This document shows positions 1 through 61,362 of a DNA stretch of 61,362 nt, piece by piece; position 1 is the stretch's first letter; each line of letters opens with the position of its first letter. The DNA lies in contig JAQVWG010000001.1 in the NCBI GenBank assembly GCA_028698585.1, forward strand, positions 184,200 to 245,561, read 5' to 3'. Under the pieces are notes generated by a model. It did not search any database, was not told where the DNA came from, and was given only the letters and a program-made list of their open reading frames with translations. This stretch comes from Clostridia bacterium. Its GTDB lineage: Bacteria; Bacillota; Clostridia; Christensenellales; CAG-314. The translations under genes were made by a program, and so were the position numbers.

Positions 1-1301
1 GTATGTACACAGGGGGAGTTACTTGATTGCTAATAAGTCATATGCACAGTTGTATACATGTGCATTTGAGTTCCTAGATGTGTATTTGCTCAGGTGAATT
101 ATCTTGTGGAGTTTAGTATCTTTATATGCTCAAATGTGTACATGCACATATGGATGAGTGAACATATTAGCATATGTACTATGTTATTAGGTAAACTGCT
201 CGAACATAGAGATATTATCAATTAATAATATAAGGTGGGCTGAACTTTAATTGCTTATTATATTGTATCTTACTGTTGTGCCTAATAACAGATAATGTAT
301 ATCGTGATTTTCCTTGCCAGAACGCTAACAAGTATTATTCATGCTAGGGTGATTGTTTTGATAAACTCATATATCTGATATGTCATTAGTATAGAATCAA
401 ATTGTGTTTGATTCAGATAATTGTAGTCTATCGAACATTATGTCTTCATGGTCGTATATAATAGGGGACTACCTTATTTGATTGACATATAAGCTGTGGT
501 TACCGTATATAATGACAATCGGTGACGTGATCCAAAGCGCATATATCTTATGTATCAGGTTACCCCAATTGCACCGCATCGTACTGCATGATAGACTAGA
601 TAATATGTGCTATGAGTCTAACAAATATAATAAGTACTAATTATACTGGCACGTGCAGAATACGCAATAGATAGAACTAAATGGTATACAGGCATTACAC
701 ATAACTGACTTGAGCATTCTATTAAATGGACTGCGTGCATATCAATTAACAGTCGTATTGTGTTAACATACTCGAACATACTTAACTACAGTTATCTAAT
801 CATGAACAGACAGTGGTTACAAATTGACGGTTACATTAAGTTAACACGTTGTAGGCGTAACCGACTTGAGTTGAACTCATTTTGTGGGCAAAAATGTCAG
901 TTTTTGGACTAAATGTGCCCATGCAGTGACGGTCACAGCTCATATACTATACGGAAGGTAAACTACAGCGACTTGCATTTACTCGGCTCATAAGCTAAAT
1001 TAGGGGCCGTAATTAACACCGGTATTTACTGGAGTTGATATTAGTATGTTTTAGCTATACCAAACCAAAAAAATAAACTAAAAATACTGTTCTTTTTCGC
1101 CCAAATGTATAGACAAATGCCATTATCTTTGGTACAATCTACTCGAATAAGATGTTCAACACACGATTTTGCGTGCAGATGGGTGTGCGACTTTTTATTT
1201 TTGAGTAAAACGAGGTGAAGTGTCATCAATAACTCGTGAAAAAGCTTTAATAATGAACACAACTTAGTATTTTTCGTTTTAGAGATAAGGAGAGGCAAAA
1301 A
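1..1301. other. Gene-free stretch upstream of the GH95-like gene
   Basis: I see no credible coding region, RNA gene or mobile element on either strand. The sequence is AT-rich, with stop codons in every frame and recurrent short words such as CGAACATA (near 199, 432 and 772). No long repeat is clear. The only function I can support is the promoter near 1110-1138. It may be decayed spacer like other long spacers in this window, but no parent copy is visible. Confidence 0.6.
1110..1138 (+). promoter_or_regulatory. Probable promoter of the GH95-like gene
   Basis: TAGACA (1110-1115), a 17-base spacer and TACAAT (1133-1138) resemble a sigma-A promoter. It would give a leader of about 155 nt before the ATG at 1302. 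The leader contains short inverted repeats (ACGAG...CTCGT near 1209-1236), but I recognise no riboswitch class. Confidence 0.55.
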
Positions 1302-3704
1302 ATGGCGACAATTAAGAAACAAGCCAATGTATTAACTTCGGGAAAGCCAGCAGGCTGGTGGGGGGAAACCTGGAGAGAAGGTTATTTTGTCGGCAACGGA
1401 TGTGTTGGTGCTAATTCATTCGGCGGTCCAGCTGATGAAAAGATACTGATTAACCATGCGGATTTACAATGGCAAGGGCGCATAAGCGTAGTGCCTGATG
1501 TGGCATTCAAGTTGAAGGAAACAAGGAAATACATAGATAATAAGCAATACAATGAGGCATCTGAAGTAATGGTGCGTGCACTTGTTAGTAAGAACTTTCG
1601 TCCACAGCACTTCTATCCACTGCCTTTGTGCGTTTTGCATGCCAAGAATAGCATAGATAAGGGTGTCAGAGAGTACGAGAGAACACTTAATATGGGCACA
1701 GCTGAGGCTACATCATCATACCTTGACGGTCAAACTAGAGTAATGCGTAAACTATTCGTTTCTCGTGCTAATGACACCGTAGTGTACGAGATAACCAAGA
1801 CAGGTGGCAATAAACAACTAGATGTCGAGTTTAATTTCGAGTTGATTGATGCAATCAATGCTCGCACAGTATCATCTATGTCTGCACTACCTGACAATGT
1901 TAAGACTGTTTACGATAAGTATTTCATGTACTTCTCTGCTCGTAATGATGACGGTGGAGATTACGGTGCCGTTGCTAAACTCAATCATTATGGTGGTGCA
2001 TTGAGCATAACCGAGAAGGGTCTGCGTATAAGCGGTGCTAATTCTATCATTGTGTACGTCAAGACTTTTGTCAAGAGCACAGCCGAGAAGGAGTTCGCTA
2101 GGCTCAAAACTGAGTTGGCAGCACTTAAGGACCCGTATGATAAGATGCTCAAAACGCATGTTGCGTTGCACCAAAAAGTGTTTGGTGGCGCTACTCTATC
2201 TTTTGACACCGATACTGATCAATACATTGAGGATTATCTGGCTCAAGTAGACAATGGAGATCTTAACCCAACACTACTTGAGAAATACTGGAAATATGCT
2301 CGTTACCTATTAGCGTGTTCAACAACTGATAATGGCAGATTGTTTACTCCTTATGGATTATGGTGTGGTTCTTATAAGGCATACAAGTCAGCTATACCAT
2401 ATTCTGGTGCTATCGAGGAGGTCTACGACTATACTTTGAGCGCCAACATGTTGCCACTGTGCGAGTCATTGTTCAGTTTCGTAGATGAACACCTAGGGGA
2501 GTATAAAGAGAATGCTATGCGACTGTTCGGTTGCAGAGGCATATATATACCCACTATCCCCGCTACCAATACCGGCAGGCTCGGAGCACTAGATGTCAAT
2601 GCAGTGCATTTTACAGGATGTGCAGGTTACATCGCTAAGCTATATTATGAGTATTATTTGCTTACTGGCAACACCAAGTTGCTTAAGAGTAGAATACTCC
2701 CATACCTTAAAGAAGTAGTTACATTCTATGAGGATTATTTCAAAACTAATGCAGACGGCCAGTATACATCTAGTCCGTCCGTACTGCCTCCTGTTGCCGT
2801 AAGCACTATGGGTGTACAGGATACGACTGTATTGGGTAAAGACGCATATATAGATTTCGCTATATGTAAGCGTGTATTGACCGACTTATTGTCGGGCGCT
2901 AAAGAACTAGATATATATAAGGAAGATATCAATAGGTGGGAGAAGATGTTGAGCAATCTCCCTACATATGAGAAGAATGCGGACGGCTCTATTCGTGATT
3001 ACACTAATGGCAGTCAAATGGGCGCTGATGATGACGCTAATAACTCAACACTATTCCTAGCTCGTACCATCACAAGAGACGAGAGTGATTATATAGATAT
3101 GCATGGTGAATTAGTTGCCACAGCACGCCGTAAACTAGTAGAGGGCGCTTGTATACAGAACAGTTATTCGTTGACAACGCTTGCCACACAATGTGCCAAG
3201 TTGGGGCAAAAAAAGCTGGCAGTTGACTGCCTTATCAATGTCATAAGAGGATGTTCGATGAATAACTTAGCCTTGACTTCGGCAGATTGGCGTGGTATGG
3301 GACTGTGTGGCTCTGATACATGGGTACCCATGCAGTTACAGAGTAATATAACTCTGGCGAATGCTATTAATAATATGTTGATTGGCACGCAGGATGGGAG
3401 AATACTTATTCTGCCGTGTATGCCGTATGACTGGCCGAGTTTCAAGGCAGAGGATTTACAATCGTATGGCGGAACACAAGTTACAATTACGCATAATGCT
3501 AAATTTGGCACGCTACAAGTCGATATTAAGGCACGCAAGAAGGTGAGTTTTGATATGTATCTACCTGACGGCACCAAGAAACTTAATAAATGCAGTATCA
3601 AGAACGTCAAGTTCGATAGCGAGCTGAGTTGTGTGCAGGATATAAGCCTTGACGCAGGCAAGAGTGTATCTTATCTATTCGCATTTAAGGGATTGAAAAA
3701 TTAA
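1302..3704 (+). CDS. GH95-like glycoside hydrolase, divergent active site
   Basis: 800 residues, the usual size of GH95 (alpha-L-fucosidase/galactosidase) enzymes. The N-terminal beta-sandwich signature is visible (GNGCVGANSFGG, residues about 32-43, then an NHADLQWQG segment). An alpha/alpha-barrel follows at about 300-680, with a GH95-like FTGCAGYIAKLYYEYYLLTG stretch. The C-terminal part has LPCMPYDWP and a YGGTQV segment matching the family's LPALP..W...G.RARGG region. There is no signal peptide, so it probably acts in the cytoplasm on imported oligosaccharides. Two places where GH95 usually reads SPEN and QIDGNFG read VLPP and QLQSNIT here, so the usual Glu and Asp are absent and the substrate or even activity is uncertain. 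ATG follows AAGGAG closely. The gene stands alone. Confidence 0.75.
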   Translation: MATIKKQANVLTSGKPAGWWGETWREGYFVGNGCVGANSFGGPADEKILINHADLQWQGRISVVPDVAFKLKETRKYIDNKQYNEASEVMVRALVSKNFRPQHFYPLPLCVLHAKNSIDKGVREYERTLNMGTAEATSSYLDGQTRVMRKLFVSRANDTVVYEITKTGGNKQLDVEFNFELIDAINARTVSSMSALPDNVKTVYDKYFMYFSARNDDGGDYGAVAKLNHYGGALSITEKGLRISGANSIIVYVKTFVKSTAEKEFARLKTELAALKDPYDKMLKTHVALHQKVFGGATLSFDTDTDQYIEDYLAQVDNGDLNPTLLEKYWKYARYLLACSTTDNGRLFTPYGLWCGSYKAYKSAIPYSGAIEEVYDYTLSANMLPLCESLFSFVDEHLGEYKENAMRLFGCRGIYIPTIPATNTGRLGALDVNAVHFTGCAGYIAKLYYEYYLLTGNTKLLKSRILPYLKEVVTFYEDYFKTNADGQYTSSPSVLPPVAVSTMGVQDTTVLGKDAYIDFAICKRVLTDLLSGAKELDIYKEDINRWEKMLSNLPTYEKNADGSIRDYTNGSQMGADDDANNSTLFLARTITRDESDYIDMHGELVATARRKLVEGACIQNSYSLTTLATQCAKLGQKKLAVDCLINVIRGCSMNNLALTSADWRGMGLCGSDTWVPMQLQSNITLANAINNMLIGTQDGRILILPCMPYDWPSFKAEDLQSYGGTQVTITHNAKFGTLQVDIKARKKVSFDMYLPDGTKKLNKCSIKNVKFDSELSCVQDISLDAGKSVSYLFAFKGLKN

Positions 3705-3736
3705 TTGCTTATAGGTAATTATGTGAGGTATTGACA

Positions 3737-4207
3737 ATGAGATGTGTCTACTGTGGATGTGAAGAGAGTAAAGTTATTGACAGCCGTTCTATAGAAGAAG
3801 GTAATGCTATAAGACGGCGTCGTGAGTGTGTCAAATGTGGCAAACGATTCACCACGTTCGAGACAGTGGAAACAACACCACTTCTGGTCATCAAAAATAG
3901 TGGGGTTAGACAGCCATACGATAAGAATAAACTCAAGAATGGCATTCTCAAAGCCTGCGAAAAACGCCCCGTCGCAATGTGCGTTGTTGATAACCTTGTC
4001 GACGAGATAACTAAACAACTCTATAATTCGCTGGAACAAGAGGTCAGCAGTAAAAAAATCGGTGAGTTGGTGATGTCTGGCCTTAAGGGGATTGATGAAG
4101 TGGCATACATTAGATTTGCCTCTGTATATAGGCAGTTCAAGGACAGTGCAACATTCATTGAGGAGATGAAGAAGATATTCGAGCAGTCCTCAAATGATGG
4201 AAAATGA
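3737..4207 (+). CDS. nrdR: Transcriptional repressor NrdR
   Basis: ATP-cone repressor of ribonucleotide reductase genes. The N-terminal zinc ribbon has its four cysteines (C3, C6, C31, C34) in the NrdR pattern MRCVYCG...ECVKCGKRFTTFE, followed by an ATP-cone domain with the conserved KNSG and R-PYDK segment. Length (156 residues) is typical. A TTG six bases upstream is in frame, but the GTGAGG at 3723-3728 is correctly spaced for the ATG at 3737. The 3' end overlaps the next gene by 14 bases, implying translational coupling. No ribonucleotide reductase gene lies in this window, so its targets are elsewhere. Confidence 0.95.
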   Translation: MRCVYCGCEESKVIDSRSIEEGNAIRRRRECVKCGKRFTTFETVETTPLLVIKNSGVRQPYDKNKLKNGILKACEKRPVAMCVVDNLVDEITKQLYNSLEQEVSSKKIGELVMSGLKGIDEVAYIRFASVYRQFKDSATFIEEMKKIFEQSSNDGK

Positions 4208-5273
4208 GGTAATGTGTGTGTTTACTGATATTCTATTAAATCACTATAATAAATATCCGTTGATGAGGGAGCAAGACTTCATTAAGTTGATATATCAAAG
4301 TGAGTTCGGTTCACACTTTAATATTGAAGTGGATCAAGCAGTGTCTTACTTAATGGCAGAGTGTCAGGACATTAAACCAGAAAAGACGGAGTTAATGACA
4401 GATATCGGTTGCGGACTTGTTAGGGTTAATCTTGCCGAATACATGCGCAGAGGATTGAGTTTACAACTATTAGGCGCCATATTCGCGCGTTCTAGCACGC
4501 GCAGTACAGCGACCACAGAGAGTCTTGAGAATAAGTTTAATTGTCTAATGGACCTATGCGAAAGGAAGATGATTAATATTTCGCCCAACTCTATGTTATC
4601 TACTATAGAGAAGTTTAAGCGAGATATTCGCCCTGTTTCGCACACAGCGTCTTACGCCAAGAATTATCATCCGCATTATAGAGTGGTCAAGAAGGCAATG
4701 ATGTTGATGATGGATTGTATTCAAGCGATTGAGGATATACAGAGTGGTAACGTTCTTGTGTGTATAGAGGGCAACTCCGGCTCTGGCAAGAGTTATTATG
4801 CTAGCGTCATTAAGGACTATTTCGGCTCTCGCTGTAATGTGTTCAGCACTGATGATTTCTTTTTGCCAAGGTTATCCAAGACACCACAAAGACTGGCAGA
4901 GATAGGGGGTAATGTTGATTACGAGAGACTACATGACCTTATCGCTAACATTCAGCAGGGAGAGGAAATAAGTTATAAGCAATTCAGTTGTGCTACGCAG
5001 AGTTATAGTATATGTAAGCTCGCTCCAGCAGAGATTAACATAATAGAGGGCGTATATTCTGCTCATCCAACTCTGATTAAAGAGTATGACCTTGTAATCA
5101 GGTTGACTGTCGATAAGTTGACACAACAAAGGCGCATATTCGAACGAGATGGCAAGCAGATACTAGAATTGTATAATAATGAATGGTTGCCATTAGAGAA
5201 CAAGTACTTGGATAACTTGGATTACCACGGCAAGAAGGTAATAGAGATAGACACTTCTAATACGGCAAGATAG
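4194..5273 (+). CDS. Uridine kinase-like P-loop protein with an N-terminal extension domain
   Basis: 359 residues. The C-terminal half (from about residue 185) is a uridine kinase/phosphoribulokinase-like P-loop domain: Walker A GNSGSGKS at 193-200, a STDDFF segment equivalent to the Walker B/nucleoside region, and IIEGVYSAH in the lid area. These enzymes phosphorylate uridine or a similar small alcohol with NTP. The N-terminal ~180 residues (YPLMREQDFIKLIYQSEFG) form a separate alpha-helical domain that I associate with uncharacterised Clostridia proteins but cannot name. It overlaps nrdR by 14 bases. ATG at 4194 and 4197 are both possible. A strong inverted repeat ends the unit. The physiological substrate is unknown. 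Confidence 0.75.
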   Translation: MMENEVMCVFTDILLNHYNKYPLMREQDFIKLIYQSEFGSHFNIEVDQAVSYLMAECQDIKPEKTELMTDIGCGLVRVNLAEYMRRGLSLQLLGAIFARSSTRSTATTESLENKFNCLMDLCERKMINISPNSMLSTIEKFKRDIRPVSHTASYAKNYHPHYRVVKKAMMLMMDCIQAIEDIQSGNVLVCIEGNSGSGKSYYASVIKDYFGSRCNVFSTDDFFLPRLSKTPQRLAEIGGNVDYERLHDLIANIQQGEEISYKQFSCATQSYSICKLAPAEINIIEGVYSAHPTLIKEYDLVIRLTVDKLTQQRRIFERDGKQILELYNNEWLPLENKYLDNLDYHGKKVIEIDTSNTAR

Positions 5274-5353
5274 TGCGCCGTTATAGTCGTTGCCCTTACA
5301 CGATTAATTAACATATATTAATAATTAGTTAGATTAATAGAAAAGCCATAAAA

Positions 5354-5383
5354 ATAGGCTGTTTACATATGTAAACAGCCTAT
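5354..5383. terminator. Bidirectional terminator between convergent genes
   Basis: A perfect 15-bp inverted repeat (ATAGGCTGTTTACAT and its complement) lies between the plus-strand kinase gene and minus-strand rpsT. T-rich flanks are present on both sides, so it probably terminates both transcripts. Confidence 0.85.
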
Positions 5384-5395
5384 ATTGATAATCAA

Positions 5396-5959
5396 TTATT
5401 TGATTTCGTCCGCTTCTTCTGGCTCTACTTCGGGTGAGACGTCCTCAACTGGTTTCTGGATAGGTGTCTTCTTGACAGCTGTTTTCTTGGGCTCAGTTTT
5501 CTCGACCTTGTCCTTCTTGGCAGGGGTAATATCCTTCTTGGTGTCCTTCTTAGGAGCCTTGGAGGATTCTTTAGCTAGTCTGTTCTCTGTTCTCTTTGCT
5601 CTGATTGCCTTCTCTTCTTCGGCTTTCTTAATTGCAGCGGCCTTCTGCTCAACTTGTTTCTGCGTCTTGGCGTCAATCTTGATGACAATAATGCCCTGCT
5701 CTAATTGATAGAGGGCCTTACCAATCTGCGACTTTTTGTGATTGGCGCTGTTCTTGTGTATAATGCCTTTTTTAGCTGCTATGTCTATTCTCGCCGAAGC
5801 AATCGGTAATAATTCTCTTGCCAACTCTTTATCGTCGTTAGATATAGCAGAATTGAACTTCTTAATTGCGGTGTTCATCTGTGAACGAACCATTTGATTC
5901 TGTAGTCTTTTCTTGTTAATAACAGAGACTCTCTTCTCTGCTGATTTGATATTAGGCAT
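5396..5959 (-). CDS. rpsT: 30S ribosomal protein S20 with a long charged C-terminal extension
   Basis: Residues 1 to about 85 are ordinary bS20: MPNIKSAEKR start, three long helices, and IHKNSANHKKSQIGKAL near the C-terminal helix. S20 is normally about 85-90 residues and binds 16S rRNA in the small subunit. This one continues for about 100 residues of Lys/Glu/Ala/Pro-rich sequence, first helical (KKAEEEKAIRAKR), then disordered and ending acidic (EVEPEEADEIK). The reading frame is continuous with no sign of a frameshift. The ATG follows AAGGAG at good spacing. S20 represses its own translation in some bacteria; nothing here tests that. The role of the tail is unknown. Confidence 0.93.
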   Translation of the reverse strand: MPNIKSAEKRVSVINKKRLQNQMVRSQMNTAIKKFNSAISNDDKELARELLPIASARIDIAAKKGIIHKNSANHKKSQIGKALYQLEQGIIVIKIDAKTQKQVEQKAAAIKKAEEEKAIRAKRTENRLAKESSKAPKKDTKKDITPAKKDKVEKTEPKKTAVKKTPIQKPVEDVSPEVEPEEADEIK

Positions 5960-5994
5960 TGTTTACTCCTTAACTTCATTTGATTAGCCTTGTA

Positions 5995-6023
5995 ATTCTA
6001 GCACAACCCCACATTATTTGCAA
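5995..6023 (-). promoter_or_regulatory. Promoter of rpsT
   Basis: Read on the minus strand: TTGCAA (6023-6018), 17 bases, TAGAAT (6000-5995), with a TG one base before the -10 (extended -10). It lies about 36 bases upstream of the rpsT start and is divergent from murI. Confidence 0.7.
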
Positions 6024-6074
6024 CAATTTTAGTGCAAATATTCTTATTTTTGTTATTTTGTCATACATTATGGT

Positions 6075-6800
6075 GTGAGTAAGGTAGTATTGATTGACAG
6101 TGGGATAGGTGGCGCGACCGTGTGCAAACAGATAAGGCAAACGGTCAATGGTTGCGACTATATGTATATTGTTGATAATGCCAATTTTCCATATGGCAAT
6201 AAGGACAAAAAAGACTTGATACGTATAGCCAACGACTGCGTTGAGCTGGCTAATAAGTTATGCAATTCCTTAGCGTGCATCGTAATAGCATGTAATACGC
6301 TAACTGCAATTGCTATAGATTGGTTAAGGCAACGGTATCCTTACATTACTTTTGTCGGCACAGAACCGGCAGTCAAACAAGCGACAGAATATTCTGCAGG
6401 CAATATTCTCGTCGCTACCACATACGCGTCAGCACGAAGTGATAGGCTTAAGAAGCGATTCGACGGTGAGTTCATTAAGTTTGTCGCGTTTCCTGAGCTT
6501 GCTTCAATGATTGAGAATGACGCTCACGAAAAAGACATCAGTCAGTACATCGAAAATGTGGCTAATGAGTTGACATTCAACTTCGATTGTATTGTGCTAG
6601 GCTGTACGCATTTCGTTCACGTTAAGCACATATTCGAACGGATATTCGTCAAGCAAGTTTTCGATGGCAACAAGGGTGTGGCGTCAAGGGTTAGGAGTAT
6701 AGTAGGTAAATGTAACGAATGGTCGTGTGGTGTGGAGATTGTGTTGACTAAACCCGATGAATATAAGTTGTTGCAACTCCAACGATTGTTGGGAATATAA
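6075..6800 (+). CDS. murI: Glutamate racemase
   Basis: Converts L- to D-glutamate for peptidoglycan. Both catalytic cysteines are in their motifs: C73 in IACNTLTA and C177 in LGCTHF. The N-terminal DSGIGG and the PYGNKD segment (about 39-44) are also present. It has 241 residues, slightly shorter than the usual 260-280. The start is GTG at 6075; an ATG five bases upstream is out of frame and hits a stop at once. No clear ribosome-binding site precedes it, so translation may be weak or leaderless. It is divergent from rpsT and followed by its own terminator. Confidence 0.92.
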   Translation: MSKVVLIDSGIGGATVCKQIRQTVNGCDYMYIVDNANFPYGNKDKKDLIRIANDCVELANKLCNSLACIVIACNTLTAIAIDWLRQRYPYITFVGTEPAVKQATEYSAGNILVATTYASARSDRLKKRFDGEFIKFVAFPELASMIENDAHEKDISQYIENVANELTFNFDCIVLGCTHFVHVKHIFERIFVKQVFDGNKGVASRVRSIVGKCNEWSCGVEIVLTKPDEYKLLQLQRLLGI

Positions 6801-6829
6801 TTATGCATAGTTATCGGCTGTAGATTGTG

Positions 6830-6855
6830 TGAGTGCAGGTGCGCTCATTTTTTTT
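6830..6855 (+). terminator. Terminator of murI
   Basis: TGAGTGC-AGGT-GCGCTCA hairpin (7 bp, one G-T pair) followed by eight T residues. Confidence 0.8.
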
Positions 6856-6885
6856 GCACATTGGCCAGAAATTATATTAATTTAT

Positions 6886-6914
6886 TTGCGTCATATAGCA
6901 TTTTGTGATAAAAT
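6886..6914 (+). promoter_or_regulatory. Promoter of the EF-G-like gene
   Basis: TTGCGT (6886-6891), 17-base spacer, TAAAAT (6909-6914) with a TGA just before the -10. The leader is about 60 nt before the ATG at 6979, which follows AAAGGGGA. Confidence 0.6.
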
Positions 6915-6978
6915 TGCTTTATCTGTGGTTTCATATGCAGATTATTGTAATGTTAATATAACAAGATAAAGGGGAATA

Positions 6979-9048
6979 ATGATGGCAACAATTCAAGCAG
7001 AAAACATTCGCAACATTGCTTTGATAGGACACTCTGGCGAGGGTAAGACGACTTTGGCTGAGGCTATTCTGTTTAACACCAAGGCAATTGACAGACAAGG
7101 TAGGGTAGATGATGGCAACTCCACTATGGACTATACTCAAGAGGAGATTACCAAGAAGATATCTATCTCATTAGCAATGGCAAACTGTTCTTATAAAGGA
7201 ACTAAGATTAACCTCATAGATGTACCCGGTGACTTTGACTTTGCAGGTGAGTTGGTGCAGGCGATGGCTCCTGTCGATTCTGCTTTGATTGTTACAAGCG
7301 CATCTGGTAGTATGACTGTAGGTACGGAGAAAGCAATAGATTACTGCATAACCAATAAGATACCCGCTATGATTTTTGTCAGCGGACTAGATAAGGAAAA
7401 CGCAGATTTTAACGGCACAACGAACGCAATAGTAGATAAGTATCCAACCAAGGTTACCCCACTATTCATACCAGTGATTAAGGGTGGATTCGAAGGTTTT
7501 GTCAATGTTGTCGATGGTAAGTACTACAATGTGGGTGATGAGGATAACGGACTGGATATACCCAGTGTACTCACATCACAAGTAGAGGAGGATAGAGCCA
7601 AAGTACTAGAGTCCGCAGCAGAGAGTGATGATGCACTGATGGAGAAGTTCTTCGAAGAGGGCGATTTATCTCAGGAAGAGATAGAACTCGGCATCAAGAA
7701 GGGCATAGCCAACTGTACTACAATCCCAGTTTATGGTGGTAGCGCAGCACTTAATAAGGGTATCACCAACCTACTCAATAAGCTTGTTGCCAACATGCCC
7801 TCCCCAGCAGACAGAGATGTAATAGCTAAGGATACTAAAGGACAAGATGTTGTTATCAAGTGCGATTCTGACGGTCCAGTAGTCCTGAGAGTATTCAAGA
7901 CCATGGTTGACCCATTCGTGGGCAGACTGAGTTATATTAAACTGCTGTCAGGTACGCTCAAGAGCGGCATAATACTCAAGAATGCAACCAAGGACAGCGA
8001 GGAGAAGATTTCCTCAATATATTTTGTCAAGGGCAAGAAACAAGAGGCTACAGACAGCATTAGTGCTGGCGATATGGGTGCACTTGCTAAACTCAATACC
8101 CCAACCACAGGCGATGTACTGAGTGAGGGCAGAGAACTGGTAATGGAACCCATACAGATGCCGGCACCAGTACTCTCTATGGCTGTCTATGCGTCCAAGA
8201 AGGGCGAAGAGGACAAGATTTTTGCAGGGCTGTCAAGACTCAAGGACGAAGACATAAGTTTTGCAGTAGTTAAGAATCCGGAAACTAACGAAATGTTAAT
8301 ATCCGGTGTAGGCGAGAATCATCTAGATATACTATGCAAGAAACTCAAGAATAAGTTTGGCGTTGATGCAGTGCTTAAGGAGCCTAGGATAGCGTACAAG
8401 GAAACCATTAAAGGCAAGGCTCAAGCAGAAGGTAAACATAAGAAACAATCCGGTGGCGCAGGTCAGTTCGGTGTGGCTGTTATTGTGTTCGAGCCGGGTG
8501 CTGCAGACGGTATGTATGAGTTTTGTGATGAAGTAGTTGGTGGCGCTGTGCCAAGACAATTCATCCCAGCAGTAGATAAGGGGCTTAAAGAAGCAGTCAA
8601 AAAAGGTATGCTAGCAGGTTATCCAATGATTAATATCAAGTGTCACTTGATAGATGGTAAGAGCCACCCAGTAGACAGTAAGGAAATAGCATTCGTTTCT
8701 GCCGCCAAGTTGGCGTATGAAGAAGCAGTTCCTAAGGCTCATCCTATTCTGCTAGAACCTATCTATGTGCTCAAGGTTACGGTGCCAGAATCATTCATGG
8801 GAGATATTCTCGGCGACCTTAACAAGAGGCGTGGTAAGGTACTAGGCATGGAGGCAATTGAGGGTAAACAAGTAATTAGCGCAGAAGTACCTATGGCCGA
8901 GATTACTAAATATGCCACAGACCTTCGCAGTATGACTCAGGGCAGAGGAACGTTCACCCTTGCTTTTGAGAGATATGACGAAGTACCGGCATCTGCTACC
9001 GTCAAGATTATTGAAGACGCCAAGAAGCGCGCTACCGAGGAAGAGTAA
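6979..9048 (+). CDS. Elongation factor G-like translational GTPase
   Basis: 689 residues, the size and domain order of EF-G: GTPase domain with P-loop GHSGEGKTT (17-25) and DVPGDFDF (81-88, replacing DTPGHVDF), then domains II-V, including a KKQSGGAGQFG stretch of domain IV and a C-terminal LNKRRG segment. It differs from canonical EF-G. The G4 box reads SGLD (135-138) instead of NKMD, and His of the G3 DTPGH is Asp. This marks it as a second, FusA2-like EF-G paralogue rather than the main translocase. Its role (ribosome rescue, recycling or a regulatory GTPase) cannot be deduced. ATG at 6979 or 6982. Monocistronic with its own terminator. Confidence 0.85.
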   Translation: MMATIQAENIRNIALIGHSGEGKTTLAEAILFNTKAIDRQGRVDDGNSTMDYTQEEITKKISISLAMANCSYKGTKINLIDVPGDFDFAGELVQAMAPVDSALIVTSASGSMTVGTEKAIDYCITNKIPAMIFVSGLDKENADFNGTTNAIVDKYPTKVTPLFIPVIKGGFEGFVNVVDGKYYNVGDEDNGLDIPSVLTSQVEEDRAKVLESAAESDDALMEKFFEEGDLSQEEIELGIKKGIANCTTIPVYGGSAALNKGITNLLNKLVANMPSPADRDVIAKDTKGQDVVIKCDSDGPVVLRVFKTMVDPFVGRLSYIKLLSGTLKSGIILKNATKDSEEKISSIYFVKGKKQEATDSISAGDMGALAKLNTPTTGDVLSEGRELVMEPIQMPAPVLSMAVYASKKGEEDKIFAGLSRLKDEDISFAVVKNPETNEMLISGVGENHLDILCKKLKNKFGVDAVLKEPRIAYKETIKGKAQAEGKHKKQSGGAGQFGVAVIVFEPGAADGMYEFCDEVVGGAVPRQFIPAVDKGLKEAVKKGMLAGYPMINIKCHLIDGKSHPVDSKEIAFVSAAKLAYEEAVPKAHPILLEPIYVLKVTVPESFMGDILGDLNKRRGKVLGMEAIEGKQVISAEVPMAEITKYATDLRSMTQGRGTFTLAFERYDEVPASATVKIIEDAKKRATEEE

Positions 9049-9063
9049 CATTATTAATGATAT

Positions 9064-9098
9064 TAAAGACGGCCAAACTAAGGCTGTCTTTTTTTTAC
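9064..9098 (+). terminator. Terminator of the EF-G-like gene
   Basis: AGACGGCC...GGCTGTCT stem with one G-T pair, immediately followed by a run of eight T residues. Confidence 0.9.
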
Positions 9099-9143
9099 AT
9101 AATTACTTTGCCAAAAAGGGTTTTCTTTTCCAACTGATTTTTG

Positions 9144-9149
9144 TATAAT
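9144..9149 (+). promoter_or_regulatory. Probable -10 element of the galU-like gene
   Basis: A perfect TATAAT lies 34 bases before the GTG start. The matching -35 (TTTTCT at 17 bases) is poor. Confidence 0.45.
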
Positions 9150-9182
9150 GTAGATATCAATATCGAGAGGTAGGGGATAATT

Positions 9183-10055
9183 GTGTTAAACAAGGCAGTA
9201 ATACTGGCAGCTGGGCGTGGCACACGCTTTTTGCCATATACTAAGGGCGTTAGTAAAGAAATGCTCGCCGTAGTGGATGTGCCGGCACTGTATCTAGTTG
9301 TAGACGAAGTAGTCAAGGCTGGTATTCATGATATATGCATTGTAATCAGTCCGGACAAACAAGAGATAACTAGATACTTCAGTAAAGACGAGGCGCTAGA
9401 ACAGTTCTTGTACAATAAGAACAAGTTGGATGTGTTAGCCAGAGTTCAAGAGCTCTCCATCCTAGCTAGTTTCTCATTCGTGTATCAAAATCAAGCCAAC
9501 GGCTCTGGGGACGCACTTAATAAGGCGAGGAAGTTCTGCAACGGACAACCTGCAGTTGTACTTAACGCAGACGATATTATCTACACTCAAGGCGATACTG
9601 TTACCAAGCAATTATGCGATTGTTTCAATCAATACCACACCAGTATACTGGGCGTTCAAGAGGTAGACATTAAGGCGATATCTAAGTATGCCAGTTGCCA
9701 CGTAGTCAAGAGTAACGGGCGTGCACACCTAATAGATAATGTAATTGAGAAACCTACGCCCAGTCAAGTATGCTCACTACTGGCACCACTGGGAAGATAC
9801 GTAATAAGCGAGGATTTTTTTGAATACATAGATAGAACGCCAATCAGTGCTAACGGTGAATTACAGTTCACTGACAGTCTCCAACTTCAGGCTAAAGAGA
9901 ATGGTATATATGCGTATGAGTTTATTGGCAAGCGTTATGATACCGGTGATAAACTAGGCTATATCAAGGCCTTCATAGAGTACGCTCTTAGAGATGAGCG
10001 ATTCGGCAAGGATTTACTACCTTATCTTAAGCAGTTGATTCAAGACAACGCATAA
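9183..10055 (+). CDS. galU: UTP-glucose-1-phosphate uridylyltransferase-like protein
   Basis: Nucleotidyltransferase that makes UDP-glucose from UTP and glucose-1-phosphate, feeding cell-wall and surface glycans. The signature loop AVILAAGRGTRFLPYTKG and the KEML that follows match GalU. An NADD metal-binding segment (about 127-130) and IEKP (about 185) are in family order. It has 290 residues, normal length. The start is GTG at 9183 after AGGGGAT. GalU usually has GLGHA in the nucleotide pocket; here it is GSGDA, so another sugar-1-phosphate or NTP is possible. Monocistronic. Its 3' end is tandemly duplicated downstream. Confidence 0.85.
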   Translation: MLNKAVILAAGRGTRFLPYTKGVSKEMLAVVDVPALYLVVDEVVKAGIHDICIVISPDKQEITRYFSKDEALEQFLYNKNKLDVLARVQELSILASFSFVYQNQANGSGDALNKARKFCNGQPAVVLNADDIIYTQGDTVTKQLCDCFNQYHTSILGVQEVDIKAISKYASCHVVKSNGRAHLIDNVIEKPTPSQVCSLLAPLGRYVISEDFFEYIDRTPISANGELQFTDSLQLQAKENGIYAYEFIGKRYDTGDKLGYIKAFIEYALRDERFGKDLLPYLKQLIQDNA

Positions 10056-10290
10056 TAATTACAGAGATAAGTGTATAATATGCCGAGAGCGTTGTTACTG
10101 ATTGTAGAGACGGAATATAATCTATGCGTGAGCACCTTATGTATATGCTCTTGACAGCGTATACTTAATCACTGGCAGTCTGATTCAAGACAACACACAA
10201 TTAATTACAGAGATAGGTGTATAATATCTCTAGAGCGTTTTTGCTGGCAGTAGAGACGCGATATAAATTAAGCGAGAGTCAATAATAAGA
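10037..10290 (+). repeat. Decayed tandem duplication of the galU 3' end and spacer
   Basis: The galU end plus spacer beginning GATTCAAGACAACG at 10037 reappears at 10182 as GATTCAAGACAACA, an offset of 145 bases. Similarity continues through ATTACAGAGATA-GTGTATAATAT, GAGCGTT and GTAGAGACG-ATATAA. The second copy carries many substitutions. It accounts for most of the 355-base spacer. The rest (10291-10410) shows only the AAGGAGAG ribosome-binding site of the next gene. Confidence 0.85.
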
Positions 10291-10410
10291 GAACACGCTG
10301 TAGTTGTGCTAGTTAATGCAAGAATCACTAGTTAGGCATGAACTATTTAACTAATATGGGAGTTAATCGTTAAGACGAGTAATTATATAAACGTAAAAGG
10401 AGAGTAAATA

Positions 10411-12192
10411 ATGAGTTATCAAAACAGAAAAGAGATTCCAGAGCAATACAAGTGGAAGAAGGAAGACATTTTTGCATCAGTTAAGGATTGGGAAGATAGT
10501 TTTGCACAGGTTGTAGAGGTTATACCTAACTTGGCTAAGTATAAGGGTCAACTTAATAATCCAGATACTATCCTCGAAATGTATAAGGATGTCGACAAGT
10601 TCGGGTTGCAACTAGAACAACTGGCTTGCTATGCTTTCCTGAATTACTGCGAAGACAGTAAGGATGCTGATGCTCAGACCAGATTCGGCAAGTGCTCAAG
10701 TATCGAGAGCAAGGCAGGGGAGATGACTTCATACATAGATCCGGAGATGTCTAAACTGTCTAATGAGATGTTACAAGAAATGATTGACGACAAGAGATTC
10801 GATAATTATACAGTCTCACTTAAGGCTATCATTAAGCGTAAACCTCACATCCTAGAAGCAGGTGAAGAGAAACTATTGGCTGGCGCAAGTGACGTAACTA
10901 GATATTTTCAAGAAGCATTCAACAGACTGGATAGTGGCGATTTAGATTATGGCAGTATTACTGTTGATGGTCAGGAAATCAAACTAGGACACGGCACATA
11001 CTCTATGTGTCTACAACATAAGAATCAAAGTGTTAGAAAGGCTGCATTCGAGAGATTCTATAAGCCATATATCAGCCAGATTAATACTATCAGTGCGCTG
11101 TACGAAGGCAATGTAAAGAATAACGTTTTCGTTTCTTGCGCTAGGAAATATAACTCCGTCATGGAGATGTCCACCGCCGGCGAAGATGTCGACAAGAGGG
11201 TATATGAGAACTTGATTGAGAGTATCAACAATTCTTTTGCACCACTACACGAATACATTGCTCTGCGCAAGAAGATACTAGGGCTTGAAACACTTAATAT
11301 GTATGACCTGTATGTACCGATGTTCGATAATGCCGACATTAAACTAGGCTACGAGGACGCCCATAAACTGGTTGTAGAGGGACTAGCACCACTAGGTAAA
11401 GAGTACCAAGCATTATTACGTAAGGCCAAGGATGAAAGGTGGATAGACGTGTATGAGACACCAACCAAGCGCTCGGGTGCATTCAGTTTAGGTGTTAAAG
11501 GTATTCATCCTTATGTGATGCTCAATTATCAACAGACCACTCATGACGTGTTTACACTCGCTCATGAACTGGGACACAGCATGCACTCATACTATAGCTG
11601 TAAAGTCCAACCTCAAGCTAAGTCAGAATATACCATATTTGTTGCTGAGGTTGCATCAACAGTCAACGAAGTACTACTGCTCAACTACTTACTGGCTAAG
11701 GAAAAGGATGTTAATATCAAGAAGTATTTATTGTCATATTTCCTAGATATGTTGCGCACAACGATGTATCGTCAGGCAATGTTCGCAGAGTTCGAGTATA
11801 TGGCACACACTCGCAGTGAGAATGGCGAGCCATTGACAAGTCAGGTGTTATGTAAAGACTATGTCGAACTCAACAGGAAATACTATGGTCCATCCGTTAC
11901 ACACAATAAAGAGATTGAGTATGAGTGGGCTAGGATACCACACTTCTACAGAGCATTCTATGTATATAAGTACAGCACTGGCATTACCAGCGCAGTATGT
12001 ATAGCGCAGAAGATTCTCAGTGAGGGCGCTCCAATGGTTGAGAAATATAAGAAGTTCTTGACATTAGGTTGTTCAATGGACCCTGTCAGCGAACTCAAGA
12101 CTGCCGGCGTAGATTTATTGACCAAAGAACCGTTCGAAATTGTCGCCAAGGCATTCACAGACACACTTGCACAACTGAAGGAATTGATATAA
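10411..12192 (+). CDS. pepF: Oligoendopeptidase F (M3B zinc peptidase)
   Basis: Cytoplasmic zinc metallopeptidase that cleaves short peptides. It has 593 residues, typical of the PepF family. The zinc motif HELGH is at 385-389, with the third ligand Glu413 in VAEVASTVNE. The N-terminal oligopeptidase F segment (residues about 110-185) and the C-terminal YEWARIPHFY...YKYSTG segment are conserved family landmarks. ATG follows AAAGGAGAG. The Dabb gene starts one base after its stop codon, so the two are probably co-transcribed. Confidence 0.95.
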   Translation: MSYQNRKEIPEQYKWKKEDIFASVKDWEDSFAQVVEVIPNLAKYKGQLNNPDTILEMYKDVDKFGLQLEQLACYAFLNYCEDSKDADAQTRFGKCSSIESKAGEMTSYIDPEMSKLSNEMLQEMIDDKRFDNYTVSLKAIIKRKPHILEAGEEKLLAGASDVTRYFQEAFNRLDSGDLDYGSITVDGQEIKLGHGTYSMCLQHKNQSVRKAAFERFYKPYISQINTISALYEGNVKNNVFVSCARKYNSVMEMSTAGEDVDKRVYENLIESINNSFAPLHEYIALRKKILGLETLNMYDLYVPMFDNADIKLGYEDAHKLVVEGLAPLGKEYQALLRKAKDERWIDVYETPTKRSGAFSLGVKGIHPYVMLNYQQTTHDVFTLAHELGHSMHSYYSCKVQPQAKSEYTIFVAEVASTVNEVLLLNYLLAKEKDVNIKKYLLSYFLDMLRTTMYRQAMFAEFEYMAHTRSENGEPLTSQVLCKDYVELNRKYYGPSVTHNKEIEYEWARIPHFYRAFYVYKYSTGITSAVCIAQKILSEGAPMVEKYKKFLTLGCSMDPVSELKTAGVDLLTKEPFEIVAKAFTDTLAQLKELI

Positions 12193-12193
12193 T

Positions 12194-12484
12194 ATGATTA
12201 AACACATTGTTTGTTATAAACTCAAGGACAATAGTGCAGACATTATCAGTAAAGTTAAGGACACTCTCCTCTCATTGAAGGGGAGAGTTCCTCAAGTTAT
12301 AGATTTGAATGTAGGGGAAGACATGATGCACTCTTCTCGTTCTTATGATGTTGCACTCGAAGTGGTTCTTAATAGTAGACAAGACCTTATAGACTATGCT
12401 AATGATACTTATCATTGCCAAGTCGTTAAGGCATACATACACTCAGTAGTAGAGGTATCCGTAACTGTAGACTATGAGTTCTAG
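12194..12484 (+). CDS. Dabb-family (stress-responsive A/B barrel) protein
   Basis: 96 residues forming a ferredoxin-like dimeric alpha/beta barrel. MIKHIVCYKLKD at the start, a hydrophobic second strand (VIDLNVGEDM) and the late HCQVVKAYIHSVVEVSVTVDY segment match the Dabb family. Members range from plant stress proteins to bacterial enzymes, and the sequence does not reveal a reaction. The start lies one base after the pepF stop and is read with a weak AAGGAAT upstream. The 3' end of this gene is the parent of a three-copy tandem repeat. Confidence 0.85.
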   Translation: MIKHIVCYKLKDNSADIISKVKDTLLSLKGRVPQVIDLNVGEDMMHSSRSYDVALEVVLNSRQDLIDYANDTYHCQVVKAYIHSVVEVSVTVDYEF

Positions 12485-12725
12485 TCTGTTGTAGACTGTT
12501 ATATGCAAGTTAATTGTCGAAGTATTTATTGGGTTAAGGCATATCATAAATACCGCTGACGAGATATCCGTAACTGTAGACTATGAGTTCTAGTCTGTTG
12601 TAGTCTATTATAGGCACGTTAACTGTTGAAGTGTTATTGGGTTATGGCATATCATAAATACCGCTGACGAGATATCCGTAACTGTAGACTACGAGTTCTA
12701 GTCTGTTACAGACTGCCTCAGCGCA
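12426..12725 (+). repeat. Three-copy tandem repeat of the Dabb gene 3' end
   Basis: Copy 1 runs from within the gene (GTTAAGGCATA at 12426) past its stop. Copies 2 and 3 follow at offsets of about 109 and 108 bases. TATCCGTAACTGTAGACTA is found at 12456, 12565 and 12673. The copies carry TAG at the same place but no start codon. The remainder of the spacer to 12876 holds no feature I recognise except the ribosome-binding site of the permease gene. Confidence 0.93.
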
Positions 12726-12876
12726 CTTAAGTAGATATAGTACTATTAGACTTGGGCATATTATATAATACTATGTCTGTAATAGATGTCTAAGGATATG
12801 CCATTATTGCGTTAGAAATGACCACAGGATAATATTCCTGAGATAAAGGTCATTAAGGGAGAAGCAAAAAGTCAAT

Positions 12877-14211
12877 ATGAGCTCAGCACTTCAATTAACT
12901 GCACTCTTAATATTTATTGTTGTATATGTGTTATTGTTCGTTTTTCAGAAATACAGAGCGTATATAGCGATTTTTGGTGCTATCATTTTTATCATTCTGA
13001 CAATACTGCCATACTATAGAATACTGGTTGGCATCAATTGGAACGTGCTACTAATAATCGCAGGCACGATGGGTACTGTGTCTCTATTTATCGACAGTAA
13101 GATGCCTAACAAAATTGCAGATATTATTATCTCAAAATCCAAGAACGCAATGTGGATGGTATTCATGCTATCGCTGTTTGCGGGTATCATATCTGCATTC
13201 GTCGATAACGTCGCAACCGTGCTAATGATAGCGCCCGTAGCACTGGTAATGTGCAAGAAACTAAATATCTCTCCCGTCCCTAGCCTAGTTGCCATAGCAG
13301 TGTCTAGTAATCTACAGGGGGCAGCAACGCTGGTTGGGGATACAACATCTGTGTTAATGGCCGGCGAGGCAGGTATGAACTTCTTGGATTTCTTTTTCAT
13401 GAAAGGCAGACTGGGAATGTTCTTTGTTACCGAGATAGGCGCCGTTGTTTCCCTGTTGGTATTACTGCTACTGTTCCGCAAGGACAAGCAACCCATAGCT
13501 TCAATAGAGAAGACGGTAGTTACAGACTATCTACCCTCGATAGCATTAATTATGACGGTAGTGATGTTGATTATATCATCAGTATTCGATTGGCATATCT
13601 ATCTTAACCCCTCTGCGACCATAGCTGTGGAGAAGTTGGACGTCATCAATGGTGTAATATGTGTTGCAGTATTCATTGTCGCACTTATCTATGAGTGTAT
13701 TAAGAACCATAGTTGGACGGTATGTAAGAAGGCGTTTACTGATATAGACTATTTTACGTTACTTCTGTTATTGGGTCTGTTCTTGCTCATTGCTGGCATT
13801 AAGGAGGCAGGCTGGATAGATAGAGTTAGTTTATTCATCCAACGAATGGGTGGTGGAAGTGTCTTTGCAGTATACACAATTATAGTATGGGTTAGCGTTA
13901 TTTGTTCCGCATTTATAGACAATATTCCTTATGTTACGACAATGTTACCTGTATGCACCGGACTGGCAGTAGCATTCGAGAGCGCTGGTACGCCTGTCAA
14001 TCCAGAGTTATTATACTTCGGGCTGTTGGTTGGAGCAACTCTAGGTGGTAATCTTACACCTATAGGAGCAAGCGCCAACATTGCAGCAATAGGTATATTG
14101 CGTAAAGACGGATATGAAGTCAAGAATAAGGATTTTTTCAAGATTGGCATACCGTTCACATTGGCAGCAGTCATTACTGGTTATCTATTGGTATGGTTTA
14201 TCTGGGGTTAA
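12877..14211 (+). CDS. ArsB/NhaD-type (ion transporter superfamily) permease
   Basis: 444 residues with about 11-12 hydrophobic membrane segments. Two pseudo-symmetric re-entrant motifs typical of the ArsB/NhaD/SLC13 superfamily are visible: FVDNVATVLMIAPVA (about 108-122) and FIDNIPYVTTMLP (about 346-358). Each is followed by a glycine-rich NLQGAATLVGDTTS or GATLGGNLTPIGASAN segment. This fold exports arsenite, exchanges Na+/H+ or imports dicarboxylates. No ATPase or regulator adjoins to choose between these. GGGAGAAG precedes the ATG. Monocistronic. Confidence 0.85.
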   Translation: MSSALQLTALLIFIVVYVLLFVFQKYRAYIAIFGAIIFIILTILPYYRILVGINWNVLLIIAGTMGTVSLFIDSKMPNKIADIIISKSKNAMWMVFMLSLFAGIISAFVDNVATVLMIAPVALVMCKKLNISPVPSLVAIAVSSNLQGAATLVGDTTSVLMAGEAGMNFLDFFFMKGRLGMFFVTEIGAVVSLLVLLLLFRKDKQPIASIEKTVVTDYLPSIALIMTVVMLIISSVFDWHIYLNPSATIAVEKLDVINGVICVAVFIVALIYECIKNHSWTVCKKAFTDIDYFTLLLLLGLFLLIAGIKEAGWIDRVSLFIQRMGGGSVFAVYTIIVWVSVICSAFIDNIPYVTTMLPVCTGLAVAFESAGTPVNPELLYFGLLVGATLGGNLTPIGASANIAAIGILRKDGYEVKNKDFFKIGIPFTLAAVITGYLLVWFIWG

Positions 14212-14700
14212 ACTCAAGTTTGCCATTGAGAATGTAACGCTAAACGCATGATGTGCGTATTGCTCTAAGTCTTATGCACACAGTTTAAGTATAATACTAG
14301 CCACAATTAGCACAAGTTGTTAATTCCCCGTGATTAGACAGTTAAGGCGCGTTGGGACATATTATACAAACTAATTCTGTGTATATCATTGTATCTACTC
14401 GCATAATACCGTACGTAGCAGGGCATGTTTAGTATGCTGGCGATGTTAACTTGAATAAGTAATAAACTAATTATTAGAGGTTGCTATGTCTGTAGGCGCG
14501 TGATAGGACAGCAAGCCTAACTGGTGCAAAGGCTAATAGCAGTACACTCCTTCATAAGGTAATAATTACCACAATCTAAGCGTACTTAATGCTACCATAG
14601 AATAATAAATGTGGGTTATTATTACTCGACTGCACAATCCACGCATTATAGAGTAGGTAACATCATCACCCTTTGTGTGTTTTTTTTGTAGATATTTGCT
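14212..14700. other. Spacer with no recognised feature
   Basis: About 490 bases between the permease stop and the promoter at 14709. No open frame with a ribosome-binding site, tRNA or clear long repeat was found. A small hairpin around AACGCATGATGTGCGT (near 14242) is the only local structure noted. Confidence 0.5.
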
Positions 14701-14708
14701 CAAAAGCA

Positions 14709-14737
14709 TTGACAGATAGCGCGTACCGTGATACAAT
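14709..14737 (+). promoter_or_regulatory. Strong promoter of riboswitch leader 1
   Basis: TTGACA (14709-14714), 17 bases, TACAAT (14732-14737). Predicted transcription starts near 14744, just before the c-di-GMP aptamer. Confidence 0.9.
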
Positions 14738-14747
14738 TCTAACAATG

Positions 14748-14816
14748 ATAGAAGCAAAACTGTCGTAAGGCAGTGACGCAAAGCTATAGGGTCTTATATT
14801 GAGACAGCCAGTTGCC
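14748..14816 (+). promoter_or_regulatory. Type I cyclic di-GMP riboswitch aptamer 1 (GEMM-I)
   Basis: The conserved GEMM-I core is present: 5' GAAGCAAAAC, a hairpin ACTGTC-GTAA-GGCAGT with GNRA loop, the invariant GACGCAAAGC, then TATAGGGTCT...AGACAGCCAG and the closing GTTGCC. The 3' closing strand runs directly into the 5' arm of terminator 1 (14814-14842). Aptamer closure and terminator formation should therefore exclude each other, which predicts that c-di-GMP turns expression on; this is an inference. Downstream are two giant surface proteins. Confidence 0.92.
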
Positions 14817-14849
14817 GTGATAAACACTCGTGTTTGTACGGCATTTTTT
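14814..14849 (+). terminator. Leader 1, terminator 1
   Basis: GCCGT...AAACAC-TC-GTGTTT...ACGGC hairpin followed by TTTTTT. Its 5' arm overlaps the aptamer closing strand. Confidence 0.9.
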
Positions 14850-14876
14850 ATCGGCTTAGGTGCAAGACAGCCAGTT

Positions 14877-14914
14877 ACCGTAATGACATAATAGTATTGT
14901 CTTGCGGTTTTTTT
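14877..14914 (+). terminator. Leader 1, terminator 2
   Basis: ACCGTAA-T-GACA...TGTC-TTGCGGT stem with one bulged T, then a run of seven T residues. Confidence 0.9.
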
Positions 14915-14947
14915 AACTGTCTGCATAATGATTAAGACAGCCAGTTG

Positions 14948-15000
14948 CCATTATAACACTGTTTACCAACAATGATGGGTAGTGTTACAATGGTTTTTTT
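14948..15000 (+). terminator. Leader 1, terminator 3
   Basis: CCATTATAACACT...AGTGTTACAATGG stem with a long loop, then TTTTTTT. Confidence 0.88.
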
Positions 15001-15066
15001 ATTGCTACTAATAGTATTGGCGTTGAGTCAAGTAGCAGTCAGTAACAATATAAAGGCAGAGGATTG

Positions 15067-18000
15067 ATGACTAAGCAAATGAGAAACAAGAGAATACTAA
15101 TAGCACTGTTATCGGCATTATTGTTGATGATAGTTTTTATTACTCCTGTTTTTGCTATACTTTTTTCCTCCATGGTGCCTATTGACTCTACACTTAATTA
15201 CCACGCCATATCTGCTGGCACTACCACATTCAGCGTCGAAGAGGTCGCCCAACAGGATTTAGTATACACTCAAGCTGGTCAGAGAATAGATGTTGACATT
15301 ACTCTCGCCAATGCTCAAACTGGTGGTATATATCATCATTACTATGGAATCAAAGTAGACAGTGCAACAAGCACAGGACTTGAGAATGCAATCCTAGTGT
15401 ATATGGATGGCATTTACATGGGTGTGCTGAGTGACCTATGCCCAATCATTGATAATGTGTCCATTGAAGGTATAATAGATAGGGATTATTACATATTGCC
15501 CAATGAGACATTGACTAAGACACTTTCTTTTGAACTGCATATAGGTGCTGATGCAAGTTACTTCGACACCAAGATATGTGGTATATCTATTACTAGTTAT
15601 GCCCAAACGACCAATGTACAGAAACTGATATTTGTCGGCAACGAGGATGAGTTCGCTTCGGCAATAGATGATATTAATCTGTCCGACACTCAGTCAAAAA
15701 CGCTCGTACTAACTAGCAATATAACCTTGACTGCAGATTATGTTCTAACCAAACCATGTATAATAGACCTATTCGGCAACGAGCTGAGTTTTGGCGAGCA
15801 CACCATAACACTTAACCAAAGCGGTAAAGTTACGTTAACATCATCAAGAGATATATTCGCACAAACAACGGATAGTGGTACGGGCGGGTTCGTGCTTAAT
15901 AGGGCAGACAGCACACAGAATGATATATTGACTCAGGGCGCTATACTTGATATGGTAGCCCAAACATTTATATATTCGACTGTCACCACCAAGTATACTC
16001 CTGCGCAGTTATATGCAGATAGAGTAACGTTGAATGCATACAGTATAACTGGCGCAAGAGAGTTAATTGCCCAGAGATTGGTCAGTAATTATAGTAACGG
16101 CATAGCTTCGACATCTAGCGTAGATATCTTCGACGGCATGACATATTATAGATTAGACACTGCCAATATGACAATAACCACTGACGGTAGTGCCAACTAC
16201 ACTGTCGCTAACGGTATATTGACTACTGCGACACTATCTCACACATCTATTAATACATTATTAATAGGTTCTACTAGCGTAGAGTTCAAGATAATAGGAA
16301 CAGGAAATGATACGACAATGGCAACTATACTTGCCAACGAGTTGAAACACATACCAAACAATCAATTAGCCGATGTGTCCTACGACCTATTCCTGCCTAC
16401 AGCATTAAAGCAATATAATTGCAGTATCGTCTGGACAAGCAGTAATCAAGAGTCTGTGTCAAATACTGGCAAACTTAGTAATACTGCTAATGGAGTCATT
16501 ACCTTAACGGCTACGATTAGGATTAATGATGAAGTTTTCATTCAACACTTCGTATTCACAGCCATAAGGCAGAATAACGAAACTCGTTTCCTGTACCTGT
16601 TGGCTCGTATGAATCCACGCTATCTCAGCGAGATATACGATGCAGAGGGTTCGGTTGACAGCCTGCCTATTGTTGACCTCAACTATAATTCTGCAGTACC
16701 TAGCAATACCCCTCTTGACTACAGGACTATATTCGCTGTTGATGACCTTGGAATCTACGGATTCGAGTATAGTATCGATCCCGCATATTATTATGTCGTA
16801 CTGGATGACGAGGATTCTAACGGGTATGTTAACGATATTTATCTCAATCAAGTAACATTCCAAGTCTATGCACAACTTAATGTCAAGGGATACTTCAGTG
16901 ATACGGCCACCTGGGGCACCGATGCCGAAGAATCATACTCTGGCTCCGTTGGTATCGTAATAGAATTAGGACAGAACACACAATTACAAGATTCAGTATT
17001 CAGTTACATTCAAACGCAACTGGACACTGTCGATATATTGCAGAACATAATTGATACAAGAATAGCAGACGGTATGTTGAATGAGAAAGGTGATTTTGTC
17101 ATGCCTGCATCATATATGGGATTTAACACAGAGTACAGCATACCGACCATACTCAACAGGCTTAACTCACTTGTTGTTGCCAAGAACGCAGGCGCAGAAG
17201 ATACCTATTACACTTCGTTGATAGGGTGGGCAATGAGTGCTAGCAGTAATGTATCTGCGAGCACAATAGTAAATGCTAGCCAATTGAACAACAGCGCAGA
17301 TGTTAACCTAGTTAATGATGGCAACGAAGATATATCTATTGATGAGGAAACAGTTATACTCAGTTATCTGTTGAAGAACGGCTATTATTCTGCCATTGCA
17401 GAATGGGGCAATTATGTTGAATCCAACGGCAATCGTTCTATTGCCGGAGATGCTGCCAACGGCATAATCTCGTCAGTGTCTAGCCTAATGACAGTTAGAC
17501 AATGGCTAGACAACATAGTGTTGGCATATAACGGCAATGTAGCGGATAATGACTATAATCTGCTGATTGACTGGGCAATCGGCTCAACTGCAGGCATTAG
17601 AGTGGAGGATATAGAGGGCTTGGTTGTCACTATACCCTCTATGTATCAGCCCGTGAGTAACACATATATCAGTGACGGACTTAATGCGGTATCCACAGCA
17701 GAACAAGAGATAATTCTGTGGTACTGCGACTCACAAGGCTACAATTCATACGCTTATTACTGGACTTCTGAGGTGGTTGACCACAGTAGGAGTCTTAACA
17801 CCGATGTATACATAATATCTATTGACGCCGAGCACTTATACATTCAAGATACCCTAGTACCCATAGATGTGACAGTACAGTTGGCTAGCCTAGAAGGCAG
17901 CACTGGCAGAGAAACAAGGGGTCTGTTCGTCAACACGCCGGGTGCCATTCATAATGATACCAATGGATTTAATGTTATGGAAGTATTCAACAGCGTCAAA

Positions 18001-20772
18001 CTACAGGTATGGCAACAACTACCTCTAAATGAGCAAAAAGGGCTCTACGCAACAGATAACAGCGCAGCAGTCAACATAACGACTTCTATGCTCAATCCTG
18101 CCAACTTGGGCAGTGATTACATACTACAAAGGGATATACAGCTTTGTCAAACACTGGTGTTTAGGAATGGTTCTCACGCAGATAGTTTCTACGCACTATT
18201 AAGCTGGGCAGTAAGTGCCACTAATCATACTATTCAGGTTAGAGATATTGTCAGTGAGGACATAATAGCCCAAATAGGAGCACTCGCAGACGTCTATTCT
18301 GATGGATTGACATATCTAGGCACCGAAGAACAGAGTGCAATACTCGCTGTCGTTCAAACCATGCTAAGTGACACAACAGGCGCTTATGATACGTTTATCA
18401 ATAGTGTGTGGGGCGCAACGGGTGGTGTGCCAGACGGCAACCTAGTACTGGATGACGCTTACATCGTTGACGCAGTTGACCTAGCAGAATTGCAAGATAT
18501 AGTTGAAAATACTACATTTACACTGAACAACTGGTCCGGATTTATTGACTGGGCAACTAGGACAAGCACTATTGGAGTTCGTGTAGGATTTGTTACTCTG
18601 CAAGTTGGTCACCATATTGATGACGTTGTTCCGGGTACGGTTAAGGCAGGTGGCACCCATGTGCGCCACGACATTCAATCAGTGATATCGCCTGGCAATT
18701 ATCCAGTGTCAGTTTATAGTTGGTTCTGGAGTATTAGTTACACCACTAACGAGCCTGACGTTATCAAATCATGCTTAATGGGTTATGCAAGCGGATTAGT
18801 GATGTATCATGCACTGGCAGGTGCAGCCTGGGACTACGTCGTTGCTAATGCCTCTAACTATTCAACAGCCATTACCGTTGCTTCTAATGGCGACATCACT
18901 GTAGTCGACAGCGGGCTTTTCGCTACGGCAGTGCAGAACAGAATCAAGTCGTTGATTGTAGATCAATACAGCAGATTGATTGGCTGGGCAACGAGTACGT
19001 CAAGTAGCACCCAGACGGCACGTGATATTGTTGGCTCATATATGGACGGAGTGTCGTATATGACTAATCTTCCCGACGGCAAGAGTACTATATCTATTGA
19101 TGAAGCCAACGCTATCAATAGTTTCTGCCAGTCTAATGGAATCAGTGGATATCAAACAGCATGGAATGGTCTGTTCGACAATGAAAGCAAGTCTACGTAT
19201 ATAGCAAGTGCAGAGGATATGGACAACATCTTGCTCGCTTATCCTACTCACGCATACTATTACACGGGCGTAGATACTGCCAATGCAGTCCAATACTCCA
19301 TAATGAGATATGATGATGTTCAACAGAGTTATGTTGCATATCTGGGTATAGATTACTTGAGTTCTGTAACCGATATGAATAATCAATTGACTGCTGACAA
19401 TGTAAATAAGTTCTACTACTATAACGGGTCCACTTCATCTCCATATACCAATGACCACGTTTACAGAGTAACGTACAATAGTGGTTCTTATGCAATGTAC
19501 GATATGGGCACTTTGGCTTCGGTACAAGGAAATGGAATGTACATAACCATTCCGTTATCTACTCAATCATCAATGGATGCCAATGCAGTTGCAGGCAACC
19601 TTGGGGTAGTCTATAAGTACACAGGTACCACCACAACAACAGGCAATATATATGAGAACGGCCAGTATTATGTGATAGCCTATGACGAAATGCAATCTAT
19701 TTACCGTGCAGTCAAAGTAGCTACAGTCAGTGACCATTTGGTTGTTGATTACTTCGGCTATATCAAGTTCACAGGTGGGTCATCAGGTAATTACACTAAC
19801 AACGTTATCTATAAGATATTGCGCTCTTACGACTCTATTAATAATCGCTACATCAACCAGTACATCATGGCATCTGCTCAGGTAAACGAGTTCAAGAGTG
19901 GCGCTAGGGAGAGTATTAATGATTACGTCTCTGGGATACTTGACACAGGCTCTCAAGAAGAGTTGTTACTGCTAGAAGACGCATACTTGAATGGTGAACA
20001 ACTTACTGACCTTTACTATCCCTATCTACTCAATCTAGATAGTACAACAACGGGTATGAATTACTTCGTCAACCTTAGAAGGCTTACATTAGCTGGCTCG
20101 AGTTCGGAAATGAGGATGTTTTCTAATGCCCCTAAAGCCAAATACTTTTTTAACGCTCTGACAACACACAACATTCAACTGCAAGTGTTGGAAATGGTTT
20201 ACTGTAATTTGACAGATATATCAACGCTGGGTTCACTGGTCAATTTGACACATTTAGACCTGAGTAATAACGCTGATATATCCAACATTAGTTCTATTAG
20301 CGATTTGAGTGTTGAGAATCTGGCTTATCTTGATATATATGGGCTCAATATAGACTTCAATGTAGAACAGCCCAAGTTGGCAAACGTTTACTTCGCATAC
20401 TATGAAGAACATGGTCAGTACCCCAGTATATACTATGCTGACAGTAGTTCAATTAAACAACTATATAGCACCACGCTAACACAGGAGCAAATCAACATCC
20501 TAACCAGTCTATTCTATCTCAAGGAAATAGGCACAATCAACGCACCCCGTATGTATCTAACACAGACAGTTTATGTGTCTGCTACTGAGTATTACACTAT
20601 AACTTGGACGGTGGTCAGTGGTAACGTTACAATCAACTCAGCTGGTGCTAACTGGTACATTGTTAACGGCAGTTACGGTGGTGCAACATCATACGCAGTT
20701 GTAAGGGCAAGTATAACGGACATCAATAGCTACACATACCACAGAGATTTTTTGGTATCACTTGGTAGCTAA
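15067..20772 (+). CDS. Giant secreted repeat protein with aBig-like, WA-repeat, LRR and C-terminal domains
   Basis: About 1901 residues. A basic N-terminus and a hydrophobic segment ending PVFA form a signal peptide. An atrophied bacterial Ig-like domain lies at about 430-500 (FLPTALKQYNCSIVWTSSN). Residues about 710-1370 contain five imperfect repeats beginning LIxWAxSxS (near 715, 832, 1042, 1158, 1302), most followed by an S-x-(D/E)E helix and a GY..Y...W segment. Residues about 1382-1604 hold four YYYTG...Y-NG..Y-V units. Leucine-rich repeats lie at about 1700-1765, and a beta-rich domain ends the protein. No LPXTG anchor is present. It is the first gene behind riboswitch 1. ATG at 15067 follows AGAGG; a TTG three bases earlier is less likely. 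Probably an adhesin or matrix protein; the ligand is unknown. Confidence 0.8.
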   Translation: MTKQMRNKRILIALLSALLLMIVFITPVFAILFSSMVPIDSTLNYHAISAGTTTFSVEEVAQQDLVYTQAGQRIDVDITLANAQTGGIYHHYYGIKVDSATSTGLENAILVYMDGIYMGVLSDLCPIIDNVSIEGIIDRDYYILPNETLTKTLSFELHIGADASYFDTKICGISITSYAQTTNVQKLIFVGNEDEFASAIDDINLSDTQSKTLVLTSNITLTADYVLTKPCIIDLFGNELSFGEHTITLNQSGKVTLTSSRDIFAQTTDSGTGGFVLNRADSTQNDILTQGAILDMVAQTFIYSTVTTKYTPAQLYADRVTLNAYSITGARELIAQRLVSNYSNGIASTSSVDIFDGMTYYRLDTANMTITTDGSANYTVANGILTTATLSHTSINTLLIGSTSVEFKIIGTGNDTTMATILANELKHIPNNQLADVSYDLFLPTALKQYNCSIVWTSSNQESVSNTGKLSNTANGVITLTATIRINDEVFIQHFVFTAIRQNNETRFLYLLARMNPRYLSEIYDAEGSVDSLPIVDLNYNSAVPSNTPLDYRTIFAVDDLGIYGFEYSIDPAYYYVVLDDEDSNGYVNDIYLNQVTFQVYAQLNVKGYFSDTATWGTDAEESYSGSVGIVIELGQNTQLQDSVFSYIQTQLDTVDILQNIIDTRIADGMLNEKGDFVMPASYMGFNTEYSIPTILNRLNSLVVAKNAGAEDTYYTSLIGWAMSASSNVSASTIVNASQLNNSADVNLVNDGNEDISIDEETVILSYLLKNGYYSAIAEWGNYVESNGNRSIAGDAANGIISSVSSLMTVRQWLDNIVLAYNGNVADNDYNLLIDWAIGSTAGIRVEDIEGLVVTIPSMYQPVSNTYISDGLNAVSTAEQEIILWYCDSQGYNSYAYYWTSEVVDHSRSLNTDVYIISIDAEHLYIQDTLVPIDVTVQLASLEGSTGRETRGLFVNTPGAIHNDTNGFNVMEVFNSVKLQVWQQLPLNEQKGLYATDNSAAVNITTSMLNPANLGSDYILQRDIQLCQTLVFRNGSHADSFYALLSWAVSATNHTIQVRDIVSEDIIAQIGALADVYSDGLTYLGTEEQSAILAVVQTMLSDTTGAYDTFINSVWGATGGVPDGNLVLDDAYIVDAVDLAELQDIVENTTFTLNNWSGFIDWATRTSTIGVRVGFVTLQVGHHIDDVVPGTVKAGGTHVRHDIQSVISPGNYPVSVYSWFWSISYTTNEPDVIKSCLMGYASGLVMYHALAGAAWDYVVANASNYSTAITVASNGDITVVDSGLFATAVQNRIKSLIVDQYSRLIGWATSTSSSTQTARDIVGSYMDGVSYMTNLPDGKSTISIDEANAINSFCQSNGISGYQTAWNGLFDNESKSTYIASAEDMDNILLAYPTHAYYYTGVDTANAVQYSIMRYDDVQQSYVAYLGIDYLSSVTDMNNQLTADNVNKFYYYNGSTSSPYTNDHVYRVTYNSGSYAMYDMGTLASVQGNGMYITIPLSTQSSMDANAVAGNLGVVYKYTGTTTTTGNIYENGQYYVIAYDEMQSIYRAVKVATVSDHLVVDYFGYIKFTGGSSGNYTNNVIYKILRSYDSINNRYINQYIMASAQVNEFKSGARESINDYVSGILDTGSQEELLLLEDAYLNGEQLTDLYYPYLLNLDSTTTGMNYFVNLRRLTLAGSSSEMRMFSNAPKAKYFFNALTTHNIQLQVLEMVYCNLTDISTLGSLVNLTHLDLSNNADISNISSISDLSVENLAYLDIYGLNIDFNVEQPKLANVYFAYYEEHGQYPSIYYADSSSIKQLYSTTLTQEQINILTSLFYLKEIGTINAPRMYLTQTVYVSATEYYTITWTVVSGNVTINSAGANWYIVNGSYGGATSYAVVRASITDINSYTYHRDFLVSLGS

Positions 20773-20794
20773 TTATTACGCAGTGGGAGACTTA

Positions 20795-23700
20795 ATGAAA
20801 AACAGATTATTTGTACTAATATCAATAATTGTAGTTCTGGCACTCTTTGCATGTAGCGGAGTGATGTCTTCCTATGCTTATTTTACTACCAGTAATGTTA
20901 ATACTACAATTAATACACCCGCTAACAACGGCGATGTAACTAATGTGATTGCTATTTCTAACGAAATCGAATTGATGTACTATACTAAGGACAGAGTGTA
21001 CAATAGCGTAGATAATGTCAGTACAACTACACAGGTCAATAGACAGACATTACGATTGACTGCAGATATTATGCTCACGAGCGACGTCATAATCACTGCA
21101 GACTGTCATATAGATTTAGCAGGTTACTCCATCATTACTAATGGTCACGATGTTAACATTAATCACGGATATGCCGGCAGTGTACTGATTTCGGCAGGCA
21201 GTCGTACAGATGGTGTCAACACAGTAATAGGTGCGATTGTGTTGTCTAACGAAACGGACAGTGTTATCGTATGTACGCCTAACGCAGTAGTTGTGCCCGA
21301 CTTCTCCTTTACTGCACTAGGATTTACGTTTGCCAATGGTACTTCAAGTTGTAATCCTGCCATGGAGGACTTTACAGATTATTTCAAGATTGTTCAGACA
21401 AGCCATTATTATGTGGCCAACTTGGCATTCTATATGATATCTAGCGTATTACAGACTGATGCTAATTTCGACAATACATACCTAGACTACAATGAACTAA
21501 ACCAATACTTTACTGCAGATGAGGATATGGACGGTAATGCTGATAATACGGACTTCAGTCAACTCAATTATCATGCTGAACATACCCAATGCAGTCTTAA
21601 TCACCCAGCAGGCGCAACAGCGCCATATAACTGCTATTATGTCCAAAATGATATAGATTTGCCCTACCATATATTTTGTTATGACGTAGACATAGAGTAC
21701 GTATCATCGCAAGACAGTGTATTATCCAGCAGTGGCAACGTAACTACCAATGCTAGTGCAGTGCAGAACGTAACTCTAACAGCTATATTATCCGTAGGCA
21801 GTAATACGTACACCAAAGATTATTTAATTCACGTTATCGATTCCACTGACTCCAATGCATTGGCTAATGTCGGCAAGAGTATTATGCTGGAACACTTATC
21901 CAAGTATTACGTGGAGTTAGATGATAATAACGACAGTGTAATTGATTTCTACGGATACGCATTCGCCGGAGAAGTGATGTTGCCCAAGTACAATAGCGCA
22001 TTACAGTCACAAGGCGCAACCTATACTTATCAATCTTATTCTGCAGGTAGCCCCAACACACTACTGGATTCTACAGACAACATTTCTGTCGATACATTAG
22101 TATCTACTGTGGGACACTTTAGACAGGAGACCGGCGCAGACAATGGATATATCATAGTGCCTAATATAGCCATAGACTACTTAGTGTTCACTTGTACGGT
22201 TGAAGGCGTGACAGTTACCAGCGATTACTTACCCGTAAGGGGTAGCTCTGTCAGCATCATTCAAGACAATACTACCATAGCGCAGAATATCGTTAGCCAA
22301 TGGTACGGTCAGCAGATTACTATACGTAATTCGCTCAGCGCATATTCTCGAAACGGATATAGTTACGAGGTGCTTAAATCAGATGTAACTGCCTATGCAT
22401 CAAGGAACGTAACATCTGTCTCTTATGTGCTGGTCAACAATACTGACAACGTGTATGCAATTGATAACAGTAATTTCCTATATGTTCAAGCAGGATATCA
22501 GCCCAATATAACCCAGACTGTCTTTGTTAATGCTACATTCGTATTTACTGAGAATAACATTGACACAGCAGTAACGATTACAATACCCGTTGTATATGAT
22601 GACAGTAATGCCGGTGGTGAAACACAGATTAACAGATTCTTGCCCTACTACGTGTTCTTCAACCGTATGTTCGAGGCTTACACCAATCAACACACTTACA
22701 CTACATACGAAATGCCACTCTCCTACGCATCGGGCAACCCTGTTGTATGTTTTGATATAACTGACATTGACGACAATAGTGACAACGGTCTTAATGCTAT
22801 AACAATGCAACTGTACTACGGCGGTTCGGTCAAAACGACGCTTGACCTCGGCTCAGAGAGTAGTTATACGACTGTATTCGATAATTATCTCAACAGCAAT
22901 TCATTAACACTAAGTGCGCTTACTGCATACGGCGATGCTAAGTGGATTATTAACATTAATACAGACAAAATCAGCGACATTAACAACAAGATTAGATTAC
23001 AGTACAACTATAAGTTCTACGATAATGGCGCCTACACTAATGAGTGGCAACTGTATAATGATTATGGTAGCGACTTCATACTGCCGGGCATACTGAGGTG
23101 CGTGTATAAGGACGGTACAACAACAACGACTGGTGGTGCTGGTATCCAAATGCCCGATGTAACACTATATACATGGTGTTATGGGGTATATTGTATAAGT
23201 TATGATACATATTTATATAATCAGGATTATGCAGACACATTCATAGAAACGGACTGGCTGACTAGGGAGATATCACTAATCAACAACTCCAACAATAATA
23301 TGGGTATATCTAACTATAAAGGTGTTGAATACCTAGATAATGTTATTGCACTAGACCTGTCTAGGACAGACACCAGTGTTACTGTTGTAACAGCTGATGC
23401 AGCCCAGTACATAGGTGGCATGGAAGCACTCGAAGTGTTAGATATGAGTGGTAACGCTCTATGTGACGCACCCGGTGGTGGTAATGCAGGATTTCCGGGG
23501 ACAGACAACGGGTTCATTGCTGACTTGGCTGGTTTACCCAATCTTATTACACTTGACCTGTCCAACAACAGCATATACTCATTTGGCGATTTGCAAGACT
23601 TGACCACGCTTAAGAGTCTATACGTGTACGGCAACTCGCACCAATCTAATATAGGTTGGGAAACAGTAGATGATCTGCTAACTGACCTCGTCAACTACAT

Positions 23701-24121
23701 CTACGGTTCAGAAGGCGTAACCAATATGTCAACGTACCAGTCTATGTATGCCAACTATGGCACTAAGGTGTACTACATCAATGAATTAACTTATTTTCAG
23801 GGTGGTACATCAAGCAGTGATTACACTCGCATGAGAAATATAGAGTATCAAGAGATACTTCCAGAGGGCATCAGCATAACTACATGCTATGCTAATCTGA
23901 GCACCAATCCAGATGATTATGGTATCTCTTCACCTACAGGCACAATAAGGAATAGGGGAATCACATTCAGTTACGAAGGCGACGCAACCACTTCGACCAG
24001 ATTCTATATGACATACTCCTATGAGATAGAGTTACAGAATGGCTCATTCACGTGGGAAACAGGGTGGTACACAGTATCAATGCAGGCTAGATTCGATATC
24101 GAGAGGATAACTGCCACATAG
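20795..24121 (+). CDS. Large secreted LRR protein with SipW-type signal peptide
   Basis: About 1108 residues. The N-terminus is MKNRLFVLIS..., then a hydrophobic stretch and YAYFTTSN, close to the YAYF(S/T) cleavage region of SipW-dependent exported proteins. A pectate-lyase-like or beta-rich segment follows (TLRLTADIMLTSDVIITADC, also resembled in the preceding protein). An aBig-like domain (about 290-360) and other beta domains come next. Near residues 870-950 are leucine-rich repeats (LEVLDMSGNAL, LITLDLSNNSIYSF). GGGAGA precedes the ATG at 20795, 22 bases after the upstream stop, so it is co-transcribed. It shares architecture with the upstream giant protein. No cell-wall anchor motif is visible. 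Inferred surface or matrix protein. Confidence 0.78.
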   Translation: MKNRLFVLISIIVVLALFACSGVMSSYAYFTTSNVNTTINTPANNGDVTNVIAISNEIELMYYTKDRVYNSVDNVSTTTQVNRQTLRLTADIMLTSDVIITADCHIDLAGYSIITNGHDVNINHGYAGSVLISAGSRTDGVNTVIGAIVLSNETDSVIVCTPNAVVVPDFSFTALGFTFANGTSSCNPAMEDFTDYFKIVQTSHYYVANLAFYMISSVLQTDANFDNTYLDYNELNQYFTADEDMDGNADNTDFSQLNYHAEHTQCSLNHPAGATAPYNCYYVQNDIDLPYHIFCYDVDIEYVSSQDSVLSSSGNVTTNASAVQNVTLTAILSVGSNTYTKDYLIHVIDSTDSNALANVGKSIMLEHLSKYYVELDDNNDSVIDFYGYAFAGEVMLPKYNSALQSQGATYTYQSYSAGSPNTLLDSTDNISVDTLVSTVGHFRQETGADNGYIIVPNIAIDYLVFTCTVEGVTVTSDYLPVRGSSVSIIQDNTTIAQNIVSQWYGQQITIRNSLSAYSRNGYSYEVLKSDVTAYASRNVTSVSYVLVNNTDNVYAIDNSNFLYVQAGYQPNITQTVFVNATFVFTENNIDTAVTITIPVVYDDSNAGGETQINRFLPYYVFFNRMFEAYTNQHTYTTYEMPLSYASGNPVVCFDITDIDDNSDNGLNAITMQLYYGGSVKTTLDLGSESSYTTVFDNYLNSNSLTLSALTAYGDAKWIININTDKISDINNKIRLQYNYKFYDNGAYTNEWQLYNDYGSDFILPGILRCVYKDGTTTTTGGAGIQMPDVTLYTWCYGVYCISYDTYLYNQDYADTFIETDWLTREISLINNSNNNMGISNYKGVEYLDNVIALDLSRTDTSVTVVTADAAQYIGGMEALEVLDMSGNALCDAPGGGNAGFPGTDNGFIADLAGLPNLITLDLSNNSIYSFGDLQDLTTLKSLYVYGNSHQSNIGWETVDDLLTDLVNYIYGSEGVTNMSTYQSMYANYGTKVYYINELTYFQGGTSSSDYTRMRNIEYQEILPEGISITTCYANLSTNPDDYGISSPTGTIRNRGITFSYEGDATTSTRFYMTYSYEIELQNGSFTWETGWYTVSMQARFDIERITAT

Positions 24122-24222
24122 CTGACAAGATAGACATGGCGATGTTGATAAGAGAGTCAGCCAGATTCACTTATAATAATAGCAATTAACTCACAGTCAA
24201 CTAAATCTTAATGAAGGTAACA

Positions 24223-25650
24223 ATGATTAATAACACATCTGCACAACTTAATTCCAGTCTAGATGCTCAAGCAGTGGTCGCAACGCCTGCTGTTAAGACC
24301 TACAACTCAGTTGGCGTAAGCAATAAGATTAAACTCATTCAGTGTTTAATCGGCATTCTGTGTTCATTACTTGTCCTTGTTAGTGTTTGCTTTGCGTGGT
24401 TTGCCAACAAAACTATGATAGATGCTGACGCTGTCAGTATCATTACTAATTCGCCCAGTATCAAAGTAGGCGATGACAGTAATACAATTGTTACCATAGC
24501 GACATTTAGTGGTGACGGTGAATCAGTAGTTGTCAATTACTATCGCCAGAACCAGGCAGGCTACTGTCTGTGCGACAATAATGGTAACTACATGGACAGT
24601 AATGGTCTAATAACTACCAATCCGGCCAACTACGTGTCATTAGTCACCAATGCCGATATGAACAATTATAGTAACACTTTGACAGTGGTACGCAGAATAG
24701 CAGATGGTGATACTATCAGCACTACAGTGTTCTACTATAAACAATTCACTGACGGTAAATATTACCTATGGCACATACCAACTGACGGTTCGCAAGGATA
24801 TTATTGCAACGAGGGTGGCGAGCCAATTCAGGATTCTGCGAGCTATATGCCCATTGTATTGGCAGGATTGTTGCCGGGGGGAACACTAGATTTCTACATA
24901 CCATTAACATCGTCCATTAGTGCAGTCTATAATTATGATGTTAATATGGTCGGGATACAAGGAGATAACTTCAAGAGATACGAAAACGCAACCAATATCA
25001 GTTCTGTTAGCGCTATGTATCAGTTACTCTATTCTGCAGACTTATCTATTGTGGGCAATTATTATAAATATTCGGGTTCACCTAATGAAGACTTCGGTAC
25101 TAACGATGTGTATTACTTGTCATATAACAGTGCAACTGCCCAAAAATACTTCGAAGCGCTGGGTAGCATTGACATCAGTTATGCAGTATCATCCTTAGAT
25201 GATATGGATAATGCTGTCACTTCAGCAACAATAGGTGACATACTGCATTACAACGGAGTAGACGGCACAACTGTAGGAGGACTGGTATGTGAGAACACAC
25301 ACGCATATAGAGTGCTGAGTTCTAATAATATTGAGGATTTAGGAGTAAACGAGTATAGTATCCTCGGTTGTTATAGAATGAACAACACAACCACAGTAAA
25401 CGGCGAGATAGTAGAGGGCGAAGATATATGGTTGGCTACGTATGACGGCAGTATGGCAAGCACCTCTATCACTTTCATTGATAACGCTCTGTGGGACGCC
25501 ACAGAATGCAGGACTATGACAATACAGTTTCGTATTACTCTGGATACCACTCAACTAGGTATACTGGGCAACTCCTTTGTTAACGTACTATCCGAAAAAA
25601 CGTTTAAGATAAAGGGTATATATATAGTAGTAGATGAGGTGAACGTATGA
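24223..25650 (+). CDS. Secreted protein with SipW-type signal peptide and YxYxG repeats
   Basis: 475 residues. An unusually long 35-40-residue N-terminal stretch precedes the hydrophobic core, which ends SVCFAWFANKT, the FAWF form of a SipW-dependent signal. The mature part is beta-rich. It contains segments such as YYKYSGSPNEDFGTNDVYY and LHYNGVDGT...ENTHAYRV that match the YYYTG...Y-NG..Y-V units of the giant protein. A DMDN segment occurs in both proteins. I chose ATG 24223 because AAGG sits six bases before it; an in-frame ATG at 24211 lacks a site. Third gene behind riboswitch 1, ending in an ATGA overlap with the next gene. Confidence 0.78.
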   Translation: MINNTSAQLNSSLDAQAVVATPAVKTYNSVGVSNKIKLIQCLIGILCSLLVLVSVCFAWFANKTMIDADAVSIITNSPSIKVGDDSNTIVTIATFSGDGESVVVNYYRQNQAGYCLCDNNGNYMDSNGLITTNPANYVSLVTNADMNNYSNTLTVVRRIADGDTISTTVFYYKQFTDGKYYLWHIPTDGSQGYYCNEGGEPIQDSASYMPIVLAGLLPGGTLDFYIPLTSSISAVYNYDVNMVGIQGDNFKRYENATNISSVSAMYQLLYSADLSIVGNYYKYSGSPNEDFGTNDVYYLSYNSATAQKYFEALGSIDISYAVSSLDDMDNAVTSATIGDILHYNGVDGTTVGGLVCENTHAYRVLSSNNIEDLGVNEYSILGCYRMNNTTTVNGEIVEGEDIWLATYDGSMASTSITFIDNALWDATECRTMTIQFRITLDTTQLGILGNSFVNVLSEKTFKIKGIYIVVDEVNV

Positions 25651-26471
25651 GATTATTTAGTCAAAAGAGCAAGTTAATTATCTCTATAGTTGCACTGATT
25701 GTAGCCGTTGCATTGATGTGTACTGTCACTTTCGCATGGTTTACCATAGTGGCATCAACTGGCGAAGTGTCCTTCGTTGTAGCACGTATCAATTCCAAGA
25801 TAAGTCTATATAAAGCGTTAGATAATAACTATGATGGCATACCAAACTTTGGCATTGACGCCAACGAGCCAATAGGGACGCCAGAACACTTCCAATATAC
25901 TATTATTGACTCCAGTCAGGCAGTGGCTGAGAGCGCAGCCAATATCAACATGAATATGGAATTGACTAATCTGCAACCCACGCAGATACACATATTCAAG
26001 ATATACATTATCAATAACAGTGAGGCAAGCAACACAATAAGAATGGTATTTAGTGGATATGATGTCCATAATTACCCTAATAATTCGACATCCAATACCT
26101 ATACAAGTAGCGATTTTGATAATTTTATTGATTGTCTGTCATTAATTAGCGTGCGAGTAGGACAGGACAATAATGGCAATATAGTATATGGCGATAAGAT
26201 ATATCTAGGCAACACAATATTTACTGATGATAGCGGTAATAAAGTGTGTAATTTGACAATTATGTCTGGCGTTGATATAGCCAGCATACTACAGCCTAGT
26301 CAAAACAAAATGAATATATATTTGCGTTTCGAGGTGGAAACGCTAGATAGTCTAACCGCATCTGTCATCGACGGTGGCGCAGGAATGACAATGACTAACC
26401 AAGAGTATCAGGAGTATCAAGGAAGAAGTTTCGTCCTGCCTCTACTAAAGGTTTACCTCGAGATTGACTAG
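25647..26471 (+). CDS. Small secreted protein with SipW-type signal peptide
   Basis: 274 residues. MRLFSQKSK, a hydrophobic helix and VTFAWFTIVA make a SipW-dependent signal. The mature domain (strands such as AVAESAANINMNMELTNLQP and IHIFKIYIINNSE) has the look of a TasA/camelysin-like beta-sandwich, but I cannot assign a named family with certainty. It begins in the ATGA overlap at 25647 with GAGGTG upstream, so it is translationally coupled to its neighbour. Last gene of the riboswitch 1 unit. Its last ~35 codons are tandemly duplicated downstream. Probable minor fibre or anchor subunit, by context only. Confidence 0.75.
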   Translation: MRLFSQKSKLIISIVALIVAVALMCTVTFAWFTIVASTGEVSFVVARINSKISLYKALDNNYDGIPNFGIDANEPIGTPEHFQYTIIDSSQAVAESAANINMNMELTNLQPTQIHIFKIYIINNSEASNTIRMVFSGYDVHNYPNNSTSNTYTSSDFDNFIDCLSLISVRVGQDNNGNIVYGDKIYLGNTIFTDDSGNKVCNLTIMSGVDIASILQPSQNKMNIYLRFEVETLDSLTASVIDGGAGMTMTNQEYQEYQGRSFVLPLLKVYLEID

Positions 26472-26711
26472 AGAGTCTACCACGCCTGTCATCGACGGTG
26501 GCGCAGGACTGACAATGACTAACCAAAAGAGTATCAGGAGTATCAAGGAAGAGGTTTCGTTCTGCATCTACTAAAGGTTTACCTCGAGATTGACTAGAGA
26601 GTCTACCACGCCTATCATCGATGGTGGCGCAGGACTGACAATGACTAACCAAAAGAGTATCAAGGAAGGGGTTCGTTCTACATCTACTAAAGGTTTACCT
26701 CGAGATTGACT
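26365..26711 (+). repeat. Three-copy tandem repeat of the 3' end of the preceding gene
   Basis: TCATCGACGGTGGCGCAGG starts copies at 26365 (in the gene), 26489 and 26615; units are 124-126 bases. Each includes the coding tail through GAGATTGACTA. Copies 2 and 3 have small indels that break the reading frame and lack a start, so they are not genes. They are very similar to the parent, so the duplication is fairly recent. Confidence 0.96.
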
Positions 26712-26812
26712 ACCATAGAATATAGTGAAATCAAGTGAAGCAACACACAATGTACCGCGAGGTGTTGCCAGCATTTTTGTAAAAAAAATGGATATTTTTT
26801 TTCAAAAAAGTA

Positions 26813-26841
26813 TTGACAACTAAACATACATGTGATATTAT
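26813..26841 (+). promoter_or_regulatory. Strong promoter of riboswitch leader 2
   Basis: TTGACA (26813-26818), 17 bases, TATTAT (26836-26841), preceded by an A/T-rich UP-like stretch (runs of A and T at 26780-26810). Transcription should start near 26848. Confidence 0.92.
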
Positions 26842-26862
26842 ACACTTGATAAAATATATCAA

Positions 26863-26928
26863 GGGCAAACTTATCGCAAGGTAAGGACGCAAAACTATAG
26901 GGGCTTGTAATATAGCCAGCCAGTTGCT
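26863..26928 (+). promoter_or_regulatory. Type I cyclic di-GMP riboswitch aptamer 2 (GEMM-I)
   Basis: GGGCAAA, hairpin CTTATC-GCAA-GGTAAG with GNRA loop, GGACGCAAAAC, TATAGGGGCTTG...GCCAGCCAG and closing TTGC match GEMM-I. One core base differs from the usual GACGCAAAGC. The closing strand abuts terminator 1 (26926-), the same layout as the first riboswitch, again predicting c-di-GMP-dependent readthrough. It controls the WLEG-motif protein genes. Confidence 0.92.
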
Positions 26929-26960
26929 ATTATAACACCAGTGTTATAATGGCTTTTTTA
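26926..26960 (+). terminator. Leader 2, terminator 1
   Basis: GCTATTATAACAC-CA-GTGTTATAATGGC, a 13-bp stem with one G-T pair and a 2-base loop, then TTTTTTATTTT. Confidence 0.93.
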
Positions 26961-26984
26961 TTTTAGTACATACTTGATTAAGAG

Positions 26985-27031
26985 AGTCATACAGACAGGG
27001 AAAGATAATTCTTGTTTGTGTGGCTTGTTTA
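26985..27031 (+). other. Leader 2 hairpin without a strong T run
   Basis: AGTCATACAGACA pairs with TGTTTGTGTGGCT over 13 bp with three G-T pairs. It is followed only by TGTTTAATG, so it may be a weak terminator, a decayed one or an RNA-stability element. Confidence 0.6.
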
Positions 27032-27062
27032 ATGTAAAGGGTATGTAGCACCAAGATTAAGG

Positions 27063-27115
27063 AAGTCACTAACCGCAGGAAGAATGATGAACGTATCTGT
27101 GCAGTGACTTTTTTT
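27063..27115 (+). terminator. Leader 2, terminator 2
   Basis: AAGTCACT...AGTGACTT stem with a 32-base loop, followed by TTTTTTT. Confidence 0.82.
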
Positions 27116-27141
27116 GATTAGTAGGGTGTAACTGAGTTGAG

Positions 27142-27187
27142 AAGTCGTTGAGCAGGCGTAATGGGGCCCCTGCGAGCGACTTTTTTT
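27142..27187 (+). terminator. Leader 2, terminator 3
   Basis: AAGTCGTT-GA-GCAGG...CCTGC-GAGCGACTT with an internal loop, then seven T. Its outer arms resemble those of terminator 2, suggesting diverged copies. Both lie before the first gene of the unit. Confidence 0.85.
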
Positions 27188-27233
27188 GTACAACTAAGTT
27201 ACAACGGACGAGATGATGTGGTGAAGTGGTATG

Positions 27234-27977
27234 ATGAGAGTTAAGCAAGTTCAGAGGTGGGGTAAGAGACTATTGCTAATGCGTATATCAACTGTGGCTA
27301 TTGTGGTGACTGCCATTCTCTCCGTGTCAATTATGGCAGTAACATACTATGGTCAGCAAGTAGGTAATTACATTATCAATATTGATGACAGTTCATTACT
27401 GGGTTTATCATTATCTGAGACTGGCGAGTTCGCTAGAGAAGATATTGCCAGCACGTTACTGGCAACAGGTATTGATGACATAACTAACATTACCTATGGT
27501 GATATACCTGATGACCTACACCAACTATCAGGTGGGTCGCACAACCTAGTTAAGAACAACATCGGCAGATATTTTGCATATACGTTCTACCTGAGGTCAG
27601 AGTCCAGCGAGACGGTGCAGTACGCTACTATGATATCTTCGCTTGAAGCATATCTTGATATTCACTCAGCAATCAGGATAATGATAGAGATAGATGATGA
27701 GGAGCCTATAATCTATGCTCAGGCAAGAGAGGACGGCAGTCCCGAAGTACACGCAGTCAGCAACTCTACAAGAGTAACTAGAGCATATACGACAATACCA
27801 TTTACTGATGTAGATAACTTGGTACTGGTCAATCAGGTGCGCACCATAGAGCCCGGTCAAGTGGTCAAGTATACCATCACAATATGGTTAGAAGGCGCAG
27901 ACGAACAATGTACTAACGGAATTAAGGGTGGTGCAATCAGACTGGGAATGGAGTTCGGCGTTATCAAGCAAGACTAA
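27234..27977 (+). CDS. WLEG-motif secreted protein 1
   Basis: 247 residues. A basic N-terminus (MRVKQVQRWGKRLLLM) leads to a hydrophobic helix ending MAVTYYGQQVG. This lacks the FAWF cleavage motif of its three relatives, so it may stay membrane-anchored. The C-terminus has TIWLEGADEQCTNG near residue 222, followed by a final beta strand. It also shares with its relatives a TFYLRSES segment and an AIR(I/V) segment before the motif. First gene behind riboswitch 2, only ~50 bases after terminator 3. ATG at 27231 or 27234; the ribosome-binding site is weak. Perhaps a basal or initiating subunit, by position and anchor only. Confidence 0.75.
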   Translation: MRVKQVQRWGKRLLLMRISTVAIVVTAILSVSIMAVTYYGQQVGNYIINIDDSSLLGLSLSETGEFAREDIASTLLATGIDDITNITYGDIPDDLHQLSGGSHNLVKNNIGRYFAYTFYLRSESSETVQYATMISSLEAYLDIHSAIRIMIEIDDEEPIIYAQAREDGSPEVHAVSNSTRVTRAYTTIPFTDVDNLVLVNQVRTIEPGQVVKYTITIWLEGADEQCTNGIKGGAIRLGMEFGVIKQD

Positions 27978-28045
27978 CAATCAATTCGCTAATAATAGTA
28001 AACAACACTATAAAATAACTAAAAAAAATTGTTGGAGGACAAAAA

Positions 28046-29113
28046 ATGAAAAACAGTAAAAGAATTATAGCTATGTTAGTAGCATTAGTACTGACAATCG
28101 CTATGGCAACAACTACAACATTCGCATGGTTCGTAGTTGGTAACGAAGTGGATGTTGACGCAATCAACGTAACAGTATCAGCTGATGGTGGCTTATTCAT
28201 CTCCGACTCCGCTGACGGTGTCTATAAACAGTACTTGGCACTGAACGAGTCAGTTGCATTCGATGCTTGTACACCTGTTATGAATGGTCTAACTGCATTC
28301 GCAAGTAAGCCATACACAAGATACGCAACAGCAACAGAGTGGGGTGCATTAGATCCAGCCACAGAAGAACAATCTAAGTGGGAACTCAACCCCGCACTAG
28401 ACGCTTATAGAGATGCAGACGAAGCATATTATTACTCAACTACCGCTACTAGCGGTGGACAAGCATTTAGTGCTACAGAACTAACGGCAGTTGCTTCGTA
28501 TAAGTATATGCAGACAGTTGTAAGTGATTCCCTCGTTGTTCCTAACAACATTGACTTTACTAATGATACAGCCGCTCGCTACTATTATGACGAGTTCTTC
28601 TTCAAGTCAACTGAGCTGAAGACAGTGTATCTCAAATCGGTAACATTGAGCGTACCCGGTGGCACACCACTAACAATCAACACGCCTGAAGGATTAGCTG
28701 CAGACGAGTTTGGTACTGGTTCACCAGCATATGCTGTTGATCAAGCAGTTACTGCCGATGTAAGAGATGCTATTAGAGTTGCATTGTTCACATCTGACGG
28801 TACATTAGTAGGCGTATATAAGTTCGACCAAGGAACACAAGATTGGGCTGACGTAGCAAATGCTCAAGGCTATAACCTAGCAGAAGAGTTATATGTTCAA
28901 CACACTAATGGCGCTCCAGCAATCCTGCACGGACAGACATTTACCGCTAGTACTATTGGCTCAGGCGTATCTGCAGGTGCTCTAACTGGTAGTGGAACTA
29001 ACTGGTCAGGTAGTTGTTCAGTTATCGTATGGCTAGAAGGTACGGACGGTCACTGTATTAACAACCTTATCTCCCAAACAGTATCTATCGACTTTACTTT
29101 CGAAGGCAGATAA
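28046..29113 (+). CDS. WLEG-motif secreted protein 2 (SipW-type signal)
   Basis: 355 residues. MKNSKRIIAMLVALVL... then TTFAWFVVGNEVDVDA is a clear SipW-dependent signal peptide. The mature protein begins with a TasA-like strand pair (DVDAINVTVSADGGLFIS). The middle is acidic and Ala/Thr-rich. The C-terminal third has FFFKSTELKTVYLKSV, then DAIRVALF and YKFDQG, and finally VIWLEGTDGHCINN with one conserved cysteine. It has the best ribosome-binding site of the set (GGAGG, seven bases) and may be the most abundant subunit. Codon use is regular. By analogy with TasA/camelysin it could be a fibre-forming subunit; this is inference. Confidence 0.8.
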   Translation: MKNSKRIIAMLVALVLTIAMATTTTFAWFVVGNEVDVDAINVTVSADGGLFISDSADGVYKQYLALNESVAFDACTPVMNGLTAFASKPYTRYATATEWGALDPATEEQSKWELNPALDAYRDADEAYYYSTTATSGGQAFSATELTAVASYKYMQTVVSDSLVVPNNIDFTNDTAARYYYDEFFFKSTELKTVYLKSVTLSVPGGTPLTINTPEGLAADEFGTGSPAYAVDQAVTADVRDAIRVALFTSDGTLVGVYKFDQGTQDWADVANAQGYNLAEELYVQHTNGAPAILHGQTFTASTIGSGVSAGALTGSGTNWSGSCSVIVWLEGTDGHCINNLISQTVSIDFTFEGR

Positions 29114-29157
29114 TCTCTAATAGAATTATCAAGATAAGCACATTTTGTCCTTACATA

Positions 29158-29192
29158 CATCCCCTGCTTACGATTATGGTAGGCGGGGGATG
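29158..29192 (+). other. Strong intercistronic hairpin without T run
   Basis: CATCCCCTGCTTAC pairs with GTAGGCGGGGGATG over 14 bp with two G-T pairs, between the second and third WLEG genes. No T run follows, so it is more likely an mRNA processing or stability element than a terminator. It could make the upstream message more abundant. Confidence 0.7.
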
Positions 29193-29230
29193 GCGGACAC
29201 CATAAATTGATATAAGGAGAATCAATTAAT

Positions 29231-30445
29231 ATGACTAAGAGCAAAAGAATTATATTGACGCTGGCAACTATAGTGATTACTATCGCACTTGCAACGTCAG
29301 CTACATTTGCTTGGTTTGCACTCAACACCGAAGTATTCGTAGATGGAATCAATATCACTATAGAGTCTAGCGAAGGATTGACAGTATCGGTCAATGATAC
29401 TACATATGATTTAACCGTTAATGCCGCTATAACTAAGACTCTAGAGAACGTAACCCCTAAACTAACTACAGTTAAGTATTATAAAGACGCTAATGCCAAT
29501 GGTATATATGACGATGGAACCGACACTGAAGTTACAGACGCTGTCAATACTCTTATGAGTGACTATGAGACATATATGACTGGAAGAGCCCTTACATATG
29601 ACTTCTTTGACGTGTCTACTGGTAAATATTACCAAGATACTGATAGTGACGGCGTACTTAACGCAGAAGCCGATGCCGAAGTTACCGCTACAGTTAAGGC
29701 ATATGATGACACTAACTCATGTTTACCTGCTCGCAGAGGATTTGATTTTGATTTCGTTGTTTATGCAGATGCAGATTGGGATACCGGTTATGAGTTTACT
29801 ACGCTTAACGGCTACACCCTAGGTGATGCACTAACTGACAGTGTTGACAATCCTTGGATAACTCAGAAGGTGTACTTCAGTTCAGATATACCGATGAGAG
29901 TATTCTTAACAGATATACTTATCTCTAGCGTTGTCAATGGCACCGACACTACAACTCCTATTGATATTGCAGCCGGCACCGTTGATAATCAAGATACATT
30001 GATTAATGCAGATGATTCCATTACTGCTGACATTAAGGCAGCTATACGTATTGCACTATTTGACGAGACTGATACATTGATTACTGTTCTGCGTTATGTT
30101 GACGGCGAATGGGAAGATGTTGCTGGCAACGGTAAGATTAACATGGCAGCATATCTATACAACATCAAGACGGGCAGAATATCAAATGTACTTAATGGCG
30201 TACACGACTATGACGCTATCCAAGAGGACAATAGTGCAGAGATAACCGAGTCTACATTGTGGGACAGGAATGCTCCTATATACATAGGCGAGACAGGTGA
30301 TAAATCTTCAAGCGCATCTGAGTACAAGACAGAAGTTACCCTAGTTATATGGCTAGAAGGTAAAGACGGTGACTGTCTAGACAGTATTATCGATGATAGC
30401 GCAATAGTAAGTCTACACTTTACAGGTGACGAAAATATGGATTAA
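29231..30445 (+). CDS. WLEG-motif secreted protein 3 (SipW-type signal)
   Basis: 404 residues. MTKSKRIILTLATIVITIAL..., then ATFAWFALNTEVFVDG is a SipW-dependent signal almost identical in layout to the neighbours. The mature part has two insertions with calcium-loop-like spacing (DANANGIYDDGTDTE and DTDSDGVLNAEADAE), reminiscent of dockerin-type or thrombospondin type 3 Ca-binding loops. The C-terminal family core follows: KVYFSSDIPMRVFL, AIRIALFDETDTLI, and VIWLEGKDGDCLDS. AAGGAG precedes the ATG. Co-transcribed with its relatives. Ca2+ binding is a prediction from residue pattern only. Confidence 0.8.
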   Translation: MTKSKRIILTLATIVITIALATSATFAWFALNTEVFVDGINITIESSEGLTVSVNDTTYDLTVNAAITKTLENVTPKLTTVKYYKDANANGIYDDGTDTEVTDAVNTLMSDYETYMTGRALTYDFFDVSTGKYYQDTDSDGVLNAEADAEVTATVKAYDDTNSCLPARRGFDFDFVVYADADWDTGYEFTTLNGYTLGDALTDSVDNPWITQKVYFSSDIPMRVFLTDILISSVVNGTDTTTPIDIAAGTVDNQDTLINADDSITADIKAAIRIALFDETDTLITVLRYVDGEWEDVAGNGKINMAAYLYNIKTGRISNVLNGVHDYDAIQEDNSAEITESTLWDRNAPIYIGETGDKSSSASEYKTEVTLVIWLEGKDGDCLDSIIDDSAIVSLHFTGDENMD

Positions 30446-30484
30446 TTCCATATAATTAAGCTTATACTTATTACGTAACAATCA

Positions 30485-31630
30485 ATGATTAAGAGCAAGA
30501 GAATTATCTTAATACTCACCTCTCTGCTGATAACTGTCGCAATAGCAACCACCACCACGTTTGCGTGGTTTGCAGTTAATTCGCAGGCATACCTTGATGG
30601 CATTAGGCTAGAGCTGGAGACTGGAGCGGGACTATATATCTCGTCTAACGGGATAGGCAACTTCGATAGTCATACCTTAGACCTCAATTATACCCTCGAT
30701 AATCCTTTTGCATTAACTGCAGTCACGCCTAAGATGTCTGTAGTCAAGTATCTGCTGGGCGCAGTAGATGTAACTGCAGATATAGAAGATATGATTGCTC
30801 TATGCAACATCGCCAAGACCAACTATGATAATGCCTATGATGTGTTTGATGTTAACACCGGCACATATTGGATTGGACAGGTAGGAACGGGCACCGACGT
30901 TACTGCAGTGTGCGTTGGATATCTAGTAGAGATAGAGAATAATACTCCTACTCGTGGGCAAGATTTCGATACCATAGAATATACCGACAAAGACTGGGAT
31001 ACAACCAGTTATGCATTCGTAGATATGCATGGTTTTGCAATGGGCAATGCGCTAGACTCTGGCAACGGCTGGCTGGTGCAAGACATTTACTTCAGGTCAG
31101 AATCACCAATGCTGGTTGTCCTCGAAAACATAGTTATATCGGGAGTAGCGCTAGGAACACAACCTGTTAAGACTCCTGTGATAATTGATGCAGACGAGGT
31201 GGCTGGAGTCGACACGGACATACCTGCCCATACTGAGATAAATGGTGATATAGAAGCAGTTATAAGAGTAGCTTTTTTTGATAGCGCCAACCAACTAATT
31301 AAGGTATACCGTGTCAATCAAGGAAGATGGGTAGAGGAAGCAGGCTTAATCAATATGGCTGGCTTTCTCTACAATAATCCCTATGATGCGTATCCAAGCA
31401 ACACCATGGGTGCTGACAATATCGCAGAGATAAACGAGGTTGCAGAAGGCAATTTCGCAGATACCAATCTAACTCTGCTAAGAGACGCAGTTAACGGTGA
31501 TTATCGCGGAATGTTGACAATGGTTATATGGCTAGAAGGTAAGGACGGAGATTGTTTGAACAGTATACTGGACGATTATGCTCAAGTGTACGTAGACTTT
31601 GCCGGCATAGAGATTAATATCAACCCCTAG
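30485..31630 (+). CDS. WLEG-motif secreted protein 4 (SipW-type signal)
   Basis: 381 residues. MIKSKRIILILTSLLITVAI..., TTFAWFAVNSQAYLDG is a SipW-dependent signal. The family core is DIYFRSESPMLVVL, AVIRVAFFDSANQLIKVYR and MVIWLEGKDGDCLNS, closest to protein 3 (also IEYTDKDWDT against VYADADWDT), so the pair is a tandem gene duplication. No good ribosome-binding site precedes the ATG, so translation may be low. Last member before the third promoter of the locus. Confidence 0.8.
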   Translation: MIKSKRIILILTSLLITVAIATTTTFAWFAVNSQAYLDGIRLELETGAGLYISSNGIGNFDSHTLDLNYTLDNPFALTAVTPKMSVVKYLLGAVDVTADIEDMIALCNIAKTNYDNAYDVFDVNTGTYWIGQVGTGTDVTAVCVGYLVEIENNTPTRGQDFDTIEYTDKDWDTTSYAFVDMHGFAMGNALDSGNGWLVQDIYFRSESPMLVVLENIVISGVALGTQPVKTPVIIDADEVAGVDTDIPAHTEINGDIEAVIRVAFFDSANQLIKVYRVNQGRWVEEAGLINMAGFLYNNPYDAYPSNTMGADNIAEINEVAEGNFADTNLTLLRDAVNGDYRGMLTMVIWLEGKDGDCLNSILDDYAQVYVDFAGIEININP

Positions 31631-31677
31631 AAATGCTCATAATTGGACTATGCGGTGTACAAGTTTGTTTAATAGTA

Positions 31678-31707
31678 TTGACAAACTAGCACATATTAAT
31701 GTAGTAT
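31678..31707 (+). promoter_or_regulatory. Promoter of the peptidase/AAA+/EAL unit
   Basis: TTGACA (31678-31683), 18-base spacer, TAGTAT (31702-31707). A leader of about 110 nt follows with no riboswitch that I recognise. This unit seems not to be directly riboswitch-gated unless transcription reads through from the WLEG genes; no terminator separates them. Confidence 0.7.
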
Positions 31708-31823
31708 CTAACTGTGATGGATAGTTTACGAGCACTGTACTGCGCCTTATTGGCTCAGTATATCGTTACTAGTTATTTTTACTCAAATCTATATACTAAG
31801 ATGTACTTAGGAAGGAACAGATA

Positions 31824-32540
31824 ATGAAAAAAATGACCAAACAACAGATAATCAATATATGTATTGATGTGTTATGTGCAGTATTGTGTATAGTATTACT
31901 GTATTCTGCAATCAGCCTACTAGCTAACCGTTATGTAAGTTGGTTTGGTAAACTGAGATTGGGTGTCGAGAGCGACTCTATGACCACTCTTGACGGCCAA
32001 GTAGCGAAGGAGTTTTCTTTTGACAGAGGGGACTTAATTGTCATTGATATATGCAACGACAATGAGATAAGTCAATTACAAGAGGGTGATGTAATCACTT
32101 TTTGGGGCGCTGTCGACGGAGTTGAAGCCATGATAACTCACCGTATCACTTCCATAAGATATAGTGAGGACAACACCATAGACGCATTCCAGACTCAAGG
32201 TGATAAGGCGCTCGGTACTAATACATACGAGAATGTTACCCCTGATAAAGTCATAGGTAAGGTTGTCAAGGTAGTAGTTGGTGGGGGCGGATTCGCACTG
32301 TTCAGGTCATCTCAACTGGGCAGATTCATACTGACAGTTATCCCATCAGTGCTTATTGTTGCTTATTTTGCAGTGTTGTTCGTGGTTACGTTGCGCAAGA
32401 GCAGAACGGATAAACAATCTGCAGAAATGGATGATATGAGGCGCCAACTAGTAGAATTACAGACTAAGGTGGCTCAACAGAATGCTCAATCTCAACCGAA
32501 TGAAGAAGAGCATACAGCACAACAGGAAGACAAGGAATAG
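31824..32540 (+). CDS. sipW: SipW/ER-type signal peptidase I (first copy)
   Basis: 238 residues. An N-terminal membrane helix (about 11-33) is followed by the catalytic Ser52 in ESDSM and His106 in ITHRITS. This is the Ser-His arrangement of ER/archaeal-type signal peptidases such as Bacillus SipW, not the Ser-Lys type. A QGDK segment (about 127-130) corresponds to the family GDxN region. A second hydrophobic helix lies at about 165-190, and the tail is Gln/Glu-rich and probably coiled. It should cleave the FAWF/YAYF signal peptides encoded just upstream. AGGAAGG precedes the ATG. First gene of its unit. Confidence 0.88.
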   Translation: MKKMTKQQIINICIDVLCAVLCIVLLYSAISLLANRYVSWFGKLRLGVESDSMTTLDGQVAKEFSFDRGDLIVIDICNDNEISQLQEGDVITFWGAVDGVEAMITHRITSIRYSEDNTIDAFQTQGDKALGTNTYENVTPDKVIGKVVKVVVGGGGFALFRSSQLGRFILTVIPSVLIVAYFAVLFVVTLRKSRTDKQSAEMDDMRRQLVELQTKVAQQNAQSQPNEEEHTAQQEDKE

Positions 32541-32621
32541 TGTCATTGATCATACCTACGGGTATGACTTGATGTCTGTCAACCAATGTCTAGATTAGTA
32601 TAATAATTACTAATAAGCATA

Positions 32622-34142
32622 ATGAAAGGGTTTGCATCATATTACTTAGAGTTTTTTATAACTTTTTTTAACAATATATGGAAGTTCATCACGACAAGAC
32701 TGGGCTCATGGGGCACTATCTTCAGTGGTGATATTCCCTCTTATTTCCGTTCGCTATCTATGTCGTCTGCGTCATTTAACTTTTGGGACTGGGTAGCATA
32801 CGTGTTCGTTACGCTGATTAACCTAGCATTAGTTTTTTTTATTTGCTACAGATTAGTGCAGTTAATAAGAAGATACATTATCTACCGTGGCAACAGTGTT
32901 AATAAAGACAAGTTACTCGAAGAGTTGGCTATCGCCAAGATGCAGATTACCGAGCTTAACAAGGAAAAAATACGACTATACGAATTACAGTTAGGCACCA
33001 AGGTCACAGGTCCACCACCGACAGAGGACAGCGAGGAGGAGGTGGAGGAGTATGCAGGCAGATTTGCCAAACTTGCTCAGATTGACCAGCAGTACGCCGA
33101 AGGCAATTACGTTACCACCATGTCTGATGCAGATAAGGTTACACTTGCAGAGTTAGTAGAGAGATTCCGTAATTTTACTGCATCGCAACTACATCTGTAT
33201 TACTCGCCTTATCACGCAAGATGTTATTTTGCTGGTATGGCGACGACCAAACTGCTAATACTCGAAGGCATATCCGGTACTGGTAAAACGAGTTTTCCAT
33301 ACGCCATGTCCAAGTTCTTCAAGAATAATGCAAGTATCGTTTCCGTTCAACCTAGTTGGAGAGATAAGGCAGACTTGCTAGGATATTTTAATGAGTTTAC
33401 TAAGCAGTTTAACGAGAGCGATTTTTTGTCAAGCGTGTATGAGGCCAACTATCGTGACGAGCCCAGATTCGTTATACTTGACGAAATGAACTTGGCTAGA
33501 ATTGAATATTATTTTGCAGAGTTCTTGTCTGTTATGGAAATGCCGGATGTTACCGAGTGGAACATAGAGGTAGTGTCTCGTTCCTTCCCAGATGATCCTA
33601 TACTGCTCGAAGAAGGTAAACTGCGTGTGCCACAGAATATATGGTTCGTCGGCACCGCTAACCAAGACGACTCGACTTTTGCAATTACTGATAAAGTATA
33701 CGACCGTGCTATATCGATAGATATTAACAAGAGGGGAGAGTACTTTGATGCCCCCTTAACCGAACCTATTAACTGTACGTATGATTATCTTGACAGGTTA
33801 TTCTTCGACGCGGTAAACGATTACAGAATATCAGACTCCGGTCGAAAGGCCATTGATGAAGTTGAAGAGTATATAACCGAGAAACTGAGAGTGTCGTTCG
33901 GTAACCGTATCAAGAGACAATTAGATAGATATATTCCAGTTTTTGTCGCATGTGGTGGCACGGAGATAGAAGCACTGGATTTCGTACTAATGAGCAAGAT
34001 ATTCAGGAAGTTCACAATGCTCAATATACCTTTCCTAACTAAGGAACTCAATGGATTGATTGCGTTGCTTGATAGATTGTTCGGTAAGAATGTTATGCAA
34101 TATTCTATTGAGTACATCAAAGAATTGATTAAGACAGCATAA
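32622..34142 (+). CDS. Membrane-anchored McrB/MoxR-like AAA+ ATPase
   Basis: 506 residues. Hydrophobic N-terminal segments (about 5-20 and 50-78, the latter a clear membrane helix) precede a short coiled coil (about 88-118) and an AAA+ domain. Walker A is GISGTGKT at 216-223. Walker B ILDEMNLARIEYYF (D287, E288) has the McrB-style extension, and FVGTANQDDSTFAITDKV is the sensor region. McrB normally powers a DNA-cleaving McrC, but here the ATPase is membrane-tied and sits in a secretion locus, so remodelling of an export or assembly machine is more likely. A TATAAT at 32599 lies just upstream and no ribosome-binding site is seen. The next gene begins 13 bases after its stop. Confidence 0.82.
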   Translation: MKGFASYYLEFFITFFNNIWKFITTRLGSWGTIFSGDIPSYFRSLSMSSASFNFWDWVAYVFVTLINLALVFFICYRLVQLIRRYIIYRGNSVNKDKLLEELAIAKMQITELNKEKIRLYELQLGTKVTGPPPTEDSEEEVEEYAGRFAKLAQIDQQYAEGNYVTTMSDADKVTLAELVERFRNFTASQLHLYYSPYHARCYFAGMATTKLLILEGISGTGKTSFPYAMSKFFKNNASIVSVQPSWRDKADLLGYFNEFTKQFNESDFLSSVYEANYRDEPRFVILDEMNLARIEYYFAEFLSVMEMPDVTEWNIEVVSRSFPDDPILLEEGKLRVPQNIWFVGTANQDDSTFAITDKVYDRAISIDINKRGEYFDAPLTEPINCTYDYLDRLFFDAVNDYRISDSGRKAIDEVEEYITEKLRVSFGNRIKRQLDRYIPVFVACGGTEIEALDFVLMSKIFRKFTMLNIPFLTKELNGLIALLDRLFGKNVMQYSIEYIKELIKTA

Positions 34143-34155
34143 TGATTACCACACT

Positions 34156-36639
34156 ATGAGAGAGTATTTTGAGTGTTTTGTTCAACACAATCAACAATTT
34201 AAGGATCCATTCGATCGCTTGATACAGTGTATTACTTCTGGTAATAACAAGGTTGCAAGCAGTTTGGCTTCTCAAACATTACTAATTGATGACAGCTGGC
34301 TCGAAATAGTCGAATCGGCTGTCCTTTCTATTGAGAAAATTACTCATAATCCACGCACGTTCATTAAGGTAGATAGGGAAATACTGTCGGCAGAGAAGGT
34401 GCGCAGAATAGATAATGAGAGCGTTAGATACCTTTCAAGACATACCTCGGACATCAACGATATTGATGAGAACGATAATGTCTATCCTAAGAGACTGAAC
34501 GTAGCGGTGTCCGATATGGACTATGCTATATATGAGAACAGGGTTGTTTACGCACTGATACTGAGGATAGATAGTTTTCTTAAGCGTGCCAAGGTGGAGG
34601 TCGAAGAACGAATCAACACCATAGACACCACCTCTCTCAATATATCCTCCAAGTATGTTGTAGATGAGAAGGATTTCGACTGTAACATCAATATCAAGAT
34701 GACTGCAGACAGTAAGGATATCAAGAACGTCGAAAAGAATCAGGACGTATTGCGCAGGATAAGGGCGTTACTTAAACAGATAAGGTCAATTAGGAGAACG
34801 CAGTTCTGTTCTGTCCTTGCTGGCTACAAGAGGGTTGTGCCACCTATATCCAGAACCAATCTGTTCAAACTTAATTTTGACTATAAGAAGTGTTTAGAGT
34901 GCTGGTCCTTCTTGTCTGCCAATAGCGCAATCGACTGCAAGTTGTCTGTCGAGACAGCACCTATCACGCTGTATAATAGATATTACTACGATATAGGGTA
35001 TCTAATTATGGCAGCGACATTAACATTCGCATATAACACTAAATCAGAGAATGAAGAACTGCTCAATCTGAGCAAAAGAACACGCCAGCCTCGTAGATTC
35101 AAGATAGTGAGGAATGTAGAGCACGACCCTATCTTCCCACATGCACCCGATGTAAGCGATGCAGACCTAGTCAACCAGTATTATTATGAAAAAATGTTGG
35201 ATGTCCTCAACGCCTGTAAGGAGAAACTGGATTTGCAGGATATTTCACAGAAGCAGAAACTGTCGATAAACTTCAATAGCCTGTTCTATAAAGTGCGCAG
35301 AGTCAATCTGGCGTTATTCGAAGAGGCGTTAGAGATTGATAAGACCAATACTAAGATTGAGGGCACTTTGCTCGTGCGCAAGGCAGATAAAGCGCGCAGG
35401 TTAGAGAATGATATCGAGAAATATCAAGTAATGATAAATGCCTATAAGCGTGATTTGGGACTAGAGTTGCGCAAGCAGGAGACTCGTAAGCGTAATCTTG
35501 ATAAACTGCGTGAGGAAATGGGCATTATCGAAGCCAAGAATAAGCAGTTAATGCAGGAAAAAGCTAAACTGCAATCACTTAAGCAGGCCGAGAAAGAGAA
35601 GATAGCTTTGGCTAGAGAGCAGGCCAAGACTCGTGCACGCGAAGAGAAAGAAGCAATTAAGAAGGCAGAGGCTACGCTCAAGAAACAGATTAAGGATGAA
35701 GAGACAGAGCGCAGAATCAGTCGGTTAAGTGATAAACAACTGTTGGCTCGTGAGAATGCACAGCGAGTAAAACTTGCTAGAGAACAAGCTGAGAGAGAAG
35801 AACAAGAGCGTCTTGCCAGAGAACAAGCAGAGAGAGAAGCACAAGAGCGCCTTGCTAGAGAATTAGCTGAGAGAGAAGAACAAGAGCGTCTTGCCAGAGA
35901 ATTAGCCGAGAGAGAAGCACAAGAGCGCCTTGCCATAGAACAAGCCCAGAGAGAAGAACAAGAGCGCCTTGCCAGAGAACAAGCAGAGAGAGAAGCACAA
36001 GAGCGCCTTGCCAGAGAACAAGCAGAGAGAGAAGCACAAGAGCGCCTTGCTATAGAATTAGCCCAACAAGAGCGCCTTGTTAGAGAACAAGCCGAGAGAG
36101 AAGAGCAAGAACGACTTGCTAGAGAATTAGCCCAGAGAGAAGAACAAAAACGCCTTGCCAGAGAATTAGCCCAGAGAGAAGAACAAGAGCGCCTTGCCAT
36201 AGAACAAGCCCAGAGAGAAGCACAAGAGCGCCTTGCTATAGAATTAGCCCAACAAGAGCGCCTTGTTAGAGAACAAGCCGAGAGAGAAGAGCAAGAGCGC
36301 CTTGCCATAGAACAAGCCCAGAGAGAAGAACAAAAACGCCTTGCCAGAGAATTAGCCCAGAGAGAAGAACAAGAGCGCATAGCCATAGAGCGCATTCATG
36401 AAGAAGAAGAGAGATTGGCTCAAGAACAAGCACGAATAATTGAGATTAAAGATAGGCAGAATGTAATAGCGCAGATTAAGGCCGAATTAAGCGATAATAA
36501 CTATTTTGGCGAATATGATGACGAGTACCGCAGATTATACGCCGAGATGACTGCCAAGATAAGGACAGCAGAGAAGAGAAAGGAAACAATAGCTAAACTC
36601 AAGGCCAAGCAATTACGAGAACAGAGAAAGGACAAATAA
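34156..36639 (+). CDS. DUF2357-like protein with a very long repetitive coiled coil
   Basis: 827 residues. The first ~420 resemble the DUF2357 family that partners McrB-like ATPases: YENRVVY (126-132) fits the family's ENR motif, and the ATPase gene is directly upstream. Families of this type often end in a PD-(D/E)XK nuclease; I see no such motif. Instead residues ~420-800 are charged helix. From about 535 to 750 it is an array of 13-residue units of the type AREQAEREEQERL, which at DNA level is a 39-base minisatellite. The C-terminus (NNYFGEYDDEYRRLYAEM) is another short helical domain. No ribosome-binding site is evident. Inferred scaffold or lever for the AAA+ ATPase. Confidence 0.7.
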   Translation: MREYFECFVQHNQQFKDPFDRLIQCITSGNNKVASSLASQTLLIDDSWLEIVESAVLSIEKITHNPRTFIKVDREILSAEKVRRIDNESVRYLSRHTSDINDIDENDNVYPKRLNVAVSDMDYAIYENRVVYALILRIDSFLKRAKVEVEERINTIDTTSLNISSKYVVDEKDFDCNINIKMTADSKDIKNVEKNQDVLRRIRALLKQIRSIRRTQFCSVLAGYKRVVPPISRTNLFKLNFDYKKCLECWSFLSANSAIDCKLSVETAPITLYNRYYYDIGYLIMAATLTFAYNTKSENEELLNLSKRTRQPRRFKIVRNVEHDPIFPHAPDVSDADLVNQYYYEKMLDVLNACKEKLDLQDISQKQKLSINFNSLFYKVRRVNLALFEEALEIDKTNTKIEGTLLVRKADKARRLENDIEKYQVMINAYKRDLGLELRKQETRKRNLDKLREEMGIIEAKNKQLMQEKAKLQSLKQAEKEKIALAREQAKTRAREEKEAIKKAEATLKKQIKDEETERRISRLSDKQLLARENAQRVKLAREQAEREEQERLAREQAEREAQERLARELAEREEQERLARELAEREAQERLAIEQAQREEQERLAREQAEREAQERLAREQAEREAQERLAIELAQQERLVREQAEREEQERLARELAQREEQKRLARELAQREEQERLAIEQAQREAQERLAIELAQQERLVREQAEREEQERLAIEQAQREEQKRLARELAQREEQERIAIERIHEEEERLAQEQARIIEIKDRQNVIAQIKAELSDNNYFGEYDDEYRRLYAEMTAKIRTAEKRKETIAKLKAKQLREQRKDK
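35771..36400 (+). repeat. 39-base coding minisatellite (coiled-coil array)
   Basis: About 16 in-frame units encoding AREQAEREEQERL variants. Units alternate EREEQ/EREAQ and EQA/ELA. Two shortened units (IELAQQERLVREQ) sit in a larger duplicated block (compare ~36031-36120 with ~36223-36310). The frame is kept throughout, so length variation would change protein length without disruption. Confidence 0.92.
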
Positions 36640-37391
36640 TGACAGGCAATCAAGCAAAGCAACCAACTAAAGCTTCTAGAATAATATCCAAGATAGTGTC
36701 AGTACTGTCTTACGTTGTGCTGGCAATGTCTATTGTTCTGCTATTATCAGTTACGATATCCAGAGTGCAAGGCAAGACACCATCGTTATTGGGATACTCA
36801 TTCCATATAGTTGTAACACCTTCGATGTCTACTGGAGAGCCAGACTCTATTGATGTGGGTGATGTCGTGATTGTCAAGGAGTGTTCTAGGGATGAGGTTG
36901 AACTGAATGATATCATACTATTTACCCCGGACACCACCTATATGGTAGATGGCAAGAGGGTGGACACTGTGCTCCACAGAGTGGTGGAAATACAGGATGA
37001 CGGCACACTGGTTACCAAGGGTGACGCCAACCCCAACATTGACCCATTCGGCGTGCAATCGGTGGTCGGTAAACTCGTCAATCAATCAGCATTATTGGGT
37101 AAACTAATGGTATTTATGCTCAATGTCAAGAACCTTATTTTCGTTGGCGTGCTGGCAGTACTTCTTATTACATGTGTATTGATAATTAAGAAGATTGTGT
37201 CAACAGGCAAGGAGATACAACAAGAGAGCCCAGAGTATCAAGAGAGAGAAGAGATAAAGAAGAAGATAGAACAACTCAAAAAAATAACTAATCAGCAGAA
37301 TACCGCACTTGAGGACGCTGAACATGCAGTCGATACGGATACTGAGGATGAAATTAATTACAACACTGATAATAAACAGGAGAAAAGATAA
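36639..37391 (+). CDS. SipW/ER-type signal peptidase I (second copy)
   Basis: 250 residues. Membrane helix at about 20-42, catalytic Ser62 in TPSM, His113 in LHRVVE, and TKGDANPNIDP (126-136), the full conserved set of the SipW/ER-type family and a closer match to it than the first copy. A second helix (about 165-187) and a charged C-terminal tail follow. Its ATG overlaps the upstream stop (TAATG), and AGAAAGGA is well placed. A second peptidase of this type in one locus suggests different substrates, for example the giant proteins versus the small ones. Confidence 0.9.
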   Translation: MTGNQAKQPTKASRIISKIVSVLSYVVLAMSIVLLLSVTISRVQGKTPSLLGYSFHIVVTPSMSTGEPDSIDVGDVVIVKECSRDEVELNDIILFTPDTTYMVDGKRVDTVLHRVVEIQDDGTLVTKGDANPNIDPFGVQSVVGKLVNQSALLGKLMVFMLNVKNLIFVGVLAVLLITCVLIIKKIVSTGKEIQQESPEYQEREEIKKKIEQLKKITNQQNTALEDAEHAVDTDTEDEINYNTDNKQEKR

Positions 37392-38942
37392 GTGTTTCAA
37401 CTAGTACTAGACAAGAATAATTGCATCATCAAAAAAGACAAGGTTTTCAAATCTAAGTATACCAGCATATCTATGAATACTCTTTACAACATTAGTGGCA
37501 GTGCGCACATAGGGAGTATTAAGAGCGGTAATTGCTACTATACTCAACTCACAACCATATCGGGCGAACAGAAGTATGCATTGATAAGCTGCACTGTGCA
37601 GAATAATGATTCTATCTCAGTACGGGGGTTGGAGGTATCCAACGAGATTGAGCAAGTATTCAGGATAAGGAACAAGTTAACAATTGATGCTGTAACCGGA
37701 CTTAAGAATCAAAACTATCTAGAAGAAATATTCAATACATATGTGACGGAGTATGGTAAGGAACTACTTATGTTTCGCATTAGTATATGTAACATCGAAG
37801 GCTACCAAGTTATGCTCGGCTCTTATTTTGTTGACGACATTAAGATGCACATGGCCAGCCTTATAAAAAGAGTGTTCGGTGGTAATGACGTTTTTCATGT
37901 ATCTAACGGAGAGTATATAGTAGTCAGGCGTGGTGGAGAATACTATCAGAACGAGATACTCAAAAAAGTTGATAATGAAATCAAGGGTGTGCATACAGTC
38001 AATGGAAGAATGGTTAGCCTAGACGTAAGGACGGCTTGTGTATCGTTTAGAGACAGCGGGAATGTGAGTACAATAACGTATGATACTGCCATGCACGCTA
38101 CATCTGTGGCAATTAGTTATGCTATACGCAATAGTTTTGGTCATCAATACGAGATAGACTACTTCGCAGAGCACATACCCACTGATTTTGCAGCCAAGGG
38201 TGTCATTAGTAGAATGATTGATAAAGGAGACTTCGATGTCTACTATCAACCACAGTATGAATTAGCCACGGGTGAGATTGTTTGTTTCGAGGCGTTACTA
38301 CGGATAGTAAGTGAAGAAAAGAAGTACATTTCCACATTAGAGTTGGTCAAAACAGCCGAGAAACACGGTGGCATACTAGAACTGGGCAACTTCGTATTTC
38401 ACAGAGCATTAGAGTTTGCCAAAAAAATGCAAGCAATCAGCCCTAAAGCTCAGTTATCGATAAACGTATCAACAGTGCAACTGTTAGAGAGTGGATTCGT
38501 CAACTGGTTTATACAGGGCATTAAGGACGCCAAGGTTAAGCCATCAGTTATCAATGTCGAGATAACAGAGAGTGCTATGATGTACTCTATAGAAGAGATT
38601 TTGCCTAAACTTAAGTTGCTGATTAATGCAGGCATAGGCATACACATAGATGATTTCGGCACAGGGTATTCATCTCTTGCTTATCTCAAGAGAATACCCT
38701 CCTCAGTAATTAAGATTGACAAGACATTCATTGATGACATCAGCGACAGCGCCATGATAGTGGATAATATAATACTTATGGCCAAGAAGTTGAGAAAAAC
38801 GGTAGTTGCAGAGGGCGTAGAGACAGAGAAACAACTAGAGACCTTGCGAAAACTTAATTGTGATGTCGTTCAGGGATTCATATATTCTAAAGCCGTACCA
38901 GACAGCGTTGCATTGCGCTTGTTGGCTGGTAACGAGGCGTGA
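37392..38942 (+). CDS. Degenerate GGDEF plus intact EAL domain; c-di-GMP phosphodiesterase
   Basis: 516 residues. An N-terminal segment of unknown fold is followed by a degenerate GGDEF domain (about 95-250; VSNGEY stands where GGDEF would be). The EAL domain (about 265-510) looks active: E300 in EALLR, Asn in SINVS, Glu in VEITES, D420-D421 in DDFGTGYSS, Lys in IKIDKTF, AEGVET, and Gln in VQGFIYS. It should hydrolyse c-di-GMP to pGpG. There is no membrane helix, so it is cytoplasmic. The start is GTG at 37392 after AGGAGA. It lies in the same unit as the export genes that c-di-GMP riboswitches feed, implying feedback. Confidence 0.92.
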   Translation: MFQLVLDKNNCIIKKDKVFKSKYTSISMNTLYNISGSAHIGSIKSGNCYYTQLTTISGEQKYALISCTVQNNDSISVRGLEVSNEIEQVFRIRNKLTIDAVTGLKNQNYLEEIFNTYVTEYGKELLMFRISICNIEGYQVMLGSYFVDDIKMHMASLIKRVFGGNDVFHVSNGEYIVVRRGGEYYQNEILKKVDNEIKGVHTVNGRMVSLDVRTACVSFRDSGNVSTITYDTAMHATSVAISYAIRNSFGHQYEIDYFAEHIPTDFAAKGVISRMIDKGDFDVYYQPQYELATGEIVCFEALLRIVSEEKKYISTLELVKTAEKHGGILELGNFVFHRALEFAKKMQAISPKAQLSINVSTVQLLESGFVNWFIQGIKDAKVKPSVINVEITESAMMYSIEEILPKLKLLINAGIGIHIDDFGTGYSSLAYLKRIPSSVIKIDKTFIDDISDSAMIVDNIILMAKKLRKTVVAEGVETEKQLETLRKLNCDVVQGFIYSKAVPDSVALRLLAGNEA

Positions 38943-38955
38943 AAAGGAGGTATTA

Positions 38956-40428
38956 ATGGCAGGTATTATATCATTATTTGAGATTGGTGCGTTAGGGAGC
39001 ATATTGATAGTAGCGGGCATTGTTGTCGTTACTGTTGTGTTGGGATTATTTATAATGCGCAGAATACAATATGACCACCTGTACTTTATTGATATCACCG
39101 ACAAGAAAAGGATTTACACACATGATGAAATGGAGCGCTCCATTAACAATTCCATTAAAGTTAAGAATAAGTTCTACCTGTTCGAGATATATATCAAGAA
39201 TTATAAGGATTTGGCCCTTCTTAACGACCATAATTCACTTATAGAGGCATCCCAAAGGCTGGTTAATAGGCTGGAGTCGGAGATGGGCGAGGGCGTAAGA
39301 CTCTGCAATTATGATGAAGGCGTCATCCTAGTCTATGTACGTGATAATGGCGAAGTCAATGTCAACCTGTTGGCTAAGTCCATCAAGGAGATTACCTCTC
39401 GCAAGGTTGTGTTGACTAATAAGACCAATATCGCCATGGAAATGTCTATAGCCGTCGCTCAGTATCCCATGGATGGTTCGAGTTTAGACTCATTACTAGC
39501 GACAATCAATACCATTATTCACGACTCCAAGAAGAAAGTTCGTCCAGTTACTGTAAAAACTACTACCAGTGTAGTTTATTCCGAAAAAATATCTGCCAAT
39601 ATGCCCAAGGAAGCTGCAGAGATTGAAGAGATTAAGACGGCGTTAACCAATAATGAGTTTAAATTATTCTATCATCCAATCGTAATGACTAAGACTCTTG
39701 ACATTCTAGGCGTGGAATGTTTAGTCAGGTGGAATCACCCAACGAGAGGTATACTGCCACCATCAGCGTTTCTGCCCATACTTGAGAGAACGGGCGAAAT
39801 CAATGTACTCGGTAATTGGATTATCAACGAAGCAGCAAGACAAATGCTCGTATTTAGAACTAAAGGACTCAATTACTGGATGTCAATCAACTTGTCAGTT
39901 AAGCAGTTGAGTAATCCAGACATTATTAAGGACTATACTCGCGTATTGCAGAAGAACAACCTCGAGGCTAGCGACTTTTATCTAGAAATATACGATATCT
40001 CAAGTTATTCCAAGATACCAGTTGTTAGAGATACCATAGATAAACTGAGCCAAATGGGATTTAAGATTGCCGTTGATAAGTTCGGTAGAGGAACGGCTGC
40101 TCTGACAGACCTAGAAAAAGTGCCATTGTCGTTAATTAAGGTTGATATGGCATTCTTAATGCATGCTAAAGAGAACATACTGTACTCCGGTATCATCAAT
40201 GCGCTTAATCAATATGTTAAAGAGAATGATATAATTATGGTAGCAGACGGTGTGGAGACGGTTGAGAACATCGAGTGGTCTGTTATGTATGACCTCAGGT
40301 ATCTTCAAGGCTTCTATTTTACCAAACCGGTAGACGCGCAAACCATTATTGATGAGATATCAACCTGTCCATGGAAAGTTAAGTCTGTTGGAATGAAAGG
40401 GATTACCCTAGATACACCAACATTATGA
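38956..40428 (+). CDS. Membrane-anchored GGDEF-EAL protein with degenerate active sites
   Basis: 490 residues. AAAGGAGG five bases before ATG 38956 fixes the start. One membrane helix (about 8-33) is followed by a degenerate GGDEF-like domain without the motif and an EAL domain from about residue 230. The EAL domain keeps E254 (ECLVRW) and the NLS asparagine. It reads D374-K375 (DKFG) where active enzymes have two Asp, and VADGVE (D431) where they have AEGVE. Metal binding and catalysis are therefore doubtful. Such domains commonly serve as c-di-GMP receptors or partners, so a membrane sensor working with the neighbouring active enzyme is plausible. Last gene of the unit. Confidence 0.88.
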   Translation: MAGIISLFEIGALGSILIVAGIVVVTVVLGLFIMRRIQYDHLYFIDITDKKRIYTHDEMERSINNSIKVKNKFYLFEIYIKNYKDLALLNDHNSLIEASQRLVNRLESEMGEGVRLCNYDEGVILVYVRDNGEVNVNLLAKSIKEITSRKVVLTNKTNIAMEMSIAVAQYPMDGSSLDSLLATINTIIHDSKKKVRPVTVKTTTSVVYSEKISANMPKEAAEIEEIKTALTNNEFKLFYHPIVMTKTLDILGVECLVRWNHPTRGILPPSAFLPILERTGEINVLGNWIINEAARQMLVFRTKGLNYWMSINLSVKQLSNPDIIKDYTRVLQKNNLEASDFYLEIYDISSYSKIPVVRDTIDKLSQMGFKIAVDKFGRGTAALTDLEKVPLSLIKVDMAFLMHAKENILYSGIINALNQYVKENDIIMVADGVETVENIEWSVMYDLRYLQGFYFTKPVDAQTIIDEISTCPWKVKSVGMKGITLDTPTL

Positions 40429-40598
40429 AGTATTAAATTAAGTGTGTTCGTAGTATGAGAGATATATGTAAGTCTATCCGTATTTATGCGTCATATCCCC
40501 GTTAACGCTGACACGTTAGTCCCACACTCGCAAGATAAGGGTTAGATATAATGGTATGATAAACGATATCTCAATAAGTTCAACTATCCTACACTATG

Positions 40599-40628
40599 TA
40601 GCCAGCCATGACGGCTGGCTATTGTTAT
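40599..40628 (+). terminator. Terminator at the end of the surface locus
   Basis: TAGCCAGCC-ATGAC-GGCTGGCTA, a perfect 9-bp stem, then TTGTTAT. It lies 170 bases after the last EAL gene. Confidence 0.75.
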
Positions 40629-40772
40629 GATAATTCTGTATGACTACATGCAGTTAACGGCACAGTGTACAGACTAACGCGATAATAGTTTAATGTGAAA
40701 CTGTACCAAAACGGTTAAATGCTACTACTCGACCGAGCAATTGTTAATACTATATTAAGTAACGACACTTCT

Positions 40773-41036
40773 TAATTATGAGGCACTACGCTATCTAGTG
40801 TACTTAACGGTATGAGCAGTGAATATATAGCGCTATACCTATAGTATGACGGCACTAAATATTGACAATTCAACCGTTCATCTCAAACTTATTGTAAATA
40901 CAATCTTATGTATTGTGACATTATCTAATTATGAGAATACAGCGCTATCCACTGCGCTAAACAGCATAAGTACTTGATAAGTAGCGTTTATCTCTGGCAG
41001 GACAGCACTGATATTGACAATTCAACCGTTCATTCG
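40773..41036 (+). repeat. Decayed tandem duplication in the spacer before sua5
   Basis: TAATTATGAG at 40773 and 40926, and TATTGACAATTCAACCGTTCA at 40860 and 41012 (a 21-base identity), show two copies offset by about 152 bases. Here the unit contains no gene tail. No other feature is seen in this 654-base spacer besides the terminator at 40599 and the promoter at 41047. Confidence 0.85.
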
Positions 41037-41046
41037 AGCCAAATAG

Positions 41047-41075
41047 TTTACACCATATATAGATTGTGATAGAAT
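41047..41075 (+). promoter_or_regulatory. Promoter of the sua5/rpiB/V-ATPase operon (apparently leaderless)
   Basis: TTTACA (41047-41052), 17 bases, TAGAAT (41070-41075). The ATG at 41083 is only seven bases beyond the -10 and has no ribosome-binding site, so the transcript should begin at or next to the start codon. Confidence 0.75.
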
Positions 41076-41082
41076 ATACAGT

Positions 41083-42081
41083 ATGGACACGCAGATACTA
41101 GATATAAATGAAACTAGCATATCTATAGCCTCGAAATTGATACATCAAGGTCAAATTGTCGCATTTCCAACCGAGACAGTCTACGGATTGGGGGCAGATA
41201 CATTCAACGAGCAGGCAGTGAGCAAGATATTCCTTGCCAAGGGGAGACCAAGTGATAACCCGTTAATTGTGCATATAAGCGACAATTCTATGTTAGAACT
41301 TATAGCACAAGAGATTAGTAGTGACGCGCGCATTCTGTTCGATACCTATATGCCGTCTAGTTTGACCGTCGTTCTCAAGAAGAAGTCCACTGTGCCAGAT
41401 ATTGTTACAGCTGGACTTGATACAGTGGCAATAAGAATGCCAAGGAGTAGTCAGGCAAGAATATTCATAAACGCATGTAACACGCCTATAGCTGCACCTA
41501 GCGCCAACACCAGCGGACGCCCTTCACCAACAGATGCAGATGCTGTTTATCAAGATATGCAGGGCAAGATACCGTTAATACTGCGTGGCGATAAGTGTGC
41601 GGTCGGAATTGAGTCCACTGTTATCTCGTTGGTAGATAAACCAATCATTCTGCGACCAGGAATCGTAACACAGACCGAATTAGAATCACTACTCAATAAG
41701 AGAGTGGATATATATTCACCTGCTGACGGTAAGTTAGTTAATTCACCTGGTGTAAGATTCGCACATTATCGTCCATCGTGTGCAACTGCACTGTTCATAA
41801 CTCGCAACACGGATGAGGTAATCAAGTATATTAACAGCATTGTTGCAGATAGAGTATGCGTTATATGTAAACAAGAGTTGGTAGATAAGTTCGGACATGT
41901 AGACACCATTAGCCTTGGCATAGATGATTACGAGGCATCACGCAACTATTTTGGTGCGATACGGCAGGCAGAAGCTAATCACGACTACATAGTGCAAGTG
42001 TTCTATCCTGAGCAGGAGGTGGGACAGAGTTTGCTCAATCGTATGACTAAGTCTGCCTATGGGAATATATACAAGGAGTAG
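41083..42081 (+). CDS. sua5: Threonylcarbamoyl-AMP synthase (Sua5/YwlC)
   Basis: Makes threonylcarbamoyl-AMP from threonine, bicarbonate and ATP for the t6A37 modification of ANN-decoding tRNAs. 332 residues, the two-domain Sua5 form: an N-terminal YrdC domain with FPTETVYGLG (28-37) and the KxR...SxN signature (K53, R55, S57, N59), then a C-terminal Sua5 domain of about 110 residues after the linker near 210. The mRNA appears leaderless. rpiB follows three bases after the stop; the pairing of these two genes is common in Firmicutes. Confidence 0.95.
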   Translation: MDTQILDINETSISIASKLIHQGQIVAFPTETVYGLGADTFNEQAVSKIFLAKGRPSDNPLIVHISDNSMLELIAQEISSDARILFDTYMPSSLTVVLKKKSTVPDIVTAGLDTVAIRMPRSSQARIFINACNTPIAAPSANTSGRPSPTDADAVYQDMQGKIPLILRGDKCAVGIESTVISLVDKPIILRPGIVTQTELESLLNKRVDIYSPADGKLVNSPGVRFAHYRPSCATALFITRNTDEVIKYINSIVADRVCVICKQELVDKFGHVDTISLGIDDYEASRNYFGAIRQAEANHDYIVQVFYPEQEVGQSLLNRMTKSAYGNIYKE

Positions 42082-42084
42082 ATT

Positions 42085-42531
42085 ATGAATATAGCTATTG
42101 CGAGTGACCACGCTGGATTCGAGATGAAACAATCAGCCATAGAGTACTTGATTAAGAGAGGACATAACGTTACCGATTATGGCACTTATAACACGCAGTC
42201 CTGCGACTATCCAGATTACTGTATAAGTGCCTGTAAGACGGTCAATGAAGGACTTAATCAATATGCAATTCTCATATGTGGCACTGGCATAGGTATGTCT
42301 ATCACGGCTAATAAGCTACATGGTATAAGATGTGGGCTATGCACTAACTCGGTGTGTGCTACCCTTACAAGGGCTCATAATGATGCTAATGCGTTGGCAA
42401 TGGGTGCAAGAGTTATAGATATGGACACCTGTTACCAGATAATTGATGCTTTTCTTAACACTAATTTCGAGGGTGGGAGGCACCAGATAAGAGTAGATAA
42501 AATTAATGCTTTGGACGGAAAGAGAAAATGA
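42085..42531 (+). CDS. rpiB: Ribose-5-phosphate isomerase B
   Basis: Interconverts ribose-5-phosphate and ribulose-5-phosphate in the pentose phosphate pathway. 148 residues, normal length. ASDHAGFE (6-13), ICGTGIGMS with the catalytic Cys (about 71), and HNDANALAMGARV match RpiB. AAGGAG precedes the ATG. Its stop overlaps the start of the V-ATPase G-type subunit gene (ATGA). Confidence 0.95.
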   Translation: MNIAIASDHAGFEMKQSAIEYLIKRGHNVTDYGTYNTQSCDYPDYCISACKTVNEGLNQYAILICGTGIGMSITANKLHGIRCGLCTNSVCATLTRAHNDANALAMGARVIDMDTCYQIIDAFLNTNFEGGRHQIRVDKINALDGKRK

Positions 42532-42836
42532 TTAATGATATTATCGAGCAAGTCGTTGACGCTGAACGAGAAGCGCAACAGATGATTGATAAAGCGCAAC
42601 AGAAGGGGTACCAAATTGTATTGAACGCTCGTACTCAAGCCGAGTACGAGATGGAGCAGTCGAATGCTTGCGCCAAGCAATACTTGAACAACCAGAGAAA
42701 AGTTGCCATGCAGTACTCCAACGATAAAGCGCAAGAATACGTTGCGAGCAAGACTCAAGAGGCAGAGCAGTTTGTAAGTCATTGCGCAAGCAACATCGAC
42801 AAGGCTATTGATATTATACTGGAGAATCTGATGTAA
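42528..42836 (+). CDS. V-type ATPase peripheral-stalk subunit (G/H-like)
   Basis: 102 residues, almost entirely amphipathic helix (INDIIEQVVDAEREAQQMID), the form of the G/H (NtpF-like) stalk subunit that pairs with subunit E. Identification rests on coiled-coil character and its place as first gene of the V-ATPase cluster. ATGA overlap with rpiB. Confidence 0.8.
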   Translation: MINDIIEQVVDAEREAQQMIDKAQQKGYQIVLNARTQAEYEMEQSNACAKQYLNNQRKVAMQYSNDKAQEYVASKTQEAEQFVSHCASNIDKAIDIILENLM

Positions 42837-42838
42837 TT

Positions 42839-44842
42839 ATGGCAATAGTCAAGATGAAAAAACTGACATTGATTGCCCTCGAAGCTGAGAGGAAGAATCT
42901 TCTCGACAAGTTTTCGCATACTGCGAATATGCATGTCATCAAGATGCAACAACTTGACAACACCAGTGTAAGACTCGATGTTGAACACAAGGATAATCTC
43001 ACGCACAAGATGTCTATGGTCAACGATTGTCTGCTCTATATCAAGAGCAGTCTAGACAAGAGGCAGACAGAGTATGTAAGAAACGGCGATAATAAGACCA
43101 AAGTCGGTATATCTCTGTCAGGCAGAAAAGAGGAAGTTGATTACGATAGATTCGCAGACTTTGGCAAACAAGAGGAGCATCTGTTCGACAATGCAATTAA
43201 CAAGAGTATCCAGTACGAGCAGAGACTACGCGCTATTGAGAACGAAGTCCATAAACAAGAGGCAGAGTGCGAAGCTTTACAGATATATGTTAATCTAGAC
43301 GTACCTTTTTGTGACATTGTAGATACGCTCAATACCAAAATGCTGTTGGGTGTATGCACAATAGATGATGACGAGTTCGATAGACTCTGTGTAGATAACG
43401 ATTATGCACAGTTTGTTCGGATTGGTCGCAATAAATCTCAAATGTCGCTACTTGTCATCTACCACAGAGAGGACGAAGATAAAGTGATTGCGCTTATTTC
43501 ACCCTATACATTCATAGATTGTTCGTTTAACTATGCGACGACAGCCGTCAATATGATTGCGACTATTAACAGTAATATTGATGCACTTAAGTCTGAGGCA
43601 GACAGTATACTAGATAGTAGTTGTCAACTCAAGGAATATTTACTAGATCTCAAGACATTGTACGATTATTACTACATCAACAGACAGATATGCCAGACAG
43701 ACGAGAGTATATGCAGAACTGCAAGTGTGTTCGTACTGCAAGCATGGTTACCTGCTGATGACGTACCTAGCGCAGAGTCTATTCTTGCGCAGAATCTCTC
43801 TGTATATGTGCATAATTTTGATGAACCAACCGAGGACGAGAGTGTTCCCACGGTAATCAAAATGAACAAGGTTATGCAACCGTTCGCCAGCATAACGCAA
43901 ATGTACGCGCTACCAAATTATCACGAAGTAGACCCCAACCCCGTTGTAGCAGTGTTCTACTGGATATTCATGGGATTTATGATGGGCGACGTAGGATATG
44001 GAGTGCTAATGGCGTTATTGGCGATTGTATTCGTCAAGTTCATGAAGGCAGAGGGTGGTTTCAAGAACCTCATGCTAGTGATTGGCTACTCTGGCGTTTC
44101 CACCGTTATTTGGGGCATACTATTCGGTGGATATTTTAGCGCTGAGGGCAATTTAGTTCCTCAACCCATACTATTCACAGCGCTAGGGAATCCTCTGGCT
44201 ATGATAGAAGTATGCGTTATTATGGGATTAGTTCACCTGATGACTGCCATGATTATGAAGGCAGTCAATGAGTTCGCTAAAGGCAGGGTATGGGACGGCA
44301 TTCTGGACGGACTTACTTGGGCAGGATTCGATATCGGATTGATTGTCGTGATACTGGGTGGATTCGGCAGTATTGCTGGCAGTTGGTCTTCACCTCAACT
44401 GACAACTACTGGTTTGATTTTATGTGCTTCTTTCCTAGGCATTATAGTACTTACCGGTGGCAGGAAGAATAAGGGACTAGGGAAAGTAATCGGTGGACTA
44501 GGTGGCATATATAATCTCATCAATATAATGAGTGACGTATTGTCTTACCTTAGATTATTCGGCTTGGGCCTAACAACAGGCGTAATCGGTATGGTTTTCA
44601 ATCTGCTTGCAGGCATGTTGTTTGCGCCATTTACCTCGCTGTTGAGTATTATAGGCTACATTTTCGGCGTGGTTGTACTCATAATAGGGCACTCACTTAA
44701 CCTTGCCATTAGTCTGCTCGGTGCATATATTCACGATGCTAGACTTCAACATATTGAGTTCTTTGGCAAGTTCTACACCGGTGAAGGACTGCCATTCGAG
44801 GCGCTGGGTAGCAAGACTAAATATATCAGAATTAAGAATTAG
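42839..44842 (+). CDS. ntpI: V-type ATPase subunit I
   Basis: 667 residues, the membrane stator of the rotary ATPase. The N-terminal ~330 residues are a soluble coiled-coil arm. The C-terminal half has seven or eight membrane helices, including the family landmark FMGFMMGDVGYGVLM (about 380-394), the PLAMIEVCVIMGLVHL region and MSDVLSYLRLFGLGL with the essential Arg that lets ions move to the K ring. Length is typical. It starts three bases after the preceding stop. Confidence 0.95.
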   Translation: MAIVKMKKLTLIALEAERKNLLDKFSHTANMHVIKMQQLDNTSVRLDVEHKDNLTHKMSMVNDCLLYIKSSLDKRQTEYVRNGDNKTKVGISLSGRKEEVDYDRFADFGKQEEHLFDNAINKSIQYEQRLRAIENEVHKQEAECEALQIYVNLDVPFCDIVDTLNTKMLLGVCTIDDDEFDRLCVDNDYAQFVRIGRNKSQMSLLVIYHREDEDKVIALISPYTFIDCSFNYATTAVNMIATINSNIDALKSEADSILDSSCQLKEYLLDLKTLYDYYYINRQICQTDESICRTASVFVLQAWLPADDVPSAESILAQNLSVYVHNFDEPTEDESVPTVIKMNKVMQPFASITQMYALPNYHEVDPNPVVAVFYWIFMGFMMGDVGYGVLMALLAIVFVKFMKAEGGFKNLMLVIGYSGVSTVIWGILFGGYFSAEGNLVPQPILFTALGNPLAMIEVCVIMGLVHLMTAMIMKAVNEFAKGRVWDGILDGLTWAGFDIGLIVVILGGFGSIAGSWSSPQLTTTGLILCASFLGIIVLTGGRKNKGLGKVIGGLGGIYNLINIMSDVLSYLRLFGLGLTTGVIGMVFNLLAGMLFAPFTSLLSIIGYIFGVVVLIIGHSLNLAISLLGAYIHDARLQHIEFFGKFYTGEGLPFEALGSKTKYIRIKN

Positions 44843-44868
44843 ATACAAATATACGGAGGATTCATCTT

Positions 44869-45381
44869 ATGTTTAATAGTTTATTATCCTTATTTCAGGG
44901 CGCTGCTGCCAGTCTAGGTTTACCGCTTGCCATCTTCGGTATGGCTTTAGCATTCATACCTGCTGCATGTGGCAGTGCGTACGGAGTATCCAAGACAGGA
45001 CAGACAATGTCGGGTATTGTCAGCGAGAAGCCAGAAGTCTATTCTAAACTGCAAATTATTCAATTATTACCTGCAACACAAGGTCTATATGGATTCTTGA
45101 TTGCAATCTTGGCTGGCGTCCAAATGAACATCTTCGGCACCATACCGACAATGACATTAGAACAAGGACTAAGTTTCGTTGTGGCAGCACTGCCAATAGC
45201 GATAGTTGGACCGATAAGCGCAGTGTATCAGGCAAATAGTGCTTGTTCAGCAATGGTCATGGTAGGAAAGGCTCCCGAGATGAGCGGTAAGGGTATTCTA
45301 ATGGTAGCAGCAGTTGAGCTGTACGCAATTTTTGGGCTTTTGGTATCATTTTTGCTAGTAATGTTTGGTATCAGTCTATAA
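44869..45381 (+). CDS. ntpK: V-type ATPase rotor subunit K, Na+-type
   Basis: 170 residues: two fused helical hairpins (four membrane helices), as in Enterococcus NtpK. The residues that bind Na+ in NtpK are all present: Leu67, Thr70 and Gln71 in LLPATQG, Gln121 in AVYQAN, and the carboxylate Glu150 in AVELYAIFG. This predicts coupling to Na+ rather than H+. Only the second hairpin carries the Glu, as in V-type rings. GGAGGA precedes the ATG. Confidence 0.95.
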   Translation: MFNSLLSLFQGAAASLGLPLAIFGMALAFIPAACGSAYGVSKTGQTMSGIVSEKPEVYSKLQIIQLLPATQGLYGFLIAILAGVQMNIFGTIPTMTLEQGLSFVVAALPIAIVGPISAVYQANSACSAMVMVGKAPEMSGKGILMVAAVELYAIFGLLVSFLLVMFGISL

Positions 45382-45397
45382 ATAAGGAGCAAGTTAT

Positions 45398-45967
45398 ATG
45401 AGTGGAACACAAGCACTTGTCCAGCGAATACTGCAAGATGCAGAGGCTACTTGTAAGCAAATATTGAGTAAATCTCAACAAGAAGCAGATGAGATAGTTA
45501 AACAAGCAAGACAACAGATTGCAGACCAACAAGCCGTAATCGAATTACAAGCACTTGAAGAAGGCAAGGAAACAGATAGACGCAGGATGTCTGTTGCTAA
45601 TCTTGATGCTCGCAAGAGCCAATTATATATTAAACAACAACTGGTTGATAAGGCCTATCTCGAGGCCAAAAGAATCCTGCTTGACGATGATGTAAGATAT
45701 CTTGCATTTATTAGTAGTATGCTCATGAATAACGCTGATAATGGCGAGGTGGTGTCCATTTGCCGTAGGGATGCTAGCAGAATAACGCAACAATTCCTAG
45801 ACGGATTAGGGAAGAATCTTAAATTGGCAGACACATATGTTAACATAGACGGTGGCGTTATTATATCAATGAGTGCGTATGAGAAGAATCTATCGATAGA
45901 TTTATTACTACGGCAATCACGAGAAAAGAGCGAGAGTAAGGTTGTGCAGATACTATTCGAGGGCTAA
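45398..45967 (+). CDS. ntpE: V-type ATPase subunit E
   Basis: 189 residues. A long N-terminal helix rich in Gln/Ala/Glu (DAEATCKQILSKSQQEADEI) pairs with the G-type stalk subunit. A small C-terminal alpha/beta domain (YVNIDGGVIISM, LDLLLRQSR-like end) binds the catalytic head. AAGGAG precedes the ATG. Its stop overlaps the next start by one base. Confidence 0.9.
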   Translation: MSGTQALVQRILQDAEATCKQILSKSQQEADEIVKQARQQIADQQAVIELQALEEGKETDRRRMSVANLDARKSQLYIKQQLVDKAYLEAKRILLDDDVRYLAFISSMLMNNADNGEVVSICRRDASRITQQFLDGLGKNLKLADTYVNIDGGVIISMSAYEKNLSIDLLLRQSREKSESKVVQILFEG

Positions 45968-47025
45968 TGATGAGTGTAAACAGTATTCTATATTCTAATG
46001 GGGTGGCTTCTATGCTGGGACAGAAGTTGTTCGCCGTCGACAAGTTCAATAGACTTGCCGAGAGTGGCAACCTCGCTTCTGCTGTCAAGATACTATACGA
46101 AACCGGTTATGGTGGCGGTATAACTATCGGCAACCCCACAGATTATATTAAGATTCTGGATGCAGAAATGAATATAGCTGTGGACTTCTATAAGTATCAT
46201 TGTGTGGATAGTAATGCCAAAGTCTGTTTCCTGACAGGCTACGACTACCTTAACTGTAAACTGTTATATAAGGCAATTAGGATGAACAGACAGGTATCCA
46301 ATCAATGCAATAAGTACGGCTTATTAACAGCTGAACAGATTGATGACTGCATAAGGAAGAATGATTGCGACTGTTTACCAGGGCCCATGCATACTGCCAT
46401 AGATATGCTTAATACTCAATATGTAGACGTCGTCAAGCCGGCAACAATAGATATAGTGTTCGATAGGGCAATGTATGAGGATATAGTAGGAGTAGCAAGT
46501 CGCTGTACTAGTCCACAGATTGAGCAGTATTATAGGCTCAAAGTAGATTTTATCAATATCCTAAGTGCATTTAGATGTGCAAAAGCACGTTTATGCGCAG
46601 ATAAATACCGTGAGTTGATTATCGACTGTGGTAACCTCAGCGCAGGTCAACTTATGAGTTGTTACTCTGATAATACGGATGCAATCATGGACAACTATCG
46701 GCAATTATTGGTTATTGCAGACCCGTCAGGAATAGATACCGAACTTAGGTATTATCGTCAAAAAGATTATCTAGACCTCTGTAGAATGTGTGTTCAAGCG
46801 CTTACAGAGAACAAGAGTTTTTGTAGTGCAGAAGTGCTTGCATTCAACAGGTGTAAGGATGTTCTGCAACCACATAAGAGCGAGTTGAACACGATTCTGC
46901 CCTTTATTACTTATTTTTTGAGCAAAACGACAGAGATAGACAATGTTAAGATGGTGTTGACCTGTATTGCCAACAATGTGGACTCAGCGCTAATTAAATT
47001 GAGATTAAAGGAATTATATGTATAA
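45967..47025 (+). CDS. ntpC: V-type ATPase subunit C
   Basis: 352 residues, helical, the funnel-shaped d/C subunit that links the central shaft to the K ring. The YSNGVASMLGQKLF start and repeated helical bundles with YLNCKLLYKAIRM agree with NtpC. It overlaps subunit E by one base and F by eight. Identification is by weak sequence resemblance plus exact position in a complete V-ATPase operon. Confidence 0.88.
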   Translation: MMSVNSILYSNGVASMLGQKLFAVDKFNRLAESGNLASAVKILYETGYGGGITIGNPTDYIKILDAEMNIAVDFYKYHCVDSNAKVCFLTGYDYLNCKLLYKAIRMNRQVSNQCNKYGLLTAEQIDDCIRKNDCDCLPGPMHTAIDMLNTQYVDVVKPATIDIVFDRAMYEDIVGVASRCTSPQIEQYYRLKVDFINILSAFRCAKARLCADKYRELIIDCGNLSAGQLMSCYSDNTDAIMDNYRQLLVIADPSGIDTELRYYRQKDYLDLCRMCVQALTENKSFCSAEVLAFNRCKDVLQPHKSELNTILPFITYFLSKTTEIDNVKMVLTCIANNVDSALIKLRLKELYV

Positions 47026-47344
47026 TAGAATAGGAGTTATCGGCAATAAGGACAGCGTGTTGGCATTCAATGCAGTCGGTGTGGAGGTATTCGATTGTAC
47101 TCAACCCGAGCACGCTAAAGAGTTGATTAAGAGACTCTCTAAGGAGGGTTTTGCGGTCATTTTTATTGCTGAACAACTAGCTGAACAGATTAGTGATGTA
47201 GTTACTCGTGCCAAAACGCAACCATACCCTGCCATTGTTGCTATCCCTCTGGATAAAGAGGGTACAGGATATGGTATGCGCTCTATCAAAAAGGATGTAG
47301 AGAAGGCACTTGGAATAGATATATTGTTTAACAGAGAGGATTAA
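47018..47344 (+). CDS. ntpG: V-type ATPase subunit F
   Basis: 108 residues, Rossmann-like: IGVIGNKDSVLAFNAVGVEV at the start, EGFAVIFIAEQLAEQI in the middle and a VAIP(L)..G segment, all typical of subunit F, which caps the central shaft with subunit D. Start overlaps the subunit C end by eight bases. Confidence 0.93.
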   Translation: MYNRIGVIGNKDSVLAFNAVGVEVFDCTQPEHAKELIKRLSKEGFAVIFIAEQLAEQISDVVTRAKTQPYPAIVAIPLDKEGTGYGMRSIKKDVEKALGIDILFNRED

Positions 47345-47347
47345 TAT

Positions 47348-49087
47348 ATGCAAGGAAGAATTGTCAAGGTCAGTGGGCCACTGATTGTTGCAGAGAATAT
47401 GCAAGACGTCAAGATGTTCGATGTCGTCAGAGTGGGCGAAAAAAAACTCATTGGTGAAGTCATAGAGTTACGAGGTGATAGAGCGTCAGTACAGGTATAT
47501 GAGGAAACTAGTGGATTAAGTGTTGGCGATATGGTGCAATCCACAGGCGAACCATTGTCCGTCGAACTCGCCCCCGGACTAATAGAGAGTATATTCGATG
47601 GTATTCAACGACCACTTAACACCATGTGGCAACTCTCAGGGGATAGAATACAGAGAGGCGTACAGGTTAAATCGCTAAATCATACTAAACAATGGGAGTT
47701 TATCCCCGTTGCTAGAATCGGTGACGAGGTGATTGCTGGCGATACGCTAGGCACAGTGCAGGAATCAGTAGCCGTATTGCACAAAATTATGGTGCCTTAT
47801 GGTGTGCATGGCAAGATTGTATCCATTGCCGATAGAGGTCTATATAATATTGACCAAACGATTGCAACAATAGGTGACAACCCAATCTGTATGTTACAGA
47901 AGTGGCCGGTAAGAAAAGGCAGACCGTATAAAGAGAAGATAAGTCCTAATCTGCCCATGATAACAGGACAGAGAGTTATCGATACACTTTTTCCCATTGC
48001 TAAGGGTGGCACTGCTGCCGTACCCGGTCCATTCGGTAGTGGCAAGACTGTTGTGCAACACCAGTTGGCTAAGTGGGCAGATGCTCAGATAATCATTTTT
48101 ATCGGCTGTGGCGAGCGAGGAAACGAGATGACTGATGTCCTCAATGAGTTTCCTGAGTTGAAGGACCCCAAGTCTGGCGAGCCGTTAATGAAGAGAACTG
48201 TGCTGATAGCCAATACGAGCGATATGCCAGTTGCCGCCAGAGAAGCCTCAATCTATACAGGTATAACAATAGGCGAGTATTATAGAGATATGGGATATAC
48301 TGTGGCAGTTATGGCTGATAGTACGTCAAGGTGGGCCGAGGCATTGAGAGAGATGTCGGGCAGACTAGAAGAGATGCCGGGTGAGGAAGGATATCCTGCA
48401 TATTTAGCCAGTCGATTGGCCGGATTCTATGAGCGTGGAGGATTAGTTAAGGTACTAGGAAGTGGCGATACTGTGGGTGCAATAAGTGCCATAGGTGCTG
48501 TATCTCCTCCAGGTGGCGACCTATCTGAGCCAGTATGTCAAGCAACGTTACGAATTGTCAAAGTATTCTGGGGACTATCCAGTGAACTAGCATACCGTAG
48601 GCATTTCCCCGCTATTGACTGGATGCAGAGTTATTCTTTATATGACGACAAGTTGGAAGGCTGGTATAAGGATAACGTAGCTACAGATTTTGCGGAGTCC
48701 AAAGTCGAGATGATGCGAATACTGCAGGAAGAGAGTCAACTAGATGAGATAGTTCGACTTGTCGGTATGGACGCGCTGTCATATAAGGACAGATTGACTA
48801 TGGAAGTAGCCAAGTCAATCCGTGAGGATTTCTTACATCAGAACGCATTTGACGAGGTGGACACCTATACAAGTATGACAAAGCAGTACAAGATGATGAA
48901 GCTTATTATAGACTTCTATCACCTTGCCCAGAGTGCATTAGACCAAGACGTAGATTTAGACGATATTCTTAACTTAACTGTAAGGGAACAGATAGGCAGA
49001 GCCAAGTATATACCTGAGGACGAAATAGAGAGATTGGACGATATTGCCAAGGAGTTAAAACAGCAGATGTTACAACTTGTCAAGTAG
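47348..49087 (+). CDS. ntpA: V-type ATPase catalytic subunit A
   Basis: 579 residues. Walker A is GPFGSGKT (about 227-234), with the non-homologous A-subunit insertion before it and the [10 protein letters not shown] and [14 protein letters not shown] segments after it. This subunit hydrolyses ATP in the A3B3 head. Three-base gap from subunit F. Confidence 0.97.
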
Positions 49088-49104
49088 TAACAAAGGGAGA
49101 AACT

Positions 49105-50484
49105 ATGTTGAAGGAATACAAGACAATTAAAGAGGTTGTTGGTCCATTGATGTTGGTTACCGGCGTCAGTGGTGTGGCATATAATGAGTTGGTCGAGATA
49201 GAACAGCAGAGTGGCGAAGTACGTAAGGGCAAAGTGCTAGAAGTAAAGGATGACACTGCGCTGGTGCAACTATTCGAGGGCAGTCAAGGACTACAGATAT
49301 CTACCGCTAGAGCCAAGTTTCTGGGCAAGAGCTTGGAACTAGGCGTATCTCAAGATATGCTAGGCAGAGTATTCAACGGCATGGGTATGCCAATAGATAA
49401 TGGCCCTAACATTCTGGCCGACAAGCGAATGGACATCAATGGTCAACCAATCAATCCGTATGCTCGTGATTACCCTAATGAGTTCATACAGACAGGTATA
49501 TCTGCAATAGACGGTCTTAATACGCTAGTAAGGGGTCAGAAACTGCCTGTGTTTAGCGCTAGTGGTCTGCCACACGCCAACCTCGCAGCCCAGATAGCGC
49601 GCCAAGCAAGAGTATTGAAGGGTGATGAGAAGTTCGCTGTGGTTTTCGCTGCCATGGGTATTACCTATGAAGAAGCGGACTATTTTATCACGGATTTTAC
49701 TGCAACAGGCGCTATCGAGAGAGCAGTGTTGTTCATGAACCTTGCTAACGATCCAGCAATAGAGAGAATATCAACCCCCAGAATGGCCCTTACCTGCGCT
49801 GAATATCTCGCATTCGACCTAGGTATGCAGGTATTAGTAATAATTACCGACATCACCAATTACTGTGAGGCATTAAGAGAAACCAGCGCTGCACGCAAGG
49901 AGGTACCCGGCAGGCGCGGTTATCCCGGCTATCTATATACCGACCTCGCCTCATTGTACGAGAGAGCAGGCAGAATCAAGGGTAAGTCGGGTAGTATTAC
50001 GCAGATACCCATACTATCTATGCCCGAAGATGACAAGACTCACCCTATACCAGACTTGACAGGTTATATTACCGAGGGACAGATTATATTGTCAAGACAA
50101 CTTCATAAAAAAGGCATAAATCCACCTATCGACGTGCTTCCCAGTTTGTCAAGACTCAAGGACAAGGGTATAGGTGTGGGCAAGACAAGAGAAGACCACT
50201 CGGCAACAATGAATCAGCTATTTGCATGCTATGCTCGTGGTAAAGAAGCTAAGGAGTTGGCAACCATACTAGGTGAATCAGCACTGACTGATACCGATAA
50301 ATTGTATGCTAAGTTTGCCGAAGCATTCGAGCAGAGATACGTTTCGCAGGGGTACACCACTAATCGCTCTATTGAACAGACACTAGACCTAGGTTGGGAG
50401 TTGTTGAGAATACTGCCACGCAGTGAGTTGAAGAGAATATCCGAAAAACTGCTTGATAAATACTACCACAATCAAGAGGCTTAA
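49105..50484 (+). CDS. ntpB: V-type ATPase regulatory subunit B
   Basis: 459 residues. Homologous to A but without a Walker A motif ([15 protein letters not shown] instead), as expected for B. Conserved [13 protein letters not shown] and [14 protein letters not shown] are present. Forms the non-catalytic half of the A3B3 head. AAAGGGAGA precedes the ATG. Confidence 0.97.
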
Positions 50485-50489
50485 TTATT

Positions 50490-51122
50490 ATGGCACAATT
50501 AAAAGTTAATCCAACTCGCATGGAGCTCAAACGCCTTAAGGAAAGGCTCAAGACATCTGCGAGAGGATATAAACTGCTTAAAGACAAGACGGATGAAATG
50601 ATAAGGCGTTTTGTCGTCATAGCCAGAGAGAACAAGATATTAAGGGAACAAGTTGAACAGGAACTAGGCATAGCTTTGCAGGGGTTCGTGTTTTCTCGTG
50701 CAGTGTCATCTAATCAAGTGATTGACGAAGCGATAATTATGCCTAACCGTATAATAGAGTTACAATGCAATAAACGTTCCATTATGAATGTCGCCGTTCC
50801 GTCCATTGATATCAAGGAACAGAGTGTCGCTCAAGACATGTATCCATATAGTTTTACATCAGTAACGCAGGAATTAGATAATAGCGTGGAGATATTGGAT
50901 AAGCTATTGGTCAAACTAATTAAACTAGCCGAGGTTGAGAAGACGTGCAATATGTTGGCGGATGAGATAGAGAAGAATAAACGCCGTGTCAACGCGCTAG
51001 AGAATGTCATTATCCCTCAACTAGAGGAGACAATTAAGTTCATCAAAATGAAACTAGATGAGAATGAGAGGTCGGCAACAGTTAGACTGATGAAGGTCAA
51101 GACAATGCTAGAACAGAATTGA
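50490..51122 (+). CDS. ntpD: V-type ATPase subunit D (central shaft)
   Basis: 210 residues, two long antiparallel helices: NPTRMELKRLKERLKTS at the N-terminus and the NALENVIIPQLEETIKFIK motif near the C-terminus, both hallmarks of subunit D. Rotor shaft joining head and K ring. Last gene of the operon, followed by a terminator. Confidence 0.95.
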   Translation: MAQLKVNPTRMELKRLKERLKTSARGYKLLKDKTDEMIRRFVVIARENKILREQVEQELGIALQGFVFSRAVSSNQVIDEAIIMPNRIIELQCNKRSIMNVAVPSIDIKEQSVAQDMYPYSFTSVTQELDNSVEILDKLLVKLIKLAEVEKTCNMLADEIEKNKRRVNALENVIIPQLEETIKFIKMKLDENERSATVRLMKVKTMLEQN

Positions 51123-51123
51123 T

Positions 51124-51380
51124 ATATAATACAGTAGTGCACAAGCGAGGTAAGTTGAATACTTATACCCCGCTTTTTTATTCGCATAACCTTATGTGCT
51201 GTGTCGTTTGCTGGCGTTTACTCTTATTATTAGCCAAACCAACAGTATGGCTAAATTGAATATGTCACGCTATGCACGAAATGAATCGTTATATGATACC
51301 GTAGTACGCAAGCCAGATAGAGGCTAATGGTCATTACATCACTTTATTCGTTCGACTCACCTTATGTGCTGTATTGAGAG
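51124..51380 (+). repeat. Decayed tandem duplication downstream of ntpD
   Basis: The segment around the operon terminator (from ATATAATACAGTAGTGC at 51125 to CTTATGTGCTGT at 51191) recurs near 51291-51372 as ATATGATACCGTAGTAC...CTTATGTGCTGT, offset 167-170 bases. In the second copy the terminator stem has decayed but TTTATTCG and flanks remain. This explains most of the 343-base spacer. Confidence 0.75.
51143..51180 (+). terminator. Terminator of the V-ATPase operon
   Basis: AAGCGAGGTAAG...CTTATACCCCGCTT stem with an A-C mismatch and a bulge, followed by TTTTT. Confidence 0.85.
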
Positions 51381-51420
51381 ATAATGTTGTTCTCTATATT
51401 AGTATAATTGCAGCATACTG

Positions 51421-51449
51421 TTGCTTTTTGGTATGTGATTTGGTAGAAT
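51421..51449 (+). promoter_or_regulatory. Promoter of the exonuclease/hexokinase pair
   Basis: TTGCTT (51421-51426), 17 bases, TAGAAT (51444-51449) with TGG before the -10 (extended). A 16-base gap to the ATG contains AGAGGA. Confidence 0.65.
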
Positions 51450-51465
51450 AAACAAGAGGAATTAA

Positions 51466-52407
51466 ATGAGATATCTTGCTTTTGATATTGAGGCTGCAAA
51501 CGGCTATAAGCACTATAGTATATGTAGTGTGGGCATTGTAATTGCAGATGAGCAGTTTAATATACTGTATGCGCAGAACATACTGATAAATCCCAGAACC
51601 AAGTATAACCTAGATGGTAGTCGCAAGAATGTCGATATTGATTTACATTTAGATAAGGGATTACTAGACGCTTCACCGGATTTTGAGCATAGTTATAATA
51701 TGTTAAAGGGTTACTTGGAAGGCGACTATACTATAGTTGGACATGCTGTCGAGTCAGATGTATATATGCTCAATTGTGCATGTAAGCACTATAAATTGCC
51801 CTGTATTAATTTCAAGTTCATTTGCAGTCAACTACTATATAGACTGCATTGTGGGGATAGAGAGGTTAAGGCGCTATGTAAGATTGCCGACGCTATCGGA
51901 GTGGAGTTCTGCCCTCACAATAGTCAAGATGATGCCCTTGTGTCTATGCTGACACTTAAGTATCTCGTCAATACTACCGGTATGACTGTTGAACAGTTAT
52001 TAGACAATTATTCTGTGCGTATCGGCGAGAATAAGGATTTCGAAGTAACACGCACTGTGTCCATGCAAGAGAATGTAGGCAAAAAACATTTAGTGCAGAA
52101 AGCGCGAGAGCAAATATATGCGTATATATCAACCAATAAGTTTAGTAAGTCGAGCCGTATACTGCATGGCAAAGTTTATGCGCTAGCACGCTCGATAGAG
52201 TTGTCGCCAAATGTAATGCACATTATTGACATAATATATAATAATGGTGGTAAGTACACATCTAAACTAGCTCAGTGCAATTACTACGTAAGAGATGACC
52301 AGTGTCAGTCTATTGACACTGCAAGAGAGAGTAGAGTGATGGCGCTGGTAAATGATAACAGAGTAACTATAACTAACACAGAGCAATTGACCCAAGAGGT
52401 AGAATGA
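51466..52407 (+). CDS. DEDDh 3'-5' exonuclease (DnaQ-like)
   Basis: 313 residues. The exonuclease domain (1-170) has all five DEDDh residues: D7 and E9 (FDIEA), D98 (GHAVESD), H151 and D156 (HNSQDDA). This family trims DNA or RNA 3' ends, as in the epsilon subunit of DNA polymerase III. The C-terminal ~130 residues are unassigned and may bind a partner. There is no polymerase or helicase domain. AGAGGA precedes the ATG. It shares an ATGA overlap with the hexokinase gene, an unexpected pairing. Confidence 0.85.
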   Translation: MRYLAFDIEAANGYKHYSICSVGIVIADEQFNILYAQNILINPRTKYNLDGSRKNVDIDLHLDKGLLDASPDFEHSYNMLKGYLEGDYTIVGHAVESDVYMLNCACKHYKLPCINFKFICSQLLYRLHCGDREVKALCKIADAIGVEFCPHNSQDDALVSMLTLKYLVNTTGMTVEQLLDNYSVRIGENKDFEVTRTVSMQENVGKKHLVQKAREQIYAYISTNKFSKSSRILHGKVYALARSIELSPNVMHIIDIIYNNGGKYTSKLAQCNYYVRDDQCQSIDTARESRVMALVNDNRVTITNTEQLTQEVE

Positions 52408-53705
52408 TGAATGATAGAGTAGATAGTTTTTTGCGAAAATACGTTCAGCATGCAGATGATATAGATATAGACGCCTCGCTTCAATTACTGGCCAAGGATA
52501 TACAGGCAGGCCTTAATAGGGAGCAGTCCAGCATATATATGATTCCTTCTTTTCTAACTACTGATGTTAAAGTGAAGGCAGGCGTCAGGAATATTCTAAT
52601 TGACGCCGGCGGAACCAACCTACGCATATGTACTGGTAGCGTGGATAGTAACGGCAAAGTAACACTTGATGACTACTATAAGACGCACATGCCCGGCATT
52701 CGTAAGGAGATAACTGCAGACGAGTTTTATAGACAAGTAGCCAAGAGTATCAGTCCACTAGCTGACAAGGGTAAGGATATTGGATTCTGTTATTCTTATG
52801 GTGCGGTTATGATGCCAACACTTGACGGCATATCATATCAATCAGCCAAGGAAGTCAAAGTTAAGGGTATTAAGGGCACAATGGTGGGCGCTAGCACACT
52901 GAACGCGCTCAGGAAATACAGTGCAACTGAACGCAGGATAGTGATTCTTAATGACACTGTAGCAACACTATTAGGGGGTAAAATGTGTCTAAGGGACGCC
53001 GATTACTCCACGTACATAGGTTATATTATTGGAACAGGCACTAATGTCAGTTATGTAGAAGATTGCACTAACATCAAGCGATTACCTCAAGGCAGTGTTA
53101 AGGGTAAGATGATTATCAACACAGAAGTAGGCAATTTTGATAAACTTAATCGTGGAACATTCGACAGAATAGTAGATAGCCAGAGTGAACAACCTAACAG
53201 CCAATTAGCAGAGAAAATGTGTTCTGGCAGGTATCTCTCTCTCATAATTAAACAAGCCATTAACCAAGCAGTGATTGACGGACTATTCAGTGGCAGGGTC
53301 GAGTTAGATAAAGACTTCTTTGACGCCTCCATAACGGACACTGCAGTATGGAATAAGTATATGTCGGGCGATAGAGGAGGCAAAGCTATAGCCAAGTATT
53401 TTGGCATTGCAGATAATCTAGTAGTTAAGGACATAGTAACGGGCATAATCGATAGAGCAGCCAAAGTAGGAGCGCTACTGGTATCTGCATTCGCAATCAA
53501 GTCTAACTGTGGGTATAGTCAGGATAGTCCGATAGCAATTGTTGCAGAGGGCACAACGTTCTATAGACTGTATTCATTTAGACAACGATTCGAGCATTAT
53601 CTATCACTCATATTGCAACCAAAGGGTATCTATTATAAGATAGGTGGTGGTCAAGAACTCAATATGCTGGGCACATTACTTGCATCTATGTCACATAATG
53701 ATTAG
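52404..53705 (+). CDS. Hexokinase-family sugar kinase (eukaryote-like)
   Basis: 433 residues. Motifs follow the eukaryotic hexokinase order: DAGGTNLRI (67-75, phosphate loop), GFCYSYGA (cf. GFTFSYP), catalytic D184 in NDTVATLLGG, GTGTNVSYVE (cf. GTGTNACYIE), NTEVGNFD (cf. INTEWGAFG) and EKMCSGRYLSLI (cf. EKMISGMYLGEI). It should phosphorylate glucose or a related hexose with ATP. Most bacteria use ROK-type or Glk glucokinases instead, so this is unusual, although bacterial hexokinases of this clade exist. Starts in the ATGA overlap of the exonuclease gene. Its 3' end is duplicated downstream. Confidence 0.88.
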   Translation: MMNDRVDSFLRKYVQHADDIDIDASLQLLAKDIQAGLNREQSSIYMIPSFLTTDVKVKAGVRNILIDAGGTNLRICTGSVDSNGKVTLDDYYKTHMPGIRKEITADEFYRQVAKSISPLADKGKDIGFCYSYGAVMMPTLDGISYQSAKEVKVKGIKGTMVGASTLNALRKYSATERRIVILNDTVATLLGGKMCLRDADYSTYIGYIIGTGTNVSYVEDCTNIKRLPQGSVKGKMIINTEVGNFDKLNRGTFDRIVDSQSEQPNSQLAEKMCSGRYLSLIIKQAINQAVIDGLFSGRVELDKDFFDASITDTAVWNKYMSGDRGGKAIAKYFGIADNLVVKDIVTGIIDRAAKVGALLVSAFAIKSNCGYSQDSPIAIVAEGTTFYRLYSFRQRFEHYLSLILQPKGIYYKIGGGQELNMLGTLLASMSHND

Positions 53706-53804
53706 TTGCTTAATATTAATATTTGTTTATAATACTGTTTAGGTGGCGTAGAAGAGCTCAATATGTTGGGCACATAATTAATTCGTATGTCAGTTAATAA
53801 TTAG
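53641..53804 (+). repeat. Tandem duplication of the hexokinase gene 3' end
   Basis: The last 65 bases of the gene (TAGGTGGTGG...ACATAATGATTAG, 53641-53705) reappear at 53740-53804 as TAGGTGGCGTAG...TAATAATTAG, offset 99 bases, with CTCAATATG(C/T)TGGGCACAT shared. About three quarters identical, so an older event. Confidence 0.88.
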
Positions 53805-53848
53805 AGAGATTACATATTGTATATTAATCATGAGAAAATAATAGAAAA

Positions 53849-53870
53849 AAGCACATCATATGATGTGCTT
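53849..53870. terminator. Terminator between convergent genes
   Basis: Perfect 11-bp palindrome AAGCACATCAT-ATGATGTGCTT. On the minus strand it is followed by TTTTTT, so it mainly ends the minus-strand gene. It may also stop hexokinase transcription. Confidence 0.8.
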
Positions 53871-53900
53871 ATACATTGTCTGTAGTTGCAGTCTACATAA

Positions 53901-54773
53901 TTAGTCTTGCGTATGGGTAGTCATACTTATATTGCCTAGATTGTCTATGTCATTGATATAGCCAAGATTGTTGACTGCAATGCATATTTTGCTCGCTAAT
54001 GTGTCTAGCGCACTGGCAATAGGATTGCCACTAGTGTAATTAGCTTCGATTAGGTCGGTTGCCAAGTTAGTTAGCGTTTGACTGTTGTTGAGTGTGTAAA
54101 CTGGCTGTACAGAGGTGGTCGATAATTTACCGTCAGCTAGGCTCATGACAAAATCAATGGATAGTACAATCATCTCCGGCTTATTGCCCGGTAATGAGTT
54201 ATATGCACTCTGTACAGATTCGCCAAGTAGCGTAATCAGGTCCTCGGCACTAACGGACACAACGAGATTAACTAGTATATTGCCGTCAGAATCCTTAACC
54301 ATTATGAATTGATTGATATCAACGTCTATATTCTCGCCTAGGGGTGTCTCAGCAAGTAAGGACTCTACGATACCGTCAAGTATTGCACCGACATTAGAAT
54401 CTGTAATAGTGATGGATTGTGGCGTTGACGTTGTCAATGGCGCAGTTAATAATGATGAATAATCTACTGTTGAACCTGAGCTTGCAGAGTAATATGTGTC
54501 CGTAGCAGAGGTATTACTAGACACCGGTTTATCTACAACAGCCTTCAATATCTCGTCATCATCTCTTGTTAAGTCTCTGTATGCTCTGTACGCATCCTTG
54601 AGTTTATACTCGCCTAGCCCTAGGCCGTTGAGTGTTGTGCCGTTGCCCAAGTCAATTTCTCCCAGTCCGAACAACTGGTTAACAGGAATATTGACAACAA
54701 TAAAGAATAGTATGATCAATACTACCACAATGCCCAGAAAAACTGATAATCCTTTTCCTTTTCTCCTTTCCAT
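53901..54773 (-). CDS. Membrane-anchored extracellular protein of unknown function
   Basis: 290 residues. MERRKGKG, then one strong membrane helix (about 8-28, LSVFLGIVVVLIILFFIVV), then an extracytoplasmic part of about 260 residues. It has a Ser/Thr-rich stretch (about 85-125) and a mixed alpha/beta domain (ENIDVDINQFIMVKDSDGN, VVSVSAEDLITLL). I do not recognise a family. GGAGG eight bases before the ATG at 54773 fixes the start; an upstream in-frame ATG at 54803 lacks a site. Monocistronic, divergent from the aminopeptidase gene. Confidence 0.7.
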   Translation of the reverse strand: MERRKGKGLSVFLGIVVVLIILFFIVVNIPVNQLFGLGEIDLGNGTTLNGLGLGEYKLKDAYRAYRDLTRDDDEILKAVVDKPVSSNTSATDTYYSASSGSTVDYSSLLTAPLTTSTPQSITITDSNVGAILDGIVESLLAETPLGENIDVDINQFIMVKDSDGNILVNLVVSVSAEDLITLLGESVQSAYNSLPGNKPEMIVLSIDFVMSLADGKLSTTSVQPVYTLNNSQTLTNLATDLIEANYTSGNPIASALDTLASKICIAVNNLGYINDIDNLGNISMTTHTQD

Positions 54774-54870
54774 AAGTGTTGCCTCCAATAATATTAACCC
54801 CATAACATAATAACATCATTTGCGCAGTAAAGCAAGCACTTCGGCTTTTTTGCTAAATGTCTGTTAAGTA

Positions 54871-54899
54871 TTGACAAAAAACGCACTGGTATGTACAAT
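54871..54899 (+). promoter_or_regulatory. Promoter of the M29 aminopeptidase
   Basis: TTGACA (54871-54876), 17 bases, TACAAT (54894-54899). Confidence 0.9.
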
Positions 54900-54946
54900 A
54901 GTTGTAAGAAAAAAAACCAATTTATTATATTATGGAGTGGAACACA

Positions 54947-56173
54947 ATGTTATCTAACGAAAAAGTAAAACAATTTGCAGATTTAGCAATCAAGATTGGT
55001 GTCAATCTGCAACCCAATCAGGAACTCAATATCAATTCACCTATTGAGTGCGCTCCCATTGTTCGCATAATGGCTCAGGCAGCATATGATGCAGGTGCTA
55101 AGAGCGTATCAGTTAAGTGGTCGGACGAAAAACTGAGTCGAATCAATATAGACAATCAATCTATTGAGACACTACAAGAGATACCTGACTGGATTGTACA
55201 GAGAGCCAATTACATAGTAGACAAGGGTTGTGCTAACATCTCTATATCAGCAGGCGATCCATCAATCTACGCTGGCGTTGATCCTGTTAAACTACAGAAG
55301 AGCTCTCAAGCAACGCGTAAGGCCATTAAGTACTACTATGATAAAATGATGGCTAATGCATGTAGGTGGCTGGTTGTGTCCATACCCACCAAGGCATGGG
55401 CTGATAAAGTATTCCCCAACTGTGAGGACTCAGTTGATAAATTATGGGACGCTATAGCCAGAACTATGAGATTAGATCAAGACGACCCAGTCAAGGCATG
55501 GGAAGAACATATTATTAGGTTGAACAGAAGAGCCAAGTTTATGAACGATAAGGACTTCGAGTATGTTCATATGACCAGCAAGAACGGTACCGATTTAATG
55601 GTTGGACTATCCGAAGGTCATATATGGTGCGCTGCTCAGGAAGAAGCACAAGACGGCATTATGTTTACTGCCAACTTGCCTACTGAAGAGATATTCACTG
55701 CACCACACAAGTATAAGGTAAACGGTGTTGTGCATAATGCACTGCCACTAGTTGATAATGGTAACATCATTGATGAATTCTATGTCAAGTTCAAGGACGG
55801 CAAGGTTGTTGATTATGACGCTAAGCAGGGTAAAGACGCACTGAAGAATATCATTGAGACAGACGAGGGCTCATGTTATCTGGGCGAAGTAGCATTGATT
55901 GGCAAGAACAGTCCTATATCTCAACTGGGAATACTATTCTACAATACACTGTTCGATGAGAACGCCAGTTGTCACTTAGCACTAGGTAAGGGATATCCAA
56001 GCACCGTTAAGGGTGGAGTTGCCATGACTAAGGAGCAGTTAGATAAGGTAGGAGTCAATGAGAGTGCTGAGCACTGCGACTTCATGGTTGGCACTACTGA
56101 TATGAACATAGAGGGTATCACCAAGAGTGGCGAGAGAGTTCAACTCTTCGTTGACGGCGAGTGGGTAATCTAG
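54947..56173 (+). CDS. Aminopeptidase, M29 family (AmpS/PepS-like)
   Basis: 408 residues. Cytoplasmic two-metal exopeptidase removing N-terminal residues from peptides. The metal-binding segments of M29 are in order: CAAQEEAQDGIMFTANLPTE (Glu ligands in the family's NxPTEE-FT stretch, about 244-253), GSCYLGEVALI (Glu, about 315) and the C-terminal HLALGKGYP...HCDFMVGTTDMNI with the His/Asp ligands. ATG 54947 is preceded by GGAG nine bases away; an in-frame ATG at 54932 has no site. Own promoter and terminator. Its 3' end is duplicated. Confidence 0.93.
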   Translation: MLSNEKVKQFADLAIKIGVNLQPNQELNINSPIECAPIVRIMAQAAYDAGAKSVSVKWSDEKLSRINIDNQSIETLQEIPDWIVQRANYIVDKGCANISISAGDPSIYAGVDPVKLQKSSQATRKAIKYYYDKMMANACRWLVVSIPTKAWADKVFPNCEDSVDKLWDAIARTMRLDQDDPVKAWEEHIIRLNRRAKFMNDKDFEYVHMTSKNGTDLMVGLSEGHIWCAAQEEAQDGIMFTANLPTEEIFTAPHKYKVNGVVHNALPLVDNGNIIDEFYVKFKDGKVVDYDAKQGKDALKNIIETDEGSCYLGEVALIGKNSPISQLGILFYNTLFDENASCHLALGKGYPSTVKGGVAMTKEQLDKVGVNESAEHCDFMVGTTDMNIEGITKSGERVQLFVDGEWVI

Positions 56174-56197
56174 TCTAGATAATTTATGTAACAATAT

Positions 56198-56231
56198 AAT
56201 GCACCTGCTAATAACGCAAGGTGCATTTATT
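56198..56231 (+). terminator. Terminator of the aminopeptidase gene, copy 1
   Basis: AATGCACCTGC...GCAAGGTGCATT stem, then TTATTA. One base missing relative to copy 2. Confidence 0.8.
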
Positions 56232-56395
56232 ATATATTCGCTTCAATTAAGATATCCGTTTATGATTAAACAGCATTATGACCTATTGCTGATTCTTAAT
56301 AGCGTGAAAATGCTTATCCGTTAGCTGATGACGAAGTCCAACTCTTCGTTGACGGCGAGTGGGTAATCTAGTCTAGATAATTTATGTAACAATAT

Positions 56396-56430
56396 AATGC
56401 ACCTTGCTAATAACGCAAGGTGCATTTATT
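56396..56430 (+). terminator. Terminator copy 2 (duplicated)
   Basis: AATGCACCTTGC...GCAAGGTGCATT, a perfect 12-bp stem, then TTATTAATTA. Also placed to end glyS transcription from the other strand. Confidence 0.8.
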
Positions 56431-56488
56431 AATTAGAGTAATAATTGGCTGTCCATAACTTGATAGGATATCACTACGAGTTAATTAT

Positions 56489-57874
56489 CTAGTATTCTAT
56501 GGCTTTATCAATATACTCCTGTAATTTGTCTATTGGGAGCCTTATCTGTTGCATATCATCTCTAGTACGGATAGTAACACTGTTATCATCGAGTGTTTCG
56601 AAGTCGATAGTTATGCATAGTGGTGTTCCTATCTCATCTTGTCTGCGGTAGCGTTTACCTATACTACCAGTTTCGTCATATTCACACATATAGCGCTTAG
56701 ATAACTGAGTGTATATCTCTTGCGCTTTATCTCCCAGTTTCTTGGATAATGGTAACACTGCAACCTTGATAGGCGCTAGTGCTGGGTGGAGTTTAAGCAC
56801 TACACGGGTATCATTATCGCCAACAACTTCTTCTGTATATGCATTACATAAGAATGCAAGCAATACTCTGCCCACGCCTAGCGACGGTTCTATGCAGTAT
56901 GGAACGTATTTTTCACCGGTGAACGGATCAGTATATTCCATGCTCTCACCACTTGTTTTCTGGTGGCACGTTAGGTCGTAGTCCGTTCTGTCTGCTAGAC
57001 CCCATAGTTCCCCCCAACCGAATGGGAAATTGAACTCGAAGTCTGTAGTAGCCTTAGAATAATGGCACAGCTCTGCCTTATCGTGATCGCGCAGACGCAG
57101 ATTGTCGTCCTTAATACCCAGTTGTTGTAGCCAGTTATGACAGAAGTGTTTCCAGTAATCGAACCACTCTAAGTCGGTGTCGGGCTTACAGAAGAACTCT
57201 AATTCCATCTGTTCGAACTCTCTCGTGCGGAATACGAAATTACCAGGGGTTATCTCGTTGCGGAACGATTTACCTATCTGTGCTATGCCGAAGGGCATTT
57301 TCCTCCGTGTGGTGCGCGCTACGTTCTTGAAGTTGACAAAGATACCTTGCGCTGTTTCCGGGCGGAGATAAATTGTGTTGGCTGTATCCTCATTTACTCC
57401 TTGAAATGTCTTGAACATCATATTGAACTGCCTAATGTTAGTGTAGTTGCTATTACCACACACGGGGCAAGGTATCTTATATTGCTGAATAATCTGCTCC
57501 ATATCGGCAAATGATTTACCCGCCAAACTGATATTGAGTCCCTTACTGTTAGAGTAGCTCTCAATCAATTCATCTGCTCGATGTCTAGCTTTACAACTCT
57601 TACAGTCCATAAGTGGATCGTTAAAGTTGCCTAGGTGACCACTGGCTTGCCATGTAGTCGGATTCATAAGTATAGCGCAATCTATACCGACATTATATGG
57701 TGACTCCTGAACGAATTTCTTCCACCAAGCGTTCTTAATATTGTTCTGCAGTTGTACACCCAGCGGGCCGTAGTCCCATGTGTTGGCCAGTCCGCCGTAT
57801 ATCTCGCTCCCAGCGAAAATAAATCCTCTACCCTTGCAGAGATTAACTAGTTTTTCCATTGTAAGTGTTGACAT
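56489..57874 (-). CDS. glyS: Glycyl-tRNA synthetase (single-chain, class II)
   Basis: 461 residues. Charges tRNA-Gly with glycine. The dimeric alpha2 type also found in eukaryotes and Gram-positives: class II motif 1 region, [14 protein letters not shown] (motif 2), [19 protein letters not shown] specific to this enzyme, motif 3 [14 protein letters not shown], and a C-terminal anticodon-binding domain (about 365-455). Two CxxC pairs (CKSC-K-C near 85 and CPVCG near 135) may bind zinc. AGAGGA precedes the ATG. No T-box leader is visible in the short upstream region. Confidence 0.96.
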
Positions 57875-57911
57875 TAAGCAATTCCTCTTAGATTGTTATT
57901 ATACTTGAATT

Positions 57912-57940
57912 ATTGTATGTTACTAATATGTAAATGTCAA
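57912..57940 (-). promoter_or_regulatory. Promoter of glyS
   Basis: On the minus strand: TTGACA (57940-57935), 17 bases, TACAAT (57917-57912). Divergent from the MFS gene promoter. Confidence 0.85.
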
Positions 57941-57962
57941 GTATATATACTCGCATTTGCTA

Positions 57963-57990
57963 TTGACAAATGGTCAATTGGTGTTAGAAT
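57963..57990 (+). promoter_or_regulatory. Promoter of the MFS transporter gene
   Basis: TTGACA (57963-57968), 16 bases, TAGAAT (57985-57990). Confidence 0.75.
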
Positions 57991-58023
57991 AATATTATTG
58001 ACAATAGTTACGGGAGGAAACGT

Positions 58024-59469
58024 ATGCAAGATACTAATAGTAATGTTGTGCAACATGAGGGTAAAGTCGGTGCTAAGAACTGGCTACTCATCTGGAAACT
58101 CGGTATGGCAGGACAATTATGTTGGTGCGTAGAGAATACGTGGTTTGCCAACTACCTGTATGCGGAGTTTGGTTATTTTGTCGGCATCGTAACGCTGATG
58201 ACCATTTTTTCGGCGTTAGCAACGACATTCTCCACCTTCTTTTTCGGCACTTGGTCGGATAGACTAGGGACAAGAAAACCATTCATTGCATTCGGCTATA
58301 TTGCTTGGGGCATATTCACGATTGTTTTCGGCCTGACCAACATATATGCAGGTTCAATCAAAGCATCTGCCAACCCAGTATTATGGGCAGGCATAGTCGT
58401 CGTGTTAACTGATACTGTAATGTCATTCTTCGGCTCTGCCGGTAATGACAGTGGGTTTAACGCTTGGTGTTCAGATATGCTAAATGATAGGAACAGAGGG
58501 CAGATAGGAATGGCATTAGCATCTCAGCCCGTTCTAGGCACACTTATAGGCACTGTACTAGGGGGTGCAGTTATCGAAATGGCAGTGTTTACTAATAACG
58601 GTACTAACGTCGGTGGTGGATTCATGGCATTCTTCGTTATTATGGGCGTGTTTGTCATACTGGCAGGCGTGCTGGCACTATTTACCGTTAAGGATGTACA
58701 GAGACTTCAGCCTGTCAAGAAGGGAACTTTTTGGCAACACTTTGCTACTGCATTCAATTTCAGGGAGTTCATTAAGCGTAAGGAGTTGCTTTGGATTAAC
58801 ATAACTGTTACAGTTTACTTTATTGGATTCAACTGTTATTTCGTTCACATAATGAACTGGCTGACATATACGCTTGGATTTGACGCTGGCGCCAGTGGTC
58901 TAATTCTTGGGATACCTCTAATTATCGCAGTGCTGTGCACGGTGCCGTTAATTGCATTGATTAATCGTAATAAGTCGCCTTTGGTTGCCACTGTTGCCAT
59001 AATAATGGCAGTAGTTGGCTGTCTAGTTGTTTACTTTGGCGTCGGTAACGGCAATACGTTGAACAGAACCAACTGGCTATCGCCACAGAACTGGGCAGTG
59101 TTCATTGGCATACTGTTGGTGGGCATAGGGTACGTAGCGAGTATGCAGACTTATATGGTATGGCAGAAAAAACTCTATCCTGACGACCAGAGAGGACAGT
59201 TCGAGGGTATAAGAATACTGTTCTTCGTATTATTCCCAATGGTTGCCGGTCCACTTATTGCTAATCCTATAATAAGAGCTACCGGTTCGGTTGAGAATAT
59301 GGTGCTATACGGTAGGGAAATAGAACAACACCTGCCTACTAAGGCTCTGTTCCTTGCAGCAGCCATAATTACACTGTTTGCCCTAGTGCCACTATACTTT
59401 GCCGTTAGACAACATAATATAAGATTGGGGCTTGGCAAATATAAACAACCTCAAGATATCAGTCAATAA
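58024..59469 (+). CDS. MFS transporter, GPH/sugar-porter-like
   Basis: 481 residues with about 12 membrane helices. A typical MFS loop 2-3 signature is visible (GTWSDRLGTRKPFIAFG, about 75-91). A long polar central loop separates the two six-helix bundles (VKDVQRLQPVKKG near 225). The overall look resembles glycoside-pentoside-hexuronide cation symporters or SLC45-like carriers, so sugar uptake is plausible but the substrate is unknown. GGGAGG precedes the ATG. Monocistronic with its own terminator. Confidence 0.85.
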   Translation: MQDTNSNVVQHEGKVGAKNWLLIWKLGMAGQLCWCVENTWFANYLYAEFGYFVGIVTLMTIFSALATTFSTFFFGTWSDRLGTRKPFIAFGYIAWGIFTIVFGLTNIYAGSIKASANPVLWAGIVVVLTDTVMSFFGSAGNDSGFNAWCSDMLNDRNRGQIGMALASQPVLGTLIGTVLGGAVIEMAVFTNNGTNVGGGFMAFFVIMGVFVILAGVLALFTVKDVQRLQPVKKGTFWQHFATAFNFREFIKRKELLWINITVTVYFIGFNCYFVHIMNWLTYTLGFDAGASGLILGIPLIIAVLCTVPLIALINRNKSPLVATVAIIMAVVGCLVVYFGVGNGNTLNRTNWLSPQNWAVFIGILLVGIGYVASMQTYMVWQKKLYPDDQRGQFEGIRILFFVLFPMVAGPLIANPIIRATGSVENMVLYGREIEQHLPTKALFLAAAIITLFALVPLYFAVRQHNIRLGLGKYKQPQDISQ

Positions 59470-59479
59470 TTGTTAACAT

Positions 59480-59508
59480 AAGGGCGACCAACAATCGCCC
59501 TTTATTCG
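59480..59508 (+). terminator. Terminator of the MFS transporter gene
   Basis: AAGGGCGA-CCAACAA-TCGCCCTT, perfect 8-bp stem, followed by TATTC. Confidence 0.8.
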
Positions 59509-59585
59509 ATAGATTATTACAAAAAAACATTTTTACTAATAACCCTTGACGATAGTTCTATATAATGCGTTAAATGTCAACCATA

Positions 59586-59624
59586 GATTGCGCTACGACA
59601 CCTATATAAGGCGCTAACGCAATC
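59586..59624. promoter_or_regulatory. Inverted repeat upstream of the XRE gene (possible operator)
   Basis: GATTGCGCTA and TAACGCAATC form an imperfect inverted repeat with a ~20-base spacer, just upstream of TTGATT-17-TAAACT (59634-59662), a plausible promoter for the regulator. It could be the regulator's own site. Confidence 0.4.
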
Positions 59625-59690
59625 AATGGTTGCTTGATTGGTATCAATAGATGTGTTAAACTATCAGCGTAATAAGGAGCGAACTATTCG

Positions 59691-60200
59691 ATGCTAAACT
59701 TAGTCAGAATTGGCGAGAAAATCAAGACTCTGCGAATGGACAACAACATAACACAGGAGCAACTGGCGGAGAGCATGTACGTATCAAGGCAAGCAATAAG
59801 CAGATGGGAAAAAGGGTTAGCGCTACCCACAATAGATAACATCTGCGAGCTGACCAAGATATTCAATACGACCTTCGATAACATCCTGTGTCTGGACGAG
59901 CCAACCACAATTAGTGCTCAGAGTCTGTTTCAGAATGCCAATCGAGAGTATGTTGTAATGGAGATAGTTAAGGGCAACATCACAGTCAACCTAGCAGATG
60001 TGTTCTACCAGTTCTCCAATGTTGAGAGGATGTTTATGCTTCAACGACTCAAGGAACAGATGCAGTTAGACTTACACCATCCGCTTGTGGCCAACACAAG
60101 TATATACGATTTATGGCATAAGTTGACCGACACAGAAAAACAGTTCTTTGATATGGAACTATTCAAAAAAGAATTATTAATGAGAAATGGGAGGATGTAA
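59691..60200 (+). CDS. XRE-family transcriptional regulator
   Basis: 169 residues. A Cro/C1-type helix-turn-helix fills residues about 7-61 (LRMDNNITQEQLAESMYVSR, QAISRWEKG, PTIDNICELTKIF). The C-terminal ~100 residues are helical and not matched to a known ligand domain. AAGGAG precedes the ATG. A small gene follows three bases after its stop and then a repeat-protein gene, so it probably regulates or co-functions with them. Confidence 0.88.
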   Translation: MLNLVRIGEKIKTLRMDNNITQEQLAESMYVSRQAISRWEKGLALPTIDNICELTKIFNTTFDNILCLDEPTTISAQSLFQNANREYVVMEIVKGNITVNLADVFYQFSNVERMFMLQRLKEQMQLDLHHPLVANTSIYDLWHKLTDTEKQFFDMELFKKELLMRNGRM

Positions 60201-60202
60201 AA

Positions 60203-60346
60203 ATGGGAATTATAAAAATCGACGTAACACAGAGGGGAAAAGTGTATTATCAAGTCAATGACGGTGATAGAAGGATAGTAATGAATCAACAAGACACTAC
60301 AATCGACTGCATAGGCCTAGAAGATGGCATATATAGAGTAATATAG
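60203..60346 (+). CDS. Small protein of 47 residues
   Basis: ATG at 60203 with GGGAGG eight to nine bases upstream, 47 codons, stop TAG. The sequence begins MGIIKIDVTQRGKVYYQVND and ends DGIYRVI, suggesting a small all-beta fold (alternating hydrophobic strands with an NDGD turn). It is tightly packed between the XRE gene and the repeat-protein gene, each with its own ribosome-binding site, so it is very likely real. I recognise no family. Confidence 0.75.
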   Translation: MGIIKIDVTQRGKVYYQVNDGDRRIVMNQQDTTIDCIGLEDGIYRVI

Positions 60347-60358
60347 GAGGATAATCCA

Positions 60359-61123
60359 ATGAAAATAGCATCATTATTGCCCTTCTTAGGCAAGGAAGAG
60401 GTAGATAAATTGCTCGAAGCCCAACTACAAAAGGATACTATTGATATTAAAGAGATGGTTATGTTCCTCCCATTTGCCAGCAGGAGCAAACTAGACGAAG
60501 TCATAGTTAGGTTATATAACGAGAATAATGTACCAACCAGTAAACTAGCAAGTTTTTTCCCGTTCGTGAGTAATAACGCATTACACCAACTAGTTATCGG
60601 TTATACACAGAACGGTAAAGCGCAACTGCCAGACACTATAGTGCCATTCCTGTCTTCAAGTGATGTTAAGTTACTGTTCGAATACGAACTCACCCATGAA
60701 CATACCACCGAGAGAAATGAACAGACGGGTCAGAATAAAGAGAATGACCCCAAAGGTAATGGAAATCAAACACAAGCCAGTGACTGGGTTGAGTTCGCAG
60801 AGCAGATGGCGGGACTAGGCAAGTCGTTTATCCCAAACCTCGGCAATATGTTCAAGCACGGTAGCACCAAAGTATCAGCAGATATTAACATAGACAATGA
60901 AGATTCGCACGATAATGAGGATGACCAAGATATCCAAGATACACTAGAGGATTTAGATGATGCACTAGACGATGTAGGTGATGCACTAGATGATGTCAAC
61001 TCTGCAATCTCTGATATAGACTCAACGGTTGTCAATGAGCAATCCAAGGAAAAACTTGAATCCCTTAAGGATAAACTGACTGCTGAGCTGTCCAGAATAC
61101 AGGATTTACTCAATAATAAGTAA
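60359..61123 (+). CDS. Repeat protein with four LPF-type helical units, an acidic segment and a coiled-coil end
   Basis: 254 residues. The first ~115 contain four related units of about 33 residues: LLPFLGKEEVDKLLEAQL, MFLPFASRSKLDEVIV, SFFPFVSNNALHQLVI and PFLSSSDVKLLFEYEL, each a PF turn followed by a helix. A low-complexity hydrophilic linker (about 118-140), an amphipathic stretch (EFAEQMAGLGKSFIPNLGNM), a strongly acidic repeat (DLDDALDDVGDALDDV) and a C-terminal coiled coil follow. I do not recognise the family. Co-transcribed with the XRE and small genes (GGAGG before the ATG). The 3' end is tandemly duplicated. Confidence 0.75.
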   Translation: MKIASLLPFLGKEEVDKLLEAQLQKDTIDIKEMVMFLPFASRSKLDEVIVRLYNENNVPTSKLASFFPFVSNNALHQLVIGYTQNGKAQLPDTIVPFLSSSDVKLLFEYELTHEHTTERNEQTGQNKENDPKGNGNQTQASDWVEFAEQMAGLGKSFIPNLGNMFKHGSTKVSADINIDNEDSHDNEDDQDIQDTLEDLDDALDDVGDALDDVNSAISDIDSTVVNEQSKEKLESLKDKLTAELSRIQDLLNNK

Positions 61124-61362
61124 TAAATCCATAATTATCGCCCATTAGTGATGCACTTGGGTTGTCAATGAGCAATCCAAGGAAAAACTTGAATCCCTTA
61201 AGGATAAACTGACTGCTGAGCTGTCTAGAATACAAGATTTACTCAATAATAAGTAATAAATCCATAATTATCGCCCATTAGTGATGCACTTGGGTTGTCA
61301 ATGAGCAATCCAAGGAAAAACTTGAATCCCTTAAGGATAAACTGACTGCTGAGCTGTCTAGA
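61028..61362 (+). repeat. Tandem repeat of the last gene's 3' end, at least three copies
   Basis: GTTGTCAATGAGCAATCC starts copies at 61028 (in the gene), 61161 and 61294. The unit is 133 bases and spans the final ~32 codons, the stop and 37 bases of spacer. Copies 2 and 3 look identical to each other as far as the window goes and differ from copy 1 at only a few positions. The array is cut by the window end. Confidence 0.97.

Follow-up and report, generated by a model that had tools for sequence, protein, structure and literature searches.

Tandem riboswitches sharpen their response by repeating the whole sensor, and T-box leaders couple a single sensor region to output modules that are repeated in the form of partly duplicated antiterminator and terminator parts; the T-box sensor reads tRNA, unlike that of a cyclic-dinucleotide leader. 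Among GEMM-I riboswitches, that of pilM in Geobacter metallireducens is an ON switch whose terminator was measured to sequester the ligand-pairing C (PMC9262584), and the Bc1 c-di-GMP-I riboswitch of Bacillus thuringiensis has a dual terminator, the second of which masks the ligand response (PMC11218506). Here, a window of 61,362 nucleotides, i.e., the whole stretch of DNA that was analyzed, was taken from a genome (G000) of 1.49 Mb in 16 contigs. It holds a GEMM-I leader with one sensor and three closing strands, and this layout is real.

The earlier note had asked whether a covariance-model scan would return one match or three. It returned one, a GEMM-I (c-di-GMP-I, RF01051) aptamer closed by the first strand copy at 14743..14819 (+ strand; cmscan, 62.9 bits as compared to the 35-bit gathering cut-off), which spans the full model from 1 to 87. 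With this single Rfam match the leader contains one complete aptamer and is not a tandem riboswitch by the criterion of at least two aptamers; three separate annotated aptamers were rejected for the same reason, and a second GACGCAAA 5' half, looked for between the copies by sequence and with Rfam, was not found. Assignment of the aptamer positions by hand onto Vc2 numbering placed A20 at 14753, A47 at 14780 and the 5' strand of P3 at 14782-14794 (all + strand). Both A47 and C92 (14815, and likewise in copies 2 and 3) are present, and position 20 is A, so that the c-di-GMP-selective G (Vc2 G20) is absent. In P3, 114 of 140 GEMM-I leaders possess the CTAA strand of a tetraloop receptor; the aptamer at 14743-14819 and six others that were checked in the family (together L001, L002, L011, L020, L021, L025 and L030) are without it. 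Upstream lies a promoter (14709..14737, + strand; TTGACA-17-TACAAT with TG ahead of the -10, 11/12 consensus) that is strong as judged from its hexamers. Its predicted transcription start at ~14744 is the first base of the GEMM-I aptamer, and a by-eye reading places similar hexamers directly 5' of the aptamer, in the same place, in the orthologous leaders of G003 and G001. Because transcription is predicted to begin at the aptamer, P1 would comprise at most ~4 pairs in this leader; P3 alone is weak (-5.2 kcal/mol).

The 3' strand of this aptamer, AGACAGCCAGTT(G/A)CC, had been reported to occur three times, and exact matches were indeed obtained at 14802, 14865 and 14935, although the repeated element, described as the 3' half, is better defined as the 3' strand of P3 together with J1/3 and the first P1 nucleotide. 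Copy 1 (AGACAGCCAGTTGCC, 14802..14816, + strand) carries C92 at 14815 and C93 at 14816, copy 2 reads AGACAGCCAGTTACC (14865..14879, + strand) and copy 3, identified by pattern match, is again AGACAGCCAGTTGCC (14935..14949, + strand). When up to two mismatches were allowed, the window contained four matches, three of them within 150 bases and the fourth in another riboswitch at 26914; none of 100 dinucleotide shuffles of the window reached four (mean 0.14), and the repetition of the closing strand is more than chance. The conserved block consists of the P3-pairing strand and the ligand-pairing C92, most of which is dispensable for the terminators. Since the three units are identical at 14-15/15 positions within the closing strand and at no more than 45% elsewhere (best ungapped register), with identity ending sharply at the 5' edge of the strand, the portion that pairs in P3 and is not required by the terminators was evidently kept. 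The change of G to A in copy 2, by contrast with what had been expected, need not weaken it, because the sole copy in the orthologous G001 leader has exactly the same sequence; ACC is found at this place in 10 of 140 GEMM-I leaders.

All copies form duplexes of about equal energy with the 5' half (-4.9 to -5.3 kcal/mol). Base-pairing energy was rejected as proof of pairing, given that ~31-36% of random 15-mers from the window reach an equally good duplex energy with the 5' strand of P3, and the evidence for the copies is therefore their sequence conservation. The equal energies would also be in line with strands 2 and 3 being mere pairing competitors that draw the 5' half away from earlier copies, for instance to capture leaked transcripts, without checking the ligand themselves. 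We regard this as very improbable, as both strands are transcribed after the decision at the first terminator and hence cannot affect it, and as the conserved positions include the bulged AG as well as the ligand-pairing C, neither of which would be required for pairing competition alone. The notion that any of the copies could serve to close the one aptamer is supported by the strand being exactly conserved and by the existence of an orthologous leader with two units.

Every copy runs into a terminator consisting of a hairpin and a U-tract, as had been noted before: T1 with U6 (14813..14849, + strand, -14.2 kcal/mol, lower stem aligned across units), T2 (14877..14914, + strand, -12.1 kcal/mol) and T3 (14947..15000, + strand, -16.1 kcal/mol). 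The 5' arm of each terminator includes the ligand-pocket nucleotides C92 and C93 of its own copy, and for this reason terminator and liganded aptamer would be mutually exclusive. A strict consensus scan, requiring an unbroken stem and a loop of at most 8, reported none of T1, T2 and T3, probably because these criteria do not fit bulged hairpins; support for the three comes from folding, from the U6-U7 tracts and from comparison of the units. Across eight units of the family, pairing in the lower stem of the terminators amounts to 92.5%, as compared to 17-58% when it is slid, and two-sided changes occur in 2 of 5 pairs among these only eight sequences, a small sample in which 29 of 500 column shuffles reached the covariation score. 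In the minimum-energy fold after T1, the 5' end of the aptamer, GAUAGAA (14747-14753), pairs with the U-tract of T1 (~14844-14852), which possibly represents a hindrance to re-closing.

The first regulated gene (15064..20772, + strand) codes for a predicted secreted or surface protein of 1902 aa with aBig_2 and with LRR_4 just below the cut-off. Orthologues stand behind the same leader type in two other genera, and leader orthology was judged from the identity of the gene behind: in G003 (41%) leader L020 has two units, and in G001 (42%), a third genus, leader L030 has one. The G003 units are near-identical 53-base neighbours without an aptamer remnant between them, which argues for a duplication of the unit itself and a recent one, whereas the spacers between the G000 units have diverged, so that the duplication there looks older. 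It could be argued that the array derives from complete tandem riboswitches whose 5' halves were lost and that it is now decaying, as tandems are common in GEMM-I, with 347 doublets (PMC9481103), and the family itself contains full tandem GEMM-I aptamers (G001 contig C153 and G005 contig C51). Decay would not, however, spare the same 15 bases twice, and together with the structure of the G003 units this makes such an origin improbable.

In a survey of 140 GEMM-I leaders, which was free of any single strand sequence and covered fewer genomes and, outside the family, mostly high-scoring matches, only G000 and G003 showed repetition of the strand in the absence of another 5' half. L015, which was flagged in this repeat survey, was rejected as a full tandem aptamer. 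Pattern scans for one strand type (AGCC-RGNT), which would miss other types, gave no true case outside the family in 396 genomes of the order or in 391 genomes of the class; a match in G295 was due to chance and lacked a GEMM-I 5' half. Likewise, none of 27 pattern matches in viral contigs had a GEMM-I 5' half upstream, including L084 (minus strand), where tandem terminator-like units (GAAACGCTTTTGCGT.GTTTTTATTCAGTAAGC) were seen. A protein search of genome contigs with the neighbouring peptidase returned relatives and had no bearing on the leader. The layout of one sensor with a repeated closing strand is rare, and it is probably under selection.

The gene behind the leader heads a surface-protein cluster, the products of which include putative secreted proteins that have aBig_2 domains and matches to LRR, and several proteins with TTTFAWF-type signal peptides. 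A signal-peptidase-like protein at 31824 was recognized by eye, with no Pfam match above the cut-off. The run of TTTFAWF-type secreted proteins at 28046-32540, which ends in this protein, resembles SipW/TasA-type matrix modules. This context is consistent with control of surface or matrix proteins by a cyclic dinucleotide. The cluster contains a second GEMM-I riboswitch (RF03167, 26855-26932) with G at position 20 and one closing strand, and 3' of it lie two extra U-tailed hairpins without a closing strand (27063-27112 and 27137-27188). Two additional terminators are likewise present in L011, the orthologous leader of G003. Degenerate closing strands behind the second riboswitch were considered and rejected, the best match of 11/15 (L011) being within the shuffled range.

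With regard to the ligand, G at position 20 was described to select c-di-GMP and A to select c-AMP-GMP (PMC9481103), and G20A was also tied to the GEMM-Ib (3',3'-cGAMP) class (PMC6274999); moreover, cGAMP-type aptamers are said to bind c-di-GMP too in work that is cited in PMC9262584. The earlier designation as a c-di-GMP aptamer stands as regards the GEMM-I family, and is uncertain as regards the ligand because A replaces the nucleotide that discriminates between ligands (Vc2 G20). On sequence grounds, A20 points to a 3',3'-cGAMP-type or dual-specificity aptamer. This nucleotide occurs in 18 of the 135 leaders read and is shared by the three orthologous leaders, including those of G003 and G001, and in the other riboswitch of the cluster the position is occupied by G, in G000 as well as in G003. 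Nine GGDEF matches were found in G000, and those with an intact signature all carry the canonical D at the specificity residue, which distinguishes hybrid enzymes. A family search of G000, G001 and G003 found no synthase of the SMODS/DncV type, other synthase types being possible. Because the GGDEF domains with an intact signature are canonical and this synthase was not found, c-di-GMP read at lower affinity is our leading guess.

Concerning the mechanism, we give about even weight to a GEMM-I cyclic-dinucleotide ON riboswitch in which the sensor is single, the platform is multiplied and the 5' half re-closes for each unit. One 5' half (5' strand of P1, P2 and 5' strand of P3) would serve three units of closing strand and terminator. 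Most likely the leader acts as an ON switch, in which ligand bound at a unit would occupy C92 and C93 of that unit and its terminator would fail. Once RNA polymerase has passed T1, the same 5' half may re-close on unit 2 and then on unit 3, and folding of T1 behind the polymerase could trap copy 1 and aid this re-closure downstream. We suggest, as a tentative possibility, that the sensor re-reads the ligand in a proofreading-like manner, the 5' half being handed from strand to strand and binding again before each terminator. Read-through would then need ligand at successive steps, so that leak would be very low and the response steep. Since P3 alone is weak, exchange of closing strands in the absence of ligand should be fast; with ligand bound, exchange would be limited by ligand release. 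For ligand-bound GEMM aptamers half-lives of 25-190 s were reported, and completing P1 raises affinity 43-fold (PMC9262584). The hand-over would demand ligand exchange in seconds, which the short P1 and A20 could supply; a ligand lifetime of seconds in this leader is plausible given that P1 has at most ~4 pairs.

The consequences were estimated with a coarse stochastic kinetic model based on assumed rates (kon 1e6 /M/s, 30 nt/s and 90% termination with the hairpin formed). At release rates of 0.005-0.03 /s read-through of the three-unit leader was never above 2%, whereas at 0.3-3 /s it amounted to 17-37% at 100 uM ligand, with an OFF leak of ~0.1% as compared to ~9% for one unit. According to the model, movement of the single 5' half from unit to unit would work only if the ligand leaves within seconds, and lifetimes of 25-190 s would therefore make T2 and T3 simple blocks. 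Of the serial reading proposed in the earlier note, the anatomy is upheld, and the three checks would need fast ligand exchange, as the published lifetimes leave no more than 2% read-through in the model; serial checking is possible in terms of the modelled rates. The long published lifetimes and the model speak for T1 alone being ligand-controlled and for T2 and T3 being duplicated, ligand-independent back-ups, which would result in strong, near-constant attenuation as in Bc1, where T2 masks the ligand response of T1 (PMC11218506). By analogy with T2 of Bc1, it is plausible that T2 and T3 merely block, and the second riboswitch of the cluster has extra terminators, which lack closing strands, in both G000 and G003. 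Back-ups, however, would give no reason for the exact P3 strand AGACAGCCAGTT in copies 2 and 3 amid changed surroundings, nor would they explain the strand repeat in a second genus (G003); as a full account of the leader, we regard ligand-independent back-ups as less likely than not.

Repetition of closing strand and terminator alone costs ~55-70 bases per added step. If the hand-over works, the leader would represent a natural and space-saving way of controlling a costly surface-protein operon steeply and with low leak, and would offer a direct test of strand exchange by a liganded aptamer during transcription; if it does not, stacked attenuation with closing strands still conserved would itself need explanation. 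As compared to tandem (pseudo-cooperative) c-di-GMP-I riboswitches such as Bc3-5, for which serial ligand-controlled terminators were likewise proposed, the leader has a single 5' half in place of complete aptamers, and the review table, in the part used here, lists no class with a single 5' half (PMC4759541, PMC9481103). Like Bc1, it has at least two intrinsic terminators behind a single GEMM-I aptamer, but here each terminator has its own copy of the closing strand, a repeat that is not described in the portion of the Bc1 report considered (PMC11218506). The pilM cGAMP/GEMM-I riboswitch resembles it in its cGAMP-type pocket, where A is the discriminating nucleotide, and in both the terminator incorporates the ligand-pairing C of the closing strand, aptamer and terminator being mutually exclusive; unlike this leader, pilM has one closing strand, one terminator and a longer P1 (PMC9262584).
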